This document shows positions 1 through 64,000 of a DNA stretch of 64,000 nucleotides, piece by piece. Numbering within the stretch: the stretch's first letter is position 1; each line of letters starts with the position of its first letter. The stretch covers positions 1 to 64,000 of the forward strand of contig JAPNUP010000138.1 in assembly GCA_026627345.1 (NCBI GenBank), written 5' to 3'. The position numbers were made by a program, and so were the translations under genes. The DNA comes from Bacillota bacterium (GTDB lineage Bacteria > Bacillota > Bacilli > Alicyclobacillales > SLC66). The notes under the pieces are model-generated. The model saw only the letters and a program-made list of their open reading frames with translations. It had not been told where the DNA came from and did no database searches.

Positions 1-326
1 TCGAGCTGCATACCATGTGGCCGCTGTTGGCGGATCGTCTGCTTGCGTCGATCCAGCTGCTGACAAACTCCGTTTGCAACTTGACAGAGCGCGCAGTGAT
101 CGGACTGACGGTGAACCGCGAGCGCTGTGCAGCGCTTTGGATGGGCAACCCTGCAGTGGCCACGGTCCTTGCACCTACACTGGGTTATGATCGCGTGGCG
201 GCAGAAGTGAAACAAGCACTGGCACAAGGGCGCAGTCTTGTCCATGCCGTGCCTGGTCGAACGGACATCGTGCGCATCGGAGACGACGCGGTACCGGTCG
301 CGTGGCTCACAGCACCACACGCGTGA
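1..326 (+). CDS. Class II fumarase / aspartate ammonia-lyase family, C-terminal part
   Basis: The reading frame is open from base 3 and enters from the left edge, so only the last ~108 residues are present. The residues ELHTMWPLLADRLL followed by NRERCAALW match the C-terminal helical region of the fumarase C / aspartase superfamily, where the usual text is ELNxMMPxIAxNLLQSI and NxExCxxxxxxS. The conserved LGYDRVAAEVKQAL segment, the family's IGYxxAAxIAKxA motif, is also visible. These enzymes eliminate fumarate from malate, aspartate or argininosuccinate-like substrates. The signature loop GSSxMPxKxN lies outside the window, so fumarase and aspartase cannot be separated here. Confidence 0.8.
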   Translation, partial: ELHTMWPLLADRLLASIQLLTNSVCNLTERAVIGLTVNRERCAALWMGNPAVATVLAPTLGYDRVAAEVKQALAQGRSLVHAVPGRTDIVRIGDDAVPVAWLTAPHA

Positions 327-361
327 CTAAAACGGCATGCGGCGGAAGGCCAGGCGGCGCG

Positions 362-550
362 CTATTTGTGCCAATGATCATAGCGGTGGCGATCACTCGT
401 CACTGCGCGCGACAGAAGGAAATAGACACCTGCGGCCAGCAGAATCAAGAAGGCAACTTTGATGAGAAACGACAGGACCGCGCTGACCACGATGAAGCCG
501 ACAAACAGTAATACTAAGGTCAGCGCGATGCGAAAGGCGCTGCGAAACAT
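362..550 (-). CDS. Small two-helix membrane protein, unknown function
   Basis: A 62-residue protein starting at the ATG whose first base is 550, with AAGGGAG about 8 bases upstream. An in-frame extension to 586 exists but has no better ribosome site. Two hydrophobic stretches (residues ~7-25 and ~27-47) are followed by a short basic/histidine-rich tail ending RHRYDHWHK. That predicts a tiny inner-membrane protein with a charged tail. I do not recognise a family. Confidence 0.55.
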   Translation of the reverse strand: MFRSAFRIALTLVLLFVGFIVVSAVLSFLIKVAFLILLAAGVYFLLSRAVTSDRHRYDHWHK

Positions 551-693
551 AGGCAAGACTCCCTTGTTGTCACGTATAAGAACCATTCTACCGCAAAGCC
601 GGCTAAAAGCCTATGCCTTGCGGTCTTATGGCAGTCTCAGAGCTAACCCTGCTACTTTTTTATACGTGTGCGGAGTGAGGAAGTTTCAGAGCG

Positions 694-1560
694 TCAGTTC
701 ACTGCCTGTGGCTGCAACGTGGATGCAGTCTTGATGGCTGACGCGGTGAGTGTCGCAAGGTGGATGATCGTCTTGTGCCCAATGCTTTGTGGATCAAGTG
801 TGGGATTATAGGCAGTAAATTCAATCCCGCGCAGGCGGCCGCTGGCAGCGATCCTTTGCAACGACTGCTCGGCCAGTGAAAGCGAAATGCCTGGAAAAAC
901 AGGAAGATCGACGGCTGGCATCACGCCTTGCTCCAGCACGTCAACGTCGAAGTGCACGTATAAGTCGGTCTCAGGCAAGTTGTTTGCGAGCCACGTTTCG
1001 ATTTGCTCAGGATAGACATGGCGTAGGCCATACTCGTTCATGAGTGAGATCTCATTCCAGTCTGCTCCTCGTCCGGATAGCAAGGTAACCTGCGCGGCGG
1101 GGATGGCAGCTGGCAGATCGGCTGCCCCGACTGCGGTTGCCAGCGCAAGCCCACCAAGATAGTGCGATAACGTGGTTTTTTGTGTGCTAAAGTCTGCGTG
1201 ACCGTCAAACCAAAGGACATGGCCCTGTGGGAAGTGCTTGGCAAACGCCGCGAAGGTGCCGCTGGCAATGCCACAGCCACCGCCTTGAACCACAAGGAAC
1301 GAATCTTTTTTCCAAATATCAGATAAAGCTTGCGTGGTGGCGTCAAACACCTGCGCGAGTTCTTTCATGCTCGGTGGGTCTTGGTCGTATGAGAGGGTGA
1401 CATCGCCGTAATCCGACACTTCTGCGATCTGGCCGAGCGCGGACACGAGGTGTGGGCGCACTGCTTTGCACGCGGCAGCTACTTGCTCTGTCTGGATGGT
1501 TCTATCCTTGGGAAACACGGTGCCGAGCGGTATGCCGACAACGCCGATCCGGACAGTCAT
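694..1560 (-). CDS. Arginase/agmatinase (ureohydrolase) family protein
   Basis: A 288-residue protein of the Mn-dependent ureohydrolase fold, which hydrolyses guanidino compounds to urea or related products. WFDGHADF supplies the D-x-H-x-D metal ligands and HFDVDVLEQG supplies the D-x-D pair; MPAVDLPVFPG is the family loop after it. The first canonical ligand motif GGDH reads GGGCG here, so His is replaced by Cys. Substrate therefore cannot be assumed to be arginine or agmatine. It is transcribed divergently from the SCP2 gene, 82 bases away. Confidence 0.75.
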   Translation of the reverse strand: MTVRIGVVGIPLGTVFPKDRTIQTEQVAAACKAVRPHLVSALGQIAEVSDYGDVTLSYDQDPPSMKELAQVFDATTQALSDIWKKDSFLVVQGGGCGIASGTFAAFAKHFPQGHVLWFDGHADFSTQKTTLSHYLGGLALATAVGAADLPAAIPAAQVTLLSGRGADWNEISLMNEYGLRHVYPEQIETWLANNLPETDLYVHFDVDVLEQGVMPAVDLPVFPGISLSLAEQSLQRIAASGRLRGIEFTAYNPTLDPQSIGHKTIIHLATLTASAIKTASTLQPQAVN

Positions 1561-1642
1561 GGAAAATCACCTCACAGTCGACTAAGATGGCTTTAGTATG
1601 CGCATTTTAGTGCATGCATACCCTAGACTGGAGGTGGGCCTT

Positions 1643-1981
1643 GTGGATCAGGTAACAGCGCGTGACGTGGTGGCTGGCATGAAGGACAATTTTGATGCCG
1701 CCGCTGCCAAAGGTGTAAGTGCCGTGCTCGTCTATGAACTCGCAGGCGATGGAGGCGGCGTGTGGACACTCGATGTGCAAGACGGAACGCTGACCGTGGA
1801 TGAAGGTATACCGTCTGGTAAGGCGGCGGCAGCCACTGTAAAGATGGCTGCTGACGACTTTGTCAAGGTGGCGCTCGGAGAGATGAATCCAATGCAGGGG
1901 TTCATGTCGAGAAAGATCAAGATCCAAGGGGATCCATTTACAGCTCAACAGTTTCAAGGATTTTTCAAACGTCCGTCGTGA
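1643..1981 (+). CDS. SCP2 sterol-binding domain protein
   Basis: A 112-residue single-domain protein. The GTG at 1643 is chosen because GGAGGT ends 7 bases before it; the frame is open further upstream without a better site. The pattern (amphipathic N-terminal helix, strand GVWTLDVQDGTLTV, then the ATVKMAADDFVKVALGEMNP segment and KIKIQGD) is typical of the SCP-2 lipid-carrier fold. Bacterial single-domain versions are presumed to bind acyl chains or other hydrophobic ligands; no ligand is known here. A GC-rich hairpin follows the stop codon. Confidence 0.75.
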   Translation: MDQVTARDVVAGMKDNFDAAAAKGVSAVLVYELAGDGGGVWTLDVQDGTLTVDEGIPSGKAAAATVKMAADDFVKVALGEMNPMQGFMSRKIKIQGDPFTAQQFQGFFKRPS

Positions 1982-2012
1982 TCGACGCCGGACTTTGAGG
2001 GAGCGGCAGTGG

Positions 2013-2040
2013 CAGGCGGGCGCACGCGCCCGCCTGATTG
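2013..2040. terminator. GC-rich hairpin between convergent genes
   Basis: CAGGCGGGCG pairs with CGCCCGCCTG (2013-2022 with 2027-2036) around a 4-base loop, followed by ATTGTT. It lies between the SCP2 stop and the end of the opposing small gene. The T tract is weak. Confidence 0.4.
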
Positions 2041-2232
2041 TTACGAGGTGTAGCGGTCGGTCTTCACCAGGTGGTTGCGCAAGATCGGCGCACCTTCTGG
2101 TTCACACTGGCTGACGACGCCACCGCCTTCATCCATCATACGATGAATGCCTTCCTCTATGTCCTCATGCTCGGATTGCTCCAGATACCCTTCATGAACA
2201 GATTCCGCGGTGCCGTAGTTTGATTCATCCAT
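2041..2232 (-). CDS. Small acidic hypothetical protein
   Basis: A 63-residue protein beginning MDESNYGTAESVHEGY. The ATG at 2232 is preceded by GGGAGGGG about 10 bases upstream, and this decides the start over a longer in-frame extension to 2373. The sequence is rich in Glu, Asp and His with one Cys and no membrane segment. I do not recognise the family. It ends 4 bases from the hairpin shared with the SCP2 gene. Confidence 0.55.
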   Translation of the reverse strand: MDESNYGTAESVHEGYLEQSEHEDIEEGIHRMMDEGGGVVSQCEPEGAPILRNHLVKTDRYTS

Positions 2233-2235
2233 CCT

Positions 2236-2265
2236 TTGCGGTCCCCTCCCGTTCATTGGTATAAT
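2236..2265 (+). promoter_or_regulatory. Promoter of acnA (extended -10)
   Basis: TGGTATAAT at 2257-2265 is a perfect extended -10 box, with a weak TTGCGG -35 eighteen bases upstream. It lies in the divergent gap before aconitase and predicts a leader of about 160 bases ahead of the GTG at 2430. Confidence 0.5.
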
Positions 2266-2429
2266 CATGAGGTAAGCTTTGCGAAAGGCACCTCTACGCC
2301 TTAGCTTGCTACGGCGCGCAGCTGAATATGTGTGCCAAGCGGGAGCGGACACTGGCTGATTTGACAGCCTCATTCAAAGTATAGTGCCCGGCAACCTGTC
2401 TCATGATAGAGAAAAGAGGTAGATCATCA
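2266..2429 (+). promoter_or_regulatory. Structured 5' leader of acnA
   Basis: Three local hairpins can be drawn by eye. The first is GAGGT...ACCTC enclosing GCTTTGCGAAAGGC. The second is GCC-TTAGCTTGCTAC-GGC with an inner TAGC/GCTA helix. The third is GGCTG-ATTTGA-CAGCC (2355-2370). I could not match the set to any riboswitch consensus I know. The ribosome site AAAGAGGT precedes the GTG start. Confidence 0.35.
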
Positions 2430-5147
2430 GTGGCCACTTATCAAGACCCATTTGGCGTCAGAAGCGAGTTATCTGTTTCTGGCAAAACTGTTCATTATTA
2501 TAATCTTTCTCGTCTGCAGGCGGCAGGTGTGGGGAATATCTCACGTTTGCCCATTTCGATGAAGATTTTGTTGGAAAGTGTTCTTAGAAAGTTAGACGGG
2601 TACGTCATCACCGAAGAGCATGTGCGGCAGATCGCCAACTGGAATGCAGCCGCCCCGGACGAAAATACAGAAATTCCATTTATGCCAGCCCGTATTTTAT
2701 TGCAGGACTTCACAGGGGTTCCAGTCGTCGTCGATCTCGCCGCTTTGCGTCAGGCAATGCATGACAATGGCGGTGACCCGTTGAAGATTAATCCGCTGGT
2801 GCCAGTGGATCTGGTCATTGACCACTCGGTTCAGGTCGACTCTTTTGGCACACCCTTGGCGCTTGAAGAAAACACGGATTTGGAGTACCAGCGCAACGAA
2901 GAGCGCTACAAGTTCTTGCACTGGGCTACTAAAGCGTTCACGAACTTTCGCGTCGTTCCTCCTTCCACTGGCATCGTTCATCAAGTCAATCTCGAGTATC
3001 TTGCCTCTGTCGTACAGCTGCGGGAGCAAGATGGTGAACTCGTCGCGTTCCCTGACTCGCTAGTGGGCACAGATTCCCACACGACGATGATCAACGGACT
3101 CGGCGTGCTCGGTTGGGGAGTCGGTGGCATCGAGGCGGAGGCAGGGATGCTTGGACAGCCGCTGTACTTCGTGACACCGCAGGTGATCGGCTTTAAGCTC
3201 ACAGGGAAACTTCCTGCAGGCTCGACCGCCACTGACTTGGCGCTCACAGTAACGAACATTTTGCGTAAAAAAGGTGTGGTCAACAAATTCGTCGAGTTCT
3301 ACGGTTCAGGACTTAGCAGCATGAGCCTCGCTGATCGCGCGACGATTGCCAATATGGCGCCTGAATATGGCGCTACGATGGGCTTTTTTCCGGTTGACGC
3401 AGAAACGCTTAACTATCTTCGTTCGACCGCACGGTCGGAAGAACTCGTTAGTCTGGTGGAGGCATACACCAAGGCGCAAGGGATGTTTCGCACGGATGAT
3501 ATGGAAGAGCCCGTATTCACCGATAAAATTGAACTCGATTTGTCGACCGTGGTGCCAACGCTCGCCGGGCCGAAACGACCGCAGGATCGCGTAAGCTTGA
3601 CCGATCTGAAGCAACAGTTTCTCTCGTCGTTACAAAAGCCGATCAAAGAAAACGGCTTTGGTCTGTCTGACGAACAAGTGGCCAAGCGCGTCGAAGTGAC
3701 ATTTGCAAACGGGCAAAAATCGGTGATGCAGACAGGTTCGCTGGCGATTGCCGCGATCACGAGTTGTACCAACACCTCTAATCCCTCGGTCATGCTCGCC
3801 GCCGGACTGCTCGCGAAAAAAGCGGTCGACAAAGGACTCATGCGCCAGCCGCACGTCAAGACCAGCTTGGGCCCAGGATCACGCGTGGTTACGCAGTATC
3901 TCGATGACGCAGGACTCAGCCCTTATTTAAATGATCTCGGTTTTCAAGTCGTCGGCTACGGCTGTACGACCTGTATCGGCAACAGCGGGGATCTCATTCC
4001 CGAAGTGAGCCAGGCTGTCCTAGATAATGAGTTGACGGTGGCAGCTGTGTTGTCTGGTAATCGGAACTTTGAGGGGCGCGTTCATCCGCTGGTCAAAGCC
4101 AACTATCTGGCTTCACCACCGCTTGTAGTGGCTTATGCGCTGGCAGGTCGTGTCGACCTCGATCTGACGACTGAACCACTAGGTGTTGGCAAAGACGGGC
4201 AGCCGGTCTATTTGAAGGATATCTGGCCGTCACAGCAAGAGGTAGACGCAGCGATTGCTGCGTTTGTGAAACCGGAGCTGTTTGCTGCCAAGTACGCCAA
4301 TGTGTTGGAAGGTAATGACCGCTGGAATGCTTTGCCGACTCCCGAAGGTGAACTCTACGATTGGGATAAAGAGTCGACGTATATTCAACTGCCGCCGTTC
4401 TTTGAAGATATCATGAACGACAATTTGAAAATCGATGAGATTCGCGGCGCCCGCGTCCTGGCTCTCTTGGGTGACTCTGTTACGACCGACCACATTTCAC
4501 CTGCAGGCGCCATTAGCATCAAGAGTCCTGCCGCCAAGTACCTGATAGAGCATGGTGTGGATCAGCCTAACTTCAACTCCTATGGATCGCGACGCGGGAA
4601 CCACGAAGTGATGATGCGTGGCACATTTGCCAACGTACGCATCCGCAACGAAGTAGCGCCTGGGACCGAAGGTGGTGTCACGAAACATCTGCCTGACGGG
4701 GAGATCCTCTCCATTTATGACGCTGCGATGAAGTACGAGGGTGAAAGGGTGCCATCCGTGATCGTCGCAGGCAAAGAATACGGAACAGGTAGCTCGCGGG
4801 ACTGGGCTGCCAAAGGAACGTATCTGCTGGGAGCGAAGGCGGTCATTGCCGAAAGTTTCGAGCGCATTCACCGGAGCAACTTGGTCGGCATGGGCGTGCT
4901 GCCTATCCAACTCGATCCAGGTCAATCTTGGCGCTCGCTTGGGATTCTTGGCACAGAGGTGTTCTCGATCGAAGGCTTGCACGACGGCATCAAGTCGCGC
5001 CCACGCGTAACGGTGCGCGCTGTCCGCGAGGACGGCTCTGAGGTGTCATTTGAAGCGACGGTCCGTCTCGATAGCCCGATCGATATCGACTATTACCGAA
5101 ACGGCGGTATCTTGCAGATGGTGTTGCGTAGCCTGATGCGTGGATAA
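2430..5147 (+). CDS. acnA: Aconitate hydratase AcnA
   Basis: A 905-residue protein of the AcnA/IRP type, interconverting citrate and isocitrate in the TCA cycle. The GTG at 2430 follows AAAGAGGT and gives [14 protein letters not shown]. The [4Fe-4S] ligands are visible as [11 protein letters not shown] and [31 protein letters not shown] and the swivel-domain [13 protein letters not shown] substrate loop are intact. Length and domain order are those of Bacillus CitB. It stands alone, with its own promoter and leader and a strong terminator after it. Confidence 0.97.
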
Positions 5148-5161
5148 CGAGCACGTACAAA

Positions 5162-5197
5162 AGCCAGCCCCTTTATGAACAGGGGCTGGCTTTTTTT
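5162..5197. terminator. Strong bidirectional intrinsic terminator
   Basis: AGCCAGCCCCT pairs with AGGGGCTGGCT around TTATGAAC and runs into seven Ts; AAAA precedes the left arm. It sits between acnA and the convergent membrane-protein gene and could serve both. Confidence 0.88.
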
Positions 5198-5213
5198 GTT
5201 TTTCGATGGCCAG

Positions 5214-7109
5214 TTACTTTAGGGACGAGTCGACAATCGACTGGATGGAAATCGGAGAACTGCTTCCGCGAATGTAAGTCACTGTGACCTGGTCACCGGC
5301 GTGAACGAAAGGGACCACATTCGGAGAGAGCGAGAGCGAAGCGCGATAGGCGTGACCGTCAATGAGAAACAGCCAGTACTCCTTGACTGTCGCTCCGCTG
5401 GCCCCGCCTGATTGTAGCGTCGTCGCGACACGTTGCACCGTGCCATGCACGGTGACGGTTAACGAAGGTAGGTTTGGCGCGCCTGAACCCGAAGAGATTA
5501 AATACGCCTGCCAGGCGGCCAACGCATCTGTGATGTTCGAGGCGATAATGGGCTGCGCAACGTTTTTGGGATCGACGATGGCCACCTCTTGTACAATCCC
5601 TGAGCGGTTGATGACAGGTGCGATGTACGCCAGCGAGCCAGACACGTTGTACAGGAGTGCGCGACCCGCAGAAAGGGTACTGTTCACAGTTGCACCGTTG
5701 ACGCGCTGCGAAATGGAGATGTCGTTTTGCAAGCCTGTGAACGGCGTATACGTCACGCGGTTGGTTTCCGCGTCGACCAAAATAATGCCAGACAAGGAAT
5801 TGTCGTCGGCATTCGGAGAAGTCAGTGGAATCTCCCAGCCGAGCCCACCGTTTTTGAGCAACACATTGTAGGGCGTCGCATGTACCGGTTGTGTAGCCAA
5901 CTGATGTGTCAGTGTCGCGGATAAAAAGCCTGCGCGATCCCACGCATAACGTTTCGCTTCGCTTTGCGCGAAGTTCGGTCCCACCACTTGACTCACCCAG
6001 GCTGGCTGCTGTCCAAGTGGGTAATACGTGACTTCACCGGTAGTGGGGTCCGTTAGCGCGCAACCTGTAATCACTCGTGTCACCAGTCCAGCGAGGCCTG
6101 GAGCCGGGCAATACAGGGAAGTGACCCAGTATGCGGATCCGTTTGGCGCCAGTTCCCAGTCTGACGTGCCGATGATGTAAGTCGGAAAATGCTGATACAG
6201 GAGGCGCCCGAGATTATAAGAAAATCCTGCAGAGGGCGTGATCGTATACGCCTGATGAAGTACAATTTGCGGTTTCGCTGATGGATTACTCGCAGAAGTC
6301 CACACGTATCCAGGCGATGTGTGACGGGTCAGCCAGATCAAGCCGTTATTGTAATCTAGTGGCGCTGTCCAGATCAACTGTTGGTGATAGCGAACGAGAG
6401 CGAGCCCGCGATCGGAGACGTGATATTGCGGTCCAAGTGAACCGATCGCGTTAGACAACACGAGAGCAGCGCTTTGCCGTTCTACGATAGGGACGTCTGT
6501 CGCATTGATAGGAGGGAGCATCTGACTCGTCTGCGCTTTGACGAGCGCCACTTGCGATCCGTAAGTCGCCGCTGCCGCCAGAGAAGTGGCCAGGCTGGTC
6601 ACGATCGTCGCGGCGATCAGCGCCACTACGGTCCCGATCGTCAATAGTGTGAGGGGTCCGAGACGAGCTAGCGCACGACGGGCTGCATCGAAGCCGTACA
6701 TTTGCGACGGGCCCGCGGTGGTCGAACGAGGCCCGCGGCGGCGCATATTTTGCCATAAGGGAAAGAAGATGAACGCAAGAGCGAATACACCTCCGAAGCT
6801 AAACACGCTGAAAAGCAAGATGACGCCTACTGCGATCAGGATGTAGAGCAAAGGCTTATTATTCGTCAGGCGCGGAAAGGTGCGTTCGAGGGCCAAGTGA
6901 GCGAGGCGAACCGTGATGGCCAGCACTGCCATACTGAGGAGAAAGGGGATCGTAATGGTCGGGAAAATGCCGGCGAAGTACTCGACAATACCCATGGCGA
7001 TAATGAAAGCGCCGATCCATGCGTACCCGCGTGCAGGCATTCTCCGCGGTCCCCATCCGAGGATGATGGCTACAGTGACGATTATAGGGGCGAGTAAATA
7101 GACGAACAT
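5214..7109 (-). CDS. Large multi-pass membrane protein with big extracytoplasmic domain, unknown
   Basis: About 631 residues from the ATG at 7109 (a GTG at 7118 and an ATG at 7115 are also in frame; AGGTG sits 6 bases before 7109). Roughly the first 200 residues hold five or six hydrophobic segments, the last around LLTIGTVVALIAATIVTSLA. About 430 mostly hydrophilic residues follow, predicted outside the membrane, and end in a small beta-rich domain. I recognise no catalytic motif. It resembles large uncharacterised membrane proteins of Firmicutes, but I cannot name a family. Confidence 0.75.
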   Translation of the reverse strand: MFVYLLAPIIVTVAIILGWGPRRMPARGYAWIGAFIIAMGIVEYFAGIFPTITIPFLLSMAVLAITVRLAHLALERTFPRLTNNKPLLYILIAVGVILLFSVFSFGGVFALAFIFFPLWQNMRRRGPRSTTAGPSQMYGFDAARRALARLGPLTLLTIGTVVALIAATIVTSLATSLAAAATYGSQVALVKAQTSQMLPPINATDVPIVERQSAALVLSNAIGSLGPQYHVSDRGLALVRYHQQLIWTAPLDYNNGLIWLTRHTSPGYVWTSASNPSAKPQIVLHQAYTITPSAGFSYNLGRLLYQHFPTYIIGTSDWELAPNGSAYWVTSLYCPAPGLAGLVTRVITGCALTDPTTGEVTYYPLGQQPAWVSQVVGPNFAQSEAKRYAWDRAGFLSATLTHQLATQPVHATPYNVLLKNGGLGWEIPLTSPNADDNSLSGIILVDAETNRVTYTPFTGLQNDISISQRVNGATVNSTLSAGRALLYNVSGSLAYIAPVINRSGIVQEVAIVDPKNVAQPIIASNITDALAAWQAYLISSGSGAPNLPSLTVTVHGTVQRVATTLQSGGASGATVKEYWLFLIDGHAYRASLSLSPNVVPFVHAGDQVTVTYIRGSSSPISIQSIVDSSLK

Positions 7110-7341
7110 AGACATCACCTATCGATGGAGTATCGCGACTGCCCTGTGAACAGTCCCGACATCCGAATATGTTACTTTGCAGATAGTGTACCATACCCTC
7201 TTGTGTTTCCTCATTTATGCAAGACTGACCTGAGCCATCACCGTCTACAACTTAGCACATTCGGTGTTAGAATAGGAGGATATATCATCATTCATAGACT
7301 GGAAGACAGCGCAAAACAGTCCAGCAGTGGAGGGAATCCGG

Positions 7342-8133
7342 GTGTCCGAATCGATCATCGATATCAGTGACATGGCAGTGGTTAGAAACGGGCGTTTTTT
7401 GCTCGAAGGGGTGACCTGGCAGGTGCGTGCGGGCGAACACTGGGCCTTGCTCGGCGCTAACGGTGCAGGGAAGACGACGCTGCTGCAAACGCTCATGGGT
7501 TATTTGTGGCCCACGAGTGGTCGCGTGAACGTTCTCTCCCATACGCTCGGCTCGTACGATGTGCGGGAATTGCGAAAAGAAATCGGGTTTGTCAGTGTCA
7601 ATATGGATGCCAGGCTGTCGCCTACTGAGACGGTGCTTGCGATTGCGCTGACCGGGCTCAGTGCTTCTTATGAACTCTATCAGGAACCGTCTACTGCACA
7701 AATCGAGCGGGCGCACACACTGTTAGCGCATATGGGCGTAGACCAGCACGCGCTACGACCTTATCAGTCTCTGTCTCAAGGCGAACGGCAGAAAGTTTTG
7801 ATTGCGCGCGCGCTCATGGCGTCGCCACGTCTACTCATACTGGACGAGCCTTGCGGCGGGCTCGACTTCCCGTCGCGGGAGCAGCTGCTATCTGCCCTCG
7901 AAGATGTGCTCGCAAGTCCGGGTGCGCCACAGTTGATCTACGTGACGCATTATCCGGATGAACTCATCCCGTCTATGACCCACGCGTTATTGCTGGCGCA
8001 GGGCAAAGTGGTGGCTTCTGGGCCGAAAGAGACGGTGTTGGCGCCAGATCCGCTGGCTACGGCTTTCGGCGTGCCAGTCAGCGTCGTGTGGCAAGAAGGC
8101 TACCCGATCGTGCGAATGCTGCGTGGCCAATGA
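7342..8133 (+). CDS. ABC transporter ATP-binding protein (YlmA-like)
   Basis: A 263-residue ABC ATPase. The GTG at 7342 is used because GGAGGG precedes it by 7 bases. Walker A is GANGAGKTT, the signature is LSQGERQ and Walker B is LLILDEPCGGLD, with the switch His in YVTHYPDE. No permease lies next to it, as is also the case for Bacillus YlmA, which it resembles in length and style. It ends 13 bases before the AddB start and may be cotranscribed with addBA. Substrate unknown. Confidence 0.9.
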   Translation: MSESIIDISDMAVVRNGRFLLEGVTWQVRAGEHWALLGANGAGKTTLLQTLMGYLWPTSGRVNVLSHTLGSYDVRELRKEIGFVSVNMDARLSPTETVLAIALTGLSASYELYQEPSTAQIERAHTLLAHMGVDQHALRPYQSLSQGERQKVLIARALMASPRLLILDEPCGGLDFPSREQLLSALEDVLASPGAPQLIYVTHYPDELIPSMTHALLLAQGKVVASGPKETVLAPDPLATAFGVPVSVVWQEGYPIVRMLRGQ

Positions 8134-8146
8134 GGAGGCAAAGAAG

Positions 8147-11100
8147 ATGTTAGAGGCGATCATCGGGCGGGCTGGTAGTGGCAAGACCGAGCTTTTGATC
8201 AGTAGGATCACAGCGGCTTGTGAGTTAGATCCACTAGGACCTCCGATTTGGTACGTGGTTCCGGACCACGTGACGTTTGCTATGGAAGAACGTCTGACTC
8301 GCGCTATGCGTGGCCATGCACTTCTAAGAGTGCAAGTGGTGAGTCTGCGCAGACTGGCGCGCAGTGTACTGAATCAGCTCGGCGAAGGTGAGCGTATGCC
8401 GCTCAAAGAGGCAGGGAAGTACGCACTACTAGCCGCGGTCTGCGAACAGACGCCATTTTTGTCTCTGGGACAAGCCGGATGGCCGCCTCATCTGCTTGAA
8501 AGATTGCTCAAATGGATTGAGGAGTGTCAGCGTCATCTCGTGACGCCGGCGCAACTGCGTCTGGCGAACGATGCCCTGTCGGATCATCCGGAACTGCGGA
8601 TGAAGATGGCGGATCTTGCGCAAATACTGGATGCCTATAGCCAGATGGCGGCCGGAGCGTGGATGGATTCTCTCGAACTGTTACCCGTTTTTGCAACTTG
8701 CCTCGATCGATCGTCATTGCTCAAAGGGGCAGCTGTTTACTTCGATGGGTTTGTGAGTTTTTCACCGCAAGAATGGCAAGTCATCGAAGCCCTTGGTTTA
8801 GTGGCACGTGAAGTGGCGGTCACGGTGGCGGCACCTTCCCTATATGCTGACGAAAGCGTGCGTCATAGGGCCAGTGCAAGCCTGCTGTCGCACCCATTTG
8901 CCGAAGCGATCGACATGTTGGCGCGCCTTTCTCAAATCAGTGACTCGCTCGGCATGCCCGAACCGATGATTACCGCTGTGCCGGACGATGAGTGCCCGCG
9001 ATTTGCACAATCGCCAGTACTGGCGCATCTGGAGCGGGCCTTGTATACTTCGGCGTCCGCATGGAATGCGCAGTCACACGAGGAGTCAGATGGACGCGAC
9101 GCACAACTGTATTTGGCCAGCGCTACGACAGCGGAGTCTGAGGTGGCCGGCACTGTTCGCGCACTGATCCGTCATCGCCGCGCGGGTGTCAAATGGCGTG
9201 CGCTGGCCATCATCGTCCCGCACCTCGATGACTACCGGTCACTCCTTGAAGAGGCCTTGTCTGAAGCGGGTATACCCTACTACATGGACGTGCGCATCTC
9301 GATCGAACGACACCCTTTATCGGTGTTTATCTTTAGCGCCTTGGGTCTTGCCGTGGCAAAGTCGGATGAGAAAGCACTTTGGGGATTGCTCAAGTCCGAT
9401 TTGTTTCCGGCGACTCGATTAACGATGGATACTCTGGAAAATGAGTATCTGCAGGGCCGTTGGCGACCTTTTGCAAGACAGGATGGGCAAAGTGCCAAGT
9501 CAGGGCGCGTCGATGGGCTTTTGACGTCCTTGCTGCAACCGTTTTTCGAGATCGTTCGCGAAGGCGCTTCGGTGCGCGAGATGGCTACCGCGCTTTGGTC
9601 TTTGCTCGAGCGCGCCGAGGTGGCTAAACGTTTGGATTACTTTGCTTACAAAGATGAACAAGCCGGCCGATTGCTAGATGCGCGTACCCATGAGCGAGCG
9701 TATACAGCAGTGCTAAGCACACTCGATGAACTCGTCGAAGTATTTGGCGATAAGATCTTGCCGCTCGATGTCTTTGCAAAAGCGCTACGCAGCGCGATCG
9801 GCAGTGTGGCCATCGGTGCGATTCCCGCGACCATCGATCAGGTGCTGATCACGGAGACTGCACGCATCAGAGCGATCGAGGCCGATCATGTATATGCGCT
9901 CGGCTGTGCAGACGGATCGTTTCCGGCGCGCATGAGCGAGGATGATTTACTCGCTGACAGTGAACGCAGTGTCTTGGCGCAAGTTGGGGTCAAGCTCGCT
10001 GAGCCGTCTGCCAAGAGGCAGCTCTATGAACGCTACCGTGTCTACTTGGCACTTACCCGGGCGCGGCAGAGTCTCACGTTGTCATGTCCTGCAGCGGACG
10101 CCACTGGTCGGGGAGTTACACCTTCGATGCTGCTCAGTCATATTCAAAGCTTATTTGCACCGGGCGTCGTGCATGAGATCGCTTATGCAGATGGGCTGAC
10201 GGGGACTGAAGCGGATCAACAGCTGCTCGTGACGCCCGCACGTGCAGCGCACTGGCTCGCACAAGCGGTAGTCCAGTCACAGCGGGACGGGCAATTACCT
10301 TCGCTTTGGCACGATGTCTACGAGGCGTTTGCGCAAGGGCGACTGCCGCGAGCGCATGCTTTATCTGCGCTCGCAGGGATTCGGCATAGCGTCCCCGAAC
10401 CCTACTTGTCACCTAAGATGGCACAGGCATTGTATGGCGACGAATTGCTCGGGAGCGTCTCACGTCTCGAGCGCTATGCCAGCTGCGCTTTTGCACACTT
10501 TGGCCAATATGGATTACGACTGCGCGAACGCGAACGTCTCTATGTCGATGCCGCCCGGCGCGGATCGCTGGCGCATGACGCATTGCGCTATTTTGTCTCT
10601 GCGGTTTCTAGTCAAGAGAGCGTGGACTGGGGCGAGCTCACTGATGAAGCGGTCACAGAGTTTGCCAAAGTCGCTTTTGCGCGTGCTTTGGCAGACCCGC
10701 GTGCAGCGTCTTTTCACATCTCTGCGCGGGCAAGGCAGGAGGCTTCACAGGTATATCAAGCGTTTGAGCGCGCTGTCCTCGCGCTGACAGAACATGCGCG
10801 GCGCAGCGCTTTTCGTCCGGTGCTTACGGAGGTGGGATTCGGTCGTCCGCAGGATGCGCTGGCGCCACTGGTCATTGCGCTCGAGGATGGGCGTTCGGTA
10901 CGCCTGCGTGGGCAAATCGATCGCGTAGATGTCGCGGTCGATGGCACACGGCGTTTTTACCGAATTATCGACTACAAGAGTGCGGACAAGCAGGTGCGCC
11001 TCGATTGGACCTATCAAGGACTGGAGTTGCAACTGGCTCTGTACGCGCGCGTAGTGGAGCAACTCGATCATCCTTTGCTCACAGGCGAACACGAATGGGC

Positions 11101-11590
11101 GGGTTTGTTTTATTTTCCTGTGCGCGACGGAATCGAACGTGTGGCGACGCCTACGCCCGTGCGAGAGGCACCGATTGTCATGCGAAAGCGTCTGCGTATG
11201 CGCGGACTGGTGAGAAAAGAGGCGCGTGTTGTAGAGTTGCTTGATCGACGATCGCCCCAAGGCGAGACAGATTTGTTGGCTAAAATGCTGGTAAAAGGGG
11301 GCGGCTTTGACAAGCGGGCACTAGCCGCCAGTAAGCCACAGTGGGAAGCGCTGAGCGCTTGGGTGCAAGCGTGCGTGCGTGATGATGCTACGCAGATTTT
11401 TGCGGGCGACATCCGGGTGAGCCCGTACCGCAAGGGTAAAACGAAAACGGCCTGCGCCGTGTGCTCGTTTCAGGCGCTTTGTCGATTTGAACCGGCCACT
11501 TCAGTAGGTAGCTACCGTGTACTACCTGCCATCAAAGCGACGCGCGTGTGGGATCTGCTAGGCGTTTCACAGGAGGAGGACGAGCGATGA
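8147..11590 (+). CDS. addB: ATP-dependent helicase/deoxyribonuclease subunit B
   Basis: About 1,147 residues from the ATG at 8147, which has AGGAGG 11 bases upstream. AddB partners AddA in the RecBCD-like enzyme that resects double-strand breaks. The N-terminal GRAGSGKTE is the AddB Walker A. The C-terminal nuclease carries the expected Fe-S cluster cysteines: one in RYASCAFAHFG and three in CAVCSFQALC. The nuclease core IIDYKSADK is present. The stop overlaps the addA start (ATGA), so translation is coupled. Confidence 0.96.
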   Translation: MLEAIIGRAGSGKTELLISRITAACELDPLGPPIWYVVPDHVTFAMEERLTRAMRGHALLRVQVVSLRRLARSVLNQLGEGERMPLKEAGKYALLAAVCEQTPFLSLGQAGWPPHLLERLLKWIEECQRHLVTPAQLRLANDALSDHPELRMKMADLAQILDAYSQMAAGAWMDSLELLPVFATCLDRSSLLKGAAVYFDGFVSFSPQEWQVIEALGLVAREVAVTVAAPSLYADESVRHRASASLLSHPFAEAIDMLARLSQISDSLGMPEPMITAVPDDECPRFAQSPVLAHLERALYTSASAWNAQSHEESDGRDAQLYLASATTAESEVAGTVRALIRHRRAGVKWRALAIIVPHLDDYRSLLEEALSEAGIPYYMDVRISIERHPLSVFIFSALGLAVAKSDEKALWGLLKSDLFPATRLTMDTLENEYLQGRWRPFARQDGQSAKSGRVDGLLTSLLQPFFEIVREGASVREMATALWSLLERAEVAKRLDYFAYKDEQAGRLLDARTHERAYTAVLSTLDELVEVFGDKILPLDVFAKALRSAIGSVAIGAIPATIDQVLITETARIRAIEADHVYALGCADGSFPARMSEDDLLADSERSVLAQVGVKLAEPSAKRQLYERYRVYLALTRARQSLTLSCPAADATGRGVTPSMLLSHIQSLFAPGVVHEIAYADGLTGTEADQQLLVTPARAAHWLAQAVVQSQRDGQLPSLWHDVYEAFAQGRLPRAHALSALAGIRHSVPEPYLSPKMAQALYGDELLGSVSRLERYASCAFAHFGQYGLRLRERERLYVDAARRGSLAHDALRYFVSAVSSQESVDWGELTDEAVTEFAKVAFARALADPRAASFHISARARQEASQVYQAFERAVLALTEHARRSAFRPVLTEVGFGRPQDALAPLVIALEDGRSVRLRGQIDRVDVAVDGTRRFYRIIDYKSADKQVRLDWTYQGLELQLALYARVVEQLDHPLLTGEHEWAGLFYFPVRDGIERVATPTPVREAPIVMRKRLRMRGLVRKEARVVELLDRRSPQGETDLLAKMLVKGGGFDKRALAASKPQWEALSAWVQACVRDDATQIFAGDIRVSPYRKGKTKTACAVCSFQALCRFEPATSVGSYRVLPAIKATRVWDLLGVSQEEDER

Positions 11591-14500
11591 GCACACCACA
11601 GGCAACCACCAGGACGTGGACAGACGCCCAGTTGCGAGCGATCACGGCGCGCGAATCGGCGCTACTGGTGTCCGCTGGTGCAGGATCAGGCAAGACCTCC
11701 GTACTGGTGGAACGGGTCATCCGGCGCATTCTCGATGACGGCGGCGACATCGATCGACTCTTGATCGTGACTTTCACCGAAGCCGCTGCAGCCGAAATGA
11801 AAGAGCGTATCGGTCGTGCTATTCGCAAGGTGGCGGCAACCCACGTAAATCCAGCGCACGCCGCTCGGCAGATGCATTTGCTCGAACGGTCATTGATTAC
11901 GACGCTCCATAGCTTCTGCTTACAAGTGATACGCAGAGCGGGGGTAGACAGTCCGATTGGGCCAGGCTTTCGAATCGCTGACGAGCAAGAAGCGGGAATG
12001 CTTCGGGAATGGGTGCAAGACGAATTGCTAGAAGCGTGCTTTGGCAGTCAAGAGTCAGCTTTTGTCGAGTTGGTCATGCGCTATGGCGGTAACTATGGAG
12101 ATCGTGACATACGCAGATGGATCTTGCGCCTGTACCAGTTCGCACGCAGTCAACCGGAGCCTGAACGATGGCTGCGCGAAAGTATCACTAGCCTTCGAGA
12201 AAGCGTCGCTGGCCCGCTGGCAAACGCTCATTTCGCAGACGCATTTTTCTCGGCGCTGTTGCAGGCTCTGTATGAGGCCGATCGCTGGCTGGTGCGTGCA
12301 ATCACGGTTGCCAGACAACCTGGCGGTCCACATGGCTACGAGGAGGTGCTCACGCACGATCGTGAACGCCTTGTACAAGCGGTTCACGCCTGCGCGAACC
12401 GCGACTTTGAACGTTTTCGACTAGCCTTATTGACGTCTTTTCCCAAACTCAAAGCGGACCGTGAGTCGGATGAACAGTTGCGCCAAAGTGCACAGGATTG
12501 CCGAAATAAGGCTAAAAACGCGGTGTCGAGTCTCGTCAAAGGCATTGCCAGTCGCTCGGAAGAAGTACTGATGGCAGAACTGGCGACAACGACTGCGCAT
12601 CTGACGACGCTGACAGAGTTGACCCTCGCATTTCACAGTCGATATCAGGAGGCGAAACGCGTTCGCGGCGTGGTCGATTTTGCGGATCTCGAGCATTTCG
12701 CCTACCAGGTACTGACTGATTCAGACGGGCAGGCTTCAGCTTACGCCCGTGAATGGGCCGCGCGTTTTGATGAGATTATGGTCGATGAATATCAAGACAC
12801 CAGTCCTATTCAAGATGCGATCATCAGTCGCATCCGGCAAGGTGGAGACTGCGCGCTGTTTCAAGTGGGTGACGTCAAGCAGAGTATTTATCGGTTTCGG
12901 ATGGCAGAACCAGGTCTTTTTCTCCATAAATATCAGACCTACGCCGCTGGCATGGAAGGTCAGCGTGTAGATTTGCAAGAGAATTTTCGCAGTCGCGGTG
13001 AGATCGTAGATGCTGTCAATGTCATTTTTAGTCAGCTTTTCTCGCCGTTATTTGGTGGTCTCTCTTACGACGAAGGCGCTCGGATGCAGCAAGGTGCCCT
13101 TTATCCACTTTTACAGGACGGCCGCATGACGACGGTAGCCGCGCCTGTGGAAATCGTGCTGATTGACCGTAACCCGGCACAGGCGTCTGTAGACGATGAA
13201 TCGGACGAGACCGAAGAGCAGGAAGAAGCTGTGGCTGAGGCGCAAGACGCGATGCAGCAGGAGAACGACGCGCAAGCTTTGGCTGACGTTGAAGCGTTGT
13301 CCGCCACTGAACAAGAGGCGCGCGTGATTGCGCAGCGGCTGCTCGCTATGATGGATGGTCGACACGTCGTCTGGCATCCGGAGGTAGGCGCCTATGAGCC
13401 GCTCGCGTGGCAAGACGTGGCTGTGCTACTGCGTGCGAATGGCGGGCGCGTGGCCACCATGTCACGCGTGTTTCAGCAATTCGGCATTCCTTCTGTCGGC
13501 GGTCTGGACACGGCCGATCAGGACGGCTATGAGATGCGACTCGTGAGCGCCCTCATGGCTGTGATCGATAATCCTCGTCAAGATATCCCACTGGCAAGCG
13601 TGCTGGCTTCGCCAATCGGTGGGTTTACTGTCGAGGAATTGGCGCGTATCCGGCTATCGGTCGACCAAGGTGACTTTTATCGCGCGGTCAAGGCCTGTCG
13701 CCGCTTGGCTCAGGAACGGCAAGCATCGCCACTGGCTGACGACTTCGCAGATGTGCCTGAGCGTCTCGAGGCCTTTTGGCAGCGACTCGAGGATTGGCGA
13801 ACGATCGCACGTAGACAAGGGGCTGGAGAGACGCTGGCTCAAGTGCTTTCACAAAGCGGTCTTCTGACTTATACACGTGCGTTGCCAGGAGGGGCGCAAC
13901 GCGCCGCGCAGCTCAAACGCCTCATTCGCCAGGCCCTTGCGTACGATGCGCTTGAAGCAGGCGGGCTCAGTGGGTTTGCAAGCTATTTACAAAAGCATCA
14001 GGAGCTTGGCCTAGAACAAGGAAGCGGCGGTGCACAGGCGCGCCTGAATGCTGTGCGGATTATGACCATCCATAGTAGCAAAGGACTGGAGTTTCCAGTC
14101 GTTTTCGTGGCTGCGCTTGACAAAGGGATGGAACCGCCGGCTCAAGATGGGGCACTTTCCTTACACCGAACACTCGGATTTGGACCCCAAGTGGTCGATC
14201 CCGTGCAACGCGAACGCTATGAGACCGTGGCTTCGCTAGCGGTGAGACAACAAGAGCGCAAAGAGAGACTCGCTGAAGAAGCGCGTGTCCTGTACGTCGC
14301 GCTGACACGAGCGCGGGAGCGGCTGATCTTGGTCGCGAGCGCTGGCCGCTTGGATACGCGCCTAAACGAGTGGAAGGAGACAGCACAGCTTGTGGGACCT
14401 TGGACAAGCAGGGGAGCCGAGGCGAGAGCGGGCAATGCCCCTTTTCCCCCAGCCGTTTTGCTGGCGGCGCGTTCCTACCTGGACTGGCTCATGCCAGTGT

Positions 14501-15489
14501 ATTATCGCGCAGGAGCAGACGTGAGCCGTGTCTTTTCACTCGCGCCCCGGGAGTCTGCGCCTAGCGTGTCCGCGTCGTCAGAACCGGCATTGCGATCTAT
14601 GGATGTCGGCGCAGTGGCGCGATTGGTTCCTGGCGCGCTACAATGGAACAGCCACGCGGACGAACGGTCCGCAAGAAGTGCGACAGATGTGCAGATATCG
14701 ACACGCGACTGGATAGCGGATGTGTGGTCGCCAAGTGCGAGTGACCTAAAGCCCATTGCAGCTAAATGGAGTGTGACTGAGTTAAAGGATGCGCTGGCGC
14801 AATCACCAGGGGACTGGGAACTTGGCGATAGCGATGAAGCGACCAGTCCTGAAGCCAAGGTTGCAGCGGTCGCTTTCAGGGCCGATCATTTGACAACGCG
14901 CCAGCCGCGGTTTATCTCGTCGTTGGCGTCACCTACCGTGTCCGGGGCAGAGCGGGGAACGACTTTTCACTGGCTGATGGAGCATCTGTTGCTAGTGCCG
15001 GATTTAGCGCAAGACGGCTCTGTAGCCAGACAGGTTGCCAGCCTATGCGAACGCGGGTGGGCCAAGGCTTTGCAGGTGGATGCAGACATCGTCCGCGCGG
15101 TGCAGCGCTTTTTTCAGTCACAGCTCGGTCGGCTGTTGCTAGATCCGCAAGCGCGTGTCTTGCGTGAGGCGCCGTTTACGATGGCGTTGCCAGCCAATCT
15201 CGCTTTAACGGAACTGTTAGGTGAAGACAGCGAATCGGTTACTGGCGATGATGCAGATACCATCTTGGTACAAGGGACGCTCGACTGTCTGGTCATTCTG
15301 CCAGACGCATGCTTGTTGCTTGATTTTAAGACGGATCGCATCGTAGGAGAACAGGGGTTACAAGAGGCGGTGGCACGTTATCGCCCGCAGCTGGCACTAT
15401 ATGAAATGGCCGCGCAACGCGCGCTGAAGCGACCGATCACGCAAAAGGTTTTGTATTTTGTAGATGGTGAGCGTGCGGTCACTTTGTGA
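11587..15489 (+). CDS. addA: ATP-dependent helicase/nuclease subunit A
   Basis: About 1,300 residues; UvrD-type superfamily 1 helicase fused to a RecB-type nuclease. Walker A is SAGAGSGKTS near residue 30 and Walker B is DEYQDTSPIQD. GDVKQSIYRFRMAEP and VRIMTIHSSKGLEFP are helicase motifs IV and V; LYVALTRARERL is motif VI. The C-terminal LLDFKTDRI is the nuclease motif with the catalytic D and K. The acidic stretch around residues 535-580 is a low-complexity linker. The start overlaps addB by 4 bases. Confidence 0.97.
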   Translation: MSTPQATTRTWTDAQLRAITARESALLVSAGAGSGKTSVLVERVIRRILDDGGDIDRLLIVTFTEAAAAEMKERIGRAIRKVAATHVNPAHAARQMHLLERSLITTLHSFCLQVIRRAGVDSPIGPGFRIADEQEAGMLREWVQDELLEACFGSQESAFVELVMRYGGNYGDRDIRRWILRLYQFARSQPEPERWLRESITSLRESVAGPLANAHFADAFFSALLQALYEADRWLVRAITVARQPGGPHGYEEVLTHDRERLVQAVHACANRDFERFRLALLTSFPKLKADRESDEQLRQSAQDCRNKAKNAVSSLVKGIASRSEEVLMAELATTTAHLTTLTELTLAFHSRYQEAKRVRGVVDFADLEHFAYQVLTDSDGQASAYAREWAARFDEIMVDEYQDTSPIQDAIISRIRQGGDCALFQVGDVKQSIYRFRMAEPGLFLHKYQTYAAGMEGQRVDLQENFRSRGEIVDAVNVIFSQLFSPLFGGLSYDEGARMQQGALYPLLQDGRMTTVAAPVEIVLIDRNPAQASVDDESDETEEQEEAVAEAQDAMQQENDAQALADVEALSATEQEARVIAQRLLAMMDGRHVVWHPEVGAYEPLAWQDVAVLLRANGGRVATMSRVFQQFGIPSVGGLDTADQDGYEMRLVSALMAVIDNPRQDIPLASVLASPIGGFTVEELARIRLSVDQGDFYRAVKACRRLAQERQASPLADDFADVPERLEAFWQRLEDWRTIARRQGAGETLAQVLSQSGLLTYTRALPGGAQRAAQLKRLIRQALAYDALEAGGLSGFASYLQKHQELGLEQGSGGAQARLNAVRIMTIHSSKGLEFPVVFVAALDKGMEPPAQDGALSLHRTLGFGPQVVDPVQRERYETVASLAVRQQERKERLAEEARVLYVALTRARERLILVASAGRLDTRLNEWKETAQLVGPWTSRGAEARAGNAPFPPAVLLAARSYLDWLMPVYYRAGADVSRVFSLAPRESAPSVSASSEPALRSMDVGAVARLVPGALQWNSHADERSARSATDVQISTRDWIADVWSPSASDLKPIAAKWSVTELKDALAQSPGDWELGDSDEATSPEAKVAAVAFRADHLTTRQPRFISSLASPTVSGAERGTTFHWLMEHLLLVPDLAQDGSVARQVASLCERGWAKALQVDADIVRAVQRFFQSQLGRLLLDPQARVLREAPFTMALPANLALTELLGEDSESVTGDDADTILVQGTLDCLVILPDACLLLDFKTDRIVGEQGLQEAVARYRPQLALYEMAAQRALKRPITQKVLYFVDGERAVTL

Positions 15490-15512
15490 AATAGAGAGAG
15501 TAGGGATTGTGA

Positions 15513-18500
15513 GTGCGGCAGACACCACTGGCAGAGCGCATGAAAGAGAAGATTCTCATCCTCGATGGAGCGATGGGAACGATGATTCAGCAGTTGGACT
15601 TGACAGCCGCCGATTTTGGCGGCGAACAGTATGAAGGGTGCAATGAGTACCTTTGTCTGACGAGACCGGACGCGATCGTCGCGATTCACAAGCAGTATCT
15701 GGAGGCAGGATCCGATATTATCGAAACGAACACGTTTGGCGCTACCTCCATGGTGCTAGCTGAGTACGGACTTGCGGACAGGGCATACGAGATGAATAAA
15801 GTGGCGGCGCGTCTGGCGCGCGAAGCGGTGGATGCTTTTACTACACCGGGTCATCCGCGCTACGTGGCAGGTGCGATGGGGCCGACGACCAAGACGCTCA
15901 CAGTGACGGGCGGTGTCACGTTTGATCAATTGGTGGAGATGTATAGTGAACAGGCGCGTGCGTTGATAGACGGTGGCGTCGATGCGTTGCTGCTCGAGAC
16001 TGCCCAAGATACGCTGAACGTCAAGGCAGGTGGCGTTGGCATCGCGCGCGCATTTACAGCACTCGGTCGCGAAGTGCCCGTGCTCATTTCCGGCACGATC
16101 GAACCGATGGGCACGACGCTCGCAGGCCAGAATATTGAAGCCTTCTATGTGTCAGTCGAGCATCTAAAACCGTTGTCGATCGGTCTGAACTGCGCGACAG
16201 GGCCGGAGTTTATGCGCGATCATCTGCGCACTTTGGCCGATCTTGCGAGCTGTGGCGTGAGTTGCTACCCGAACGCGGGTCTGCCTGACGAAGACGGTCA
16301 TTACCACGAGTCGCCGGGCAGCCTCGCCACGAAGATGGTGGCGTTCGCCGAGCAAGGGTGGCTCAATATCGCTGGCGGTTGCTGCGGCACCACACCGGCG
16401 CATATCCGCGCGCTGGCAGATGCCTTGCAGCATGTGACACCGCGTACGCCGCAAGGCCATGTGCATTTGCCGGCCGTCTCAGGTATTGAGCCGGTGTTTG
16501 TGGAATCAGACAATCGACCGCTTCTTGTAGGCGAGCGAACCAACGTTCTCGGCTCTCGCAAGTTCAAAAAACTGATTGCCGCCGGTCAGTATGAGGAAGC
16601 GTCTGAAATTGCGCGTGCGCAGGTCAAAGGCGGTGCGCACGTCATCGATGTGTGCTTGCAAGATCCAGATCGCGATGAACCGAAGGACATGGAGCGCTTT
16701 TTGCAGTTTGCGACTCGCAAGGTCAAAGCGCCCTTTATGTTGGACAGCACGGATGCGCGAGTGATGGAACTGGGGTTAAAGCTGTGTCAAGGGAAATGTA
16801 TTTTAAACTCGGTTAACCTCGAAGACGGGCGCAAACGATTAGATGAAGTCGTCCCGCTGGCCCTACGCTATGGCGCGGCCATCGTAGTAGGGGCGATCGA
16901 CGAGCAAGGGATGGCCGTTTCGCGGGAGCGAAAGCTAGCCGTGGCGCAGCGGTCGTACGAGATTCTGGTCAATGAGTACGGCGTTGCGCCGCAAGATATC
17001 ATTTTTGATGCGTTGGTGTTTCCGGCAGGCACAGGCGACGAGAATTACTTGGGTGCAGCGCTTGAGACTGTCGAAGGGATCCGCTTGATCAAAGAACACT
17101 TGCCCGAGTGTCAAACGATTCTTGGCGTCAGCAATGTGTCGTTCGGTCTTCCCGCCGCCGGGCGTGAGGTGCTAAACGCTGTCTTTCTCTATCACTGTAC
17201 GAAGGCGGGCCTCGATTACGCCATTGTCAATACGGAAAAATTGGAGCGCTACGCATCTATACCAGAAAGCGAAAGGCAGCTATCGGAGCGCGTACTGTTT
17301 GAAACGAGTGAAGCGATCGTGGCAGAGTTTACCGCTATGTATCGCGAGCGTAAGGAAGTGGCGCGTGCGCCTGTGGCGGACTTGCCGCTGGCCGAGCGAC
17401 TGGCTCGCTATGTGCTAGAAGGGACAAAAGAGGGTCTGATCCCCGATTTGCAAAAGGCGATGAACGAGATGTCCCCGCTCGAAGTGATTAACGGGCCTTT
17501 GATGGCGGGGATGGAAGAAGTAGGCCGCCTTTTTAACGCCAACGAACTGATTGTCGCGGAGGTTCTGCAAAGCGCAGAAGTGATGAAAGCGTCTGTCGCT
17601 TATCTCGAACCGTTCATGGAGCGCACAGAGAGTGCGGTCAAAGGGAAGATCCTCTTGGCAACCGTGAAAGGCGACGTTCACGACATCGGAAAGAATCTCG
17701 TCGAAATCATATTAGCGAATAACGGCTATCAAATTGTCAACCTTGGCATCAAAGTGCCGCCGGATCAGTTGATCGCGGCTTATCGCAGCGAGAAGCCCGA
17801 TGCGATCGGACTCTCAGGGTTGCTGGTGAAATCAGCGCAGCAGATGGTCGTGACCGCGCAGGACTTGAAGGCGGCAGGGATCGACGTTCCGCTACTCGTT
17901 GGTGGTGCTGCACTGACCAAGAAATTTACGGACACGAGAATCGCACCGGAGTATGACGGTTTGGTGGTCTATGCCAAAGATGCGATGAATGGACTCGATT
18001 TGGCAAATCGGTTAATGTCACCCGAAGCGCGTGCGCAGATGATTCAGGAGTTGCGCACAGCGATACTATCGGATGTTATGCAAACTGCGCCGGGACCTGC
18101 GGGGGATGGCACCGAAGGTGATCAGGTGCCGCGGGCTTCGCGCTCTTCAGTTTCGACAGAGGCTCCTGTCTTTACACCACCAGATCTGCAGCGCCACGTT
18201 CTGCGCGACTATCCGCTGTCGCACCTGCGACCGTATCTGAACTGGCAAATGCTCTTAGGGCGTCACATGGGGCTGCGCGGGGTCGTGGAGCGTAGTATCG
18301 CGCAGGGGGATGCCAAGGCAGTAGAATTACATGCGTTGATGGAAGAACTGCTACGCGAGGCGGTAGATGACCGACTCATCGAGGCGAACGCAGTCTATCG
18401 CTTTTTCCCTGCCCAGTCCGAGGGCGACAAGGTGTATATCTACGATCCGGCAGATCAAAAGACCGTGCTAGAGACCTTCACCTTCGTGCGCCAGGCAGGC

Positions 18501-18965
18501 GATGCCAGACTCTGCCTCGCAGACTTCTTGCGAGCAAAAGACAGCGGTGTGATGGACTACGTGGCCTTCTTTGTTGTCACGACAGGTCATGGCATACGGG
18601 AACGATCGAGCCTTTGGAAAGATCGTGGCGATTACCTTCGTTCACATGCCCTGCAAGCGCTGGCGCTGGAATTGGCTGAGTCTTTCGCAGAGCGCATCCA
18701 TCATATGTTGCGCGATTCTTGGGGCTTTCCGGATCCGTCTGACATGACCATGCGCGAACGATTTATCGCGCGTTACCAAGGGATTCGCGTGTCGTTCGGG
18801 TACCCGGCGTGCCCGCGCTTGGATGATCAGGAACAACTTTTTCGCTTGCTTCATCCGGAAGACATTGGCGTTTCCCTTACAGAAGGGTTTATGATGGACC
18901 CAGAAGCGTCTGTGTCCGCGATGGTTTTTTCGCATCCGGAGGCGCGTTATTTCAATGTGGAGTGA
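15513..18965 (+). CDS. metH: Cobalamin-dependent methionine synthase
   Basis: 1,150 residues with the full four-module architecture. The homocysteine module (ILDGAMGTMIQ...GGCCGTTP, Zn cysteines) is followed by the methyltetrahydrofolate pterin module (VGERTNVLGSRKFKKLI). The B12 module has the cap region and the cobalt-ligand motif DVHDIGKN. The C-terminal AdoMet reactivation module includes the GYPACPRLDDQEQLF segment. It transfers the methyl group of 5-methyl-THF to homocysteine. Start is GTG at 15513. It lies 23 bases after addA and overlaps the next gene, suggesting one transcript. Confidence 0.95.
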   Translation: MRQTPLAERMKEKILILDGAMGTMIQQLDLTAADFGGEQYEGCNEYLCLTRPDAIVAIHKQYLEAGSDIIETNTFGATSMVLAEYGLADRAYEMNKVAARLAREAVDAFTTPGHPRYVAGAMGPTTKTLTVTGGVTFDQLVEMYSEQARALIDGGVDALLLETAQDTLNVKAGGVGIARAFTALGREVPVLISGTIEPMGTTLAGQNIEAFYVSVEHLKPLSIGLNCATGPEFMRDHLRTLADLASCGVSCYPNAGLPDEDGHYHESPGSLATKMVAFAEQGWLNIAGGCCGTTPAHIRALADALQHVTPRTPQGHVHLPAVSGIEPVFVESDNRPLLVGERTNVLGSRKFKKLIAAGQYEEASEIARAQVKGGAHVIDVCLQDPDRDEPKDMERFLQFATRKVKAPFMLDSTDARVMELGLKLCQGKCILNSVNLEDGRKRLDEVVPLALRYGAAIVVGAIDEQGMAVSRERKLAVAQRSYEILVNEYGVAPQDIIFDALVFPAGTGDENYLGAALETVEGIRLIKEHLPECQTILGVSNVSFGLPAAGREVLNAVFLYHCTKAGLDYAIVNTEKLERYASIPESERQLSERVLFETSEAIVAEFTAMYRERKEVARAPVADLPLAERLARYVLEGTKEGLIPDLQKAMNEMSPLEVINGPLMAGMEEVGRLFNANELIVAEVLQSAEVMKASVAYLEPFMERTESAVKGKILLATVKGDVHDIGKNLVEIILANNGYQIVNLGIKVPPDQLIAAYRSEKPDAIGLSGLLVKSAQQMVVTAQDLKAAGIDVPLLVGGAALTKKFTDTRIAPEYDGLVVYAKDAMNGLDLANRLMSPEARAQMIQELRTAILSDVMQTAPGPAGDGTEGDQVPRASRSSVSTEAPVFTPPDLQRHVLRDYPLSHLRPYLNWQMLLGRHMGLRGVVERSIAQGDAKAVELHALMEELLREAVDDRLIEANAVYRFFPAQSEGDKVYIYDPADQKTVLETFTFVRQAGDARLCLADFLRAKDSGVMDYVAFFVVTTGHGIRERSSLWKDRGDYLRSHALQALALELAESFAERIHHMLRDSWGFPDPSDMTMRERFIARYQGIRVSFGYPACPRLDDQEQLFRLLHPEDIGVSLTEGFMMDPEASVSAMVFSHPEARYFNVE

Positions 18966-18970
18966 TGAAG

Positions 18971-19909
18971 ATGCGTATCGGAGTCATGGGAGCAGGTGCA
19001 GTAGGGGGCTACTTCGGCGGTTTACTGGCACAGTCGGGCGAGGACGTGACCTTTCTCGCGCGACCAGGCAGAGCGGACGTGCTATTGCGTGATGGCCTCA
19101 TCATCAAAAGTATCCACGGGGATTTGACGCTGCGCCCGAAGGTCGTGACGTCAGTGGCTGAACTCGGCGAGGTCGACGTATTGATTGTGGCGCTGAAGAA
19201 CTATCATCTCGATCAGGCGTGGGCAGACATCCGGGCTGCAAGAGCCCGTGGGGCAGTGATCCTGCCACTGTTAAACGGTGTTTTGCACATGGACCGTTTT
19301 GTCGAGGAATTCGGTGCAGGGTACGTGCTTGGCGGTTCTTGTTATATTGAGACGACGCTGAGTCATCTAGGACACGTGATTCAAACCAGTGAGGTGCGCG
19401 ATATTGTATATGGCCCTCTGCCGGAGGGGTATGCGCAAAACGATGCACTTGAAAGCACAGTGAAACACTTGGGAGATGCGTTCGTACGCGCTCAGATCCC
19501 GGCATTTTGCCGAGAACCGATTTTACGTGAAATGTGGAAGAAATATATATTTCTATGCGCGTTTAGTGGTGTGACGGCGGCTACCCGTGTACCGATCGGC
19601 GAGGTCTTGCAGCACCGCGCATCAACTACCCTGTTCATGGGGCTTGTCGATGAACTGCTCGCAGTAGCGACTGCACGTAAAGTGGATCTGTCTGCTGACA
19701 AGCTGCGCATAGCGATGTTGGAACGAGCTCGGGGTATCGAACCGCTGATGACTTCCTCCATGCACCGAGATTTGGAAAAGGGTCAACCGCTAGAGGTCGA
19801 CAGTCTACAAGGAGCGATGGTCGTGATGGCCGAGCAGGCGGGGGTCTCCGTCCCATTTCACCAAGCGATCTGTGGCGTGCTAGCGCCTCACGCAGTGGGA
19901 CGCAACTAA
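18971..19909 (+). CDS. Ketopantoate reductase family (ApbA/PanE-like)
   Basis: About 313 residues. GVMGAGAVGGYFGGLLAQSG is the N-terminal NADPH-binding loop, and ALKNYHLDQA carries the catalytic-region lysine of the family. The C-terminal helical domain has SSMHRDLEKGQPLEVDSLQGAMV, the substrate-site motif of the ApbA C domain. The ATG at 18971 is spaced best from GGAG; an ATG at 18965 overlapping the metH stop is possible. PanE makes pantoate for coenzyme A, but this family has many paralogues, so the substrate is left open. Confidence 0.85.
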   Translation: MRIGVMGAGAVGGYFGGLLAQSGEDVTFLARPGRADVLLRDGLIIKSIHGDLTLRPKVVTSVAELGEVDVLIVALKNYHLDQAWADIRAARARGAVILPLLNGVLHMDRFVEEFGAGYVLGGSCYIETTLSHLGHVIQTSEVRDIVYGPLPEGYAQNDALESTVKHLGDAFVRAQIPAFCREPILREMWKKYIFLCAFSGVTAATRVPIGEVLQHRASTTLFMGLVDELLAVATARKVDLSADKLRIAMLERARGIEPLMTSSMHRDLEKGQPLEVDSLQGAMVVMAEQAGVSVPFHQAICGVLAPHAVGRN

Positions 19910-19942
19910 CGCCGAAGCTGTTATGCAAAAGCAGTTTGGCGG

Positions 19943-21127
19943 TTATCGCAGTGGTGCCCGCGTATGCACCGCACCTTTGAAATGCTGATCGATGGCAAGG
20001 GCTGCGGCTCCGATGATGCCTGAATCATAACCGAGTGCCGAAGCCCGAACGTCGATTGCCGCATGGGTGGCCGTCAAACTGCGTGCCTGCAGAAACTGTA
20101 CGATAGGCGGAATCAGCCAGTCGCTGATCATACCTAGTTCGTTGCCAAGAATGATGGCCGATGGATTCAGCGCATGCAGCATATGTAAAATGCCAATGGC
20201 CAGATAGCTGGCAACCCCTTGAACGCATTCACGTGCAGCCTCATCGCCTGCGAGAAAAGCGGCGCGAAACGTGTGAAAGTCCACGGCGCGACCGGTTGCT
20301 TTCTCGTAGCGTTCGAGCAGTGCGCGCACGGAAGCGTAGACTTCGAGGCAACCTCGGTTGCCACAGCGACACTTCGGGCCTTGCAGATCGATCACGGTGT
20401 GTCCATATTCACCGGCTATACCGCTGACCCCGCGAAGGAGTTGGCCATTCATCACGATCCCGGTTCCGATCCCCATCCCTGCGCTAATGTATATAAAATC
20501 AGACAAGGTTTTCGCTTGCCCGAACAACTTTTCAGCCAGTGCGCCGACGTTGGCTTCATTGTCGACAAAAACCGGTAGGCGTAAACGATCTTCGAGTAAG
20601 GAGCGCAGCGGGATATCGCGCCAACCGAGGTTTGGGGCGTTTAGCACAGTCCCTGTCTGATAATCCACGAGGCCTGGCACCGCGACGCCAACGCCCCGCA
20701 ACTTCAAGTCCGCGTCGTGTACCTTGCGCACACATTCATCAATCGCTTGGACACAGACGTCGAGTACAGTAGATACCTGACTGTTGTCGGGCATCGCCAC
20801 CTGGCCGTCGACCATCGTACGAGCGGAAAGATCCGTGAGTGCAAAGTGGATGTGGCTGACGCCGATGTCAATGCCAAGCACGTATCCAGCGCCAGCCTCG
20901 AATGCTAACAATACTGGTCGGCGCCCGGCATAGGAGTGCCCGCGCCCTACTTCTTTGACATACCCTTCTGCTAGTAACTCGTTGATCAGCGCCGTAATGG
21001 TGGCTTTGTTGAGCCCTGACTCTTGCGCGATCTGCGTGCGTGACAAAGGACCGTGAAAGCGAACCAAATCCAGGGCTAGAGAGCGGTTCATTTCTTTCAT
21101 CACGGTTTGATCGACTGATTTTGTCAC
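19943..21127 (-). CDS. ROK-family transcriptional repressor (XylR-like)
   Basis: 394 residues from the GTG at 21127, preceded by GGAGG 7 bases upstream. An N-terminal winged helix-turn-helix (LSRTQIAQESGLNKATITALINEL) is fused to a ROK sugar-binding domain. The latter has GIDIGVSHIHFALTD and the zinc motif CRCGNRGCLEVYAS. This is the layout of XylR. It is divergent from the xylulokinase gene, which is the probable target; xylose or a related pentose would be the inducer (inference). Confidence 0.88.
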   Translation of the reverse strand: MTKSVDQTVMKEMNRSLALDLVRFHGPLSRTQIAQESGLNKATITALINELLAEGYVKEVGRGHSYAGRRPVLLAFEAGAGYVLGIDIGVSHIHFALTDLSARTMVDGQVAMPDNSQVSTVLDVCVQAIDECVRKVHDADLKLRGVGVAVPGLVDYQTGTVLNAPNLGWRDIPLRSLLEDRLRLPVFVDNEANVGALAEKLFGQAKTLSDFIYISAGMGIGTGIVMNGQLLRGVSGIAGEYGHTVIDLQGPKCRCGNRGCLEVYASVRALLERYEKATGRAVDFHTFRAAFLAGDEAARECVQGVASYLAIGILHMLHALNPSAIILGNELGMISDWLIPPIVQFLQARSLTATHAAIDVRASALGYDSGIIGAAALAIDQHFKGAVHTRAPLR

Positions 21128-21154
21128 GAAGTAGCCTCCTACGCAAATAGGTCT

Positions 21155-21248
21155 TTCGTTGATAATATAGCAGGCAAACGAATATCCGCGCAATTTTCGT
21201 CACGACGATCACTTCCAGAGTTGCAATTTATCGAAAATACCGCGATAA
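21155..21248. promoter_or_regulatory. Candidate ROK-repressor operators in the divergent gap
   Basis: Two inverted repeats lie between the repressor and xylB: TTCGTT/AACGAA (21155-21182) and TTATCG-N9-CGATAA (21228-21248). Neither matches the Bacillus XylR operator I remember. Position is the main argument. Confidence 0.25.
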
Positions 21249-21340
21249 TCATAGCCAGATAATTTGGCGGATAAAATATAAAGGTGTCCGATCAACCAGC
21301 TTCGGCAGTACGGATTGCATCTATGAAACGAGGGGTTCGC

Positions 21341-22876
21341 GTGAAATTGTCTACGGTCTTGGGAATCGATATCGGCACGTCAGGTACAAAAGTGGTCGTG
21401 ATGAGTGGGCAAGGCTCCGTTCTTGCATCGTATACGGCGAGTTATCCAATGGATGTGCCAAAACCAGGCTATGCCGAGCAACATCCGCAAGACTGGTGGC
21501 AGGCGACGGTGGAAGCTGTTCGCGCTGTCATAGGGCAGGTGTTGGCACAGGGCGTAGATATGGAGGTAGCGGGTATCAGTTTCTCTGGGCAGATGCATGG
21601 CTTGGTGCCACTCGATGCGCAGGGTCAAGTGATTCGCCCTTCTATCATCTGGTGTGATCTGCGCTCTGTGAAAGAAGCCGCTTACCTAGAACGTGAGATC
21701 GGTCGCGCACAAATCATCACTTGGACGCAGAACCCTCCGCTCCCCAATTTTACTTTGACGAAACTGTTGTGGATGCGCGAGCACGAACCGGAATTATTCC
21801 ATAGGATCGCGACTGTCTTACTTCCCAAAGACTATGTTCGACTGCAGATGACAGGAGAACTGGCCATGGACATGTCTGACGCCTCAGGTACATTACTGCT
21901 CGATGTGGCCAATCGCAAATGGTCTCGCGAAATGTGCGACGCAGCGGGGATTCCGTTTGCGTGGTTGCCGCGGTTGGTCGAAGCGAACGAAGTCGCCGGG
22001 AAACTGACGGCTGAGGCGGCACAGGCCATGGGGCTTGTCGCTGGCATCCCTGTGGTGGCAGGGGCGGCGGACCAAGCCGCAGGCGCTGTAGGACTCGGGA
22101 TCGCCGAGCCTGGGGTAGTCGCCGCTGTATTTGGCACCTCCGGGGTTGTACTCGCTGCGACGGCACAGCCACAGAGAGATCCGGCAGGGCGCTTGCATAC
22201 TTTTTGTCACGCTGCGCCGGATCGTTGGTATGTAATGGGAGTCACGCAGGCGGCTGGTGGATCCCTTCAGTGGTACCGGCGACGCTTTGCGCAAGCAGCA
22301 GAGCAGGCGGCACAAAGCGCGGGGAAAGACGTATACGATCTGCTTATGGAACAAGCGCAATCTGTCTCACCAGGTGCAGATGGTGTCATGTTCTTGCCTT
22401 ACCTGCTAGGTGAAAGGACGCCGCACCTTGATCCGCAAGCGACGGGGGCCTGGATCGGACTGCGCTTTCACCACGAAGCCGCGCACTTGGTGCGAGCCAT
22501 TCTCGAAGGGGTTTCCTATAGTTTGAAAGATTGTTATAGTGCGATGCGTGAACTCGGAATAGACGCGACCGCGTGGCGGGCGGCAGGCGGTGGTGCGAAT
22601 GGACGCGTGTGGATGGATATTTTCGCAAGCGTTGTGGGAAACGACGTCAAAGTGCTTCAGGGCGCTCACGGACCGGCCTATGGCGCAGCTATTCTGGCTG
22701 CGCAAGGTGTGCAGTTGTTGTCTGTGGAGGAGTCGCGTCGATTGACCGAGGGCGGGGAAACGGTGCATCCGCGCGGCGAATGGATCGATCGCTACCAAAA
22801 ACTGTACCCGCTTTATGGGCGAGCGTACAGAGAGATGAAGAGCGTCATGCATGAGCTAGTCGAGATCTGCGAATAG
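21341..22876 (+). CDS. xylB: Xylulokinase
   Basis: 511 residues from the GTG at 21341 (GAGGGG 6 bases before); upstream in-frame starts give an unusually long N-terminus. FGGY-family kinase: GIDIGTSGTKVVV is the N-terminal phosphate loop, QMHGLV and the VIRPSIIWCDLR segment contact sugar, and VVAGAADQAAGAVG holds the catalytic Asp. FLPYLLGERTPHLDP is the xylulokinase-typical motif. It phosphorylates D-xylulose into the pentose phosphate pathway, whose oxidative genes zwf and gnd are 12 kb away. No xylose isomerase or transporter is adjacent. Confidence 0.9.
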   Translation: MKLSTVLGIDIGTSGTKVVVMSGQGSVLASYTASYPMDVPKPGYAEQHPQDWWQATVEAVRAVIGQVLAQGVDMEVAGISFSGQMHGLVPLDAQGQVIRPSIIWCDLRSVKEAAYLEREIGRAQIITWTQNPPLPNFTLTKLLWMREHEPELFHRIATVLLPKDYVRLQMTGELAMDMSDASGTLLLDVANRKWSREMCDAAGIPFAWLPRLVEANEVAGKLTAEAAQAMGLVAGIPVVAGAADQAAGAVGLGIAEPGVVAAVFGTSGVVLAATAQPQRDPAGRLHTFCHAAPDRWYVMGVTQAAGGSLQWYRRRFAQAAEQAAQSAGKDVYDLLMEQAQSVSPGADGVMFLPYLLGERTPHLDPQATGAWIGLRFHHEAAHLVRAILEGVSYSLKDCYSAMRELGIDATAWRAAGGGANGRVWMDIFASVVGNDVKVLQGAHGPAYGAAILAAQGVQLLSVEESRRLTEGGETVHPRGEWIDRYQKLYPLYGRAYREMKSVMHELVEICE

Positions 22877-22895
22877 ATGCTGTCGAGGTGCAAAA

Positions 22896-22936
22896 GGCTA
22901 GTGCCGCATCAGGTTTGTCTGATGCGGCACTTTTGT
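22896..22936. terminator. Bidirectional terminator, xylB / rRNA methyltransferase
   Basis: AGTGCCGCATCAG (22900-22912) pairs perfectly with CTGATGCGGCACT (22919-22931) around GTTTGT. TTTT follows, and CAAAAG precedes on the other side. The genes converge here. Confidence 0.8.
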
Positions 22937-24081
22937 CAAGATCCGCGTCGCGGTGGCAGGGGGCCTAAGTACTGGTAGAGCTTGCATTCGATGCGCGCAT
23001 TGTACAGTTTGCGGTTTTTATCTGCAGAACGGCCGATGTGGCGTTCGAGGTACTGGCTCGATGTCAGGACAAACAGCGACCACGTCGGGTGATCTTGTAA
23101 GATATGGCCGAGTGCCGTTTCGACAACGCGTACCGTATCGCGGTCATCCAAGCGCTCGCCGTACGGCGGGTTGGTCACGATACAACCATAAGGCGCCTGT
23201 GGTACGAAAGCTTGAATGTCACTGACGGAAAAGTCGATCATGTGCGAGACGCCCGCGCCATCAGCATGCATCTGTGCCATACGAACGGCGCGACTATCGA
23301 TATCAGACGCTTGTATGTGAAAGTCCGGTTGCGCTGTCTTATAGCGAAGGTCAAACGCCTCTTCGCGCGCCTCATTGAACGGCTTCGGCCCAATCCATGG
23401 GAAAGCTTCACTTGCAAAGTCACGGCGCAGGCCCGGAGCGACGCGACCCGCGATCATCGCCGCTTCGATGGCGATCGTCCCGGTTCCACATAGTGGATCT
23501 GCGAAAGGACGATGTGGATGCCATCGCGATAGCAAAACGAGAGCGGCTGCCATCGTCTCCTTGATCGGAGCCAGTCCCGTATGTGTGCGGTAGCCTCGTT
23601 TATGCAAACCCGCGCCACTGGTGTCAATCGTGATGGTCGCCTGATCTTTTTGCAGCGATACTTCCACCGCATATTCATCGCCGGTTTCAGTGAACCATTC
23701 TTGGTCATAGGTTTGCTGTAAACTGGCGACAATCGCTTTTTTCACAATCCCTTGGCAAGCAGGGACACTGGCGAGTTGCGATTTGACTGAGCGTCCCTCA
23801 ACCGGAAAGCGGCAGTCGCGCGGAAGCAGATCGGACCACGGTAAAGCTTTAACCCCTTCAAACAGTTCATCAAAGGTTCGCGCCTCAAACTGCCCCATGA
23901 CGAGGAATACGCGATCTGCTGCGCGTAGCCAGAGATTGCAGCGGGCAATGCCGAGTGCATCCGCCTGAAAGAAGATACGTCCATTTTCAACGCTTTGTGT
24001 CTCGTAGCCGAGGTCTTTGATTTCTCGGGCGACGACCGCTTCAAGACCGAGCGGTGAGGTCGCCATTAGGTTGTACAGCAC
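22936..24081 (-). CDS. THUMP-domain RNA methyltransferase (YpsC/RlmL type)
   Basis: 381 residues from the GTG at 24081, with AAAGGGG upstream; Bacillus YpsC has about the same length. The N-terminal half is ferredoxin-like plus THUMP (LEAVVAREIKDLGYETQ). The C-terminal half is a Rossmann methyltransferase with DPLCGTGTIAIEAAMIA and the catalytic VTNPPYGERLDD (NPPY motif for N2-guanine or N6-adenine). Related enzymes methylate guanosine in 23S rRNA (m2G2445 in E. coli RlmL). It acts on ribosomal RNA in the cytoplasm (by family). Confidence 0.9.
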   Translation of the reverse strand: MLYNLMATSPLGLEAVVAREIKDLGYETQSVENGRIFFQADALGIARCNLWLRAADRVFLVMGQFEARTFDELFEGVKALPWSDLLPRDCRFPVEGRSVKSQLASVPACQGIVKKAIVASLQQTYDQEWFTETGDEYAVEVSLQKDQATITIDTSGAGLHKRGYRTHTGLAPIKETMAAALVLLSRWHPHRPFADPLCGTGTIAIEAAMIAGRVAPGLRRDFASEAFPWIGPKPFNEAREEAFDLRYKTAQPDFHIQASDIDSRAVRMAQMHADGAGVSHMIDFSVSDIQAFVPQAPYGCIVTNPPYGERLDDRDTVRVVETALGHILQDHPTWSLFVLTSSQYLERHIGRSADKNRKLYNARIECKLYQYLGPLPPRRGS

Positions 24082-24249
24082 GTAGGAACCCCTTTCACAA
24101 AAGAAGACAGACTGTCTGCTTTTCATGGAGGAATTGTAACACATCTCAAGGAGAGGATTCTTTGACTGTGCTAGAATATAGACGACAGCAAGGATTGGGC
24201 GAGATGCCCTGTGTTCAACTTGGACGATAAAGGAGGCAGGTGTACAGTC

Positions 24250-24687
24250 GTGAGTGAGCGGATACTCAATCAGTGGTCAACACCTGTAAAAAATGTGGTC
24301 GAACAAGGGGCCGTGCGTAAATTTGCGGACGCGATCGGCGATTTGAACCCGCTATATCGAGACGAAGGTGCGGCTAAGGCTTCGCGTTATGGCCGATTGA
24401 TTGCACCGCCGACTTTCTCGATGACGTTCGACTACGGTGAAATCGTAGGGGCAGATGTGACGGAGGCAGGACTGATTCACGGGGAACAGACATTTACCTT
24501 TGTGCGCCCTTTGTATGTCGGAGAGACTGTTTGGTGTAGCGCACGGTTAACCGATGTGTACACGCGCGGAGGTTCGCTTGGCAAAATGACTTTTTACCTC
24601 TATGAGCGACGCTGCGCCGACGCTAACGATGAGACGATCCTGACCGAGCGGATGACGGTGATTGGCAAAGGAGGTGCAGAGCAATGA
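24250..24687 (+). CDS. MaoC-like dehydratase, N-terminal (FAS1-DH) type
   Basis: 145 residues from the GTG at 24250; AGGAGG lies 13 bases upstream, slightly far. The hot-dog fold of the N-terminal MaoC-like dehydratase family is shown by AVRKFADAIGDLNPLYRD, RLIAPPTFSMTF and HGEQTFTFVRPLYVGETV. Such subunits lack or share the catalytic dyad and pair with a second MaoC subunit, here the next gene, which overlaps by 4 bases. It resembles the HadA half of the (3R)-hydroxyacyl dehydratase HadAB. An extended -10 (TGCTAGAAT, 24169-24177) precedes it. Confidence 0.85.
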   Translation: MSERILNQWSTPVKNVVEQGAVRKFADAIGDLNPLYRDEGAAKASRYGRLIAPPTFSMTFDYGEIVGADVTEAGLIHGEQTFTFVRPLYVGETVWCSARLTDVYTRGGSLGKMTFYLYERRCADANDETILTERMTVIGKGGAEQ

Positions 24688-25112
24688 CAGTCGACTGGCA
24701 CAAGGGTAAGGAACTGCCTGTGCTTACGAGAGGTCCGGTGACGCGTCTTGACCTCGTTCGCTATGCAGGTGCATCTGGAGACTTCAATCCTATTCATACC
24801 GTCGAAGAATTTGCGATCGAAGCTGGACTCGGGGGTGTCATCGCGCATGGCATGCTGACGATGGCCTATGTTGGGCAACTGATCAGCGACTTCGCTGGTC
24901 CTGATAGTGACATCGAAGAGTTTGGCGTACGCTTTCGCGCCATGGTGCGCCCAGGAGACGTGATCATCTGTCGGGGTGTGGTGCAAGAGGTGATGACGCA
25001 AGAGGTCGACGTCACGCGAGCGAAACTGCAAGTCACGGCGGAAAACAACCGTGGGGAGACGGTGGTGAAAGGTTCTGCGCGTCTGCGGCACGTGGCGGCG
25101 CCTAACAGGTAA
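24684..25112 (+). CDS. MaoC-like (R)-specific enoyl hydratase/dehydratase
   Basis: 142 residues. YAGASGDFNPIHTVEEFA followed by HGMLTMAY is the hydratase-2 motif with catalytic Asp and His. This is the active partner of the preceding gene and resembles HadB. Together they would hydrate or dehydrate (3R)-hydroxyacyl thioesters. The FabG-type reductase gene begins 14 bases later, giving a reductase-plus-dehydratase set for acyl-chain elongation or polyhydroxyalkanoate supply (inference). Confidence 0.88.
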   Translation: MTVDWHKGKELPVLTRGPVTRLDLVRYAGASGDFNPIHTVEEFAIEAGLGGVIAHGMLTMAYVGQLISDFAGPDSDIEEFGVRFRAMVRPGDVIICRGVVQEVMTQEVDVTRAKLQVTAENNRGETVVKGSARLRHVAAPNR

Positions 25113-25125
25113 AGGGGATCGTGAG

Positions 25126-25878
25126 ATGACAGTACAGTCAAGAGTGGCCATCATTACAGGCGCCGGACGCGGGATCGGCGCCGAGACTGCACGGATGTTC
25201 GCGCAAGCAGGCGCGCGCGTGGCAGTTGTTGATCTGGATGTCACAAGCGCGCAAAGAATCGTCAGCGAGATTCGCGAAGCCGGAGGGCAAGCGCAGGCGT
25301 ATGGGATGGATGTCGCGGATCGTGGACAGGTAGAAGCCGTTTTTGGTCAGGTGAAAAGCGACTTTGGCCGGATCGATATCTTGGTGAACAACGCGGGCAT
25401 CATTCGTGACAACCTCATTCACAAGATGACGGATGACGATTTTGATCAAGTCGTGCAGGTGCACCTTAAAGGAACGTTTTTATGTGCGCAGGCAGCGCAG
25501 CGCTTCATGGTCGAGCAGCGTTATGGCCGGATTGTGAACTTCTCCTCCACCTCTGCGCTCGGCAACCGCGGTCAAGTGAACTATGCGGCGGCGAAAGCCG
25601 GGATTCAAGGCATGACTAAAACGCTGGCTATGGAACTCGGGCGCTATGGGATCACCTGTAATGCGGTAGCGCCCGGGTTCATCGAAACCGATATGACTCG
25701 CGCCACGGCCGCCCGCATCGGCATAGACTTCGAAGAATTCAAGGTACTTGCCGCCAAGGAAGCGGCAGTCGGGCGCATTGGAACGCCTGCTGACGTGGCT
25801 CATGCCGTACTTTTCTTCGCAGCAGACGAGTCCTCGTTTATTACAGGGCAAGTGCTCTACGTGCGCGGCGGGGTGTAA
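25126..25878 (+). CDS. fabG: 3-oxoacyl-ACP/CoA reductase, FabG type
   Basis: 250 residues, classical short-chain dehydrogenase. TGAGRGIGAETA is the cofactor loop, NNAGI the structural motif, and S-x12-YAAAK (SSTSALGNRGQVNYAAAK) the catalytic Ser, Tyr and Lys. The C-terminus ITGQVLYVRGGV is FabG-like. It reduces 3-oxoacyl thioesters to (3R)-hydroxyacyl forms, which the two MaoC genes upstream would dehydrate. Carrier (ACP or CoA) cannot be read from sequence. The start follows AAAGGGG. Confidence 0.88.
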   Translation: MTVQSRVAIITGAGRGIGAETARMFAQAGARVAVVDLDVTSAQRIVSEIREAGGQAQAYGMDVADRGQVEAVFGQVKSDFGRIDILVNNAGIIRDNLIHKMTDDDFDQVVQVHLKGTFLCAQAAQRFMVEQRYGRIVNFSSTSALGNRGQVNYAAAKAGIQGMTKTLAMELGRYGITCNAVAPGFIETDMTRATAARIGIDFEEFKVLAAKEAAVGRIGTPADVAHAVLFFAADESSFITGQVLYVRGGV

Positions 25879-25896
25879 GTAGCGTGACAAACCTAG

Positions 25897-25905
25897 TGGT
25901 ATAAT
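25897..25905 (+). promoter_or_regulatory. Extended -10 promoter
   Basis: TGGTATAAT, a perfect extended -10, lies 52 bases before the isochorismatase-family start. No convincing -35 is visible. Confidence 0.45.
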
Positions 25906-25956
25906 GGCTTTGTTTGGCCATTCGCTACTGGGTAGTTTCGGTAAGGAGGGCTGCGG

Positions 25957-26520
25957 ATGAGGGCCAGGCGAGCTTGGGTCGTCGTCGATATGACCAATGA
26001 CTTTGTCGCATCAGATGGAGCGCTCACTTGTGGTGAAGCCGGTCAGGCAATTGTGGCGCCGCTGCTTTTGCATCTAGAGCAGGCGCGCGACAACGATGAA
26101 CTGATCATTTTCGCGTGCGATGCGCACATGGGAGATGATCCGGAGTTTTCCTTGTGGCCTGTGCACTGTGTGGCAGGGACAGAAGGTGCGGCGCTGTATG
26201 GCGATGTCCGCGCGTTTTACGAGCGGTATCGCGGTGAGCGTGTGCGTTACATGCCGAAGACGCGTTATGACGCTTTCTTTGAGACGCCACTTGCGCAGTG
26301 GCTGCAAGAGGATAACGTCACGGAGGTGGTGGTGGCGGGGGTCTGTACGTCGATCTGCTGTTATGCCACTGCGAGTGGCGCTTACTATCGTCGACTGAGT
26401 GTCCTGTACGATCAGCAAGCGATGGCAGATCTATCCGATACGGCGCACCAGTTCGCCGTGCAACAAATGACGGCTGTGCTCAAGGCGCGCCCGTGGCAGG
26501 CATCTGAATACACACTTTGA
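25957..26520 (+). CDS. Isochorismatase-family cysteine hydrolase (nicotinamidase-like)
   Basis: 187 residues. VVVDMTNDFV carries the first catalytic Asp, MPKTRYDAFFET the catalytic Lys, and VVVAGVCTSICCYAT the nucleophilic Cys region. DAHMGDDPEFSLWPVHC resembles the nicotinamidase metal and substrate loop (D-x-H). Family members deamidate nicotinamide or cleave isochorismate; nicotinamidase is favoured by the HxxDDPEF and WPxHC pattern. It follows AAGGAGG and lies 14 bases before the pgi gene. Confidence 0.8.
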   Translation: MRARRAWVVVDMTNDFVASDGALTCGEAGQAIVAPLLLHLEQARDNDELIIFACDAHMGDDPEFSLWPVHCVAGTEGAALYGDVRAFYERYRGERVRYMPKTRYDAFFETPLAQWLQEDNVTEVVVAGVCTSICCYATASGAYYRRLSVLYDQQAMADLSDTAHQFAVQQMTAVLKARPWQASEYTL

Positions 26521-26540
26521 AGTGACAGGGGTAGATGAAG

Positions 26541-27890
26541 ATGATTAAACTCATACATACTGGACAACCGTTTGTAGCGGAACATGAATTGGCTTACCAA
26601 GCGCCACTCGTGCAAGCGGCACACGATGTGCTACATGGACGCACTGGAGCTGGTAACGACTATTTAGGGTGGTTGTATTTACCCAGTACATTTGATCGCG
26701 AAGAATTGCGTCGTCTGCAAGAGACGGCCAAACGCTTGTCTGATTCCGCCAGTCTGCTCATTGTCATTGGCATCGGCGGCTCGTATCTTGGCGCTCGCGC
26801 AGCTCTTCAATTTTTGCGCCATTCGTTTACCGAGTATATGCCACCTACAAAGCGTGAAATGCAAGTCGTGTTCGCCGGTCATCAAATGAGTTCAACGTAT
26901 CTGGCAGACCTGATGGATATTCTCGATCAGCACGAAGTTGCCGTCAATGTGATCTCAAAATCCGGGACCACCACAGAACCGGCGTTGGCATTTCGCGCGA
27001 TCGAGGCTTATATGCACAAACGCTACGGTGCTACGGAAGCGGCCAAGCGTATCGTGGCGACCACCGATCGCGAGCGCGGCGCACTGCTGACAGTCGCTCG
27101 CGAGCGCGGATACGAGACATTTGTTATTCCAGATGATGTCGGTGGTCGCTACTCGGTATTGACACCAGTTGGGCTTCTTCCGCTTGCCGTTGCCGGAATT
27201 GACATTGACGCGATGTTGGCCGGCGCTTTGCAAGCCGAGCGCGACCTCGCGATTTGTGACGTGGAGAAAAATCCAGCGTACGCCTACGCCGCTTTGCGGG
27301 CGATCTTGCGCCAAAAAGGCAAGGCGGTTGAAATGTTGGTTAGCTACGAGCCTGGACTGCACTACTTTGCGGAATGGTGGAAGCAGTTGTTCGGAGAGAG
27401 TGAAGGCAAAGACAACAAGGCGCTTTATCCATCTTCTGCCGATTTCTCGACCGACCTTCATTCACTTGGGCAGTTTGTACAAGAAGGTTCCCGCGTCATG
27501 TTTGAGACAGTGCTCAAAGTCGCGAAGCCGCGCCGAGACCTTCCCATCGAAGCGGCGCCAGGGGATCCGGATGGACTCAATTATCTGGCTGGCAAACAGT
27601 GGCGCGAAGTCAATGACACTGCTTTACAAGCGACTTTGCTAGCACACACGGCTGGTGGAGTGCCGAATATCCTGCTGGAAATTCCGGATATGACAGCCCA
27701 TACGCTCGGCTATCTCTTTTACTTCTTTGAAATCTCTTGTGCGATCAGCGGTTACATGCTCGGAGTAAACCCGTTTGATCAACCTGGCGTAGAAGCCTAT
27801 AAGACCAACATGTTTGCCCTGCTCGGGAAACCTGGCTACGAAGCGCAGCGGGCTGCACTGGAGGCGACGACGCTTGCGGGTGGTCGATAA
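26541..27890 (+). CDS. pgi: Glucose-6-phosphate isomerase
   Basis: About 449 residues from the ATG at 26541 (AGGGG 9 bases before; an ATG at 26535 is alternative). It interconverts glucose 6-phosphate and fructose 6-phosphate. [53 protein letters not shown] and the C-terminal [19 protein letters not shown] are the PGI landmarks, including the catalytic Glu and Lys regions. Its end overlaps the likely TTG start of the following cysteine synthase. Confidence 0.95.
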
Positions 27891-28791
27891 TGTTACCGAG
27901 CTGATTGGCAACACCCCGCTCGTACAGTTACAACGCGTCGTTCCAGGTGGATGCGCTGAGGTCTTCGTCAAACTCGAGAGGTTTAATCCGGGCGGTAGTG
28001 TGAAAGATCGCCCGGCTTTCAACATGATCGTCGCCGCTGAAGAGGAAGGCCGGCTGCATCCAGGGATGACGATTGTCGAACCCACCTCAGGCAATACCGG
28101 GATCGGTATTGCCATGGTGGCCGCGGCTCGCGGCTATCATGCGGTGCTCGTCATGCCAGACACCATGACACGCGAGCGCATCGCCATCCTTAAAGGGTAC
28201 GGTGCGAAAGTCGAGCTGACGCCCGGACACTTGCGCATGGGCGGGGCCGTGGATAGAGCGGTGGAGCTTTGCGAAGAACTCGGAGATCGTGGTATTATCC
28301 TCGGGCAATTCGATAATCCGAACAACCCGAACGCTCACCGCAAGACAACGGCCCTCGAGATTCTCACGCAAATGGATGGGCGGCTGGACGCCTTCGTGGC
28401 TTCCGCAGGGACCGGGGGGACGATCACGGGTGTTGGAGAAACGCTTAGAGAGCGCGTTGATGGCATCGGCATCTTTGTCGTGGAACCCAAAGGTTCGCCA
28501 GTGCTGTCCGGCGGCCAACCAGGGCCACACAAGATCGTGGGAACGAGTCCAGGTTTTGTCCCGTCGATTTTGAACACAGGCGTCTATGACAGGATCTATC
28601 AAGCTGCAGACGAAGACGCGATGGAGATGACGCGGCGTTTAGCGCGCGAAGAAGGCCTTTTGCTCGGCGTGTCTTGTGGAGCGGTCGTCTGGGCAGCCAT
28701 TTGTGTGGCACGGGATCTGGGGCCGGGCAAACGTGTCGTGGCCTTGTGTCCCGACACGGGAGAACGGTACCTTAGCATGGATCTGTTTTAG
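27874..28791 (+). CDS. Cysteine synthase (CysK/CysM family)
   Basis: 305 residues if it starts at the TTG at 27874, nine bases after GGAGG; a GTG at 27880 is also possible. PLP fold type [11 protein letters not shown] holds the PLP lysine, [12 protein letters not shown] is the substrate loop, and [12 protein letters not shown] binds phosphate. [10 protein letters not shown] supplies the C-terminal PLP contact. It makes cysteine from O-acetylserine or a related acceptor and sulfide. It overlaps the end of pgi by 17 bases, so the two are translationally linked. Confidence 0.92.
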
Positions 28792-28817
28792 GGCGATACT
28801 CGGAAGGAGACAGTCGC

Positions 28818-29243
28818 ATGGATGTCCGCGTGAGTTGGCAAGGCAAGCGGAGATTTGAGGCAGTTGGGGATTCTGGCCATCCGGTAACCATCGATGCCAA
28901 ACCTGATGTAGGTGGAGAAAATCGCGGGCCAAGACCGATGGAATTGCTGTTGATGGGACTTGGCGGATGCACAGGCATTGATGTGACCATGATCCTAGAG
29001 AAGATGCGCATCCCTTTCACATCGGTAGATATCGAGATCACTGGTGCACGCGCCAGTAAGCCGCCGGAGAAATTCACTGAGATTACGCTGACGTATCTGA
29101 TTGAAGCGCCAGACGCTCCACTCGATAAAGTGCAGCGTGCTGTACGCTTGTCTCAAGAGGCTTACTGCTCAGCAAGTCATTCACTAAGTGCTGATTTGCA
29201 TGCTGTTGTGGTATTAAACGGGGAGCGCCACGTCTTGTTCTGA
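28818..29243 (+). CDS. OsmC-family peroxidase/thiol protein
   Basis: 141 residues. The two redox cysteines are present: one in LLMGLGGCTGID and one in LSQEAYCSASHSLS, the positions used by OsmC/Ohr/YhfA proteins to reduce organic hydroperoxides. The ENRGPRPMELLLMGL segment is typical of the YhfA-like branch. It lies 26 bases after cysteine synthase with GGAG before the start, so it may be the last gene of the pgi unit. Confidence 0.88.
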   Translation: MDVRVSWQGKRRFEAVGDSGHPVTIDAKPDVGGENRGPRPMELLLMGLGGCTGIDVTMILEKMRIPFTSVDIEITGARASKPPEKFTEITLTYLIEAPDAPLDKVQRAVRLSQEAYCSASHSLSADLHAVVVLNGERHVLF

Positions 29244-29376
29244 GGTACAACTGAGTGATTCTCAGGAACGGCGCATACTTGAACAGTATGTGGAAACTGC
29301 TCTTTGGTAGCAGGATATAGGTGGGGAAGCGGAGAAGTGTGCTGAGTCATCAAAGTCATGAAAGGCGGAATGTGAA

Positions 29377-30009
29377 ATGAACCAACCGGATGATGCGCCT
29401 GAAGGCACCCCCGCGACGAAAGGAAATAGCGGGTGGCGCGTTGCCTGGGACTGGGGCAAGGCATTTCTCATCGCCATCGTGATCGCCTTTGGCATCAAGC
29501 ACTTTTTGTTCACACAACGAATTGTGTCCGGTCATTCGATGGACCATACATTGGCCAACGGAGACCGTATGTTGATCGATCGCATCCCCTATGATTTCGG
29601 GCTGCCCAAGCGTGGAGATATCGTTGTATTTGAAGCCCCAGACGGGGAACAGTGGGTCAAGCGCGTGATCGGGTTGCCGGGAGACACCGTGCAACTGATT
29701 AAAGGGAAGCTTTATCTAAACGGGAAGTACATCCCGGAGCCGTTCATCACAGACGGACCGAGTGATCCTAAGTACAATTATGGACCGTCCGTCGTTCCGC
29801 CAGGACACTTGTTCGTCATGGGCGATAACCGCGTCGTGAGCTATGACAGTCGCTATATCGGTCCGATAGCAGTTGACAAGCTGACAGGCAGGGTGGACGC
29901 GGTTATCTGGCCGCCGGACGAGTTTCACATCTTTGGTACGACACAAGAACACTACTTCCCGCAGGGTGAGTATATCCACGGTCACTACGTCCAAAAGCCA
30001 CCCTATTAG
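29377..30009 (+). CDS. lepB: Signal peptidase I
   Basis: 210 residues. A single N-terminal membrane anchor (FLIAIVIAFGIKHFLF) is followed by VSGHSMDHTLANGDRM with the catalytic Ser and WVKRVIGLPGD with the catalytic Lys. The FVMGDNR...DSRYIGPI box is also present. Single-anchor layout is that of Gram-positive SipS-type enzymes, which cleave secretory signal peptides outside the membrane. The gene converges on iadA with 11 bases between and no obvious terminator. Confidence 0.95.
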   Translation: MNQPDDAPEGTPATKGNSGWRVAWDWGKAFLIAIVIAFGIKHFLFTQRIVSGHSMDHTLANGDRMLIDRIPYDFGLPKRGDIVVFEAPDGEQWVKRVIGLPGDTVQLIKGKLYLNGKYIPEPFITDGPSDPKYNYGPSVVPPGHLFVMGDNRVVSYDSRYIGPIAVDKLTGRVDAVIWPPDEFHIFGTTQEHYFPQGEYIHGHYVQKPPY

Positions 30010-30020
30010 AGAACCTCTAA

Positions 30021-31358
30021 CTAACAGCAGTAATGACGGCGTTTGCTCTTGGCTTGGCGTTCCTCTTCGTCGGGGAAATCGTCTGGATCGTCGTCGTCCG
30101 GTGACAGCATCGGGCGACCACGCTTTGGACTGTTCTCTCCTGTATGTTCCTGTGACTCAGGCGCTCCTGGTACTCGCTTGGCATCTTCAAATGTTCCGAA
30201 GACAATGGCCTGACCATCTTCCACGACTTGCCGTCCTTTGGCGAACACGTGGCGGATGCGAAACTGCTCATCAGTGACGATAAAATCTGCGTCTAGTCCT
30301 TCGCGAATCTGACCTTTCTGTCCTAGCTTCAAGACCCTCGCCACGTGTTTGCTGACGATGCCGACAGCGGTTTCGATGGGCACGCCTTCTTGTACAATGG
30401 CATCGCGCGTTTCTTCCCAGAGTGTGGCGATCGAGCCGATACCCATAGCGATCAGTTTTCCTTGGTCATCAAAGATCGGGGAGCTGCCGTTGCTGTCGGA
30501 GCTCATCGTTATGCGAGTCGGTATGACGCCACCGTCGATCAGCTGTCGAATGGCTTTGGATGGTTTGACGGAGATATGGTCATGCTCGTCGGGTCTGATA
30601 CCTGACGTGACATCGACAAAACCGCCTTCCTTTCCATAGCGAATCGCTTCCTTGAGCAAATCAGGATTGCGATTCAAGTGCGTCGGGGTAAATACACTTT
30701 TTGGTAACTCTGTCTGACGCAATACGTCAAAGACGATGTCGAGTTTTGAATCATCGTCACCTACATGCAAATGCAGGACGCCGGCTTTACCGGCTAAAAG
30801 CCCCCCGACGCGTGCTTCACTCGCAAGTTCTGCAAGTTCAGTGGTCGTTGGATGGCTCGAACGTGAATCAGAGATGGCGATTTCTCCGACGCCGATAACC
30901 TTATCGATCAGGACGATATCAGACCGTGGCATACCGGTGATCGTTCGCGTCGGTACCTGATAGGCTCCGCAGTAGATGTACGTGGTAACTCCTTCAAAGT
31001 CTAGTGCCATTGCTTTGGCGAGTAGCTCGCGCGTGGTACGCGTGACGCCGTCTGTGCCTAGTACGCCGACGAGAGTCGTAACGCCGGCGCTGGTGATGTG
31101 GCTTAAGGTGATCTCTGGCGTGCGATAGTGAAACCCGCCTTCGCCGCCGCCTCCTGCCATGTGCACATGTTGGTCTATCAGGCCAGGAAATAGGTAGTGT
31201 CCGCGGCAATCTAGGGTTTCAACCATTGGCAAAGATCCGTGTAAGTCGAGATTGTCTGCGATGGCAAGGATCTTGCCACCCCCGATAAGCAGGTCCTTGA
31301 TGCCGCGGGCCCGCGGGGAGTACAGATTGCAGTTTTTTATTACTGTCAATGCGCTCAT
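30021..31358 (-). CDS. iadA: Beta-aspartyl (isoaspartyl) dipeptidase
   Basis: 445 residues from the ATG at 31358, with GGAGGG upstream. Amidohydrolase-fold metalloprotease that splits isoaspartyl dipeptides from damaged proteins. Metal ligands: GLIDQHVHMAGG, LHLHVGDDD, PTHLNRN and MSSDSNGS. Where E. coli IadA has the carbamylated lysine before AISD, this protein has Glu (GEIAISD). After the usual end near residue 395 comes an extra ~45-residue Asp/Glu-rich tail closing with RRHYCC, which I do not recognise. Confidence 0.9.
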   Translation of the reverse strand: MSALTVIKNCNLYSPRARGIKDLLIGGGKILAIADNLDLHGSLPMVETLDCRGHYLFPGLIDQHVHMAGGGGEGGFHYRTPEITLSHITSAGVTTLVGVLGTDGVTRTTRELLAKAMALDFEGVTTYIYCGAYQVPTRTITGMPRSDIVLIDKVIGVGEIAISDSRSSHPTTTELAELASEARVGGLLAGKAGVLHLHVGDDDSKLDIVFDVLRQTELPKSVFTPTHLNRNPDLLKEAIRYGKEGGFVDVTSGIRPDEHDHISVKPSKAIRQLIDGGVIPTRITMSSDSNGSSPIFDDQGKLIAMGIGSIATLWEETRDAIVQEGVPIETAVGIVSKHVARVLKLGQKGQIREGLDADFIVTDEQFRIRHVFAKGRQVVEDGQAIVFGTFEDAKRVPGAPESQEHTGENSPKRGRPMLSPDDDDPDDFPDEEERQAKSKRRHYCC

Positions 31359-31445
31359 GAGTCCCTCCACAATCAAAATGGACATTATCTCGGGTAATAT
31401 ATCCACTTTTGTGAAGAGACATCCATCAGGGTGGGCTCATCAGAA

Positions 31446-32645
31446 TTACACCGTACGAAGGTACCCACGGCCGGAAAACAGGACGAAAATACCGAGTGTA
31501 ACCGCTACGGCTCCGACATAAAACGGTACGTGCGGACTAAACCACACAGCTAGCTGACCCGCCAACCAAGGAGCGAGAGCACCGCCACCGAAGCGGACGA
31601 AGCTGTAGGCGGCTGAGGCGACAGGTCGCTCTACCGGCGCTGCGGCCATGACAGCCGTGGTCACGAGCGTATTGTTGACCCCTAGAAAACCTCCGGCAAC
31701 GATGATGGCGACGGCGACGACTGTGTGGTCGTGTACATGTAACCCGATGACAAGCAAGTCGAGCGCGAGCAGTGCCAGCATGGTGTACGTCGTGCGCAGT
31801 GTTCCAAACCGCTGCTGCAGCCGTGGCGCCACAAAGACAGACGTGATCGCGAGAAAAACCCCCCAGCCAAAATACACGTAGCCAAGTTGAATCGCGGTCA
31901 TATCCAAGACAAAGGGCGTATAGGTCAGCAAGGTGAAAAATCCGAAGTTATAGAGAAGGGCCATCAGCGCCATGGTCAAAAGTCCGCGGTGCCGTAAGGC
32001 GCGAAGGGGATCAAGAATAGAAGTTTTGCGCGCAGGTTTTGGTACATCGCGCAAAAATGTGAGGATGGCGATAAAACCGATAGCCATCAACACGGATACG
32101 CCAAAAAATGGACCGCGCCAACTGATGCTTCCCAGTTCTCCGCCAAGCAGAGGACCGACAGACAATCCGAGACCGAGTGCCGCTTCATAGAGAATGATCG
32201 CGCCGGCGGTGCCACCACTGGCCACACTGACGATCACGGCTAAGGCCGTGGCGATAAAGAGTGCGTTGCCAAGCCCCCAACCACCGCGAAACCATACGAT
32301 CTGCCCGATGTCATGGGCAGAACCACCAAGACCCGCGAATAAGACGATGAGAAAAAGGCCTGTGAGCAGTGTCCACTTCGGGCCGATTCGACTGGAGACC
32401 GCGCCAGTGATAATCATGGCCAAACCTGTAACCAACATGTAACTGGTAAACAAGAGCTCCACTTGGCTCGGTGTGGCATACAACTGTTTGGCGATGACAG
32501 GCAGTATCGGGTCGACCAGACCCAAACCCATAAAGGCAACGACGCAGGCGAAGGCGACCGCCCATACAGCAGGGGGTTGGCGCAAAAGTGTGCCGCGTGG
32601 CACAGCGTGACCATGCGCGGCTGACGGATTGGGTGGTTGTTGCAT
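31446..32645 (-). CDS. MFS transporter (12-TM drug-efflux type)
   Basis: About 399 residues from the ATG at 32645. Roughly 12 hydrophobic segments are visible. GLVDPILPVIAKQLYATPSQV resembles the TM1-2 region of DHA-type efflux proteins, and SRIGPKWTLLTG is the loop 2-3 motif A. It is transcribed divergently from a MarR regulator, with a perfect palindrome in between, so drug or acid efflux under MarR control is likely. Substrate unknown. Confidence 0.88.
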   Translation of the reverse strand: MQQPPNPSAAHGHAVPRGTLLRQPPAVWAVAFACVVAFMGLGLVDPILPVIAKQLYATPSQVELLFTSYMLVTGLAMIITGAVSSRIGPKWTLLTGLFLIVLFAGLGGSAHDIGQIVWFRGGWGLGNALFIATALAVIVSVASGGTAGAIILYEAALGLGLSVGPLLGGELGSISWRGPFFGVSVLMAIGFIAILTFLRDVPKPARKTSILDPLRALRHRGLLTMALMALLYNFGFFTLLTYTPFVLDMTAIQLGYVYFGWGVFLAITSVFVAPRLQQRFGTLRTTYTMLALLALDLLVIGLHVHDHTVVAVAIIVAGGFLGVNNTLVTTAVMAAAPVERPVASAAYSFVRFGGGALAPWLAGQLAVWFSPHVPFYVGAVAVTLGIFVLFSGRGYLRTV

Positions 32646-32670
32646 GGCGGATACACGTCCTCTACATAAT

Positions 32671-32685
32671 GTTGTATGATACAAC
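32671..32685. promoter_or_regulatory. Palindromic operator for MarR regulator
   Basis: GTTGTAT-G-ATACAAC, a perfect 7-1-7 dyad, lies midway between the MFS and MarR starts. It contains a TATGAT -10-like box, so binding would block transcription. Size and symmetry fit MarR-family sites. Confidence 0.6.
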
Positions 32686-32776
32686 TATATCTGCTCCATT
32701 ATACACGAATGGAGGGCTAAATAGAAGGACCACAAAACCGGCTTGTACACGTCAAATGAATAGTGAGGTGAATCGT

Positions 32777-33241
32777 GTGAATCCAGCAATTCAGAGTATC
32801 TCCCAAGAGATGTCCGTACTGGCACGACTCTTAACAGCCAAAATGAGCGATCCTGTCATCGCGAGTATGGATCGGTCAGCCTACTTGCTACTGTCTGAAC
32901 TCGAAAGAGCAGGCGCACTGAGTATCGGTGTACTGGCGGACCTCTTGTTCCTCGACATTTCGACTGCCAGTCGGCAGGTTGCGCAGCTTGAGGGCAAGGA
33001 GTTAGTCGCTCGCTTTCCAGATCCCAAAGATGGACGGGGTTCCCTAGTAGAGGTGACCGATAAGGGGCGTGCTCGGTACATGGAGGTAAGGGCAGCGAGG
33101 TGGAGGGCGTATGAACGAATTCTTTGTAGTTGGGATCATCAGGAGATTGACCAGTTAGAACAGCTATTGGAGAGATTCACGAAAGATATGAGATCCTTCA
33201 AAAAAAGGGCATACGATAATGAGCCCGGATCGCGAGTATGA
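32777..33241 (+). CDS. MarR-family transcriptional regulator
   Basis: 154 residues from the GTG at 32777, six bases after GAGGTG; an upstream ATG at 32756 is in frame. Winged helix: LSIGVLADLLFLDISTASRQVAQLEGKELVARFPDPKDGRGSLVEVT, with recognition helix and basic wing (the DPKDGRGS loop). MarR proteins bind palindromes as dimers and release DNA on binding small molecules. The divergent MFS gene is the expected target. Confidence 0.9.
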   Translation: MNPAIQSISQEMSVLARLLTAKMSDPVIASMDRSAYLLLSELERAGALSIGVLADLLFLDISTASRQVAQLEGKELVARFPDPKDGRGSLVEVTDKGRARYMEVRAARWRAYERILCSWDHQEIDQLEQLLERFTKDMRSFKKRAYDNEPGSRV

Positions 33242-33303
33242 CCATACTTGCAAGGGGCATTTTATAACGGGATTCTACTGCGGAGAGGGCGGATGGCTAA
33301 CGT

Positions 33304-34338
33304 ATGGCTCTACTCTTAGAGGAAAGGCGCGCTGCAGTTGTCGATAACACGCACTATGGTCATGTCGCCGTCGTAGACTCGCAAGGGAACATCTTGCATA
33401 GCTGCGGAGACCCTTTTTTTCTCGCCTATGGACGTTCTGCACTCAAACCTATGCAGGTTTTACCTCTGCTCGAAACAGGCGCTGCAGATCATTTTAGCCT
33501 TACGGACGAGGAGATTGTCTTGTGCGCCGCGTCGCACAGCGCGAAGGATAAGCAACGAGAGCTCATTTTGCAGATGCTGGAGAAGACGGGACGCTCGCTT
33601 CAGGACCTCATTTGCGGGGCGACACCACCGCCTAATCCGAGTGATCACGATGATATCATTCGCAAAGAAGGAGAACTTAACCGACTCTGTAACTGCTGCT
33701 CCGGGGTACACGCCGGCATGATCGCCACCGCGGTCTACTGTAACGAATCGGTTCATGGGTATGAAGATATTGAGCACCCTGTCCAACAACGTGTGTTTGA
33801 GGCGGTCTGCGACGTTACGCATTATCCAAAAGCGCGTGTGAACATCGGCATTGATGGATGCGGGATTCCCACCTATGCGATGCCGCTGGCCTACATGGCT
33901 TGGGGATTTGCGCGTCTAACGAAACCTGAGTTGTTTACCAAGAAGCGAGGCCATGCCGTGGAGCGGATCGTCGAGGCGATGGTGCGCTATCCTGAAATGA
34001 TCGTGGAGGAGGACTGTTACAACACGCATCTCATTCGCGCATTACATGGTCGCGTGCTCGCGAAAGAAGGGGCCAAGGGTCTCTTTGGCTTTTGCGATCG
34101 GGAACGCAATATCGGCGTTGCTTTTAAAATCGAAGATGGGAATAAAGAATGCATCCCAACGATTACGAATGAATTACTCCGTCAGTTATCCATTGGCACA
34201 GAGCAGGAGCAGTCAGCTCTAGCAACGTATGATCGTCAAGATATCGTCAATACTTGTCAAGACGCGGTCGGCTTCATGAACCCGGTATTTCAGCTCTCCG
34301 CTTATGAAGGTGCTACTCGCTGTCTTCTAGACGTGTGA
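33304..34338 (+). CDS. L-asparaginase II family (Rhizobium AnsA type)
   Basis: 344 residues of the asparaginase II family, unrelated to the E. coli enzymes. GRSALKPMQVLPLL gives the S-x-x-K pair and CAASHS the second Ser. CCSGVHAGM and IDGCGIPTYAMPL carry the two metal-site cysteines. In the Rhizobium enzyme the third metal-site residue is a Lys in C-S-G-K; here it is Val. It would release ammonia from asparagine in the cytoplasm. Monocistronic, with no clear promoter visible. Confidence 0.85.
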   Translation: MALLLEERRAAVVDNTHYGHVAVVDSQGNILHSCGDPFFLAYGRSALKPMQVLPLLETGAADHFSLTDEEIVLCAASHSAKDKQRELILQMLEKTGRSLQDLICGATPPPNPSDHDDIIRKEGELNRLCNCCSGVHAGMIATAVYCNESVHGYEDIEHPVQQRVFEAVCDVTHYPKARVNIGIDGCGIPTYAMPLAYMAWGFARLTKPELFTKKRGHAVERIVEAMVRYPEMIVEEDCYNTHLIRALHGRVLAKEGAKGLFGFCDRERNIGVAFKIEDGNKECIPTITNELLRQLSIGTEQEQSALATYDRQDIVNTCQDAVGFMNPVFQLSAYEGATRCLLDV

Positions 34339-34491
34339 CCCGCGTCTATGGGATCAGTCAAAAGAAAGCGCTGTCTTTGCAACGTGACGAAAATTGTGTT
34401 ATCACGATGAAGTGGCAAGTGATTGCATTGAGGAGCAAGAGTAAGGACAAGGCAATAGACCTATAGAGGGATAGTGGAAGGTGGGATGAGA

Positions 34492-35946
34492 ATGGACGAT
34501 CAAGTGTTTGTACTCTTTGGGGGTAGCGGAGACCTGGCTAAGCGAAAGATTATTCCAGCGCTTTATAACCTGTATCTAGGTGGTAAGATGCCGAGTCGTT
34601 TCGCGGTGCTCGGATTATCGAGAAAACCATTGCCAAGGGCTGCGTACCAGGAATTTATCGTAAACTCCTTGAAAGAATTCTCGCGCCATAAGATTCATAG
34701 CGCAGACGAGGTCGAAAAGTTTGCTAGTCACGTGTACTATCTGCCGTTTGACGCGAGTCAGCCAGAGCAGTATAGCACGCTGAATGAGACGGTTCGTTCC
34801 ATTGAACAGGAAAATGACTTGCCGCAAAATCGCATTTTTTATTTGTCCATGGCACCAGATTTGTTTGATGAAGTGGCGCTCAATTTGAAAGCAGGCGGGT
34901 TGACTGACACCAGCGGGTGGCGCCGACTCATCATCGAAAAACCGTTTGGTCACGACTTGGCTTCGGCGACACTGCTCAATGAACGAATCTCTTCGGCTTT
35001 TGCTGAACATGAAGTCTATCGGATCGATCACTATCTTGGTAAAGAGATGGTTCAAAATATCGAGGTGCTCCGATTCGCTAATTCGATTTTTGAGCCGCTG
35101 TGGAACAGCCACTACATCGCCAACGTGCAGATTACCTCGAGTGAACTCGTCGGCGTCGAAGATCGTGCGAGTTATTATGAGCATGCAGGCGCGCTCCGTG
35201 ACATGGTGCAAAACCACATGCTGCAGATGTTGATGATGGTGGCGATGGAGCCGCCAAGCAGGTTGAATACAGAGGCTATTCGGGATGAGAAGGTCAAAGT
35301 ACTTCGCTCCCTGCGCAAGTTTACGCAGGAGGATATGACGAAGTACGTGGTGCGTGGGCAATACATTCCGGGGAAAATGGATGGGCAGCACGTACTTGGC
35401 TATCTCAATGAACCTGGCATTGACGCGCACTCCAATACGGAGACGTTCGTTGCAGCGAAGCTCTTTGTGGATAATTTCCGTTGGGCGGGTGTACCCTTTT
35501 ATATTCGCACAGGGAAACGACTCGACGCCAAGACGACGAAGATCGTAATTGAATTCAAAGGCACGCCAGAGCGTCTGTATTTCAATCAGGACGGGCAGTT
35601 GAAAACGAACCTGCTGACGATTCAGGTGAATCCAAGCGAAGGCATTTCCATGAGGCTAAACGCCAAGAGTCCGGAGAAAGACGGCGTTGTTCTGCCGATC
35701 TCAATCGATTTTTCACAAGAGACCAAAGATTTGCCGGAAGCGTACGAGCGCCTGATTTTTGACGCCATGCGCGATGATCCCACCTTCTTTACCCGATGGG
35801 ATGAGGTATCGCTTGCTTGGAAATGGATTGAGCCGGTATTAGAAGCCTTTGCAGAAGATCAACCGCTCTTTCCGTATATAGCTGGGAGTGCGGGGCCTAA
35901 AGAAGCGAGTGAACTCTTGCGCGCGGATGGGTTTAAGTGGTGGTAA
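34492..35946 (+). CDS. zwf: Glucose-6-phosphate 1-dehydrogenase
   Basis: About 484 residues from the ATG at 34492 (AAGGTGGG 6-8 bases before; an ATG at 34486 is alternative). [21 protein letters not shown] is the nucleotide-binding N-terminus and [14 protein letters not shown] is the active-site motif with the catalytic His and Lys. [13 protein letters not shown] is also conserved. First step of the oxidative pentose phosphate pathway, producing NADPH. The next gene, gnd, performs step three and follows after 43 bases. Confidence 0.97.
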
Positions 35947-35989
35947 ACAGTCTTTCATGAACGAGCAACTGAATTGGAGGATGAGGAAA

Positions 35990-37402
35990 ATGGCTGGTAG
36001 TGATATTGGCGTATACGGTTTGGCTGTCATGGGAAAAAACCTGGCTTGGAATATTGAAAGCCGTGGTTATAAGGTGTCGCTGTTTAACAGGTCGCCGCAA
36101 AAAACGCAGGAAATGCTCGCGGAATCCCCAGGGCGCAATTTGACGGGTACATATAGCGTCCCAGAATTTATCGCTTCCTTGGAGCGTCCGCGTCGAATCA
36201 TCATGATGGTCAAGGCAGGGGCTGCGACTGACGACACGATCGCACTCTTGCGCCCGCACCTGGAAAAAGGAGACGTGCTGATTGACGGCGGCAACTCCTT
36301 CTACAAAGATACAGTGGCTCGTGAGGCTGATCTGAAGAAAGATGGGATTCACTTTATCGGTACAGGTGTATCCGGTGGCGAAGAAGGGGCGCTTCATGGG
36401 CCTTCTATCATGCCGTCTGGTCACCCGGAAGCCTATCGACTGGTCGAACCTATTCTCACTGCCATTTCAGCGAAAGTCGGCGGCGATCCGTGCTGTACGT
36501 ACATTGGTCCGGACGGGTCTGGACATTTCGTGAAAATGGTGCATAACGGCATTGAGTATGGAGATATGCAGTTGATAGCAGAGGCTTACCAGTTGTTACA
36601 TGAGGTGCTCGGCATGGACGCTAGCGCCTTACACGAAACATTTACCGAGTGGAATAAAGGTGATCTGGACAGCTACCTGATCGAGATCACTGCTGATATT
36701 TTTCAAAAGATGGATCCTGAGACAGGGCGCCCGCTCGTTGACTTGGTACTCGACACTGCGCAACAAAAGGGAACAGGGAAGTGGACGAGCCAGAGTGCTT
36801 TGGACTTCGGCGTGCCGCTTTCGGTCATTACCGAGGCTGTTTTCGCACGCGCGCTGTCGAGCATGAAAAAAGAGCGGGTACTCGCTTCACAGGTCCTCAA
36901 AGGTCCGGAAGCAAAGGCACCGGCAGTCGATGCGAAGGAGTTTAAGGAAGCCGTTCGTCGCGCACTGTATTTGAGTAAAATGTGCTCGTACGCACAAGGA
37001 TTTGCTCAAATGAGAATTGCCTCAGAGGAACTCAACTGGAATTTGAATCTCAGTAAGATTGCCAGTATCTTCCGCGGAGGTTGCATTATCCGTGCACGTT
37101 TTTTGCAAAACATCATGGACGCTTACGACCGCGATCCGAAACTGGCGAATCTGCTGTTAGATCCCTACTTCCGCGATGTATTTGAACGCTATCAGGATGC
37201 ATGGCGGCAAGTGGTTGCCATCGCTGTAACCCGCGGTATTCCAGTGCCTGCGATATCCAGTGCCTTGGCTTATTTCGACGCCTATCGCCGCGATCGTCTG
37301 CCAGCCAACCTGATTCAAGCACAGCGTGATTACTTTGGTGCTCATACGTATGAGCGAACCGATCGTGACGGTGTCTTCCACACGGAATGGGCACAGCAGT
37401 AA
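35990..37402 (+). CDS. gnd: 6-phosphogluconate dehydrogenase, decarboxylating
   Basis: 470 residues from the ATG at 35990, nine bases after [26 protein letters not shown] is the NADP-binding N-terminus, [19 protein letters not shown] the substrate loop, and [16 protein letters not shown] holds the catalytic Lys. The C-terminal [16 protein letters not shown]-type tail is present as [18 protein letters not shown]. Makes ribulose 5-phosphate and NADPH. Forms an operon with zwf closed by a strong hairpin. Confidence 0.97.
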
Positions 37403-37442
37403 TGATAAGGTGCTTTTACATTTACACCGAATAAGATCGAAG

Positions 37443-37477
37443 TGCAAGAAAGGCCCCTGCTAGGGGCCTTTCTTGCA
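37443..37477 (+). terminator. Hairpin terminator after gnd
   Basis: TGCAAGAAAGGCCCCT pairs with AGGGGCCTTTCTTGCA (16 bp) around a 3-base loop. There is no T run after it, but the position 40 bases past gnd fits transcript termination or 3'-end protection. Confidence 0.6.
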
Positions 37478-37559
37478 TGGGGGAGGGTAAAGTAGGTCAT
37501 TCTAACCTTCATAAGACGTGCTCGCCGTGACCGAGCCGGACAGTGGCGGAGGATATAGG

Positions 37560-38474
37560 ATGAAATGGTGGAGATTTATTAAAGATTTGTTTCAATCGAT
37601 TGGGCGACACAACGTCGGAATGCTTGCAGCAGCCGTATCCTTCTTTGGATTCTCGGCGATGATTCCTTTACTCTTGGTTATCGTCCTTGGCACGACTTTC
37701 TTCGTGTCACCTGGCAATGTAGACCGTTTATTATCATACACGCTACACACTTTCGTCCCGACTTTGCCCAGTGAATCCAGTCTACTCGATGAAAGTATAA
37801 AGCGTTTAATCGCTCTGCGCTCTGGTATGAGCCTGATTGCCATCTTAAGTCTTGTCTGGACAGCTATTGGCGGCTTTGTCTCTTTTCAACAGATTCTCGA
37901 TTTTATCTGGGGTGCCACTAAGCGCCGCTCCTTTATCGTACAGTATATCGTTGGCTTTCTAATGATGACTTTTTTTTTGCTTCTGACGATTGTCGCGGCT
38001 GTAGTCAGCGGCGTGCCACATCTATTGGCAGAGGATCTGCCGCAGGGTTCTTATCAAAGTGATCTGTGGGCCGTGATTGCTCTCGCCTCACGTATCGCCT
38101 TTCCTATTCTACTTTTCGCGACCACATTTCTGAGTTACCGCTTTTTACCGAGTAAACCTCTGCGGGCGCGCTATCTTCTCGCGGGGGCAGCACTGTCCAC
38201 AGCGGCTATTTTTATTTCACGCGCACTTTTCACGTGGTATCTGGGCCATCTGGGCCAATATCAATCGGTGTACGGTGCACTTACTTTTGTGATGCTGCTT
38301 TTGTTCTGGATCTACATCGTCAGCAATATCGTGCTGATTTGTGCAGAAATCATCGTCTGTTGGTCGCGTTTCGCAGGGGACCCGGTGGATCATGAGGCGA
38401 GGCCCCGTACAACAGGAGATCAAGCGGGTATGCCGTCACGTCTCTCTACAAGGCGCGGCAAAGTTCGAGGTTAA
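37560..38474 (+). CDS. YihY/UPF0761 (BrkB-like) membrane protein
   Basis: 304 residues from the ATG at 37560, seven bases after GGAGG. Six hydrophobic segments; AAAVSFFGFSAMIPLLLVI near the N-terminus and YGALTFVMLLLFWIYIVSNIVLICAEI near the C-terminus are the YihY family signatures. Function of the family is unsettled despite the old 'ribonuclease BN' label. The last ~35 residues are a charged cytoplasmic tail. Confidence 0.88.
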   Translation: MKWWRFIKDLFQSIGRHNVGMLAAAVSFFGFSAMIPLLLVIVLGTTFFVSPGNVDRLLSYTLHTFVPTLPSESSLLDESIKRLIALRSGMSLIAILSLVWTAIGGFVSFQQILDFIWGATKRRSFIVQYIVGFLMMTFFLLLTIVAAVVSGVPHLLAEDLPQGSYQSDLWAVIALASRIAFPILLFATTFLSYRFLPSKPLRARYLLAGAALSTAAIFISRALFTWYLGHLGQYQSVYGALTFVMLLLFWIYIVSNIVLICAEIIVCWSRFAGDPVDHEARPRTTGDQAGMPSRLSTRRGKVRG

Positions 38475-38561
38475 AAGAGGGTGCATGACTGCAGTCAATT
38501 CGCATGCTGGTTTACATAATATTAAGATGGTTAACACTTTCGGCATATTGAAAAATTGGGC

Positions 38562-38589
38562 TTCACCCAGAACGAATCCGTGGTACACT
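38562..38589 (+). promoter_or_regulatory. Probable promoter of prfC
   Basis: TTCACC, 16 bases, then TGG-TACACT (extended -10), ending 34 bases before the GTG start. Confidence 0.4.
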
Positions 38590-38623
38590 GAAAGGTATGA
38601 TTTGACCTACAGGAGTGGCAAAA

Positions 38624-40213
38624 GTGCTAACGGAAACCGTAAAACAAGAAAACGCGCCAGCAGTGCGACGTACATTTGCGATTATTTCACACCCCGATGC
38701 GGGGAAAACGACCTTGACGGAGAAACTTCTCTTGTTCGGAGGCGCCATTCGCGAAGCGGGCGCTGTCAAAGGAAAGAAAGCGAAGCGACACGCCACGTCT
38801 GATTGGATGGAGATCGAGAAGCAACGGGGGATCTCGGTGACGTCGACGGTCTTGCAGTTCACATATCGCGGACAGCACATCAATATTCTCGATACCCCGG
38901 GGCACGAAGATTTTAGCGAAGACACTTTTCGTACGTTAACCGCCGCCGATAGCGCCGTGATGCTCATCGATGCAGCCAAAGGGGTCGAACCGCAAACCAT
39001 CAAGTTATTTGAAGTCTGCCGGCTACGTGGCATACCTATTTTTACCTTTATCAACAAACTCGATCGGGAAGGCAAGGCGCCACTAGAACTGCTTGAAGAA
39101 CTAGAGGAGGTGCTGGGCATCCGCTCGTGTCCCATGAATTGGCCGATCGGCATGGGCGGAGACTTTCGCGGCATCTACAACCGAGGGGAGGCGCGGTTCG
39201 AGCGCTATACAGAGCGTGGACACGCGTCTGAGAGTTTGGCCGCCGGAGATATCGAAGATCCACGGCTGCGCGAGGCACTGGGTGATCAGTTGCATGAACG
39301 CCTTAAAGACGAGGTTATGTTGCTCGATATTGCAGGTGATCCGTTCGATAAAGCACTTGTCAATCGTGGGCTGTTAACCCCAGTGTACTTTGGTAGCGCG
39401 ATTGCCAATTTTGGTGTGGAGACGTTTCTCAATCAGTTTATCGAACTCGCGCCGACGCCTGGGCCGCGGTCGACCGATCAAGGTGAGGTGTCCCCTGACG
39501 ACACATCCTTTAGCGGTTTTGTATTCAAGATCCAGGCCAATATGAATCCTGCTCACCGCGATCGGGTCGCGTTTGTGCGGATCTGTTCCGGTCGGTTTTC
39601 GCGAGGTATGGCAGTCACGCACGTGCGTACCGGCAAACGCATTAATTTGGCGCAACCGCAACAGTTTTTTGGTCAGGGGAGGGAAATGATCGATGAAGCC
39701 TATCCAGGTGATATCATCGGTATTTTTGACCCAGGACTGTTTCGCATCGGGGACAGTCTATGCGAAAACGGAAATTTTTCATTCGAGGAATTGCCTTTGT
39801 TTTCGCCAGAACACTTCGCACGTGTATCTGTAAAGAGTACCCTTAAATATAAGCAGTTTCATAAAGGCATTGAACAGTTGTCCGAGGAAGGTGCGATTCA
39901 GGTATTTCGGCAAGTCAACCGAACTGAAGACTTATTGTTAGGAGCGGTTGGTCAATTGCAGTTTGAAGTGTTTCAGTATCGTATGAAGGCAGAGTATGGG
40001 GCTGAAGTCGAGCTGAATCCACTCAGTTACTCGCTTGCGCGCTGGATTGAGTGGAAAGATATGGATCAGTTTCACTATGACCGCTATACGAATTTGTTAG
40101 TGAAAGATCAAGACGAACGCTGGGTGATCCTCTGTCCCAATGAGTTTTCCGTCCGTTTTCTTCTCGAAAAAAATCCTGGACTCGTTTTGCACACCACCTC
40201 TTCATCGCGGTAA
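38624..40213 (+). CDS. prfC: Peptide chain release factor 3
   Basis: 529 residues from the GTG at 38624, eight bases after AGGAG. Translational GTPase: SHPDAGKTTLTEKLL (G1), RGISVTSTVLQF (switch I, G2), DTPGHEDF (G3), NKLDREG (G4). The EF-G-like second domain and RF3-type C-terminus (EVFQYRMKAEYGAEVELNPL) identify RF3 and not EF-G or TypA. It recycles RF1/RF2 from the ribosome. Not universal in Bacillales; B. subtilis is usually described as lacking it. Confidence 0.95.
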   Translation: MLTETVKQENAPAVRRTFAIISHPDAGKTTLTEKLLLFGGAIREAGAVKGKKAKRHATSDWMEIEKQRGISVTSTVLQFTYRGQHINILDTPGHEDFSEDTFRTLTAADSAVMLIDAAKGVEPQTIKLFEVCRLRGIPIFTFINKLDREGKAPLELLEELEEVLGIRSCPMNWPIGMGGDFRGIYNRGEARFERYTERGHASESLAAGDIEDPRLREALGDQLHERLKDEVMLLDIAGDPFDKALVNRGLLTPVYFGSAIANFGVETFLNQFIELAPTPGPRSTDQGEVSPDDTSFSGFVFKIQANMNPAHRDRVAFVRICSGRFSRGMAVTHVRTGKRINLAQPQQFFGQGREMIDEAYPGDIIGIFDPGLFRIGDSLCENGNFSFEELPLFSPEHFARVSVKSTLKYKQFHKGIEQLSEEGAIQVFRQVNRTEDLLLGAVGQLQFEVFQYRMKAEYGAEVELNPLSYSLARWIEWKDMDQFHYDRYTNLLVKDQDERWVILCPNEFSVRFLLEKNPGLVLHTTSSSR

Positions 40214-40237
40214 TCCATGATTGACATCGCAAACAGA

Positions 40238-40275
40238 CCTGGTTTCCGCATCATCTGCGAGACCAGGCTCTTTTG
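40238..40275 (+). terminator. Imperfect hairpin terminator after prfC
   Basis: CCTGGTTT..CGCA pairs with TGCG..AGACCAGG, followed by CTCTTTT; 25 bases after the prfC stop. Confidence 0.5.
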
Positions 40276-40309
40276 TATCCGAGTCGTACAACCTTTCGCC
40301 AATCTGGCG

Positions 40310-40315
40310 TATAAT
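40310..40315 (+). promoter_or_regulatory. -10 box upstream of aldo/keto reductase
   Basis: TATAAT at 40310-40315, 40 bases before the ATG. The -35 is not clear. Confidence 0.35.
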
Positions 40316-40354
40316 CGTTTGGACAGCGACTTTAGGCGAAGTGAGGGATTCAAG

Positions 40355-41338
40355 ATGGAGTATCGGTCACTAGGGAAAAGTGGTTTGCGCGTTTCTGTTC
40401 TCGGACTAGGCGCTAACGCGTTTGGCGGTCGCGCCGACAAAGAGACGTCGATTCGCGTTTTGCATCATGCAGTGGACGTCGGCGTCACGTTTATTGACAC
40501 CGCGAACGTCTATACCAATACGCGCTCGGAAGAGATCATCGGCGAGGCATTTGCCGGTCGCAGGCAAGACATCATCCTGGCCACTAAGGTCGGCATGAAA
40601 CGTGGAGACGGTCCGAATGACCGCGGATCCTCGCGTCAACACATCATGGCCGAAGTGGAGGAAAGTTTACGGCGTCTGCAAACTGATTATATCGACCTGT
40701 ATCAGATTCATGCGTTTGACCCGTATACGCCGCTCGAAGAAACCCTGCGCGCCTTGGATGATTTGGTGCGTTCAGGAAAAGTTCGGTACATAGGCGCTTC
40801 TAACTACTCTTCCTGGCAACTGCTGAAATCTCTAGATATTAGCGATCGGCACGGATTTTCCCCATATGTCTCTGTGCAACCTGGCTATTCTCTGGTGGAC
40901 CGCGGAATTGAACGCGAGTTGGTGCCTTTTTGTGTGGAATATGGCATCGGAGTGATCCCCTACTTCCCACTGGCAGGTGGCATTCTTACCGGCAAGTATG
41001 CAGGCGGTGCGGTTCCCACTGGTTCATTGCTTGATAAAAACCCGAACTTCGCACAGCGAATGGATGCCGCGCGTATGGCGGTGGGAGAGAAAGTGGTCGC
41101 TTTGGCGAGGGATCTCGGGACGACGCCTACTGCGCTATCCTTAGCTTGGCTGATGAGTCGACCGGCCGTCAGTACGGTCATTGCCGGGGCGACACGCGAA
41201 GCGCAGATCGACGAAAACAGTCGAGCCGTAGATTTGCGACTGACGAACGAAGTGCTCGAACAACTCGATGACTGGACAGAGGAGTTTATCTACGCTCGCC
41301 CGTTTGGTAGTGCCCCACGCCCGCGCGCTAACGCGTAA
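40355..41338 (+). CDS. Aldo/keto reductase (YghZ/Kv-beta-like)
   Basis: 327 residues from the ATG at 40355, preceded by GAGGG. TIM-barrel AKR: GVTFIDTANVYTNTRSEE carries the catalytic Asp and Tyr, ATKVGMKRG the Lys, and IDLYQIHAFDPYTPLEET the His. VIAGATREAQIDEN near the end binds NADP phosphate. It reduces aldehydes or ketones; the physiological substrate cannot be read. Followed by a long hairpin. Confidence 0.92.
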   Translation: MEYRSLGKSGLRVSVLGLGANAFGGRADKETSIRVLHHAVDVGVTFIDTANVYTNTRSEEIIGEAFAGRRQDIILATKVGMKRGDGPNDRGSSRQHIMAEVEESLRRLQTDYIDLYQIHAFDPYTPLEETLRALDDLVRSGKVRYIGASNYSSWQLLKSLDISDRHGFSPYVSVQPGYSLVDRGIERELVPFCVEYGIGVIPYFPLAGGILTGKYAGGAVPTGSLLDKNPNFAQRMDAARMAVGEKVVALARDLGTTPTALSLAWLMSRPAVSTVIAGATREAQIDENSRAVDLRLTNEVLEQLDDWTEEFIYARPFGSAPRPRANA

Positions 41339-41349
41339 TTGACGCCTAA

Positions 41350-41387
41350 ATAGGCTCCACCGATGCCACAAAGCCGGTGGAGCCTAT
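41350..41387. terminator. Hairpin between aldo/keto reductase and the split spore hydrolase
   Basis: ATAGGCTCCACCG (41350-41362) pairs perfectly with CGGTGGAGCCTAT (41375-41387). It lacks a T run but lies between convergent genes. Confidence 0.5.
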
Positions 41388-41443
41388 CTGATTGGCGGTA
41401 GTGGGCAACCGTCGTCAGTTCGCCCACATGGCGAGTGGCTGCG

Positions 41444-41852
41444 TCAAACTTTTTTCACCTCGAAGGTATCCTCCACCAGTCGCCACAATTGGGGAAAGGG
41501 CTGCCCCAGCACCCAGAAGCTCACGCCGCGTAATCCCATTTCATAGACGAGGTGAAACTTGGCTAAGATCGATTTGGCATCCTCATACCAAACCTCATGC
41601 TCTGTTTGGCCCACATAATAGTGATACATCGGGCTCGCGGCTAGCGGATCAAAGCGCACTGTCACGCCTCGATCAATGGCCAGGTTTTGCGCTCGCTTAG
41701 GCGAGATTCCGGCAGCCAGTACACTCGGTTTTTCGGGTAGTGTCCAGTTATATCCGTAGGTCGGAATGCCGAGCAAGATCTTGTCAGGCGGGATGGTGGA
41801 CGTGGCATAATTCAAAACCGCCCTGACTTGATTAAGGGGGGCGATGGCCATC
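41444..41852 (-). CDS. Spore cortex-lytic GH18 enzyme, C-terminal exon-like fragment (yaaH/sleL type)
   Basis: Codes for the last 135 residues of a LysM-GH18 enzyme whose N-terminal 291 residues lie at 45513-46384. From MAIAPLNQVRAVLNYA through DKILLGIPTYGYNWTLP and YEDAKSILAKF to GLRGVSFWVLGQPFPQLW it aligns with the C-terminal half of YaaH/SleL, as recalled. There is no own promoter or credible start except the ATG at 41851, which is part of the att core region. By itself it cannot fold a GH18 barrel. Intact reading frame and lack of stops argue against long-standing decay. Removal of the 3,660-bp element joins both parts in frame. Confidence 0.85.
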
Positions 41853-41862
41853 GGAGGTCCTC
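41847..41862. other. Attachment site, left (attL)
   Basis: GCCATC-GGAGGTCCTC. The 10-base core at 41853-41862 is identical to the core at 45513-45522; the 16-base block differs at one base (C here, A on the right). GAGG-T-CCTC is a dyad around a central T, as expected for the short core of a serine recombinase site. Confidence 0.8.
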
Positions 41863-41990
41863 ATGCCGGCAATCAACTACAGAGTTAGTCCCGCTATGAT
41901 CGGCTTGCCCACGTTCGACAAAGTACTGACATATTCGCTTTCGATGTCGCGATGCAGCTTTGACTACGGGCTAATTGGCGTGGGATTCGT

Positions 41991-41996
41991 TATAAT
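41991..41996 (+). promoter_or_regulatory. -10 box of the mqo promoter
   Basis: TATAAT directly before the first repeat copy. TTGACT occurs 25 bases upstream (41960), too far for a standard -35, so the promoter is incomplete or activator dependent. Confidence 0.4.
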
Positions 41997-41999
41997 ATA

Positions 42000-42098
42000 G
42001 AGACGGTTACACGGTGCTGTCGCACCACCGTCCACGGGGAGAATAAGCGGCTGGCGCCGTTATTCCGAGACGGTTACACGGTGCTGTCGCACCACCGT
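42000..42098 (+). repeat. Two 32-base direct repeats with internal hairpins
   Basis: Identical 32-base copies at 42000-42031 and 42067-42098 (period 67). Each begins GAGACGGTTAC and can fold as ACGGTG/CACCGT or, alternatively, GGTGC-TGTC-GCACC. The 35-base spacer itself folds (GAATAA-GCGGC with GCCG-TTATTC, one bulge). Located in the predicted 5' leader of mqo just after the -10 box. Confidence 0.85.
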
Positions 42099-42198
42099 TA
42101 TGCATTTTTGATCCCTTCGTTGATTGTGTGTTTATATTGTATCCGTGATGTGACGGGACTTATTTGTATCGTAAATATGGGCGATAAGGAAGGTTGCC

Positions 42199-43701
42199 AT
42201 GAGCGACATGCGACAAAAAACAGATGTGATCCTGATCGGAGCGGGGATCATGAGTGCTACTTTAGGTTCGATGCTCAAGGAGCTGGCGCCTGAGTGGGAT
42301 ATCAAGGTTTTTGAGAAACTGAGCACGCCAGGTGAAGAAAGCTCCAATGAATGGAATAATGCAGGGACTGGTCACTCAGCTTTATGCGAGCTCAACTATA
42401 CCACCGAACGATCGGACGGCTCGATGGATATCAGCAAAGCGATTGCAATTAACGAACAGTTTCAGCTCTCACGGCAATTTTGGGCGCACCTGGTCACTCA
42501 TGGTTTGATTCAACATCCGCAAGATTTTATCAGGCCACTTCCGCACATGAGTCTGGTAGCGGGGGAAGACAATGTTCGCTTCTTACGCAAGCGTTTCGCC
42601 GCGCTACAGGATCATCCTTTCTTTGAGGGGATGGCATTTTCAGAGAACCCGGACAAGTTACAGGAATGGGTGCCTCTGATTATGGAGGGCCGGTCTGTGA
42701 CGGAACCGATTGCGGCGACTAGGATTGAATCGGGCACGGATGTCAATTTTGGCGCCCTGACGCGCATGTTGTTTGCGCACTTGCAGCGCCAAGGGGTTGC
42801 TGTAAGTTACAGGCACTCTGTGGAGGATATTCGGCGACTGTCGGACGGCTCGTGGGAAGTGAAAGTGCAGGATATCGACAAGGGGACTTTTGAATATCAC
42901 ACGGCACAGTTTATTTTTATCGGTGGCGGTGGGGGAAGCCTTCCGCTCCTGCAACAGACAGGCATTCCTGAATCGAAGCACATTGGAGGCTTTCCGATCA
43001 GCGGTCTTTTCTACGTGTGCAATAACCGTGAAATGGTCGAGAAACATCATGCCAAAGTCTATGGAAAGGCGCGAGTAGGGTCCCCACCAATGTCCGTCCC
43101 ACACCTCGACACCCGTTTCATCGATAATCAGAAGACGCTCCTCTTCGGTCCGTTTGCCGGGTTTTCACCGAAGTTTTTAAAGACAGGCTCTAATATGGAT
43201 TTGCCGCGGTCTGTCAAATCCCATAACGTCGCCACTATGCTCGCAGCAGGGGTCAAAGAAATGGCTTTGACCAAGTACCTCGTGCAACAATTGATGTTGA
43301 CGAATGAGCAGCGCATGGAGGAACTTCGCGAATTTGTTCCGAATGCGAAGAGTGAAGACTGGGATGTGGTGGTCGCAGGGCAACGTGTACAAGTCATCAA
43401 AGACACCGAAGCAGGCGGCAAAGGAACGCTCCAGTTTGGCACGGAAGTGATCACCTCTGCCGATGGTTCCGTTGCCGCCCTTTTAGGTGCCTCTCCAGGC
43501 GCATCGACTGCAGTCCACGCTATGCTGGGCATTTTGCAGCGGTGTTTTCAAGAAGACTTTCCTACCTGGGAGGATAAACTAAAGAAGATGATTCCTTCCT
43601 ACGGTATGTCGCTTGTAGAGCACCCCGACTTGTACCGTGAGATTCAACAGTCGACGGCCGAAGTTCTCGGATTTGGCGAACTGCACGCGACCCACCAGTA
43701 G
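42199..43701 (+). CDS. mqo: Malate:quinone oxidoreductase
   Basis: 500 residues, full length for the family. [21 protein letters not shown] is the FAD-binding N-terminus; [23 protein letters not shown] and [13 protein letters not shown] are Mqo hallmarks, as are [14 protein letters not shown] and [13 protein letters not shown]. It is a peripheral membrane flavoenzyme oxidising malate to oxaloacetate with quinone as acceptor. It is the only metabolic gene in the recombinase element and is preceded by a repeat-containing leader. Codon use looks like the surrounding chromosome. Confidence 0.95.
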
Positions 43702-43728
43702 TTAGCCAGGCAACTGGACAATCACGCG

Positions 43729-43762
43729 CGGCATACACATCACTGAGGTGATGTGTATGCCG
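43729..43762 (+). promoter_or_regulatory. 15-bp perfect hairpin covering the start of the 64-codon ORF
   Basis: CGGCATACACATCAC (43729-43743) pairs with GTGATGTGTATGCCG (43748-43762) around TGAG. The ribosome site GAGGTG and the ATG at 43757 lie in the loop and right arm, so an RNA hairpin would hide them. As DNA it is also a perfect operator-like dyad. No T tract follows. Confidence 0.75.
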
Positions 43763-43951
43763 TCGCGACGTATTGAAGTGACTCGCGTCACGTTTGGGGA
43801 GGAACGAACGCCACAAGAACTGACCATGGCCGTAGTCCCCCTTCTTCTACAGTACCTCGATATCAGACCAACGTCTTACCAAATTTCCTATGAAGAACCT
43901 GGACCTGCACTGGAGCAAAATCAACCGCGCCTGAATCGCGAGGGAATGTAG
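43757..43951 (+). CDS. 64-residue protein preceding the recombinase; possible directionality factor
   Basis: Begins MPSRRIEVTRVTFGEERTP, six bases after GAGGTG. The stop is two bases before the recombinase ATG, so translation is probably coupled. The protein is small, with a basic N-terminus and an acidic, proline-rich C-terminus. I do not recognise a family. Large serine integrases often need a small recombination directionality factor for excision (SprB with SprA in SPbeta is an example), and the position suggests that role; this is inference. Confidence 0.6.
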   Translation: MPSRRIEVTRVTFGEERTPQELTMAVVPLLLQYLDIRPTSYQISYEEPGPALEQNQPRLNREGM

Positions 43952-43953
43952 CG

Positions 43954-45513
43954 ATGCGAAAGTGTGCGATCTACGCGCGTGTATCGGACGAATCTCAAGT
44001 CAAAGGCGAGTCGACAGAACACCAGATCAGTGTCTGTAAGGAAATTGCCCGAAGAAGGTCACTCGAATCAGGTGACACTTGGTTGACTCCGGACGAACTC
44101 GTCTATGTGGACGAGGGAATTACAGGCACAAGCTTAGTCAAACGTGCGAAAGTGCAGCGGCTACTACAGGATGCCCAAAACCATTGCTTCGAGGTGGTAT
44201 TGTTTAAAGGCATTTCGCGGTTTGCCAGAGACACCGTGGACGCGCTTTTGATGCTGCGCAACCTAATGGCTTGCGGGGTCCATGTGGTGTCCTTGGAAGA
44301 GAACTTCGATAGCCAGCGCGACAATGCAGAATTTGTGTTCACCATACACTCGGCGCTCGCCCAGGCAGAATCAGAGAAGACGGCTATTCGCGTACGCATG
44401 GGGGCTTCTCAAAAAGCACAGCAAGGCAAGTGGAATGGGAGAGCGCCGGACGGTTACGTGTTAAACTCCGATACGAAACGCTTGGAGATCGACCCTGAAT
44501 TCGGGGCGGTGATTCGCGACATCTTTACGATGTACGGGGAAGGCCATGGCGTGCGAAGTATCGCCCATATACTGAACGAAAAAGGGCTCCGTACCAAGCA
44601 AGGCAACTGGTGGACGCAGCGTCACATCGCCCGACTTTTGCGCAATCCAGCCTATGTGGGCGACGTGGCGTATGGTCGCCGTGTCTTGCGAACGTCATTT
44701 CCTGATCCAGAGGACCCCCTTAAGCGCAGTAAAGTGGTGGCAAACAACCCGGATGCAAGTGCGATCGTCATTTGCCGCGATGCGCATCCGGCACTCGTCA
44801 GCCGCTCGTTGTTTGCCACTGTCGCCGCGCGGTTACAAAGCCGCAAGCAGGAAAAAGGACAAATCGGCAAGGCGCATCTGTTGACGAAAGGATTGGCCAC
44901 TTGCAGTTGTGGCAGTAGTATGACCATTAAATACAATGGTCATGGGACCGCCTACTATCACTGTCTGGGTCAAAAGGAAAAAGGAAAGGCGTTTTGTCAA
45001 CAGCGGTACTGGCGCGCAGACGCACTCGAAGCGGCGGTCCTGCAAGCCGTCAAAGTGGCAATTGCGGACGTGGTGACACTGCAAAACATGCAAGTTCACA
45101 TACAGGTAGATGGGGGCATCGAGAGGAAGCTTCACGAGACCAAAGAACAGATTGCGGGGCTCATGCGCAAGTCTGATTTATTGTTTGATGCGTATGCCAG
45201 AGGCAACTTGTCCGAGGAGCAGTTCACTCATGTCAACCAGACTTTAAGGGCGCAAATCGCTAGTCGAAAAGGAGACGAGGAGGCTCTGTGCGTGCGGCTG
45301 AGAGATGAGAAAGAGAATTTTGGCCAAGACCTGCACGAGGGATTGCAAGTGGCGATGGATGAGCTGCTCAGTACGCGTTGCACGCGCCCTGATCTTGCGC
45401 GAAAACTGCTTCAAGTCCTGCTTAAACGCATTGTGATCACCTACACCGGGATTGAACTGTCCTATGTGTTTAAAGAACCCCCTTTGTCCGGAGGTAGTTC
45501 ATTGGCGCCATAG
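43954..45513 (+). CDS. Large serine recombinase (SpoIVCA/SprA type)
   Basis: 519 residues. The N-terminal resolvase domain is CAIYARVSDESQ with nucleophile Ser11, plus FKGISRFARDTVDALLML. The recombinase domain runs ~165-290 (GRAPDGYVLN...IAHILNEKGLRTKQGNWW...RNPAYVGDVAYG). A zinc ribbon follows with cysteines in ATCSCGSSM, YYHCLG and AFCQQ. A coiled-coil stretch lies ~385-440. It would cut and rejoin the two att cores. The stop codon TAG overlaps the first base of the right core. It is encoded opposite to the interrupted gene. Confidence 0.95.
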   Translation: MRKCAIYARVSDESQVKGESTEHQISVCKEIARRRSLESGDTWLTPDELVYVDEGITGTSLVKRAKVQRLLQDAQNHCFEVVLFKGISRFARDTVDALLMLRNLMACGVHVVSLEENFDSQRDNAEFVFTIHSALAQAESEKTAIRVRMGASQKAQQGKWNGRAPDGYVLNSDTKRLEIDPEFGAVIRDIFTMYGEGHGVRSIAHILNEKGLRTKQGNWWTQRHIARLLRNPAYVGDVAYGRRVLRTSFPDPEDPLKRSKVVANNPDASAIVICRDAHPALVSRSLFATVAARLQSRKQEKGQIGKAHLLTKGLATCSCGSSMTIKYNGHGTAYYHCLGQKEKGKAFCQQRYWRADALEAAVLQAVKVAIADVVTLQNMQVHIQVDGGIERKLHETKEQIAGLMRKSDLLFDAYARGNLSEEQFTHVNQTLRAQIASRKGDEEALCVRLRDEKENFGQDLHEGLQVAMDELLSTRCTRPDLARKLLQVLLKRIVITYTGIELSYVFKEPPLSGGSSLAP

Positions 45514-45522
45514 GAGGTCCTC
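45507..45522. other. Attachment site, right (attR)
   Basis: GCCATA-GGAGGTCCTC, with the core at 45513-45522. It contains the recombinase stop codon and, on the minus strand, the codons for GGPPMA of the interrupted hydrolase. Confidence 0.8.
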
Positions 45523-46384
45523 CGACCCAGCCCCATTCGTACGTCATGAGCATCACAAAGTCTACAAGCGAACCAAGGGTCTTATAGTCAAACGCTCCCA
45601 TCCACGCAGCACTGGGATCATCACTGGTCTTGGGCCCCATGGCGATTGAGACACTGTATCCATCTTGGTGCATCGCCTCTTGCAACTCGCGAATAAACGC
45701 ATTGTACAACGGGCGATCGGTTGGGTGCATGTGCTCGAAATCGATATTGACCCCTTTGAAGCCTTTGTTCGCCATGGTCGCTTTGGCCGCCGCAATGACC
45801 TTCTGGCGAAGCGATGCAGCGGCCAGAATCGTATGGGCCAAGTCTGAGTTAAAATTGGATCCATCGAAGTTCGTCACGCATAGCAGTGGCGCGACACCGA
45901 GCGCTGTCATGCTAGAAAGCGCCTGCTGGTCTTGCATGGCAACGAGACTGCCGTCTTGCTTGACGTGATAGCTGAAGATGGTTGCGAATGTCATGGGCTC
46001 TGACTCTTGTAGGATTTCGCTGTCTCCTGACGTGCCTGACGGAATCATGTAGCCGTTGACCTCCGCCGTGTACTTTGTGGCAATAGGAGCTGGCACAAAC
46101 AAAATCTGCCCAATCTCTAAGTAGTCGGTTACTTCTAGCCCATTGGCACCGGCCACTGCGATGACAGGCACCTTGTACTTGCGAGCAATCGTCGTGAGCG
46201 TCTCGCCCGCACCGACTGTATGATGGATCAGGGTGCTAGGCGCGCCCGGCACCATCAAGTTGACACCGGGCGTCAGCGTCGTTCCTGGCGTTTCATTGAG
46301 CGTTTGCAAAGTGGCCGCGCTGACGCCAAACGCTTGGGCTACCGTATCTAGTGTATCTCCGGTACGAGCCGTGTAGATAAACAA
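45513..46384 (-). CDS. Spore cortex-lytic GH18 enzyme, N-terminal fragment (yaaH/sleL type)
   Basis: Residues 1-291 of the reconstituted enzyme. Start is the TTG at 46384 (MFIYTARTGDTL), with GGAGG eight bases before it; GTG at 46393 lacks a site. Two LysM peptidoglycan-binding domains (~2-46 and ~52-98) precede the GH18 barrel with catalytic GVNIDFE near residues 211-217. The frame passes through the att core and, unexcised, reads on to a stop at 45470 after ~14 foreign residues, giving a truncated barrel. YaaH/SleL cleaves cortex fragments at germination and is made in the mother cell in Bacillus. Confidence 0.88.
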
Positions 46385-46454
46385 ACCTTTCACCTCCGCA
46401 ACATGATCTATAGTCAAGGTATTCGCAGGCGACCGATTTATGGCAGACGACCAA

Positions 46455-46495
46455 TAAGAAAGCGTGTACGACCGGAATGTCGGTCGCACACGCTT
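46455..46495 (-). terminator. Terminator of the SDR gene
   Basis: On the minus strand AAGCGTGTGCGACCG pairs with CGGTCGTACACGCTT (15 bp, one G-U) around a 6-base loop, followed by TCTTATT. It separates the SDR gene from the spore hydrolase. Confidence 0.65.
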
Positions 46496-46542
46496 GCCGC
46501 TTCTATATCGATTGACGCGCATAGAGAAAGGGGGGCTACGAA

Positions 46543-47337
46543 CTAGAGAGACGGCGTTCGGAACACTGTGCCGTTAGGGCCCTGTTGGATCGGACGCATG
46601 ATGATCGTATCCAAGTTCACGTGCGCTTTACGCGTTACCGCATAAACAATGGTATCTGCAATATCCTCGGCTGTCAGCGGCGTGATCCCAGCGTACACGG
46701 CGCCAGCTTTCGCCTCGTCACCGTTATAGCGCACGCGGCTGAAGTCGGTCTCGACCATACCCGGATCGACGGAGGTGACCCGAATCGGTTTGCCGAGCAA
46801 CTCTTGACGAAGTGCTGAGGTGATCGCCCGTACGCCAAACTTGGTTGCACAGTACACAGATCCGCCCGCATAAGCGTCGTGACCTGCCGTGGATCCCAAA
46901 TTGACGATATGTCCGTAGCCGTTTTGGATCATCAGCGGGACTACGAGACGCGTCATCCGTAGTAGCCCCATCAAGTTCGTGTCGAGCATTTCTTGCCATT
47001 CATCTTCATTATCTTGTTCGGCTATGTACGTGACTCCGCGCGCAAGACCTGCATTATTCACCAGGATGTCAATACGGTTCATGGCGGCTGCCGCCTCTCG
47101 TACAAAAGCTGTGGCGCTGGCCTTGTCTGTCACGTCTAGCGGACCTTCCCAAACGGTGGAGCCATGCGCGCGCGCTTCGTTTGCAACGGTTGTCAGCGCC
47201 TCGCGCCTTCTCGCGCCGAGAATCAGATCAAACCCATTTTGCGCGAGTAAAAGAGCCGTCGCTTTGCCGATCCCTGCACTTGCCCCGGTGACCATGGCTA
47301 TTTTTCGTGTTGCCGCTGTGTCTTGCATATCAGTCAT
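46543..47337 (-). CDS. Short-chain dehydrogenase/reductase (YdfG-like)
   Basis: 264 residues from the ATG at 47337 (another ATG at 47328 is also well spaced from GGAG). TGASAGIGKATALLLAQ is the cofactor loop, NNAGLARG the structural motif, and SVYCATK holds the catalytic Tyr and Lys. PGMVETDFSRVRYNGDE resembles the YdfG/serine 3-dehydrogenase branch, which reduces malonic semialdehyde or oxidises 3-hydroxy acids. A promoter TTGCCC-18-TACCAT faces left ahead of it. Confidence 0.88.
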   Translation of the reverse strand: MTDMQDTAATRKIAMVTGASAGIGKATALLLAQNGFDLILGARRREALTTVANEARAHGSTVWEGPLDVTDKASATAFVREAAAAMNRIDILVNNAGLARGVTYIAEQDNEDEWQEMLDTNLMGLLRMTRLVVPLMIQNGYGHIVNLGSTAGHDAYAGGSVYCATKFGVRAITSALRQELLGKPIRVTSVDPGMVETDFSRVRYNGDEAKAGAVYAGITPLTAEDIADTIVYAVTRKAHVNLDTIIMRPIQQGPNGTVFRTPSL

Positions 47338-47421
47338 CGCTCCTTTGTCACCTATGGTAGCACAGCGAGAAATTGTCGGGCAACGAACGAGCGCAAGCAC
47401 TGGACAGAGGACGGGATGATG

Positions 47422-47445
47422 CTTTAGTATATTAGCATACTAAAG
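47422..47445. promoter_or_regulatory. Palindromic operator upstream of the HisD-like gene
   Basis: CTTTAGTAT-N6-ATACTAAAG, perfect 9-base arms, two bases upstream of the -35 of the promoter at 47448. Its position suggests activation, or repression by wrapping. The regulator is not identified. Confidence 0.55.
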
Positions 47446-47447
47446 TA

Positions 47448-47476
47448 TTGGCTTACGAGATTTTGAACAATATGAT
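47448..47476 (+). promoter_or_regulatory. Promoter of the HisD/HisB-like/HAD unit
   Basis: TTGGCT, 17 bases, TATGAT. Good sigma-A match, 20 bases before the ATG at 47497. Confidence 0.6.
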
Positions 47477-47496
47477 GGAGCGAGGGATGTTGTCAT

Positions 47497-48798
47497 ATGC
47501 ACATAGAACGCTATCACTGGGCGCAAGAATCGGACGCTGTAAGACGCAAGGTGCTGATGCGTGCGACTCAAGATATCAGTGAGCAGATGGAGACAGCGGC
47601 TATGATCTGTGCCGACGTGCGCATACGTGGGGATGCGGCAGTGGTCGAGTATACGGAGCGCTTCGACGGCGTGAAGCTGTCAGCGCACGCTCTGCGGGTC
47701 GCGCCAGAGGCATTTGCGCGGGCCAAGTCGCTGTTGCCATCGTCTGTACAGGAGGCGATTGCCTATGCGGCAGGCAACATCAGGCGCTTCCACAGTGCGC
47801 AAAAACCTCCTGAGATGTGGATGATGGAGGTAGACCAAGGCATTACGGCAGGTGAAAAGGTAACGGCGATTCCGGATGTCGCGCTCTATGTGCCACGGGG
47901 CAAAGGCAGTTTTCCGTCCGTCCTCCTCATGCTAGGCACGCCGGCTGTTGTCGCGGGTGTGCAGCGCATTGTCGTGCTCACCCCGCCTAATGAAGAAGGC
48001 GGGGTCGATCCCGCGATCTTGTATGCTGCCGATTTGCTGGGTTTGACTGAAGTCTATTGCGTCGGAGGCGCGCAGGCGGTGGCCGCGGTGGCCTATGGGA
48101 CGGAATCGATTCCAAAGTGTGCCAAGATCATCGGGCCTGGCAACCCTTATGTGACTGCTGCTAAGCGATACGTCGCAGGCGTTATCGACCCAGGTGTGCC
48201 AGCTGGTCCGAGTGAAGCGATCATACTGGCCGACGCGCAGGCCGATCCAAGGAAGGTGGCGCAGGATCTGTTGATCGAAGCTGAACACGGCCCTGACAGC
48301 GCGGCGCTTCTTGTGACACACAGCGAAGCGCTCGCTGACGCCGTGGAAGGTTACGTTCAAGATTTCGTGAAATCTTTGTCCAGCGACGTACGACGCGCTT
48401 ATATAGAGACCGTGATGCAGCGTTACGGGGGGATTGTACTGACCGAATCGTTAGCACAATCGGTTGATTTCGTGAACGCTTATGCCCCGGAGCATATGGA
48501 AGTGCTCGTTGAGCAGCCATTTGCCTTACTGCCGAGCTTGCACCACGCGGGCGAACTGCTACTCGGTGAGTGGACGCCGATTACGCTGTGTAATTTTATG
48601 CTTGGGACGAACGCCATTTTGCCTACAGGTGGCGCAGCCCGTACTGTCTCTGCTGTATCATTACAAGATTTTCAAAAGCGCACTTCGATCGGCTACGCGA
48701 CTAAGGAAGGATTTCTACGCGTGCAGGAAAAGGCGGCCGTATTCGCAGAGTGGGAAGGCTTTGAAGCACACGCCAAGGCCGTGCGCGATCGCCTATGA
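47497..48798 (+). CDS. Histidinol-dehydrogenase-like protein, divergent metal site
   Basis: 433 residues, HisD fold along the whole length (IPDVALYVPRGKGSFPS, GPGNPYVTAAKR, YAPEHMEVL, EGFEAHAKAV). From memory of HisD, Zn is held by Gln, His, Asp and His. Here the SQAEH motif reads IEAEH (Gln to Glu261) and GDYxxGxNH reads CNFMLGTNA (Asp to Asn366, the following His to Ala373). His264 and His425 remain. It is probably an NAD-dependent dehydrogenase for an alcohol other than histidinol, or an unusual HisD. First gene of a three-gene unit. Confidence 0.8.
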   Translation: MHIERYHWAQESDAVRRKVLMRATQDISEQMETAAMICADVRIRGDAAVVEYTERFDGVKLSAHALRVAPEAFARAKSLLPSSVQEAIAYAAGNIRRFHSAQKPPEMWMMEVDQGITAGEKVTAIPDVALYVPRGKGSFPSVLLMLGTPAVVAGVQRIVVLTPPNEEGGVDPAILYAADLLGLTEVYCVGGAQAVAAVAYGTESIPKCAKIIGPGNPYVTAAKRYVAGVIDPGVPAGPSEAIILADAQADPRKVAQDLLIEAEHGPDSAALLVTHSEALADAVEGYVQDFVKSLSSDVRRAYIETVMQRYGGIVLTESLAQSVDFVNAYAPEHMEVLVEQPFALLPSLHHAGELLLGEWTPITLCNFMLGTNAILPTGGAARTVSAVSLQDFQKRTSIGYATKEGFLRVQEKAAVFAEWEGFEAHAKAVRDRL

Positions 48799-48826
48799 GA
48801 AAAGCAGAAAAAAGGAGAACGACAAG

Positions 48827-49465
48827 ATGGATGTGAAAGAGCCTGTATGCGTTACCCGCACGACCCGTGAATCGCGCATGGTGGTTCGGATCGATCGCAA
48901 TCCTCGCCATCCGGAAGCCAAGAAGTGGGTACAGACACCGTTGCCTTTTTTCAATCACATGATGGAGCATGTCGCATGGCGTGGACAGATGAACATCGTG
49001 ATGGAAGTTGCCCTTGATCACTTTGATCTCGCGCATGTGATCACCGAAGACGTGGGCATCTGTTTTGGCAAGGCTGTAAAGGAGTACCTAGAGCGCGGGG
49101 CAGCACGTGGGATCGTTGGCTATGGACACGCGTATGGTACGATCGATGAGGCTTTGACGCGGGCTGTGATCTCTTTTGAGAATCGAGCCTATCTCGATTT
49201 TACTCGCAATGATGTGCAACTACCGGAGCAGATGGAAGGCATGCATGCTGAGGACTTGGTCGCTTTTTTTGAAGGCTTTGTCCAAGGCGCTCAGTGTACA
49301 CTGCATCTTGACTTGTTAAAAGGGCGGGTCGGGCACGGACACCATATCTGGGAAGCAACATTCCGGGGATTTGGCATGGCGCTTTTTGAAGCGCTCGAAG
49401 AAAGGGAGTGGCGACGCGATATGACCGCAGGCGTAGCGGGCGCCATCTCTTTTGACGTCTCATGA
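48827..49465 (+). CDS. Imidazoleglycerol-phosphate-dehydratase-like protein
   Basis: 212 residues from the ATG at 48827, after AAAGGAG; the longer upstream frame overlaps the previous gene and is spurious. HisB dehydratase fold: FFNHMMEH, YGTIDEALTRAVISFENRAYLDF, AEDLVAFFEGF and GHHIWEATFRGFGMAL are all recognisable. The double-His motif DDHHTVED reads LAHVITED, so one Mn ligand is replaced (Val71), while His44, His70, Glu74, His160, His172, His173 and Glu176 remain. Function as true HisB is doubtful. Confidence 0.78.
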   Translation: MDVKEPVCVTRTTRESRMVVRIDRNPRHPEAKKWVQTPLPFFNHMMEHVAWRGQMNIVMEVALDHFDLAHVITEDVGICFGKAVKEYLERGAARGIVGYGHAYGTIDEALTRAVISFENRAYLDFTRNDVQLPEQMEGMHAEDLVAFFEGFVQGAQCTLHLDLLKGRVGHGHHIWEATFRGFGMALFEALEEREWRRDMTAGVAGAISFDVS

Positions 49466-50391
49466 CGCTTGATCGTTCTCGGTTGCGTCTGCTCCTGTTT
49501 GATCTCGATGGGGTTTTGTTGTCTGAACAGCGTTATGTAGACGCTGCCGCACTCACGGTCGCCAGCCTCGCACCCGTGGCACTCCAGAATGACGCGCTAG
49601 CTGCGTTGAACAACTGCGACGACGATGAAGCGATCGCGCAACTGCGCGCGCACTGGTTGCCCGACGAAGTGATCGCCGAACTGCGCGGGCGCGCTATCAA
49701 TAGCAACTGGGATAAAGCCTATGCGTGTCTACTCGCGCTATATCGAGATGTGCCTGCGACCTTTACGACAGTAGGCGGGTATCTGTACGAGAGCTTGCAG
49801 CGTGTTCCAGGTTCCGGCGATCACTATCTTCAGGCCCTTGCCGCTACAGCTCCCGCCGCGCCAGATTTTGCGACGGTGCAACGCGTTTTTCAAAGTTTTT
49901 TCCTAGGCGACAAGCGTTCGTGTGTTAAGTGGCGACATGAGGGGCTGGTGGCACGCGACACCACCTTGATGCCAGCCTCTGTCATTCACCGCCATTTGCA
50001 GACGCTCACCCAAGCTGGATTCACGCTTGGCATTGGCACCGGCAGACCGCGCGTCGAGGCGCAAAGGCCTCTGGTATCAGCCGGATTATGGTCCTTTTTT
50101 GCCTCTGACCACATGGTGACTTATGATGACGTGCGGCGCGAGGAACAAAGGCGTGGTATGGCGCACGGGAGTTTGGGTAAACCTCACCCTTTTACTTACC
50201 TGGCCGGCAGTCGCTATTTTAAGGGGCGCGAGGTGTGTGTGGTAGGCGATTCAGTAGCAGACGCGATAGCCGCACAGGCGGCAGGTTTTGCCTTTATCGG
50301 TGTTGGTGAAGTGAGCAGTTTCGCAGGTTTGGCCTCCTCCCCGGATGTCGTAGTGGACAATGTGTGCGCCCTCCTTGATCACGTCTTGTAA
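49462..50391 (+). CDS. HAD-superfamily phosphatase with large cap domain
   Basis: 309 residues, start overlapping the HisB-like stop by 4 bases (ATGA), so the two are translationally coupled. LLFDLDGVLLSE is HAD motif I with both Asp, GIGTGRP motif II, GKPHPF motif III Lys and VVGDSVADAIAA motif IV. About 150 residues between motifs I and II form a C1-type helical cap. In bifunctional HisB proteins a HAD histidinol-phosphatase is fused to the dehydratase, which makes the pairing suggestive. Substrate unknown. Confidence 0.85.
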   Translation: MTLDRSRLRLLLFDLDGVLLSEQRYVDAAALTVASLAPVALQNDALAALNNCDDDEAIAQLRAHWLPDEVIAELRGRAINSNWDKAYACLLALYRDVPATFTTVGGYLYESLQRVPGSGDHYLQALAATAPAAPDFATVQRVFQSFFLGDKRSCVKWRHEGLVARDTTLMPASVIHRHLQTLTQAGFTLGIGTGRPRVEAQRPLVSAGLWSFFASDHMVTYDDVRREEQRRGMAHGSLGKPHPFTYLAGSRYFKGREVCVVGDSVADAIAAQAAGFAFIGVGEVSSFAGLASSPDVVVDNVCALLDHVL

Positions 50392-50442
50392 GCCTGGTTG
50401 CGCCTGCCGTTTGCAGACTTGACGGCAGCGCCGATGTCCAGT

Positions 50443-50471
50443 CGGACAGGCCGTAAAGCGTCTGGTATAAT
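50443..50471 (+). promoter_or_regulatory. Promoter of the DtxR-family gene
   Basis: CGGACA, 17 bases, TGG-TATAAT (extended -10 at 50463-50471). Confidence 0.65.
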
Positions 50472-50477
50472 AGAGGG

Positions 50478-50497
50478 TGACAGACATCTGTTTGTCA
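50478..50497. promoter_or_regulatory. Operator over the transcription start of the DtxR-family gene
   Basis: TGACAGACA-TC-TGTTTGTCA, an inverted repeat matching 8 of 9 per arm, beginning seven bases past the -10. Likely autoregulatory metal-repressor site. Confidence 0.5.
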
Positions 50498-50517
50498 GTG
50501 GGGGGTAGGCCTATATC

Positions 50518-51195
50518 GTGAAAATGCATCATACTTCGGAAACTTATATTGAGGCTATTTATGTTCTCGGCGTTGAAGGTGGGACAGTGATTTCGGCACG
50601 CTTGGCAGATTATCTTTCCGTCGCGCGACCGACGGTTACCCAGATGATCAAGCGACTGGTGGCGGATGGGAACGTCACTGTGCAAGACGGCAAACTGATT
50701 ACACTGACCGCACAGGGGGAGGCGATCGCCCGCTCCATTCTCCGCCGTCATCGTTTGTTGGAACGATGGTTGACCGATGTGCTCGGTTTGGATTGGGGAA
50801 CAGCACACGTCGAAGCCAGTCGGTTAGAGCGAGCGATTTCACCGATCATTGAGAGTCGACTAGAAGCCCTTCTTGGATATCCTGCAACGTGTCCACACGG
50901 CAATGCGATCCCTGGTCGCGAAGAAGAAGTACCGCCGGCTGTTCCCTTGTCTAGCGTGGATGCGACGCAAGACGTTGAAGTTGTGCGCATCTTTGAACAA
51001 GCAGAAGAAGATGTGGAGTTGTTGCGCTATCTGGAGCGTACCGGATTTATTCCCACGCGCCGTTTGCGGGTTGTCCCGAGGGATTTGTATGCAGGTGCCT
51101 GTGCGGTGGAGGTCGACGGACAGCGAGTCGCACTCGCGCCTGATGTTGCACAGCGCATCATGGTTCGCATTCTCGACGGGGAGGCGAGCCGATGA
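50518..51195 (+). CDS. DtxR/MntR-family metal-dependent repressor
   Basis: 225 residues from the GTG at 50518 (an ATG at 50524 is alternative). N-terminal winged helix (ETYIEAIYVLGVEGGTVISARLADYLSVARPTVTQMIKRL), then a dimerisation/metal domain with RRHRLLERWLTDVLGLDWGTAHVEA...CPHGNAIPG, and a C-terminal SH3-like domain. This is the three-domain DtxR/IdeR layout, whereas MntR lacks the third domain. It would sense Fe2+ or Mn2+. The next gene overlaps its stop. Confidence 0.9.
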   Translation: MKMHHTSETYIEAIYVLGVEGGTVISARLADYLSVARPTVTQMIKRLVADGNVTVQDGKLITLTAQGEAIARSILRRHRLLERWLTDVLGLDWGTAHVEASRLERAISPIIESRLEALLGYPATCPHGNAIPGREEEVPPAVPLSSVDATQDVEVVRIFEQAEEDVELLRYLERTGFIPTRRLRVVPRDLYAGACAVEVDGQRVALAPDVAQRIMVRILDGEASR

Positions 51196-52595
51196 GCGAG
51201 CGCGGTGGATTTTTGTTATCTCTGACGCATCGAACGACGGAAATGGCAGTCCATCTCTTTGATGCAAGTGGCGAAGAAATCTCGCGTGTAAGTCGCACAT
51301 TTGAACGCGAGTCGGACGACCAGACGGTATTTCACCTTCAGGCTGATGAAGCGCTCAGCAGTGCCATCACCTTGATGGAAAGTGGACTTCGGCGGGCGGG
51401 TATTTTGTCATACGATGTAAGCGGGATTGGCTTGTGCGTTTCTTGCCATGCACTGATCGTATGGAATGGCGTTTCTGGTACCCCGTTGCTGACGACTGAC
51501 TTTCCGATGGACTGGATCCATTTCGGAGCGCAACAAGCTGCGACTTTCTTGGCTGACGTGGTGGATTCCGCCATGCGTGAACCAGAAGCGCCGAGTGACG
51601 CTCGCGATTTGCGGCTTGGCGGCATGGACGGCTGGCTGCTGTTCAGTCTGACCCAAGGGGCTTGCTGTTGGATCTCGCAAGGACATGACTTGACCTTATA
51701 TGCGTATGGCGAAGGCAAAGAAGTCGATGCGGCGTTTGCACAGCGTTGCGGTGTCGTGTCGTCCTGTTTTCCGACACTGATGCAACCTGGACAAGCCGCT
51801 CGTATCAGTCCGATCTACCTCGATGCTTCACGACCGGCGATCTGCGCTTTGACCTACATAGAAACGGCGGCTCTGGTGGGTGCTCGCTTTGCGGCAAACA
51901 GCTCGGCGTTTGTCACCTATGATGCAGAGGGTTCTGTTTCACTACGCATGCCTTACTTGCGTTCGACGCAGCAAACTTCAGGGGAATTAGGTGTGCGCCC
52001 CCTCGTCACGCTTGCACGCGATGTGCCGGCCTCTGCGCTTATGGGGCGCTATGTAGCTCCGCAGCTCGTGGCGGGATGGCTACAGGCGCACGTGCACGAA
52101 GACGCGCTGCTCGCGCAGGTGGCCACTGCCTTGACGGGAGGCAAAGTGCCGCTTGTTTTGCCTGCGGATCGCTGGTTACCGGGCCAAGCGACCGTCGTCG
52201 GACTCGATCCCAGCGTCACAACTGCACAACTGTACGCCGGTGCCCTTTGCTCTATGGCCTTCATGGTGGCGGACATCGTGGAAAAGGCGGAGACACTGAT
52301 TGCCGCACGGATCGAGGTTCTTTACGCCGATGAGCTCGGTTATGGGATTCCTTCACTATTCTCCTTACAAGCGGGACTTTGCAAACGCCCTCTGTACGTG
52401 CGTGCAGGGGATAGCAGTGCCCTCGGCGCCGCTGTCTTGGCGGGAATCGCCGCCGGGCTGTGGTCGCATGAGCGAGCAGCTACCATTCTCGAACAGCGGT
52501 ATACGACGATGCGTTATGATGTGCCGGAACTGTCGGACGCCCTTTGGGATCTATATTCGTTATATAAGAGGATCAGTGCGCATATGGCCAGTTGA
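51192..52595 (+). CDS. FGGY-kinase-like protein, probably degenerate
   Basis: 467 residues; the ATG at 51192 overlaps the DtxR-family stop (ATGA). SCHALIVWNGVSGTPL and WLLFSLTQGACCW align with sugar/glycerol kinases, and GDSSALGAAVLAGIAAGLW matches their C-terminal ATP-site helix. The N-terminal phosphate loop GIDxGTxxxK and the GxxDQ catalytic Asp motif are not evident. It may be a non-catalytic sensor or a very divergent kinase. Coupling to a metalloregulator is unusual for this family. Confidence 0.6.
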   Translation: MSERGGFLLSLTHRTTEMAVHLFDASGEEISRVSRTFERESDDQTVFHLQADEALSSAITLMESGLRRAGILSYDVSGIGLCVSCHALIVWNGVSGTPLLTTDFPMDWIHFGAQQAATFLADVVDSAMREPEAPSDARDLRLGGMDGWLLFSLTQGACCWISQGHDLTLYAYGEGKEVDAAFAQRCGVVSSCFPTLMQPGQAARISPIYLDASRPAICALTYIETAALVGARFAANSSAFVTYDAEGSVSLRMPYLRSTQQTSGELGVRPLVTLARDVPASALMGRYVAPQLVAGWLQAHVHEDALLAQVATALTGGKVPLVLPADRWLPGQATVVGLDPSVTTAQLYAGALCSMAFMVADIVEKAETLIAARIEVLYADELGYGIPSLFSLQAGLCKRPLYVRAGDSSALGAAVLAGIAAGLWSHERAATILEQRYTTMRYDVPELSDALWDLYSLYKRISAHMAS

Positions 52596-52609
52596 GGCAA
52601 GGTCTCAGC

Positions 52610-52638
52610 TTGGAAATATAGAGATACTTTTGTATAAT
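52610..52638 (+). promoter_or_regulatory. Promoter of the selenocysteine peroxiredoxin gene
   Basis: TTGGAA, 17 bases, TATAAT. Predicted start near 52645 gives a leader of about 88 bases containing the hairpin CCCGACT/AGTCGGG (52683-52706). Confidence 0.65.
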
Positions 52639-52732
52639 GAAGCAGAGTGCTAGTCCTGACTCACACATTTTGCGTGTTTGATCCCGACTCGCCAGACGTA
52701 GTCGGGTAGATCACCACACTAGGAGGGGAAAC

Positions 52733-53215
52733 ATGCCAAAGGGAGCGACAGTAACGAAGACCCTTAAAGTCGGCGATCAAGCGCCTGACTTTACGCTCAA
52801 GGCGCATGGCGGTCGTACCGTCACGCTGTCCGAGTTGCGCGGCAAAAACGTGTTCATCGCGTTTTATCCACTCGATTGGACACCCGTTTGAGGCGCTCAG
52901 ATGCCTTCGTACGAGGATGATCTCGATCGTTTCGAAGAGCATAATGCCCAGGTTCTGGGTATCAGTGTAGACAGTATCCCAAGTCACGAGGCTTGGCAAA
53001 AGTCGATCGGCGGGATTACCTATCCGCTGCTTTCGGATTTCTATCCACATGGTGAAGTTGCACAAAAGTACGGGGTACTGCGTCCTGAAGGAATCAACGA
53101 GCGGGCACTTTTTGTCATTGACAAAGAAGGCGTCGTGCGGTTTATCGACGTTCACCCGATTGACATTCAACCGGATAATGAAGAGATTTTCGACGTGTTA
53201 CGCGGTTTGCGTTAA
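52733..53215 (+). CDS. Peroxiredoxin with TGA-encoded selenocysteine at the active site
   Basis: 160 residues if TGA at 52889-52891 is read as selenocysteine (residue 53). The ATG at 52733 follows [35 protein letters not shown] and [21 protein letters not shown] place the TGA at the peroxidatic Cys of the T-x-x-C motif. The same frame continues without error through [16 protein letters not shown] and [15 protein letters not shown] to a TAA. No cysteine occurs anywhere in the protein, so a Cys-dependent mechanism is impossible. It would reduce peroxides as a one-selenocysteine enzyme. Confidence 0.85.
52889..52918 (+). promoter_or_regulatory. TGA codon and SECIS-like hairpin
   Basis: After TGA, CCTT (52904-52907) pairs with GAGG (52913-52916) around loop CGTAC, extended by AT/AT with one bulged G. 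The loop starts 17 bases after TGA and has G at its second position, in agreement with the bacterial SECIS model as I recall it. The helix is short, so the call is tentative. Confidence 0.5.
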
Positions 53216-53284
53216 TCCGTGGAAGAGCGAGGACGGGCAAGCGTTAGGCGATATGCCGCGCTTGCCCATTTTGTGCTTAGCCTT

Positions 53285-54634
53285 TCAGCCGATTGTAGAC
53301 CGGACGGTGTCGACTAAAGAGAGCCACGTCGAAGGGTATTCAAGGCCTAGGTACCACGCGGCTGCCCCGGCAAGATGTTGCCTCGCGACAAGCTCGAGGG
53401 TCAAGAGTAAGGAACGGTTATCTTCTACCCAGATTTGATGCTCCTGTCCATCCACTGTGTACTCGCCAAAGCGAAGGCCTAACCCTTTGTTCCAAGTGGT
53501 TTTTACGTGATACTGAGCGAGAATATTGCGCACTTGCCACAGCGAAAGCGCCTGGCTGTTCAACACCTCTCCGTTTTTATTCACGGTCCAATCTTGCGTG
53601 TAAAAGGGCACGCCTAGGATGAGTTTATCGGCCGGAACACCTGTGTCGAGCATGTCGGTAACGCTGCTTTGTACCCACGGCAAGGAGGCAGTCGGACCAG
53701 GCGCAGGATCGCCACCCCAGTGCTCATCATATCCCATCAAAATGATGTAGTTGGCGGCTTTGGCCAATGCCGCATGGTTGTACGGACCACTATTTTGTCC
53801 ACTCGCATAGTCAGGGGGCAAATCTACCGATAGTGATTTATGCACTTTGTGCAAGGCTACACTTAGCGTCTCTATAAAGCGCGCGTAATTCCAACGATCC
53901 TCGTTCAGCAGTCCTTCGAAGTCTACGTTTAGCCCGGCCACCCCGGACTGCACCGTGAAATGGACTAACTTGTTGATCAGTGCGTCTTGACGGTCACGAT
54001 AGGCGAGAAACTGGTGCGTCATAGGCCCATTAAAGCCATTGTCTACTACCGGCCAGACTTGGATGCCGAGCTGTTTGGCTTTTTGCACTACACCGTTCTC
54101 GGCCCCTCCGATCAGCGTTCCAGTGGGGCTATCTACTTCTAACCACTTCGGCGCTAGCACCGACAGGCCTGGACTTTGCTCCATAATCGTGTCGAGATCA
54201 GCTGTTCCTGAATCCAGGACCCAGCCTATGGTCAGTCGCTTGGCAGGCAAACTGGCACTGGCTCGCTGTACAATGGTCGACCATGGCACGGTAGCTGTCG
54301 ATTTAGCACTGGTGTTGATCAACGCTCCTGTGAGATCGAGCGGCGTTCGAGCTACCAGTCGATTAGGCGCCTCAAGGGATAATTCGGATAGTGAAAGTGC
54401 CGATACGCGCAAAATCCAGCCCGCGGCATCAGGATTCGGATTCTTGGGTCCTATCCCGAGAGTCTCAGCCGTTAGCGTGCCGGCAACACTGTCGGCTGCA
54501 AACCAACTCAGCATTGAGCCGCGGCCGGAATGGGCGTAAGACAGTGACAGGCTAATGGCGGCGCCTGTGGCAAGTAAAAAAAGGGCGGAGGATGCGAACG
54601 CAACCAGTCGTCCAAGACGCTGTTTGTTTTTCAT
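53285..54634 (-). CDS. Membrane-anchored or secreted GH18 glycosyl hydrolase
   Basis: 449 residues with an N-terminal signal/anchor (LVAFASSALFLLATGAAISL). The barrel shows GVAGLNVDFEGLL, the GH18 catalytic D-x-E pair, then NYIILMGYDEHWGGDPAPGP, KLILGVPFYTQDW and GAAAWYLGLEYPSTW. No LysM domain. It resembles Bacillus extracytoplasmic or spore GH18 proteins of the YdhD/YvbX kind. About 150 residues before the barrel (AGTLTAETLGIGPKNPNPDAAG...) are of unknown function. ATG at 54634 follows AGGTG. Confidence 0.88.
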   Translation of the reverse strand: MKNKQRLGRLVAFASSALFLLATGAAISLSLSYAHSGRGSMLSWFAADSVAGTLTAETLGIGPKNPNPDAAGWILRVSALSLSELSLEAPNRLVARTPLDLTGALINTSAKSTATVPWSTIVQRASASLPAKRLTIGWVLDSGTADLDTIMEQSPGLSVLAPKWLEVDSPTGTLIGGAENGVVQKAKQLGIQVWPVVDNGFNGPMTHQFLAYRDRQDALINKLVHFTVQSGVAGLNVDFEGLLNEDRWNYARFIETLSVALHKVHKSLSVDLPPDYASGQNSGPYNHAALAKAANYIILMGYDEHWGGDPAPGPTASLPWVQSSVTDMLDTGVPADKLILGVPFYTQDWTVNKNGEVLNSQALSLWQVRNILAQYHVKTTWNKGLGLRFGEYTVDGQEHQIWVEDNRSLLLTLELVARQHLAGAAAWYLGLEYPSTWLSLVDTVRSTIG

Positions 54635-54792
54635 CTGAAGTCACCTGCTTGTTCATCGTCGTCTTTCTACTACTCTATGAGCGGGTTTGCTAGATATTCC
54701 GAATGGGCTAATTAGGCGAATGTGGTTTTGGCATCGGTTTGCACGCCCATACTAATGAGACGAAGTTGACATCTTGTAAACCGGAGGACCCT

Positions 54793-56124
54793 ATGACCCC
54801 ACTATTTGCCGTCGCTGTAGCACTTGCATATACCGGATATTTGATCCATTGGCCGGGCCTGACTGTGATTGGCACCGGAGCCGCGACTGTGCTGTGGTGG
54901 GGTGCAGCGGGAGACACGGCACTCGTCGATTTGGCTAGTCGATTGCGCTTAGAGTGGCAACGACATCACCTGCAATTCGCATTTCGCCTGGATGAACGGG
55001 AGATAGAACGAGCGAGGCAAACTTGCCGGACCTTTTTGCGACGGTATCCGCATCATGTGCGCGTGCCTTTTGCGTTGACTGAAGAAGGGCGGGTCGTGAT
55101 TCGTTGTATGGGATGTAAGTCATGTCGCGACTTTGCCATGTCGGCGATCCCTGCACCCTATCTCGATTTGCAAACTATTATGGCTAAAAACGGTATTCAC
55201 TTTACACACCCATTGTTGCCGATTCTTTTGCTGAACCAAGAAGTCAGGCGCGGGATTCGCTTACGGTTGCAAGATGAGGTCGTACAAGCGATCGCAGTCG
55301 ATAGCGAAGATCAGTGGGGGCGTCTATGGTTGCGGTTCGCTTTATGGGAACGGGAACGGCAAGCTCAAGAAGGGGGCAAGTCCCTACTTTATCGAGAAGA
55401 ATTGGCCAACTATATCGTCGAGCAGCTATCGGAACAGCTAGTCAGACGATTGCCACGGCTATCGGACCGTTCGCTCACGCGCCTGATCGACAAAGGGATC
55501 GCACAGGCAGAAGAACAGCTGCTGCGTCGCCAACGGGCCATGAAGTTGGAGGCGTTTATGCGCACAACTAATGAGGGTGTAGCTACGGCCAAGAAAGATG
55601 AAGATCAGGCGGCAGAGGCAGATCTCGATTGGGCTGTCACGGCCACCCAGTTGGCTGCGCAATTTGAGGCGTCACCAGAGCGTGTAACGGGCTGGTTGTG
55701 CAAGGTGTTTACTGGAACCGACGATCAGAAGGCGCAAAAACGCGAAGCTTCGACATTAGGCTATTTTCTAGCCGACAGCGGTGTCGAGCGTATCGTCTTT
55801 CAAGTAGGGTGGCGTAGCGGCGACTATGTCAGCGCTAGTGCGATAGAGCGGGCATACACCGCCCGCTCGCGAGAGAATGCGCAGCGCTGTGTGGTGCTCG
55901 CGCTCGGTCCGGTGTCGCCTGATGTGTATATGGATGCAGATGAACTAGGCGTATTGGTGCTGCCTGTCGAAGCGCTGGACCGCTTGCTAACGTATCACGC
56001 TGATCGCATGTGGCAGACCATTGAGTGGTCCTTGCGCGCTTCGTCAAAGGCTACTTTGCGCGACGGCGACAAGAATGTGCACGATGATTTCGCGCAAGTA
56101 CTAGAACTGGGGCTATCGACGTAG
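54793..56124 (+). CDS. Membrane-anchored protein of unknown function, possible Mrr-like C-terminal domain
   Basis: 443 residues from the ATG at 54793, after GGAGG. Two hydrophobic stretches fill the first ~45 residues. RCMGCKSC carries three cysteines in C-x2-C-x2-C spacing near residue 115. A charged, probably coiled-coil middle (~200-310) follows. The last third (VERIVFQVGWRSGDYVSA...CVVLALGPVSPDVYMDADELGVLVL) resembles the strand order of Mrr-type nuclease domains, but the Q-x-K catalytic motif reads QVG. This resemblance is weak and only by eye. Confidence 0.7.
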   Translation: MTPLFAVAVALAYTGYLIHWPGLTVIGTGAATVLWWGAAGDTALVDLASRLRLEWQRHHLQFAFRLDEREIERARQTCRTFLRRYPHHVRVPFALTEEGRVVIRCMGCKSCRDFAMSAIPAPYLDLQTIMAKNGIHFTHPLLPILLLNQEVRRGIRLRLQDEVVQAIAVDSEDQWGRLWLRFALWERERQAQEGGKSLLYREELANYIVEQLSEQLVRRLPRLSDRSLTRLIDKGIAQAEEQLLRRQRAMKLEAFMRTTNEGVATAKKDEDQAAEADLDWAVTATQLAAQFEASPERVTGWLCKVFTGTDDQKAQKREASTLGYFLADSGVERIVFQVGWRSGDYVSASAIERAYTARSRENAQRCVVLALGPVSPDVYMDADELGVLVLPVEALDRLLTYHADRMWQTIEWSLRASSKATLRDGDKNVHDDFAQVLELGLST

Positions 56125-56170
56125 TACAATAACAGACAGGCAATCATTTTGTGCGCAAGGGGTGTGCGAG

Positions 56171-56347
56171 GTGGCCGATCCTTCTTCCACCTCTGGCAAT
56201 GCGCAAACCGTCCGAGCGGCTGAAGAGATGCTGCGACAGACGGCGCGCTTGGCAGACGATCCTTTTGTAGCGCTCACTCAGTCTTGTAAGCGTAAGCCGG
56301 GCGAACAGAAATTGCCGGTTGCTTGGCAAGATGATGAAGAGAGCTGA
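56171..56347 (+). CDS. Small hypothetical protein
   Basis: 58 residues from the GTG at 56171, eight bases after AAGGGG. Sequence begins MADPSSTSGNAQTVRAAEEMLRQ; one predicted helix, one Cys, no known motif. It lies 46 bases after the membrane-anchored protein and is followed by a small hairpin (GCAGGC-TTAG-GCCTGC, 56352-56367). Confidence 0.5.
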   Translation: MADPSSTSGNAQTVRAAEEMLRQTARLADDPFVALTQSCKRKPGEQKLPVAWQDDEES

Positions 56348-56415
56348 CAAAGCAGGCTTAGGCCTGCGGATCAGCTGTAAACGCTTACTGTTATCCTCTA
56401 GCCCATGACGGTGTG

Positions 56416-57132
56416 CTAACCGATTGGTTTCCATGGCCCGTCTGGACCCACCCACTCCTCTGAACCGTCGGCAAAAAATTCCTTTTTCCAGATCGGCACG
56501 ATTTGTTTGAGCGTTTTAATTGCATATTCTGCGGCTTCGAACGCGTCGTGGCGATGGGCTGTGGAGACCCCGATCAGAACGCTTATGTCAGAGAGCGCGA
56601 GCGTCCCTGTACGATGCCAAATCGCCATTTGCACGATCGGCCACTGGTCTCTGGTCTGGACAATCACATCGCTCAATTTGCGAGTGGCCATTTCTTCATA
56701 AGCCTCGTACTGTAGTCGAAGGGTTTGCCGTCCCCGTGTAAACTCGCGAACTGTTCCGGCAAAGACCACTACCGCTCCGGCTCGTGCGTCTGTCACTCGT
56801 TCGTGCATCAAGGCTGGGAGCAACGGGCTTCGTACGATCGCCACATCCTCCAGCCAATCATTGCTGTCCTGCTTCTTTCCGGAGCCGCCACTGACTGGTG
56901 GAATCACAGCAATGACATCCCCATCACTCAAGATGGTCTCTACAGTGACATATTCCTCATTGCGTGCGCACCAAGCGCGGCTCAATACGGACTGTAGCGA
57001 AGGGAACTGTTCGCCTAAATAATCGAGCAAGGAACGTAAGGACATGTCACCTTTCGCTGGTAATTCAACCTGCGTTTCTCGGAGTCCAGCGGCCTCAGCT
57101 GCGCCGGCGAAAAAGCGTACGGTGATGCGCAT
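56416..57132 (-). CDS. MoaD-MoaE fusion, molybdopterin synthase
   Basis: 238 residues from the ATG at 57132. Residues 1-83 are MoaD (ubiquitin-like, ending VIPPVSGG) and ~95-238 are MoaE (AGAVVVFAGTVREFTRG...AHRHDAFEAAEYAIKTLKQIVPIWKKEFF). The two halves form molybdopterin synthase, which adds the dithiolene sulfurs to precursor Z. The MoaD Gly-Gly (82-83) must be a free C-terminus for thiocarboxylation, but here it is followed by SGKK and the MoaE part. Cleavage after GG, as reported for mycobacterial MoaX, would be required. Divergent from moaC. Confidence 0.9.
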   Translation of the reverse strand: MRITVRFFAGAAEAAGLRETQVELPAKGDMSLRSLLDYLGEQFPSLQSVLSRAWCARNEEYVTVETILSDGDVIAVIPPVSGGSGKKQDSNDWLEDVAIVRSPLLPALMHERVTDARAGAVVVFAGTVREFTRGRQTLRLQYEAYEEMATRKLSDVIVQTRDQWPIVQMAIWHRTGTLALSDISVLIGVSTAHRHDAFEAAEYAIKTLKQIVPIWKKEFFADGSEEWVGPDGPWKPIG

Positions 57133-57225
57133 AGATGTAGATGACCTCCTGACGTGTTTGTCTTTATTATACACGAAGCCAAGACTCGTACACGCTTTGT
57201 AGGCTCCTGTGCGCTGTAAGGCGCG

Positions 57226-57234
57226 TGGTATACT
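57226..57234 (+). promoter_or_regulatory. Extended -10 promoter of moaC
   Basis: TGG-TATACT, 53 bases before the moaC start; no clear -35. Confidence 0.45.
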
Positions 57235-57287
57235 AGGACTCACAAGCGCACGTTTTAGATGAGCAGTTTAAAAGGAGCTATGCGCAG

Positions 57288-57794
57288 ATGCAACATAATA
57301 TTGGAGACGACGGGCTCACCCATCTGGATGCCGACGGGCGAGCTAAAATGGTGTATGTAGGCGACAAGGATCAGACGAAGCGAGAAGCTATTGCCCGGGC
57401 TGTTCTCTTTATGCAAGAGGACACGCTAAAGCGGATACAGACTGGTGGCGTGACGAAAGGCGACGTGCTGTCGATTGCTCAGGTCGCAGCCATCATGGGG
57501 GCCAAACGGACGTCTGATACGATTCCACTATGCCACCCCTTACCTTTGACTGGTGTGGATGTGCATTTTTGTTTTACGGATGCTCATCACTTGCAAATAG
57601 ACGTGACGGTGCGAACGACCGGTTGCACGGGAGTAGAGATGGAGGCGCTGTGCGGGGCCTCGGCTGGAGCACTCACCGTCTACGATATGTGTAAGGCGAT
57701 CGATCGTAGCATGAGCGTGCGTTTCCTTGGTTTAATGGAGAAAAAAGGCGGCAAGAGTGGTCACTTTGTACGTGCTGAGGTGGGCGATGAGTGA
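57288..57794 (+). CDS. moaC: Cyclic pyranopterin monophosphate synthase accessory protein MoaC
   Basis: 168 residues. LTHLDADGRAKMVYVGDK, IPLCHPLPLTGVDV and TTGCTGVEMEALCGAS are the MoaC motifs, with the active-site Lys in MCKAIDRSM. MoaC converts 3',8-cyclo-GTP to precursor Z in molybdenum cofactor synthesis. moaB overlaps its end by 8 bases. MoaA is not in the window. Confidence 0.95.
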   Translation: MQHNIGDDGLTHLDADGRAKMVYVGDKDQTKREAIARAVLFMQEDTLKRIQTGGVTKGDVLSIAQVAAIMGAKRTSDTIPLCHPLPLTGVDVHFCFTDAHHLQIDVTVRTTGCTGVEMEALCGASAGALTVYDMCKAIDRSMSVRFLGLMEKKGGKSGHFVRAEVGDE

Positions 57795-58278
57795 GGCGCG
57801 CGCAGTAGCCGTCGTCACCGTCAGTGATCGTTCATTTCGTGGCGAACGATCCGATGTGACGGGACCTGTCGTTGTGCAGTGGGCTTTGGCCAATGGGTGG
57901 AATGTGATGGAGCAACGGGTGGTACCGGACGAAGTGGCGCAGATTTCCGATGCTTTGCTGGAACTGTGCGCTCGCGGTTTGCCACTTGTTCTGACAGCAG
58001 GTGGGACGGGCCTCGGGCCGCGTGATGTGACGCCTGAGGCAACGCGACAGGTCATTGACCGGGAGGTGCCTGGGATCGCTGAGGTGATGCGACGCACAGG
58101 CGCTGAGTACACACCGCTGGCCGCTTTGTCCCGCGCACTTTGTGGAACGTGCCGCCAGACACTGATCGTCAATTTGCCTGGGAGTCCAAAAGGCGCCTCT
58201 CAGTCGCTCGCGAGCGTGGAGACGCTCCTTCCACACGCAGTGGACGTTTTGCGAGCATCGCACTTTGATCACGGATGA
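57787..58278 (+). CDS. moaB: Molybdopterin adenylyltransferase family MoaB/MogA
   Basis: 163 residues from the ATG at 57787. VVTVSDRSFRGERSDVTGP and LTAGGTGLGPRDVTPEAT are the MPT-binding motifs of MogA/MoaB, and LIVNLPGSPKGA the C-terminal loop. It activates molybdopterin with ATP before metal insertion. It forms a translationally coupled pair with moaC. Confidence 0.93.
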   Translation: MSEARAVAVVTVSDRSFRGERSDVTGPVVVQWALANGWNVMEQRVVPDEVAQISDALLELCARGLPLVLTAGGTGLGPRDVTPEATRQVIDREVPGIAEVMRRTGAEYTPLAALSRALCGTCRQTLIVNLPGSPKGASQSLASVETLLPHAVDVLRASHFDHG

Positions 58279-58337
58279 AAAATATCGATGTCGAATCAAT
58301 GACGTCAAGATGCTAGGGCCATAGGTGGGGGCGCGTA

Positions 58338-60107
58338 ATGGATCAAGACATATTGCCTTCAACAGTGCATGCACTCGTTACCAAGGAGCGGAAGCTGCGT
58401 GACGCGATCCTCGATGCTGTGCAAGATGGCGTGATTGCCATCGATGATGCGGGGTGCATCACGGTGTTTAATCACACAGCGGAAGTTCTTACAGGGATTT
58501 CTCGCCATGATGCGTTGGGGGCGGCTGCTGCCACATTAATTCCAAACAGTCGACTACATCATGTGCTGGGAACCGGCCAAAGTGAACTGAGACAAGTGCA
58601 GTCCTTAAGCGCTAGGCAAATTCTGACCGATCGCTTTCCCGTGTGTACGCACACAGGTGAGGTAATCGGTGCATTTGCCGTTTTTCGCGATGAAACAGAT
58701 ATTCGTGCGCTGACCAGTGAAGTTTCGAACCTCAAGGAAGTGCAGATGCTTTTGCATGCGATCATTAACTCGACGCAAGATGCGATTTCCGTGGTTGATG
58801 CCAAAGGCAATGGCATCCTCATCAATCCGGCTTATACGCGATTGACAGGGATGACGGATATCGATGTGATCGGCAAACCGGCAGATGTCGATATCGCGGA
58901 AGGAGACAGCATGCACTTTCGCGTCTTGCGCACACATGAGCCGGTAAGAAACGCCAAAATGAAAGTTGGCCCCCGTCGACGCGATGTGATCGTCAATGTG
59001 GCGCCGCTCGTCGTAGACGGACAGATCAAAGGTAGCGTGGGTGTCATTCACGATATCTCTGAGATGCGGCAGTTGACAGAGGAACTGGCGCAAGCGCATC
59101 AGCGCATTCGTAGACTGGAGGCCAAGTACACCTTTTCGGATATTGTTGGCCACAGTCCTGTCATGATGGCTGCGGTAGAAGCGGCCACTAGGGCCGCCGC
59201 CACGCCTGCAACCGTCTTGTTGCGCGGTGAATCCGGCTGTGGCAAGGAGCTCTTTGCACACGCCATCCATCATGCCAGTGATCGTCGTTATCAAGACCTT
59301 GTGCGCGTAAACTGCGCGGCCATAGCGGAAAGTCTTCTGGAAAGTGAACTGTTTGGCTACGAAGAAGGCGCCTTTAGTGGTGCGCGCAAAGGTGGAAAAA
59401 AAGGGCTGTTTGAAGAAGCCAACCACGGCACGATCTTTCTGGATGAGGTAGCTGAACTCTCACGTTCCACACAAGCCAAGTTGTTACGGGTGCTGCAGGA
59501 AAAGGAGATCGTTCGCGTCGGTGGGACGCGTGCCATTGCCATCGATGTGCGGGTCATTGCCGCCACGCATGCCAACTTGGAAGAGGCGATCGCGGAAGGC
59601 CGTTTTCGTGAAGACTTGTATTATCGACTAAATGTCGTGCCGATTTTCATTCCGCCACTGCGTTATCGAAAGGAAGACATCGAGTTGCTTGCGACCATGC
59701 TCATGCGTAAGTTCAACCACGAGTATGGACGTCACGTGACGCGATTGTCCGCAGAAGCGTTAGTCAAGTTGCAAGCTTATCACTGGCCTGGCAATGTGCG
59801 CGAACTGGAAAACGTGGTCGGTCGAGCGATGATCGGCATTAGCTATCAGGAAGCCGAGATTGGCGCGCAGTTGATTGATCTGCCGTCTAATCCAGCGCAG
59901 ACAGTAGTTCACGATACCACTGGCCCGAGCGAACCTACCGGTTCGCTCGCCGCTGTCGTGGAAGCTGCCGAATGCGCTGCGATCGCGGCTGCACTGGCTC
60001 GGACTGACTCCAACAAAACCGAGGCCGCGCGATTGCTCGGTATCTCGATACGGAGTCTGTACTATAAGATGGAACGCTATCAGCTGGATGCGATGCGCAA
60101 TAAATAA
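58338..60107 (+). CDS. bkdR: Sigma-54 activator BkdR type (PAS-PAS-AAA-Fis HTH)
   Basis: 589 residues. Two PAS domains (~20-120 and ~145-255) precede the AAA+ core with Walker A GESGCGKE, ESELFGYEEGAFSGARKGG, Walker B GTIFLDEVAEL and VGGTRAIAIDVRVIAATH. A Fis-type HTH (NKTEAARLLGISIRSLYYKMERY) ends the protein. The sigma-54 contact loop GAFTGA reads GAFSGA. It activates transcription from -24/-12 promoters; its target is almost certainly the operon immediately downstream, as for BkdR of B. subtilis. Confidence 0.92.
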   Translation: MDQDILPSTVHALVTKERKLRDAILDAVQDGVIAIDDAGCITVFNHTAEVLTGISRHDALGAAAATLIPNSRLHHVLGTGQSELRQVQSLSARQILTDRFPVCTHTGEVIGAFAVFRDETDIRALTSEVSNLKEVQMLLHAIINSTQDAISVVDAKGNGILINPAYTRLTGMTDIDVIGKPADVDIAEGDSMHFRVLRTHEPVRNAKMKVGPRRRDVIVNVAPLVVDGQIKGSVGVIHDISEMRQLTEELAQAHQRIRRLEAKYTFSDIVGHSPVMMAAVEAATRAAATPATVLLRGESGCGKELFAHAIHHASDRRYQDLVRVNCAAIAESLLESELFGYEEGAFSGARKGGKKGLFEEANHGTIFLDEVAELSRSTQAKLLRVLQEKEIVRVGGTRAIAIDVRVIAATHANLEEAIAEGRFREDLYYRLNVVPIFIPPLRYRKEDIELLATMLMRKFNHEYGRHVTRLSAEALVKLQAYHWPGNVRELENVVGRAMIGISYQEAEIGAQLIDLPSNPAQTVVHDTTGPSEPTGSLAAVVEAAECAAIAAALARTDSNKTEAARLLGISIRSLYYKMERYQLDAMRNK

Positions 60108-60144
60108 CACGCAATAAATTGCGCATTGTGCAAATTATTGCGTG
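60108..60144. promoter_or_regulatory. Upstream activating sequence for BkdR
   Basis: CACGCAATAA (60108-60117) and TTATTGCGTG (60135-60144) are perfect 10-base inverted arms, with a second near-palindrome TTGCGCA/TGTGCAA nested inside. The centre is about 104 bases upstream of the -24 element, a normal distance for enhancer binding. Confidence 0.7.
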
Positions 60145-60228
60145 GACAAGCTTGGCGCCTGTCGAGAAAGCCCCTGTTTAAGCTCTGTGAGTCCTTGTTT
60201 GCGCTGAAGATGAAGGGCATTCGCGACG

Positions 60229-60244
60229 TGGCACAAATCTTGCT
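60229..60244 (+). promoter_or_regulatory. Sigma-54 (-24/-12) promoter of the bkd operon
   Basis: TGGCAC-AAATC-TTGCT, with GG and GC exactly 12 bases apart; near-perfect match to TGGCACG-N4-TTGCW. It lies 50 bases before the leucine dehydrogenase start. Confidence 0.85.
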
Positions 60245-60293
60245 ATAGTTATTTGGTGAATCACCCATTTGCCATTTGGCGGGAGGAACATCC

Positions 60294-61388
60294 ATGAATC
60301 TCTTTGATACGTTAGCCCAATACGACTATGAGCAATTGGTTTTGTGCCAAGACGCTACTTCAGGTCTACGCGCCATCATTGCCATTCATGACACGACGCT
60401 TGGGCCAGCCCTTGGCGGGTGCCGGATGTGGACGTATGCGACGGAAGAGGCGGCGATTGTCGATGCTTTACGCCTTTCCAGAGGTATGACCTATAAAGCT
60501 GCTGCAGCCGGCCTCAATCTAGGGGGAGGCAAGACAGTCGTCATCGGCAATCCTAAAACTGACAAATCGGAGTTGCTGTTCCGCTCTCTCGGCCGCTATA
60601 TCGAAGGCTTGCACGGCCGTTATATTACAGCTGAAGATGTCGGTACCAGCGTGGCTGACATGGACATCATTCATCAGGAGACGCGTTATGTAACCGGTGT
60701 CTCGCAAGCGTATGGCAGTTCCGGCAATCCGAGTCCGATGACAGCGCTCGGCGTGTTTCGCGGTATTCAAGCTGCGGTGCGCGAGGTCACTGGCAGTGAT
60801 GATTTGTCGGGTAAGACCGTGGCGGTGCAGGGACTCGGCAGCGTCGGGTTCGATCTTTGTCAGCGTCTGCATGCGGTTGGCGCTAAACTGGTCGTCACGG
60901 ATATCGCCACGGATAATGTGCAACGTGCGGTAGCCCAGTTTGGGGCGACTGCCGTATCCACAGAGGAGATTGTTTCCGTTTCTTGTGACGTGTTTGCGCC
61001 GTGTGCACTAGGTGCCGTGATCTCTGATGAGACTGTGGATCGCCTGCGCTGCCAGATCGTCGCTGGGTCCGCAAACAATCAGTTGGCAGAAGGACGGCAT
61101 GGCGATCGTTTGCAGGAACTTGGTATTTTGTATGCGCCAGATTACGTCATTAACTCAGGTGGACTGATCAATGTCGCAGACGAGTTGGAAGGCTATAATC
61201 CGGAGCGGGCGCAAAAGAAAGTGGAGGGCATTTATCAGATCATGCGCGATATCTTCGCGATGGCGAAGGAGCGTAACATTCCGACTTACCAAGCGGCGGA
61301 TCGTCTGGCAGAAGATCGCATTGCAGCTATGCGTCAAGTGAGAAGTACCTTTTTGCCAGTATCGCGTTCGCTTTTGCACCGCGCGTAA
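60294..61388 (+). CDS. bcd: Leucine (branched-chain amino acid) dehydrogenase
   Basis: 364 residues from the ATG at 60294, with GGGAGGAA before it. Glu/Leu/Phe/Val dehydrogenase family: [21 protein letters not shown] with substrate Lys, [13 protein letters not shown] with catalytic Lys, [12 protein letters not shown] for NAD. It deaminates leucine, isoleucine and valine to the 2-oxo acids used by the branched-chain dehydrogenase complex encoded next. First gene after the sigma-54 promoter. Confidence 0.94.
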
Positions 61389-61424
61389 GCGGTAGCGTAA
61401 GGTAACAGAGAAAAGAGGCTGGCA

Positions 61425-62849
61425 ATGACAGAGCAAACGGTTGATGTCGTCGTGTTAGGCGGCGGAACAGGCGGGTATGTCGCTGCCATCCGCGGCGCAC
61501 AGCTCGGCCTGAAAGTCGCTGTCGTAGAATCCGGAAAACTCGGCGGCACGTGTCTTCACCAAGGGTGTATCCCATCGAAGGCGCTTTTGCGGTCTGCACA
61601 AGTCTTTGCGCAAACCAAGGAGGCGCAGTCGTACGGCGTTCTCGCAAGTGATGTGCGATTGGATCTGGCACAGGCGATGCGGCGTAAAGATGACATCGTA
61701 GGGCAGTTGCACAAAGGTGTCGAATTTCTCATGAAAAAACACAAGATCGAAGTCATCGAAGGCTATGGGCGAGTGATGGGCCCTTCCATTTTTTCGCCTA
61801 CTGCTGGAGCCGTGCGTGTTCAGCGACCGGATGGAGAGTCGGAGATCCTCTCTCCGCGCTACACGATTATCGCGACTGGCTCGCGCCCGCGTTCCTTGCC
61901 AGGACTACCGTTTGACGGGCAGCGCATCTTGTCGTCGGATGACGCGCTTGCACTCGCCAAGTTGCCATCGTCGATGCTCATCATCGGCGGTGGCGCAATC
62001 GGTATCGAGTGGGCCTCGATGTTGCACGATTTTGGCGTAGACGTCACGGTGGTGGAGGCGCTGCCTCGTCTTTTGGCGCAAGAGGATGAAGAAGTTTCGG
62101 CAGAAATGGCGAGACTGCTAAAGAAGCGCAAGATTCGCGTCCTGACAAATGCCGCGGTGGATGTCGAAAGCTACCGCGTACAAGACGAGGTTTGTCATAT
62201 CAGTGTCCGCTCTGGCGAGAAAGTCGAAGGGTTGTCTGCCGAGCAGATTCTCGTAGCTGTAGGTCGCGAGGCGCGCGTGCAAGACATAGGTCTTGAAGCG
62301 ACTGCAGTCATTGTGGATAGAGGCGTCATTGCAGTCGATCGCCAAATGCGTACTGCAGAAAAGGCCATCTATGCGATCGGTGACGTGGTAGGCGGTTTGC
62401 AACTCGCACACGTGGCCGCGCACGAAGGAATTCTTGCCATGGAGGCTATTGCAGGGCATGATGCGCGACCGATCGACTACGCGCAAGTTGCACGCTGCAC
62501 CTATAGCCAACCGGAGGTAGCGAGTGTCGGCATTACTGAGGCGCAAGCCAAACAGCGTGGCTTGACAGTTAAAACCGGTAAGTTCGCCTTTCGGGCGATT
62601 GGAAAGGCACTCGTTCAAGGCGAGACAGACGGCTTTGTCAAAATCGTGTGTGATGAAGCGACCAACGATTTATTAGGTGTACACATGATCGGACCTCACG
62701 CAACGGACCTCATTTCGGAGGCTGGATTGGCGCTTTTGCTGAACGCTTCGCCGTGGGAGATCGGACAGATGATTCATCCGCATCCTACGTTGTCGGAAGC
62801 GCTAGGAGAGGCGGCGCTTGCAGTGGATGGCTTGGCTATTCACGCATGA
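61425..62849 (+). CDS. lpdV: Dihydrolipoyl dehydrogenase (E3), branched-chain complex
   Basis: 474 residues. GGGTGGYVAAIRGAQLG is the FAD loop, GGTCLHQGCIPSKALL the redox disulfide, IIGGGAIGIEWASML the NAD loop and HPHPTLSEALGEAAL the catalytic His-Glu end. The GCIPSKALL motif with LHQ in place of LNV is typical of LpdV. It reoxidises dihydrolipoamide in the branched-chain 2-oxo acid dehydrogenase. 36 bases after bcd; ptb and buk, present in the B. subtilis operon, are absent between them. Confidence 0.94.
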   Translation: MTEQTVDVVVLGGGTGGYVAAIRGAQLGLKVAVVESGKLGGTCLHQGCIPSKALLRSAQVFAQTKEAQSYGVLASDVRLDLAQAMRRKDDIVGQLHKGVEFLMKKHKIEVIEGYGRVMGPSIFSPTAGAVRVQRPDGESEILSPRYTIIATGSRPRSLPGLPFDGQRILSSDDALALAKLPSSMLIIGGGAIGIEWASMLHDFGVDVTVVEALPRLLAQEDEEVSAEMARLLKKRKIRVLTNAAVDVESYRVQDEVCHISVRSGEKVEGLSAEQILVAVGREARVQDIGLEATAVIVDRGVIAVDRQMRTAEKAIYAIGDVVGGLQLAHVAAHEGILAMEAIAGHDARPIDYAQVARCTYSQPEVASVGITEAQAKQRGLTVKTGKFAFRAIGKALVQGETDGFVKIVCDEATNDLLGVHMIGPHATDLISEAGLALLLNASPWEIGQMIHPHPTLSEALGEAALAVDGLAIHA

Positions 62850-62891
62850 GGCAAACGGATTAGTAATGACTTGAATGTGAGGTGAAAGAAG

Positions 62892-63893
62892 ATGTCCAAA
62901 CAGACTGCGGTACGGCATCGCGAGATCGGGTTATCCGATGAGCAAGTGCTGGACATGTATCGGACGATGATTTTGGCGCGTGCGCTCGACGAGCGTATGT
63001 GGCTATTGAATCGAGCCGGCAAATTGCCTTTTGTCGTCTCTTGCAAAGGGCAGGAAGGCGCACAAGTCGGTCTTGCCTTCGCGCTCGATCCGACTCGCGA
63101 CTACGTGGCGCCTTATTACCGCGATCTAGGTGTCGTGTTGAGATTTGGACAGACTGCACGCGATGTCATGCTGTCTGGTTTTGCCAAAAGAGAAGACCCG
63201 AACAGCGGAGGCCGGCAGATGCCAGGTCACTTCGGGTCGAGGAAAAACCGCATCTTGACTGGGTCGAGCCCGGTGTCTACGCAGATTCCACATGCGGTGG
63301 GCATGGCGCTCGCAGCGCGGATGCGAAACGAGCGCTTGGTGACGTATACGTCTTTTGGCGAAGGCTCAAGCAATCAAGGCGACTTTCATGAGGCGTGTAA
63401 CTTTGCTGGGGTACAAAAACTTCCGGTGATCTTCTTTTGTGAAAATAACCTGTACGCCATCTCCGTACCGCTCGCACGCCAAGTAGGCTGTGAACGGATT
63501 GCACAACGTGCCGAAGGATACGGGTTCCCGGGCGTCACGATCGACGGCAACGATGTCCTCGCGGTCTACGAAGCAGCCCGCACAGCGGTCAACCGCGCAC
63601 TAGACGGCCTCGGCCCTACACTGATCGAAGTGCTTACCTATCGCATCAACCCACATTCGAGCGATGACGACGATCGCGTATACCGGTCGCGCGAAGAAGT
63701 AGATGAGGCCAAGCAACGCGATGCCATCGTTACTTTTGGGGCTTATCTGCGTTCTACAGGCGTGCTTACCGCTGACAAGGAGCAGGCACTTTTGCGCGAT
63801 GTCGAGCAAGTGGTCGACGAGGCGACCGCTTACGCAGAACAGGCACCTTATGCGGAGCCACAAGAGGCACTGGGACATGTATACGCGCAGTAG
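62892..63893 (+). CDS. bkdAA: Branched-chain 2-oxo acid dehydrogenase E1 alpha subunit
   Basis: 333 residues. GEGSSNQGDFHEACNFAGVQKLPVIFFCENNLYAIS is the thiamine diphosphate/Mg site region (GDG...NN variant). RQMPGHFGSRKN and the phosphorylation-loop-like RINPHSSDDDDRVYR match BkdAA. Together with the beta subunit beginning 25 bases later it decarboxylates 2-oxoisovalerate and relatives, supplying branched acyl-CoA primers for iso/anteiso fatty acids. Confidence 0.95.
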   Translation: MSKQTAVRHREIGLSDEQVLDMYRTMILARALDERMWLLNRAGKLPFVVSCKGQEGAQVGLAFALDPTRDYVAPYYRDLGVVLRFGQTARDVMLSGFAKREDPNSGGRQMPGHFGSRKNRILTGSSPVSTQIPHAVGMALAARMRNERLVTYTSFGEGSSNQGDFHEACNFAGVQKLPVIFFCENNLYAISVPLARQVGCERIAQRAEGYGFPGVTIDGNDVLAVYEAARTAVNRALDGLGPTLIEVLTYRINPHSSDDDDRVYRSREEVDEAKQRDAIVTFGAYLRSTGVLTADKEQALLRDVEQVVDEATAYAEQAPYAEPQEALGHVYAQ

Positions 63894-63917
63894 GTCAGTA
63901 CGTGGGGGGATGTTGAC

Positions 63918-64000
63918 GTGGCTGTAAAACTATTTATCGATGCCATTCGCGATGCACTGGTCTATGAGATGAGGCAGGATGACAGTGTATTTGTGTTGGG
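63918..64000 (+). CDS. bkdAB: Branched-chain 2-oxo acid dehydrogenase E1 beta subunit, 5' part
   Basis: Only the first ~27 codons are inside the window. The GTG at 63918 follows GGGGGG and gives MAVKLFIDAIRDALVYEM, then DDSVFVLG, the usual N-terminus of E1 beta subunits. Runs off the right edge. Confidence 0.8.
   Translation, partial: MAVKLFIDAIRDALVYEMRQDDSVFVL

Follow-up and report, generated by a model that had tools for sequence, protein, structure and literature searches.

Several bacteria carry sporulation genes that are interrupted by a DNA element bearing its own serine recombinase. The skin element splits sigK in B. subtilis and C. difficile, has a short core and encodes the recombinase SpoIVCA; in B. 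subtilis, spoIVCA is under sigma-E and SpoIIID control (PMC517825). The gin element in gerE of B. cereus ATCC 10987 (GirC/GirX) is a non-phage element with a small directionality factor, and its reconstitution is sporulation-specific (PMC5595907). Excision of yin restores yabG in C. botulinum (PMC10747680), and the mother-cell genes interrupted by vfbin (spoVFB), vrin (spoVR) and SPbeta (spsM) are rebuilt by excision where tested (PMC4191935). In cyanobacterial heterocysts, the fdxN element is excised developmentally by the large serine recombinase XisF. In the literature searched, the coverage of which was incomplete, yaaH/sleL was not among the interrupted targets named, and no paper described this gene as split.

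A first-pass annotation of the window (the whole stretch of 64,000 nucleotides analysed) claimed that a yaaH/sleL gene is split by a recombinase element and can be restored in frame by excision. The two halves, the shared core and the in-frame join were all found as claimed, from the ORFs, the repeat, the 426-aa product and its match to SleL/YaaH. The features of the split gene were as follows.

41444..41862, minus strand: yaaH/sleL 3' part (C-terminal GH18), stop at 41444 (ORF calling; Pfam)
41847..41862: attR-type junction, core GGAGGTCCTC at 41853-41862 in a 16-bp repeat
41853..45512: intervening element, 3,660 bp with one core copy included (joining, repeat and relatives' comparison)
45507..45522: attL-type junction, core GGAGGTCCTC at 45513-45522 in a 16-bp repeat
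45513..46384, minus strand: yaaH/sleL 5' part (two LysM and N-terminal GH18; ORF calling; Pfam LysM, Glyco_hydro_18)
46416..46443, minus strand: putative sigma-E-like promoter of yaaH, CCATAAA-N13-AATACCTT, a weak consensus match (yaaH upstream comparison)

The 5' part starts with TTG at 46384, preceded by a GGAGGTG Shine-Dalgarno sequence, and orthologues of the same family also start with TTG. The 3' fragment by itself is devoid of the N-terminal part of the GH18 barrel. Joining the halves at the core gave 1,281 nt (426 aa and a stop) without interruption, reading ...MTYEWGWVGGPPMAIAPLNQ..., and both the exact frame and the conserved GGPPMA motif were regained. The joined protein matched SleL/YaaH structures (PDB 4s3j, 4s3k) over residues 3-425 with an E-value of about 1e-84 and belongs to the YaaH/SleL class, with two LysM domains and a GH18 barrel colinear with SleL.

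The 16-bp direct repeat around the core has 15/16 identity and a spacing of 3,660 bp. The circle junction is attP-like, with dyad symmetry of 16/24 about the core; among the window's roughly 128,000 possible centres, only 9 have a symmetry of at least 16. The attP half-sites GTAGTnnnnTG.. were found in this genome (G000 below; G001 is the sister species and other G numbers are relatives in the order) and in many relatives. The bases common to all att pairs point to the CC of GGACC, on the yaaH sense strand, as the probable crossover dinucleotide. As in intervening elements of the skin, gin and yin kind, the coding region of a sporulation gene is interrupted and exactly restorable, and the element has its own site-specific recombinase and att sites at both ends. 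Apart from the recombinase, the 3,660 bp encode mqo and a small ORF only; no phage structural or replication genes were found, and the element does not qualify as a prophage. The contents of the element are listed below.

42000..42031: 32-nt palindromic genome-dispersed repeat, copy 1 (repeat search)
42067..42098: the same repeat, copy 2 (repeat search)
42199..43701, plus strand: mqo, malate:quinone oxidoreductase, 500 aa, cargo (Pfam Mqo 7e-235; NCBIfam)
43716..43740, plus strand: promoter-like motif GGACAATC-N8-CATACACAT with a SpoIIID-like box, 11 bp from GGACA to CATA (alignment)
43729..43762: perfect 15-bp palindrome that overlaps both the CATA box and the small-ORF start (repeat search)
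43757..43951, plus strand: small ORF, 64 aa from ATG 43757 (67 aa from GTG 43748), ending 2 bp upstream of the recombinase
43954..45513, plus strand: large serine recombinase, 519 aa (Resolvase, Recombinase and Zn_ribbon_recom; Pfam), its stop codon abutting the core

The recombinase was assigned to the large serine family by matches to PF00239, PF07508 and PF13408 above the cut-offs, and YARVS was invariant across an 18-member recombinase alignment. Its PDB matches include YokA of SPbeta and phiC31 integrases, and it is related to mobile-element recombinases. Phage and plasmid searches returned distant recombinases only (up to about 31% identity among the matches listed), as did a search of viral contigs (at most 30%).

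Serine recombinases normally require a factor for excision. The small ORF is a candidate for such a recombination directionality factor; its position and a weak pattern, I.V..V.YG...L, are kept upstream of most homologous recombinases. It had no Pfam or NCBIfam match, its family had no PHROGs match, and its structure was predicted with low confidence (pTM 0.26).

Scans with sigma-E and sigma-K consensus sequences upstream of the recombinases and yaaH gave weak matches only. Alignment identified a conserved promoter-like motif, RGACA-N11-CATANNCAT, with a SpoIIID-like GGACAANC and an invariable spacing of 11 bp. It precedes 19 recombinase genes, most of those in the elements; the recombinases of G024, G028 and G030 have neither the motif nor the small ORF. 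The motif fits the SpoIIID consensus and the sigma-E plus SpoIIID control of spoIVCA (PMC517825); this genome encodes SpoIIID. The dyad over the CATA box and the small-ORF start was retained in many homologous elements, with compensating changes. A strict genome-wide search in G000 returned three matches, two of them inside coding genes, with no known mother-cell promoters among them. Because the matches elsewhere were only in two coding genes, the motif identifies no wider regulon.

The element had been described as minimal; this was corrected, since the metabolic gene mqo, overlooked earlier, is also aboard. It is apparently the only copy found in this genome, in which no NAD malate dehydrogenase was detected. 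The repeats at 42000 and 42067 were considered as a CRISPR mini-array, and this reading was rejected: the repeat is dispersed in the genome, with seven near-copies.

Uninterrupted orthologues, proposed as a check, were found in about 26 relatives; for example, the G001 orthologue has 426 aa and 72% identity. Another 15 genomes of the order, most of them from Alicyclobacillus and complete chromosomes among them, have yaaH/sleL broken at the same Gly-Gly-Pro-Pro codons. Considering these split genomes together with the uninterrupted orthologues, a chance split is ruled out. In all 16 split genomes, G000 included, the halves rejoin in frame and the GGACC core is common; element sizes range from 3.66 to 41 kb. 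Each relative's element encodes a homologous recombinase, about 48-58% identical to that of the window, and lies in the opposite orientation to the G000 element. Their cargo is unrelated and largely non-phage; across the yaaH elements, it includes mqo, an arsenical pump, a copper ATPase-like protein and an ECF sigma factor. The arrangement occurs in about 17 of the 59 genomes searched in the order. Relatives with only decayed fragments, named beforehand as a possible refutation, were not what was seen: each joinable split relative has two intact halves and other relatives have an uninterrupted gene, and stops and frameshifts were absent from both halves in every complete split case.

Selection was assessed in split pairs that share the element by descent (G024/G028/G030, G034/G042 and G045/G057). 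The dN/dS of the 5' half was between 0.04 and 0.09 and that of the 3' half between 0.03 and 0.07 at dS up to about 1.3, compared with about 0.1 for the recombinase at comparable dS. By these substitution rates, both halves are under strong purifying selection in lineages with the inherited split, which is not expected of dead, unexpressed fragments. The insertion in G000 is not common to its nearest relatives; considering that the gene is uninterrupted in G001 and that G000 is on a long branch in the recombinase tree, this may be a recent insertion, and it is other species that provide the evidence of selection. Changes in the 3' half numbered 13 on the G000 branch and 7 on the G001 branch, which was not significant.

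The G000 assembly contained the integrated junction only, and the joined yaaH site was not found in it. In the G052 assembly, an uninterrupted junction was present together with a 3' half flanked by the element, the two overlapping exactly over 120 bp where a contig ends. Such a fork is as expected if both states were present in the DNA. Because no attL contig was found in G052, this reading is only suggestive, and the fork could also reflect a duplicated 3' part.

Agreement among 16 genomes in site, core, in-frame join and family of recombinase, together with purifying selection, argues strongly for the proposed restoration of the gene by site-specific excision. Since removal restores the gene exactly and the relatives' elements lie at the same codon, sporulating cells probably rebuild yaaH/sleL by a programmed excision of DNA. 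The locus is likely to be an intervening element of a sporulation gene, small and apparently not of phage origin, the recombinase of which rebuilds yaaH/sleL for the mother cell.

An ordinary integrative element could instead use the conserved yaaH stretch as its attachment site, with the gene inactivated, excision rare and for transfer, no developmental control, and YaaH loss tolerated through redundant cortex-lytic enzymes and GH18 paralogues. The empty site in the sister species, an insertion not common to the nearest relatives, the kinship to mobile-element recombinases, the absence of the excised form from the assembly and another full-length GH18/LysM paralogue in this genome (G000:C127) would all fit. 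However, the dN/dS values of the halves in other species are unexpected for a dead gene, the 3' fragment has no N-terminal barrel part, and a conserved regulatory motif precedes the recombinases; this explanation is unlikely. Stochastic, reversible excision in vegetative cells (a phase-variation-like "active lysogeny" giving a mixed population, not timed to sporulation) is less probable still, since vegetative cells have no obvious use for the target, a spore enzyme, the promoter-like motif is similar to promoters of the mother cell, the excised form was not found in G000, and a factor is normally needed for excision. It would nevertheless accommodate the G052 fork, and in the case of yin, every time point sampled showed intact yabG (PMC10747680). 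Decayed fragments or an assembly artefact with a chance 10-bp core can practically be dismissed: the assembly is a draft of 186 contigs, but a single contig spans the locus, 15 other genomes, some of them complete chromosomes, have the same architecture, and the frame is restored exactly with GGPPMA conserved.

Under programmed excision, recombination between the two junctions that contain GGAGGTCCTC would be carried out by the large serine recombinase, with the product of the small upstream ORF probably serving as directionality factor. A circle of 3,660 bp would leave, fusing the yaaH/sleL halves in frame, and the mother cell would then make the full LysM-LysM-GH18 cortex-lytic enzyme, while the element would be kept in the forespore and passed to the next generation. 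Excision itself and the role of the small ORF are presumed. The timing of excision to the sporulating mother cell, under sigma-E/SpoIIID-type control, is suggested by analogy with skin, gin and yin, by the motif upstream of the recombinase operons and by the identity of the target gene.

A further reading is tentative and rather doubtful. The G000 element may have captured the cell's only malate-oxidising enzyme, so that a single programmed excision would switch on a cortex-lytic enzyme and at the same time rid the chromosome of the mother cell of a core TCA gene; vegetative loss would be costly, making the element domesticated and self-stabilising. It might belong to a family of small, largely non-phage elements placed repeatedly or persistently at one sleL codon site across the order and driven by the mother-cell sigma-E/SpoIIID switch.

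As far as genome comparison goes, what is new here is the same-codon split with a related recombinase and the GGACC core in 15 further genomes of the order. A cortex-lytic/germination enzyme gene would join sigK, spsM, spoVFB, spoVR, gerE and yabG on the short list thought to be rebuilt by excision in sporulation, and such an arrangement can be common in an order rather than a single-strain curiosity. The diverse cargo suggests that accessory genes can use sporulation genes as low-cost docking sites, because repair of the damaged gene takes place only in the mother cell, which is disposable. With one recombinase and one small ORF, this unusually small element is a convenient test system for directional, cell-type-specific excision. 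The split gene is also relevant to the Alicyclobacillus that spoil juice, in which an effect of SleL on germination is expected.

Among the known systems, XisF resembles the yaaH-element recombinase in type, with excision presumed here, but the latter scored 109.6 bits, below the curated cut-off of 375, and organism, gene and cell type differ. vfbin, vrin and SPbeta likewise interrupt mother-cell genes, although these are other genes and the elements are prophage-like. Like the yaaH element, yin interrupts a spore coat/germination-related mother-cell gene; it is a prophage reported as unique to one strain, whereas yaaH elements recur across many species and are for the most part non-phage. gin shares non-phage character, att sites with inverted repeats, a serine recombinase and a small directionality factor (a candidate only here), and its sporulation-specific reconstitution is presumed for the yaaH element. 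However, gin has 28.6 kb, three recombinases and a gerE target, compared with one recombinase (more in some relatives), 3.7 kb and a spread over much of the order. skin differs in its sigma-factor target (sigK is intact in this genome), its 48 kb and its phage genes, which are absent here. In common with skin, the yaaH element has a serine recombinase inside an element splitting a sporulation gene at a short core, and the SpoIIID-like motif of the yaaH recombinases parallels the sigma-E and SpoIIID control of the B. subtilis recombinase.

The first-pass annotation had claimed that a spore cortex-lytic gene of the window was split and could be restored by excision, and the split proved to be real. 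The yaaH/sleL gene (LysM-LysM-GH18) lies in two halves on either side of a 3,660-bp element (41853..45512), whose three genes are all on the plus strand:

46384..45513, minus strand: first (5') half of yaaH/sleL
43954-45513, plus strand: large serine recombinase, 519 aa, with Resolvase, Recombinase and zinc-ribbon domains
43757-43951, plus strand: small ORF
42199-43701, plus strand: mqo (Pfam Mqo, 7e-235)
41862..41444, minus strand: second (3') half of yaaH/sleL

A 16-bp direct repeat (15/16 identical) with the core GGAGGTCCTC was found at each break, its copies being 3,660 bp apart. Fusion of the halves at the core gave a 426-codon reading frame with the junction MTYEWGWVGGPPMAIAPLNQ. The joined protein was aligned over residues 3-425 with PDB 4s3j and 4s3k (E about 1e-84), and 4s3j likewise has GGPPMAI in the aligned region; judged from this homology, the joined protein is SleL/YaaH. 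Because the break sits inside the GH18 domain (Pfam positions 70-182 in the 5' half and 207-316 in the 3' half), each half would probably be inactive by itself.

Joining of the other two ends gave a circle junction that is dyad-symmetric around the core, GTAGTTcATTGgcGCCATAGGAGGTCCTCATGcCGgCAATcAACTAC; the symmetry covers 16/24 positions, a value attained at just 9 of the window's roughly 128,000 centres. The attP sites of serine integrases are known to be dyad-symmetric in this manner (PMC5595907), and the circle junction looks like such a site. This genome (G000; 2.76 Mb, 186 contigs) contains only one close copy of the recombinase, and no phage genes were found in the 3,660-bp element. The element also contains two copies (42000-42031 and 42067-42098) of a palindromic 32-nt repeat whose consensus is approximately GAGACGGTGACATGGTGCTGTCGCACCACCGT, and five more were found on contigs C39, C48, C51, C98 and C146; since the copies are dispersed through the genome, a CRISPR array was rejected.

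The mqo copy on the element is the only one in G000. NAD-dependent malate dehydrogenase was detected neither in G000 nor in its genus mate G001, which retains mqo at another location, and was present in the remaining 17 genomes of the same search. Because of this single mqo copy and the undetected dehydrogenase, the element seems, subject to the draft state of the assembly, to carry the only malate-oxidising enzyme of the cell.

Comparison across 59 genomes of the order turned a one-locus guess into a recurrent system. Most genomes of the family to which the window belongs, and many of a second family, have an uninterrupted orthologue (423-485 aa). In 15 second-family genomes, the break in the gene falls at the same codons and homologous recombinases lie nearby, about 48-58% identical to that of the window: G024 (A. 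tengchongensis), G026, G028 (A. sacchari), G030 (A. hesperidum), G034 (A. suci), G036, G040, G042, G044, G045, G047 (A. acidiphilus), G049, G050 (A. ferrooxydans), G053 (A. mengziensis) and G057 (A. fastidiosus). All 15 rejoin in frame over a common GGACC, giving 428-445 aa. G056 has the same split, with the halves on two contigs. The bases common to all attL/attR junction pairs, the divergent G056 and G052 included, would narrow the crossover to the CC of GGACC. By eye, a reconstructed attP half-site, GTAGTnnnnTG.., was seen on both arms in many split genomes, including G000. The recombinase of G000 converges on the yaaH 5' half, whereas those of the relatives read toward the 3' half, and relative to the crossover dinucleotide the G000 element is inverted versus theirs.

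The relatives' elements measured 5.1 to 41 kb where measurable, that of G050 being spread over two contigs. Their cargo varies: Pfam identified an arsenical pump (ArsB), an ECF sigma factor and a glyoxalase-family protein, and inspection added a copper ATPase-like protein, a CDF-like transporter and an amino-acid permease. Two or three recombinases occur at the yaaH site in several species, which suggests that elements stack there. For an 18-member alignment including the window's recombinase, no relative exceeded about 31% identity among the phage and plasmid matches listed, or 30% in viral contigs.

In G052 (L182/L183), one contig ends in an uninterrupted gene spanning the site, to residue 329, another carries the 3' half after foreign, element-like sequence (TCTATAGGCCCTCCCATGG), and the two overlap exactly for 120 bp at the contig end. 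The presence of both forms in the DNA would give such an assembly-graph fork. No attL contig was found in the G052 assembly, so a duplicated 3' part may be present instead of two states.

Other breaks were also observed. In G025 (L089, L186), a YaaH-like gene is broken at about residue 322 with its halves about 118 kb apart, by either another insertion or a rearrangement. G054 has a second copy of the yaaH 3' part, from about residue 300 (C1:3568190-3568570), 21 kb from an intact copy; this extra copy may have been left behind by an element that brought a 3' end of its own. In L177 (G002), L176 (G010) and L174 (G048), an HtrA/S1C-type trypsin-like protease gene houses sister recombinases that share 49-57% identity with the window's. 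The split falls at IGNP|LGLDHSVT, and the cores shared there are short, e.g. CGGGAATCCG in L176; the L177 halves join into a full Trypsin_2 domain; these insertions are possibly a second intervening-element family.

Identical gene order and cargo showed that three species sets have a common element by descent. For the yaaH halves, dN/dS was 0.038-0.047 (5') and 0.030-0.044 (3') in G024/G028/G030 (dS 0.10-1.31), 0.052 and 0.047 in G034/G042, and 0.089 and 0.072 in G045/G057. The recombinases of the same species pairs gave dS of 0.14-1.23, matching the range of the halves, and dN/dS of 0.10-0.14; therefore, element and yaaH diverged together. A never-joined 3' fragment is expected to drift toward dN/dS = 1. 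Most simply read, the values mean that both halves are regularly rejoined and used in lineages sharing the element. These figures come from other species; in G000, where synonymous sites are saturated, the halves are intact, and its split may be recent because its genus mate is uninterrupted and its recombinase is on a long branch. The split gene of the window is probably functional.

For 19 recombinase genes of elements, RGACA-N11-CATANNCAT was found at invariant spacing ahead of the small ORF and the recombinase (consensus GCAAGTGGACAATCcG...GCATATCCATC), one copy having GTACA in the first box. This box agrees with the RRACARNY core of the SpoIIID consensus, WWRRACARNY, and the CATA box with the -10 element recognised by mother-cell sigma factors. 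Boxes resembling the latter, CATACGCAT/CATACCCAT/CATAGGCT, precede yaaH in these species. G000 encodes SpoIIID and an intact sigK. The motif is put forward as a hypothetical mother-cell promoter of the recombinase operon, and no more firmly, because the strict motif elsewhere in G000 falls only inside coding genes and the G024/G028/G030 recombinases are without it. An operator is an equally good reading of the CATA box, which pairs as a palindrome with the small ORF start region, perfectly in G000 and with compensating changes in several other elements. From the putative promoter, we infer developmental control of the element.

A split yaaH/sleL was not mentioned in the literature searched, whose coverage was partial, and an earlier description is possible. 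Genes known or proposed to be targeted by elements of this kind are sigK, spsM, spoVFB, spoVR, gerE and yabG (PMC4191935, PMC5595907, PMC10747680), and Alicyclobacillus phage MMB025 integrates in sigK (PMC13141910). In B. subtilis, sigma-E directs transcription of spoIVCA, the sigK recombinase gene, which is almost entirely SpoIIID-dependent (PMC517825).

Follow-up and report, generated by a model that had tools for sequence, protein, structure and literature searches.

A hairpin overlapping a putative mother-cell promoter as a probable read-through lock on the recombinase of an element that splits a LysM-GH18 gene

In the insertion sequences IS10/Tn10 and IS50, transcripts arriving from outside fold at the element end and hide the transposase start, whereas the native transcript of the element has its 5' end within the left arm of that fold. 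Gene-intervening elements are known to be safeguarded by promoters and by directionality factors, and an element of this kind can persist only where the action of its recombinase is kept to the dying mother cell and never extends to the germ line. Elements excised in sporulation include skin, vfbin, gin, yin and SP-beta (PMC5595907, PMC10747680, PMC5025042), with small extra factors such as GirX of 42 aa and CD1234 of 72 aa (PMC5595907, PMC5025042), and a sigK prophage of Alicyclobacillus has been published (PMC13141910). For Bacillus subtilis sigG (spoIIIG), a hairpin of at least 20 pairs has been proposed that would keep read-through RNA from the spoIIG promoter untranslated, and this hairpin cannot form in RNA from sigG's own promoter (PMC5942855).

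The locus considered here lies in a window of 64,000 nucleotides from an Alicyclobacillus-like member of the Bacillota (contig JAPNUP010000138.1). An insertion element of 3,660 bp (41856..45515) was found inside a LysM-GH18 gene, with the malate:quinone oxidoreductase gene mqo (42199..43701, + strand; PF06039, E 7e-235), a hairpin, a small ORF and a recombinase gene all lying between the two halves of the split gene. The ORF at 45470-46522 (- strand) encodes LysM and the front part of the GH18 domain and breaks off after GGPPMA; its portion outside the element, the 5' half of the gene, occupies 45516..46522 (- strand) by ORF limits, the true start probably being a TTG near 46387. The rest of the protein is encoded by the ORF at 41444-41851 (- strand), which is 79% identical over 135 aa to the gene of the congener G001. 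Excision in silico of the 3,660 bp at the core GGACC gave one open frame of 427 codons counted from LFIYT, and this rejoined frame could be aligned over its full length with the LysM-GH18 gene of G001, which is uninterrupted and has the same neighbours (one gene like hisD and one for a short-chain dehydrogenase, both named by resemblance). As in gene-intervening elements, excision thus rejoins the gene in frame, here in silico, and a serine recombinase is encoded inside. By junction comparison the cores are GGAGGACCTCC on the GH18 5' side (45508..45526, - strand) and GAGGACCTCC on the 3' side (41848..41867, - strand). GGACC was present at the break in 13 of 13 interrupted 5' ends and 15 of 15 3' ends among those listed, those of the window included; the att arms agreed at 9 of 25 positions in an ungapped comparison and, by eye, better with a one-base gap. 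The back half of the LysM-GH18 gene was also found near a homologous recombinase in 14 other loci (L065-L069, L071, L072, L075-L081), and as judged from these loci the element family interrupts the LysM-GH18 gene in Alicyclobacillus-like bacteria. The split gene, which we take to resemble YaaH/SleL, matched no sporulation-specific NCBIfam family above cut-off and is probably a spore-enzyme gene. A search of open-licence PMC papers for an element of this kind in Alicyclobacillus, or in any gene of the YaaH/SleL type, found none.

Compared with the 14 other GH18 elements, the one in the window has the reverse orientation: here the recombinase adjoins the 5' half of the gene on the opposite strand, whereas in the others it reads toward the 3' half. 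Two copies of GAGACGGTTACACGGTGCTGTCGCACCACCG less than 70 bp apart were also noted between the element end and mqo, within 42000-42100 of the window. In the window's own genome (G000) a second, sigK-like gene is split over two contigs (L242:2564-2950 and L243:2633-3046, both - strand), its front half adjoining an unrelated serine recombinase (L242:891-2492) with GGACAAC and CATAAGG upstream and no hairpin by eye; this arrangement suggests a second intervening element in that genome.

The recombinase of the window (43954..45513, + strand) is a large serine recombinase of 519 aa with the domains PF00239, PF07508 and PF13408. Its closest NCBIfam matches are CcrB (E 4e-43) and XisF of the cyanobacterial fdxN element (E 2e-31), both far below the cut-offs, so that it is a member of neither family. 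A first scan of genome contigs with this single recombinase as query gave no match. A phage origin of the family was considered and rejected, since no relative above 30% identity was present among five viral-contig loci and no phage record reached at least 60% (541 records matched, the best listed at 29.9%). Four of the loci (L075, L072, L079, L081) have more than one recombinase of the family, two or three in a single element or region, and every copy is preceded by a promoter-hairpin block of its own.

Ahead of the recombinase lies the small ORF of 64 codons (43757..43951, + strand), which is conserved ahead of related recombinases. In 21 of 22 loci its stop lies -4 to +10 nt from the start of the recombinase gene, where for L067-L069 an in-frame ATG overlapping the small-ORF stop was taken as the recombinase start. 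At L081_2 the small ORF is absent, and the block and hairpin described below sit directly on the recombinase start. The small proteins have 38-82 residues, with a shared N-terminal pattern V-x-x-V-x-Y-G, followed by a helix and a variable remainder. No family was found for them in Pfam or NCBIfam, PHROGs gave one weak match for one of 22 members, and the AlphaFold model (pLDDT 72.6, pTM 0.32), a single helix at 19-34, had no match in Foldseek. Silent changes were in no clear excess over replacing changes in close pairs of the small ORF, so what points to selection on the peptide is its shared N-terminal pattern only. From size and coupling one may guess that the small protein is a recombination directionality factor comparable to GirX or CD1234.

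Between mqo and the recombinase, a dyad CGGCATACACATCAC-TGAG-GTGATGTGTATGCCG was found at 43729-43762, with a left arm at 43729..43743 and a right arm at 43748..43762 (+ strand), each of 15 nt and perfectly complementary to the other, separated by the loop TGAG at 43744..43747. The Shine-Dalgarno-like sequence GAGGTGAT (43745..43752, + strand) and the ATG of the small ORF at 43757 are contained in the loop and right half, so that the predicted hairpin covers both, as it does across the 23 loci discussed below. A sequence-only reading of the stretch had claimed a 15-bp perfect stem with a 4-base loop over the ribosome binding site and start of a 64-codon ORF ending two bases before the recombinase; the coordinates bear out both points, the stop TAG lying at 43949-43951 and the recombinase ATG at 43954. 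In the predicted RNA fold of 43702-43800 the stem is extended by flanking GCG/CGC with one bulged base, and the fold energy was -46.5 kcal/mol, which lies at z -6.14 relative to 200 shuffled sequences with a mean of -29.06 (sd 2.84). Over the whole window, four perfect stems of at least 12 bp with loops of 3-8 were found, the dyad being the second longest, against a mean of 0.025 in 40 Markov-1 simulated windows. A chance palindrome was ruled out, as a stem of 15 bp was reached in 0 of the 40. The hairpin begins 27 nt after the stop codon of mqo and could on that account be thought to belong to that gene, as a terminator or as a stabiliser of the 3' end of its mRNA. It is, however, not followed by a T run, which rules out a terminator, no + strand terminator-like site was among the matches listed between mqo and the small ORF, and the hairpin is kept in loci where the upstream gene differs or sits on the other strand; a role for mqo is hence hardly credible.

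The upstream regions of 30 recombinase genes were inspected, namely that of the window and 29 relatives of about 40-65% identity, and a common block was found in 23 of them. It consists, in order, of GGCAAGTGGACAANC, a spacer, GCATANNCAT, a short run of bases that differs between loci, GAGGTGATG and the start codon, the Shine-Dalgarno sequence and start codon pairing back onto the GCATA of the block. Twenty of the 23 loci were picked by a search with CATANNCAT and three (L067-L069) were added by eye, so that the invariance of the letters of CATANNCAT is partly by construction. In the window the alignment places a conserved GGACA box, GCAACTGGACAATC, at 43710..43723 (+ strand), SpoIIID-like by resemblance, and a proposed mother-cell -10, CATACACAT, at 43732..43740 (+ strand) within the left arm; CATA is present in 23 of the 23 aligned loci, again partly by construction. 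The distance from GGACA to CATA is constant in 22 of the 23, and that from CATA to the start codon runs from 25 to 29 nt. The same hairpin, at -14 to -19 kcal/mol, was found in four remnant elements (L226, L227, L230, L231). In the remaining seven recombinase loci (L082-L088) the search did not find the block. Four of these (L084, L086-L088) have a GCATA about 20-30 nt before the small ORF, with no hairpin of the family kind by eye. It should also be noted that at L083 (recombinase at 10426) only 14 nt separate the C of CATA from the ATG of the small ORF, which has no Shine-Dalgarno sequence; this message is perhaps leaderless, which would be another escape from read-through translation.

The -10 of sigma-E promoters is of the CATACANT kind, and the SpoIIID consensus in B. 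subtilis is WWRRACARNY. Compared with the former, the CATA of GCATANNCAT matches and the final T is one base late; compared with the latter, GGACAANC fits RRACARNY while the WW positions mostly do not. A sigma-E -35, which contains ATA (PMC3789822), was not found at the usual spacing, the GGACA box being there instead. Because of this and of the late T the block was not filed as a sigma-E promoter, and of the earlier proposal that the left arm holds a sigma-E type -10 only the CATA-type -10 was retained. For a wider comparison 59 genomes belonging to the order were searched with a model of the block built from sequence without base pairs (R2). Its hits outside the recombinase family lay mostly ahead of ORF starts, and the 26 examined at E<=0.1 comprised 11 CotJC-like genes (presumably manganese catalases), seven TM2-like membrane protein genes (a label assigned by eye), seven other small ORFs and one site with no ORF. 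The hit in the window's own genome (L224) precedes a gene matching PF05067. In B. subtilis cotJC is induced by sigma-E (PMC10458515). A similar arrangement was seen at sigK, where TGTCC-N5-GCATA was found ahead of the gene in 24 of 30 relatives, G000 included, this box being GGACA in reverse direction ahead of a CATA-type -10; the permuted control patterns for this search (7 hits) overlap the true pattern and were not used. Of 31 genomes 27 have a spoIIID gene, and G000 has one. In B. subtilis the targets activated by SpoIIID include sigK as well as spoIVCA, which encodes the recombinase of skin (PMC517825). Matches to the GGACA-GCATA pattern in the window's own genome were too few to use (6, against 3 for the reversed control). 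Since R2 finds cotJC-like genes and since the sigK promoters look alike, the block is suggestive of a mother-cell promoter of the SpoIIID-assisted kind, with the left arm probably serving as its -10.

To what extent the two arms depend on one another was judged from their variation over the 23 loci. For the NN bases of CATANNCAT, 31 of the 38 cognate cells held a pair, against 21.0 (sd 2.3) in permutations, none of 20,000 of which was as high; this count covers 19 loci, with L067_1, L068_1, L069_1 and L081_2 left out. The duplex energies of cognate arms over all 23 loci summed to -382.8 kcal/mol, against -293.4 (sd 15.1) for swapped arms (0 of 20,000 as low), and after removal of five near-duplicates to -310.0 against -239.3 (sd 13.4). 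A locus's own left arm beat the average foreign arm in 20 of 23 (not in L067, L068 and L071). The alignment covariation score was 0.216, against 0.137 (sd 0.017) for shuffles with 0 of 500 as high, and it fell to 0.053-0.118 when the partner was slid by 1-3 columns. All of these permutation tests are inflated by the relatedness of the loci. On the recombinase tree, changes at the two variable positions fall on 15 and 14 branches and so do not represent one inherited event. Count-type measures were not above shuffles (doubly changed pairs 397/500, pair types 158/500), and RNAalifold gave no consensus structure for the 23-sequence alignment. Folds were predicted individually in all 23 loci, at -9.9 to -28.0 kcal/mol.

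It could be argued from part of these results that the pairing is functionless, CATA and the TATG at the start codon being complementary by nature and the rest due to chance or drift. In the 19 loci the outer pairs (p 0.12) and the inner pairs 9-10 (p 0.52) showed no excess over permutations, and slight pairing is also seen in blocks that precede other genes: for 24 non-family blocks against their own ribosome binding sites the value was -279.7 vs -248.1 (sd 13.4; p 0.012), a weak signal from related loci that was most striking in L273 and L281 and implies that arm pairing is not confined to recombinases. Against this stand the strong covariation at the variable positions 4 and 5, the cost of about 90 kcal/mol in total when arms are swapped over the 23 loci, and the 15-bp perfect stem, which is not expected by chance, and we regard a functionless pairing as very improbable. 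Symmetric binding by a protein would also give covariation of half-sites, and a perfect 15-bp palindrome on a -10 has the classic layout of a DNA operator, in this case one through which a dimeric protein, be it the small protein, the recombinase or some regulator of the host, would repress or activate the promoter. An operator for the small protein had been offered as the alternative in the sequence-only reading. The arms, however, tolerate G-U in place of Watson-Crick pairs, for example U-G where the start codon begins, seen in 8 of the 23 loci, which breaks DNA symmetry, and the spacing of the arms varies by 4 nt, as given by the distances from CATA to the start codon, which would turn the half-sites against each other. 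Both properties are natural for RNA and awkward for the operator of a dimer, and the operator is accordingly disfavoured and considered unlikely. Maintenance of the arm pairing as RNA, by covariation over 23 related loci, is the reading that these data support.

It is proposed, as the likely explanation of the dyad, that it acts as a lock against read-through, under which RNA from the operon's own promoter would be translated, RNA from upstream would be silenced and the recombinase would be confined to the mother cell. The left arm would be the -10 of the recombinase operon's own mother-cell promoter, and the right arm the ribosome binding site and start of its first ORF; with the left arm in that role only read-through RNA would fold. 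RNA from upstream, here from mqo, the would-be source of read-through 27 nt away, would hold both arms and fold, hiding the start of the small ORF. The recombinase would be silenced together with the small ORF, as the latter ends two bases before it. RNA from the operon's own promoter would have its 5' end roughly 13 nt beyond the C of CATA, at 43744-43746, that is in the loop; a start there would give a native RNA that begins with the Shine-Dalgarno sequence, lacks the left arm and is translated. With the left arm removed the remaining RNA folded at only -3.6 to 0 kcal/mol in 23 of 23 loci. The initial suggestions that upstream RNA would fold and shut both genes, and that RNA started inside the left arm could not fold, are thus in line with the comparison over the 23 loci. 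The predicted start resembles in its spacing that of a C. difficile directionality-factor gene under sigma-E and SpoIIID, which is transcribed from a position 14 bp ahead of its start codon (PMC5025042). In 15 of 22 loci the nearest upstream ORF reads in the same direction (ORFs called mechanically), which makes read-through possible and no more.

A fold this stable over the Shine-Dalgarno sequence and start codon might otherwise be a thermosensor or ligand switch on the operon's own RNA, transcribed from a promoter further upstream, and many hosts of these elements are, we assume, thermophiles. The left arm is, however, overlapped by the promoter-like block at a fixed distance, and no other + strand promoter-like match was listed between mqo and the ORF in a comparison with the sigma-70 consensus. 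A stem of -28 kcal/mol would moreover be a poor thermosensor, and the stabilities range from -9.9 to -28, so that a switch is held to be quite unlikely. Under the proposed lock, the recombinase would be active only in the mother cell, and its excision of the element there, in sporulation, would rejoin the LysM-GH18 gene. The hairpin is likely a fail-safe against the element excising itself at the wrong time. A lock tying translation to the origin of the transcript would add a further layer of safeguard and would explain the tolerance of the element for active neighbours such as mqo.

The same block also precedes cotJC-like genes at L281, L273, L263, L286 and L279, whose leaders fold back onto the block at -19 to -30 kcal/mol. 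A promoter-encoded lock general to the mother-cell genes of this order, used by both the recombinase family and cotJC, is a tentative reading that we would not favour at present. If it were true, the -10 of a SpoIIID-type promoter would be the complement of the gene's own Shine-Dalgarno sequence and start, and the gene would be translatable only from RNA begun at that promoter.

In kind, the mechanism is known from B. subtilis sigG and from IS10 and IS50. With IS10 and IS50 the locus shares a fold of outside transcripts that hides a start; it differs in that those folds serve transposases at element ends, whereas here a serine recombinase inside the element is concerned, coupled to a small ORF and served by what would be a developmental promoter. 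As in sigG, a sporulation gene would carry a large hairpin over its ribosome binding site only in read-through RNA (PMC5942855). Unlike sigG, a sigma-factor gene under forespore sigma-F/G, the gene here is the recombinase of a mobile element with a promoter of mother-cell type, the left arm would be the -10 itself, and covariation is seen over a family. The locus resembles skin, vfbin, gin, yin and SP-beta in its split gene, which is probably of the sporulation type, the serine recombinase inside, the small factor and a short shared junction core; it differs from them in the gene interrupted, LysM-GH18 being absent from the lists of interrupted genes consulted, and in that excision here was carried out in silico. 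What appears to be new is a lock on an intervening element of the sporulation type, in which the left arm is the -10, the arms covary and a wider use is possible.
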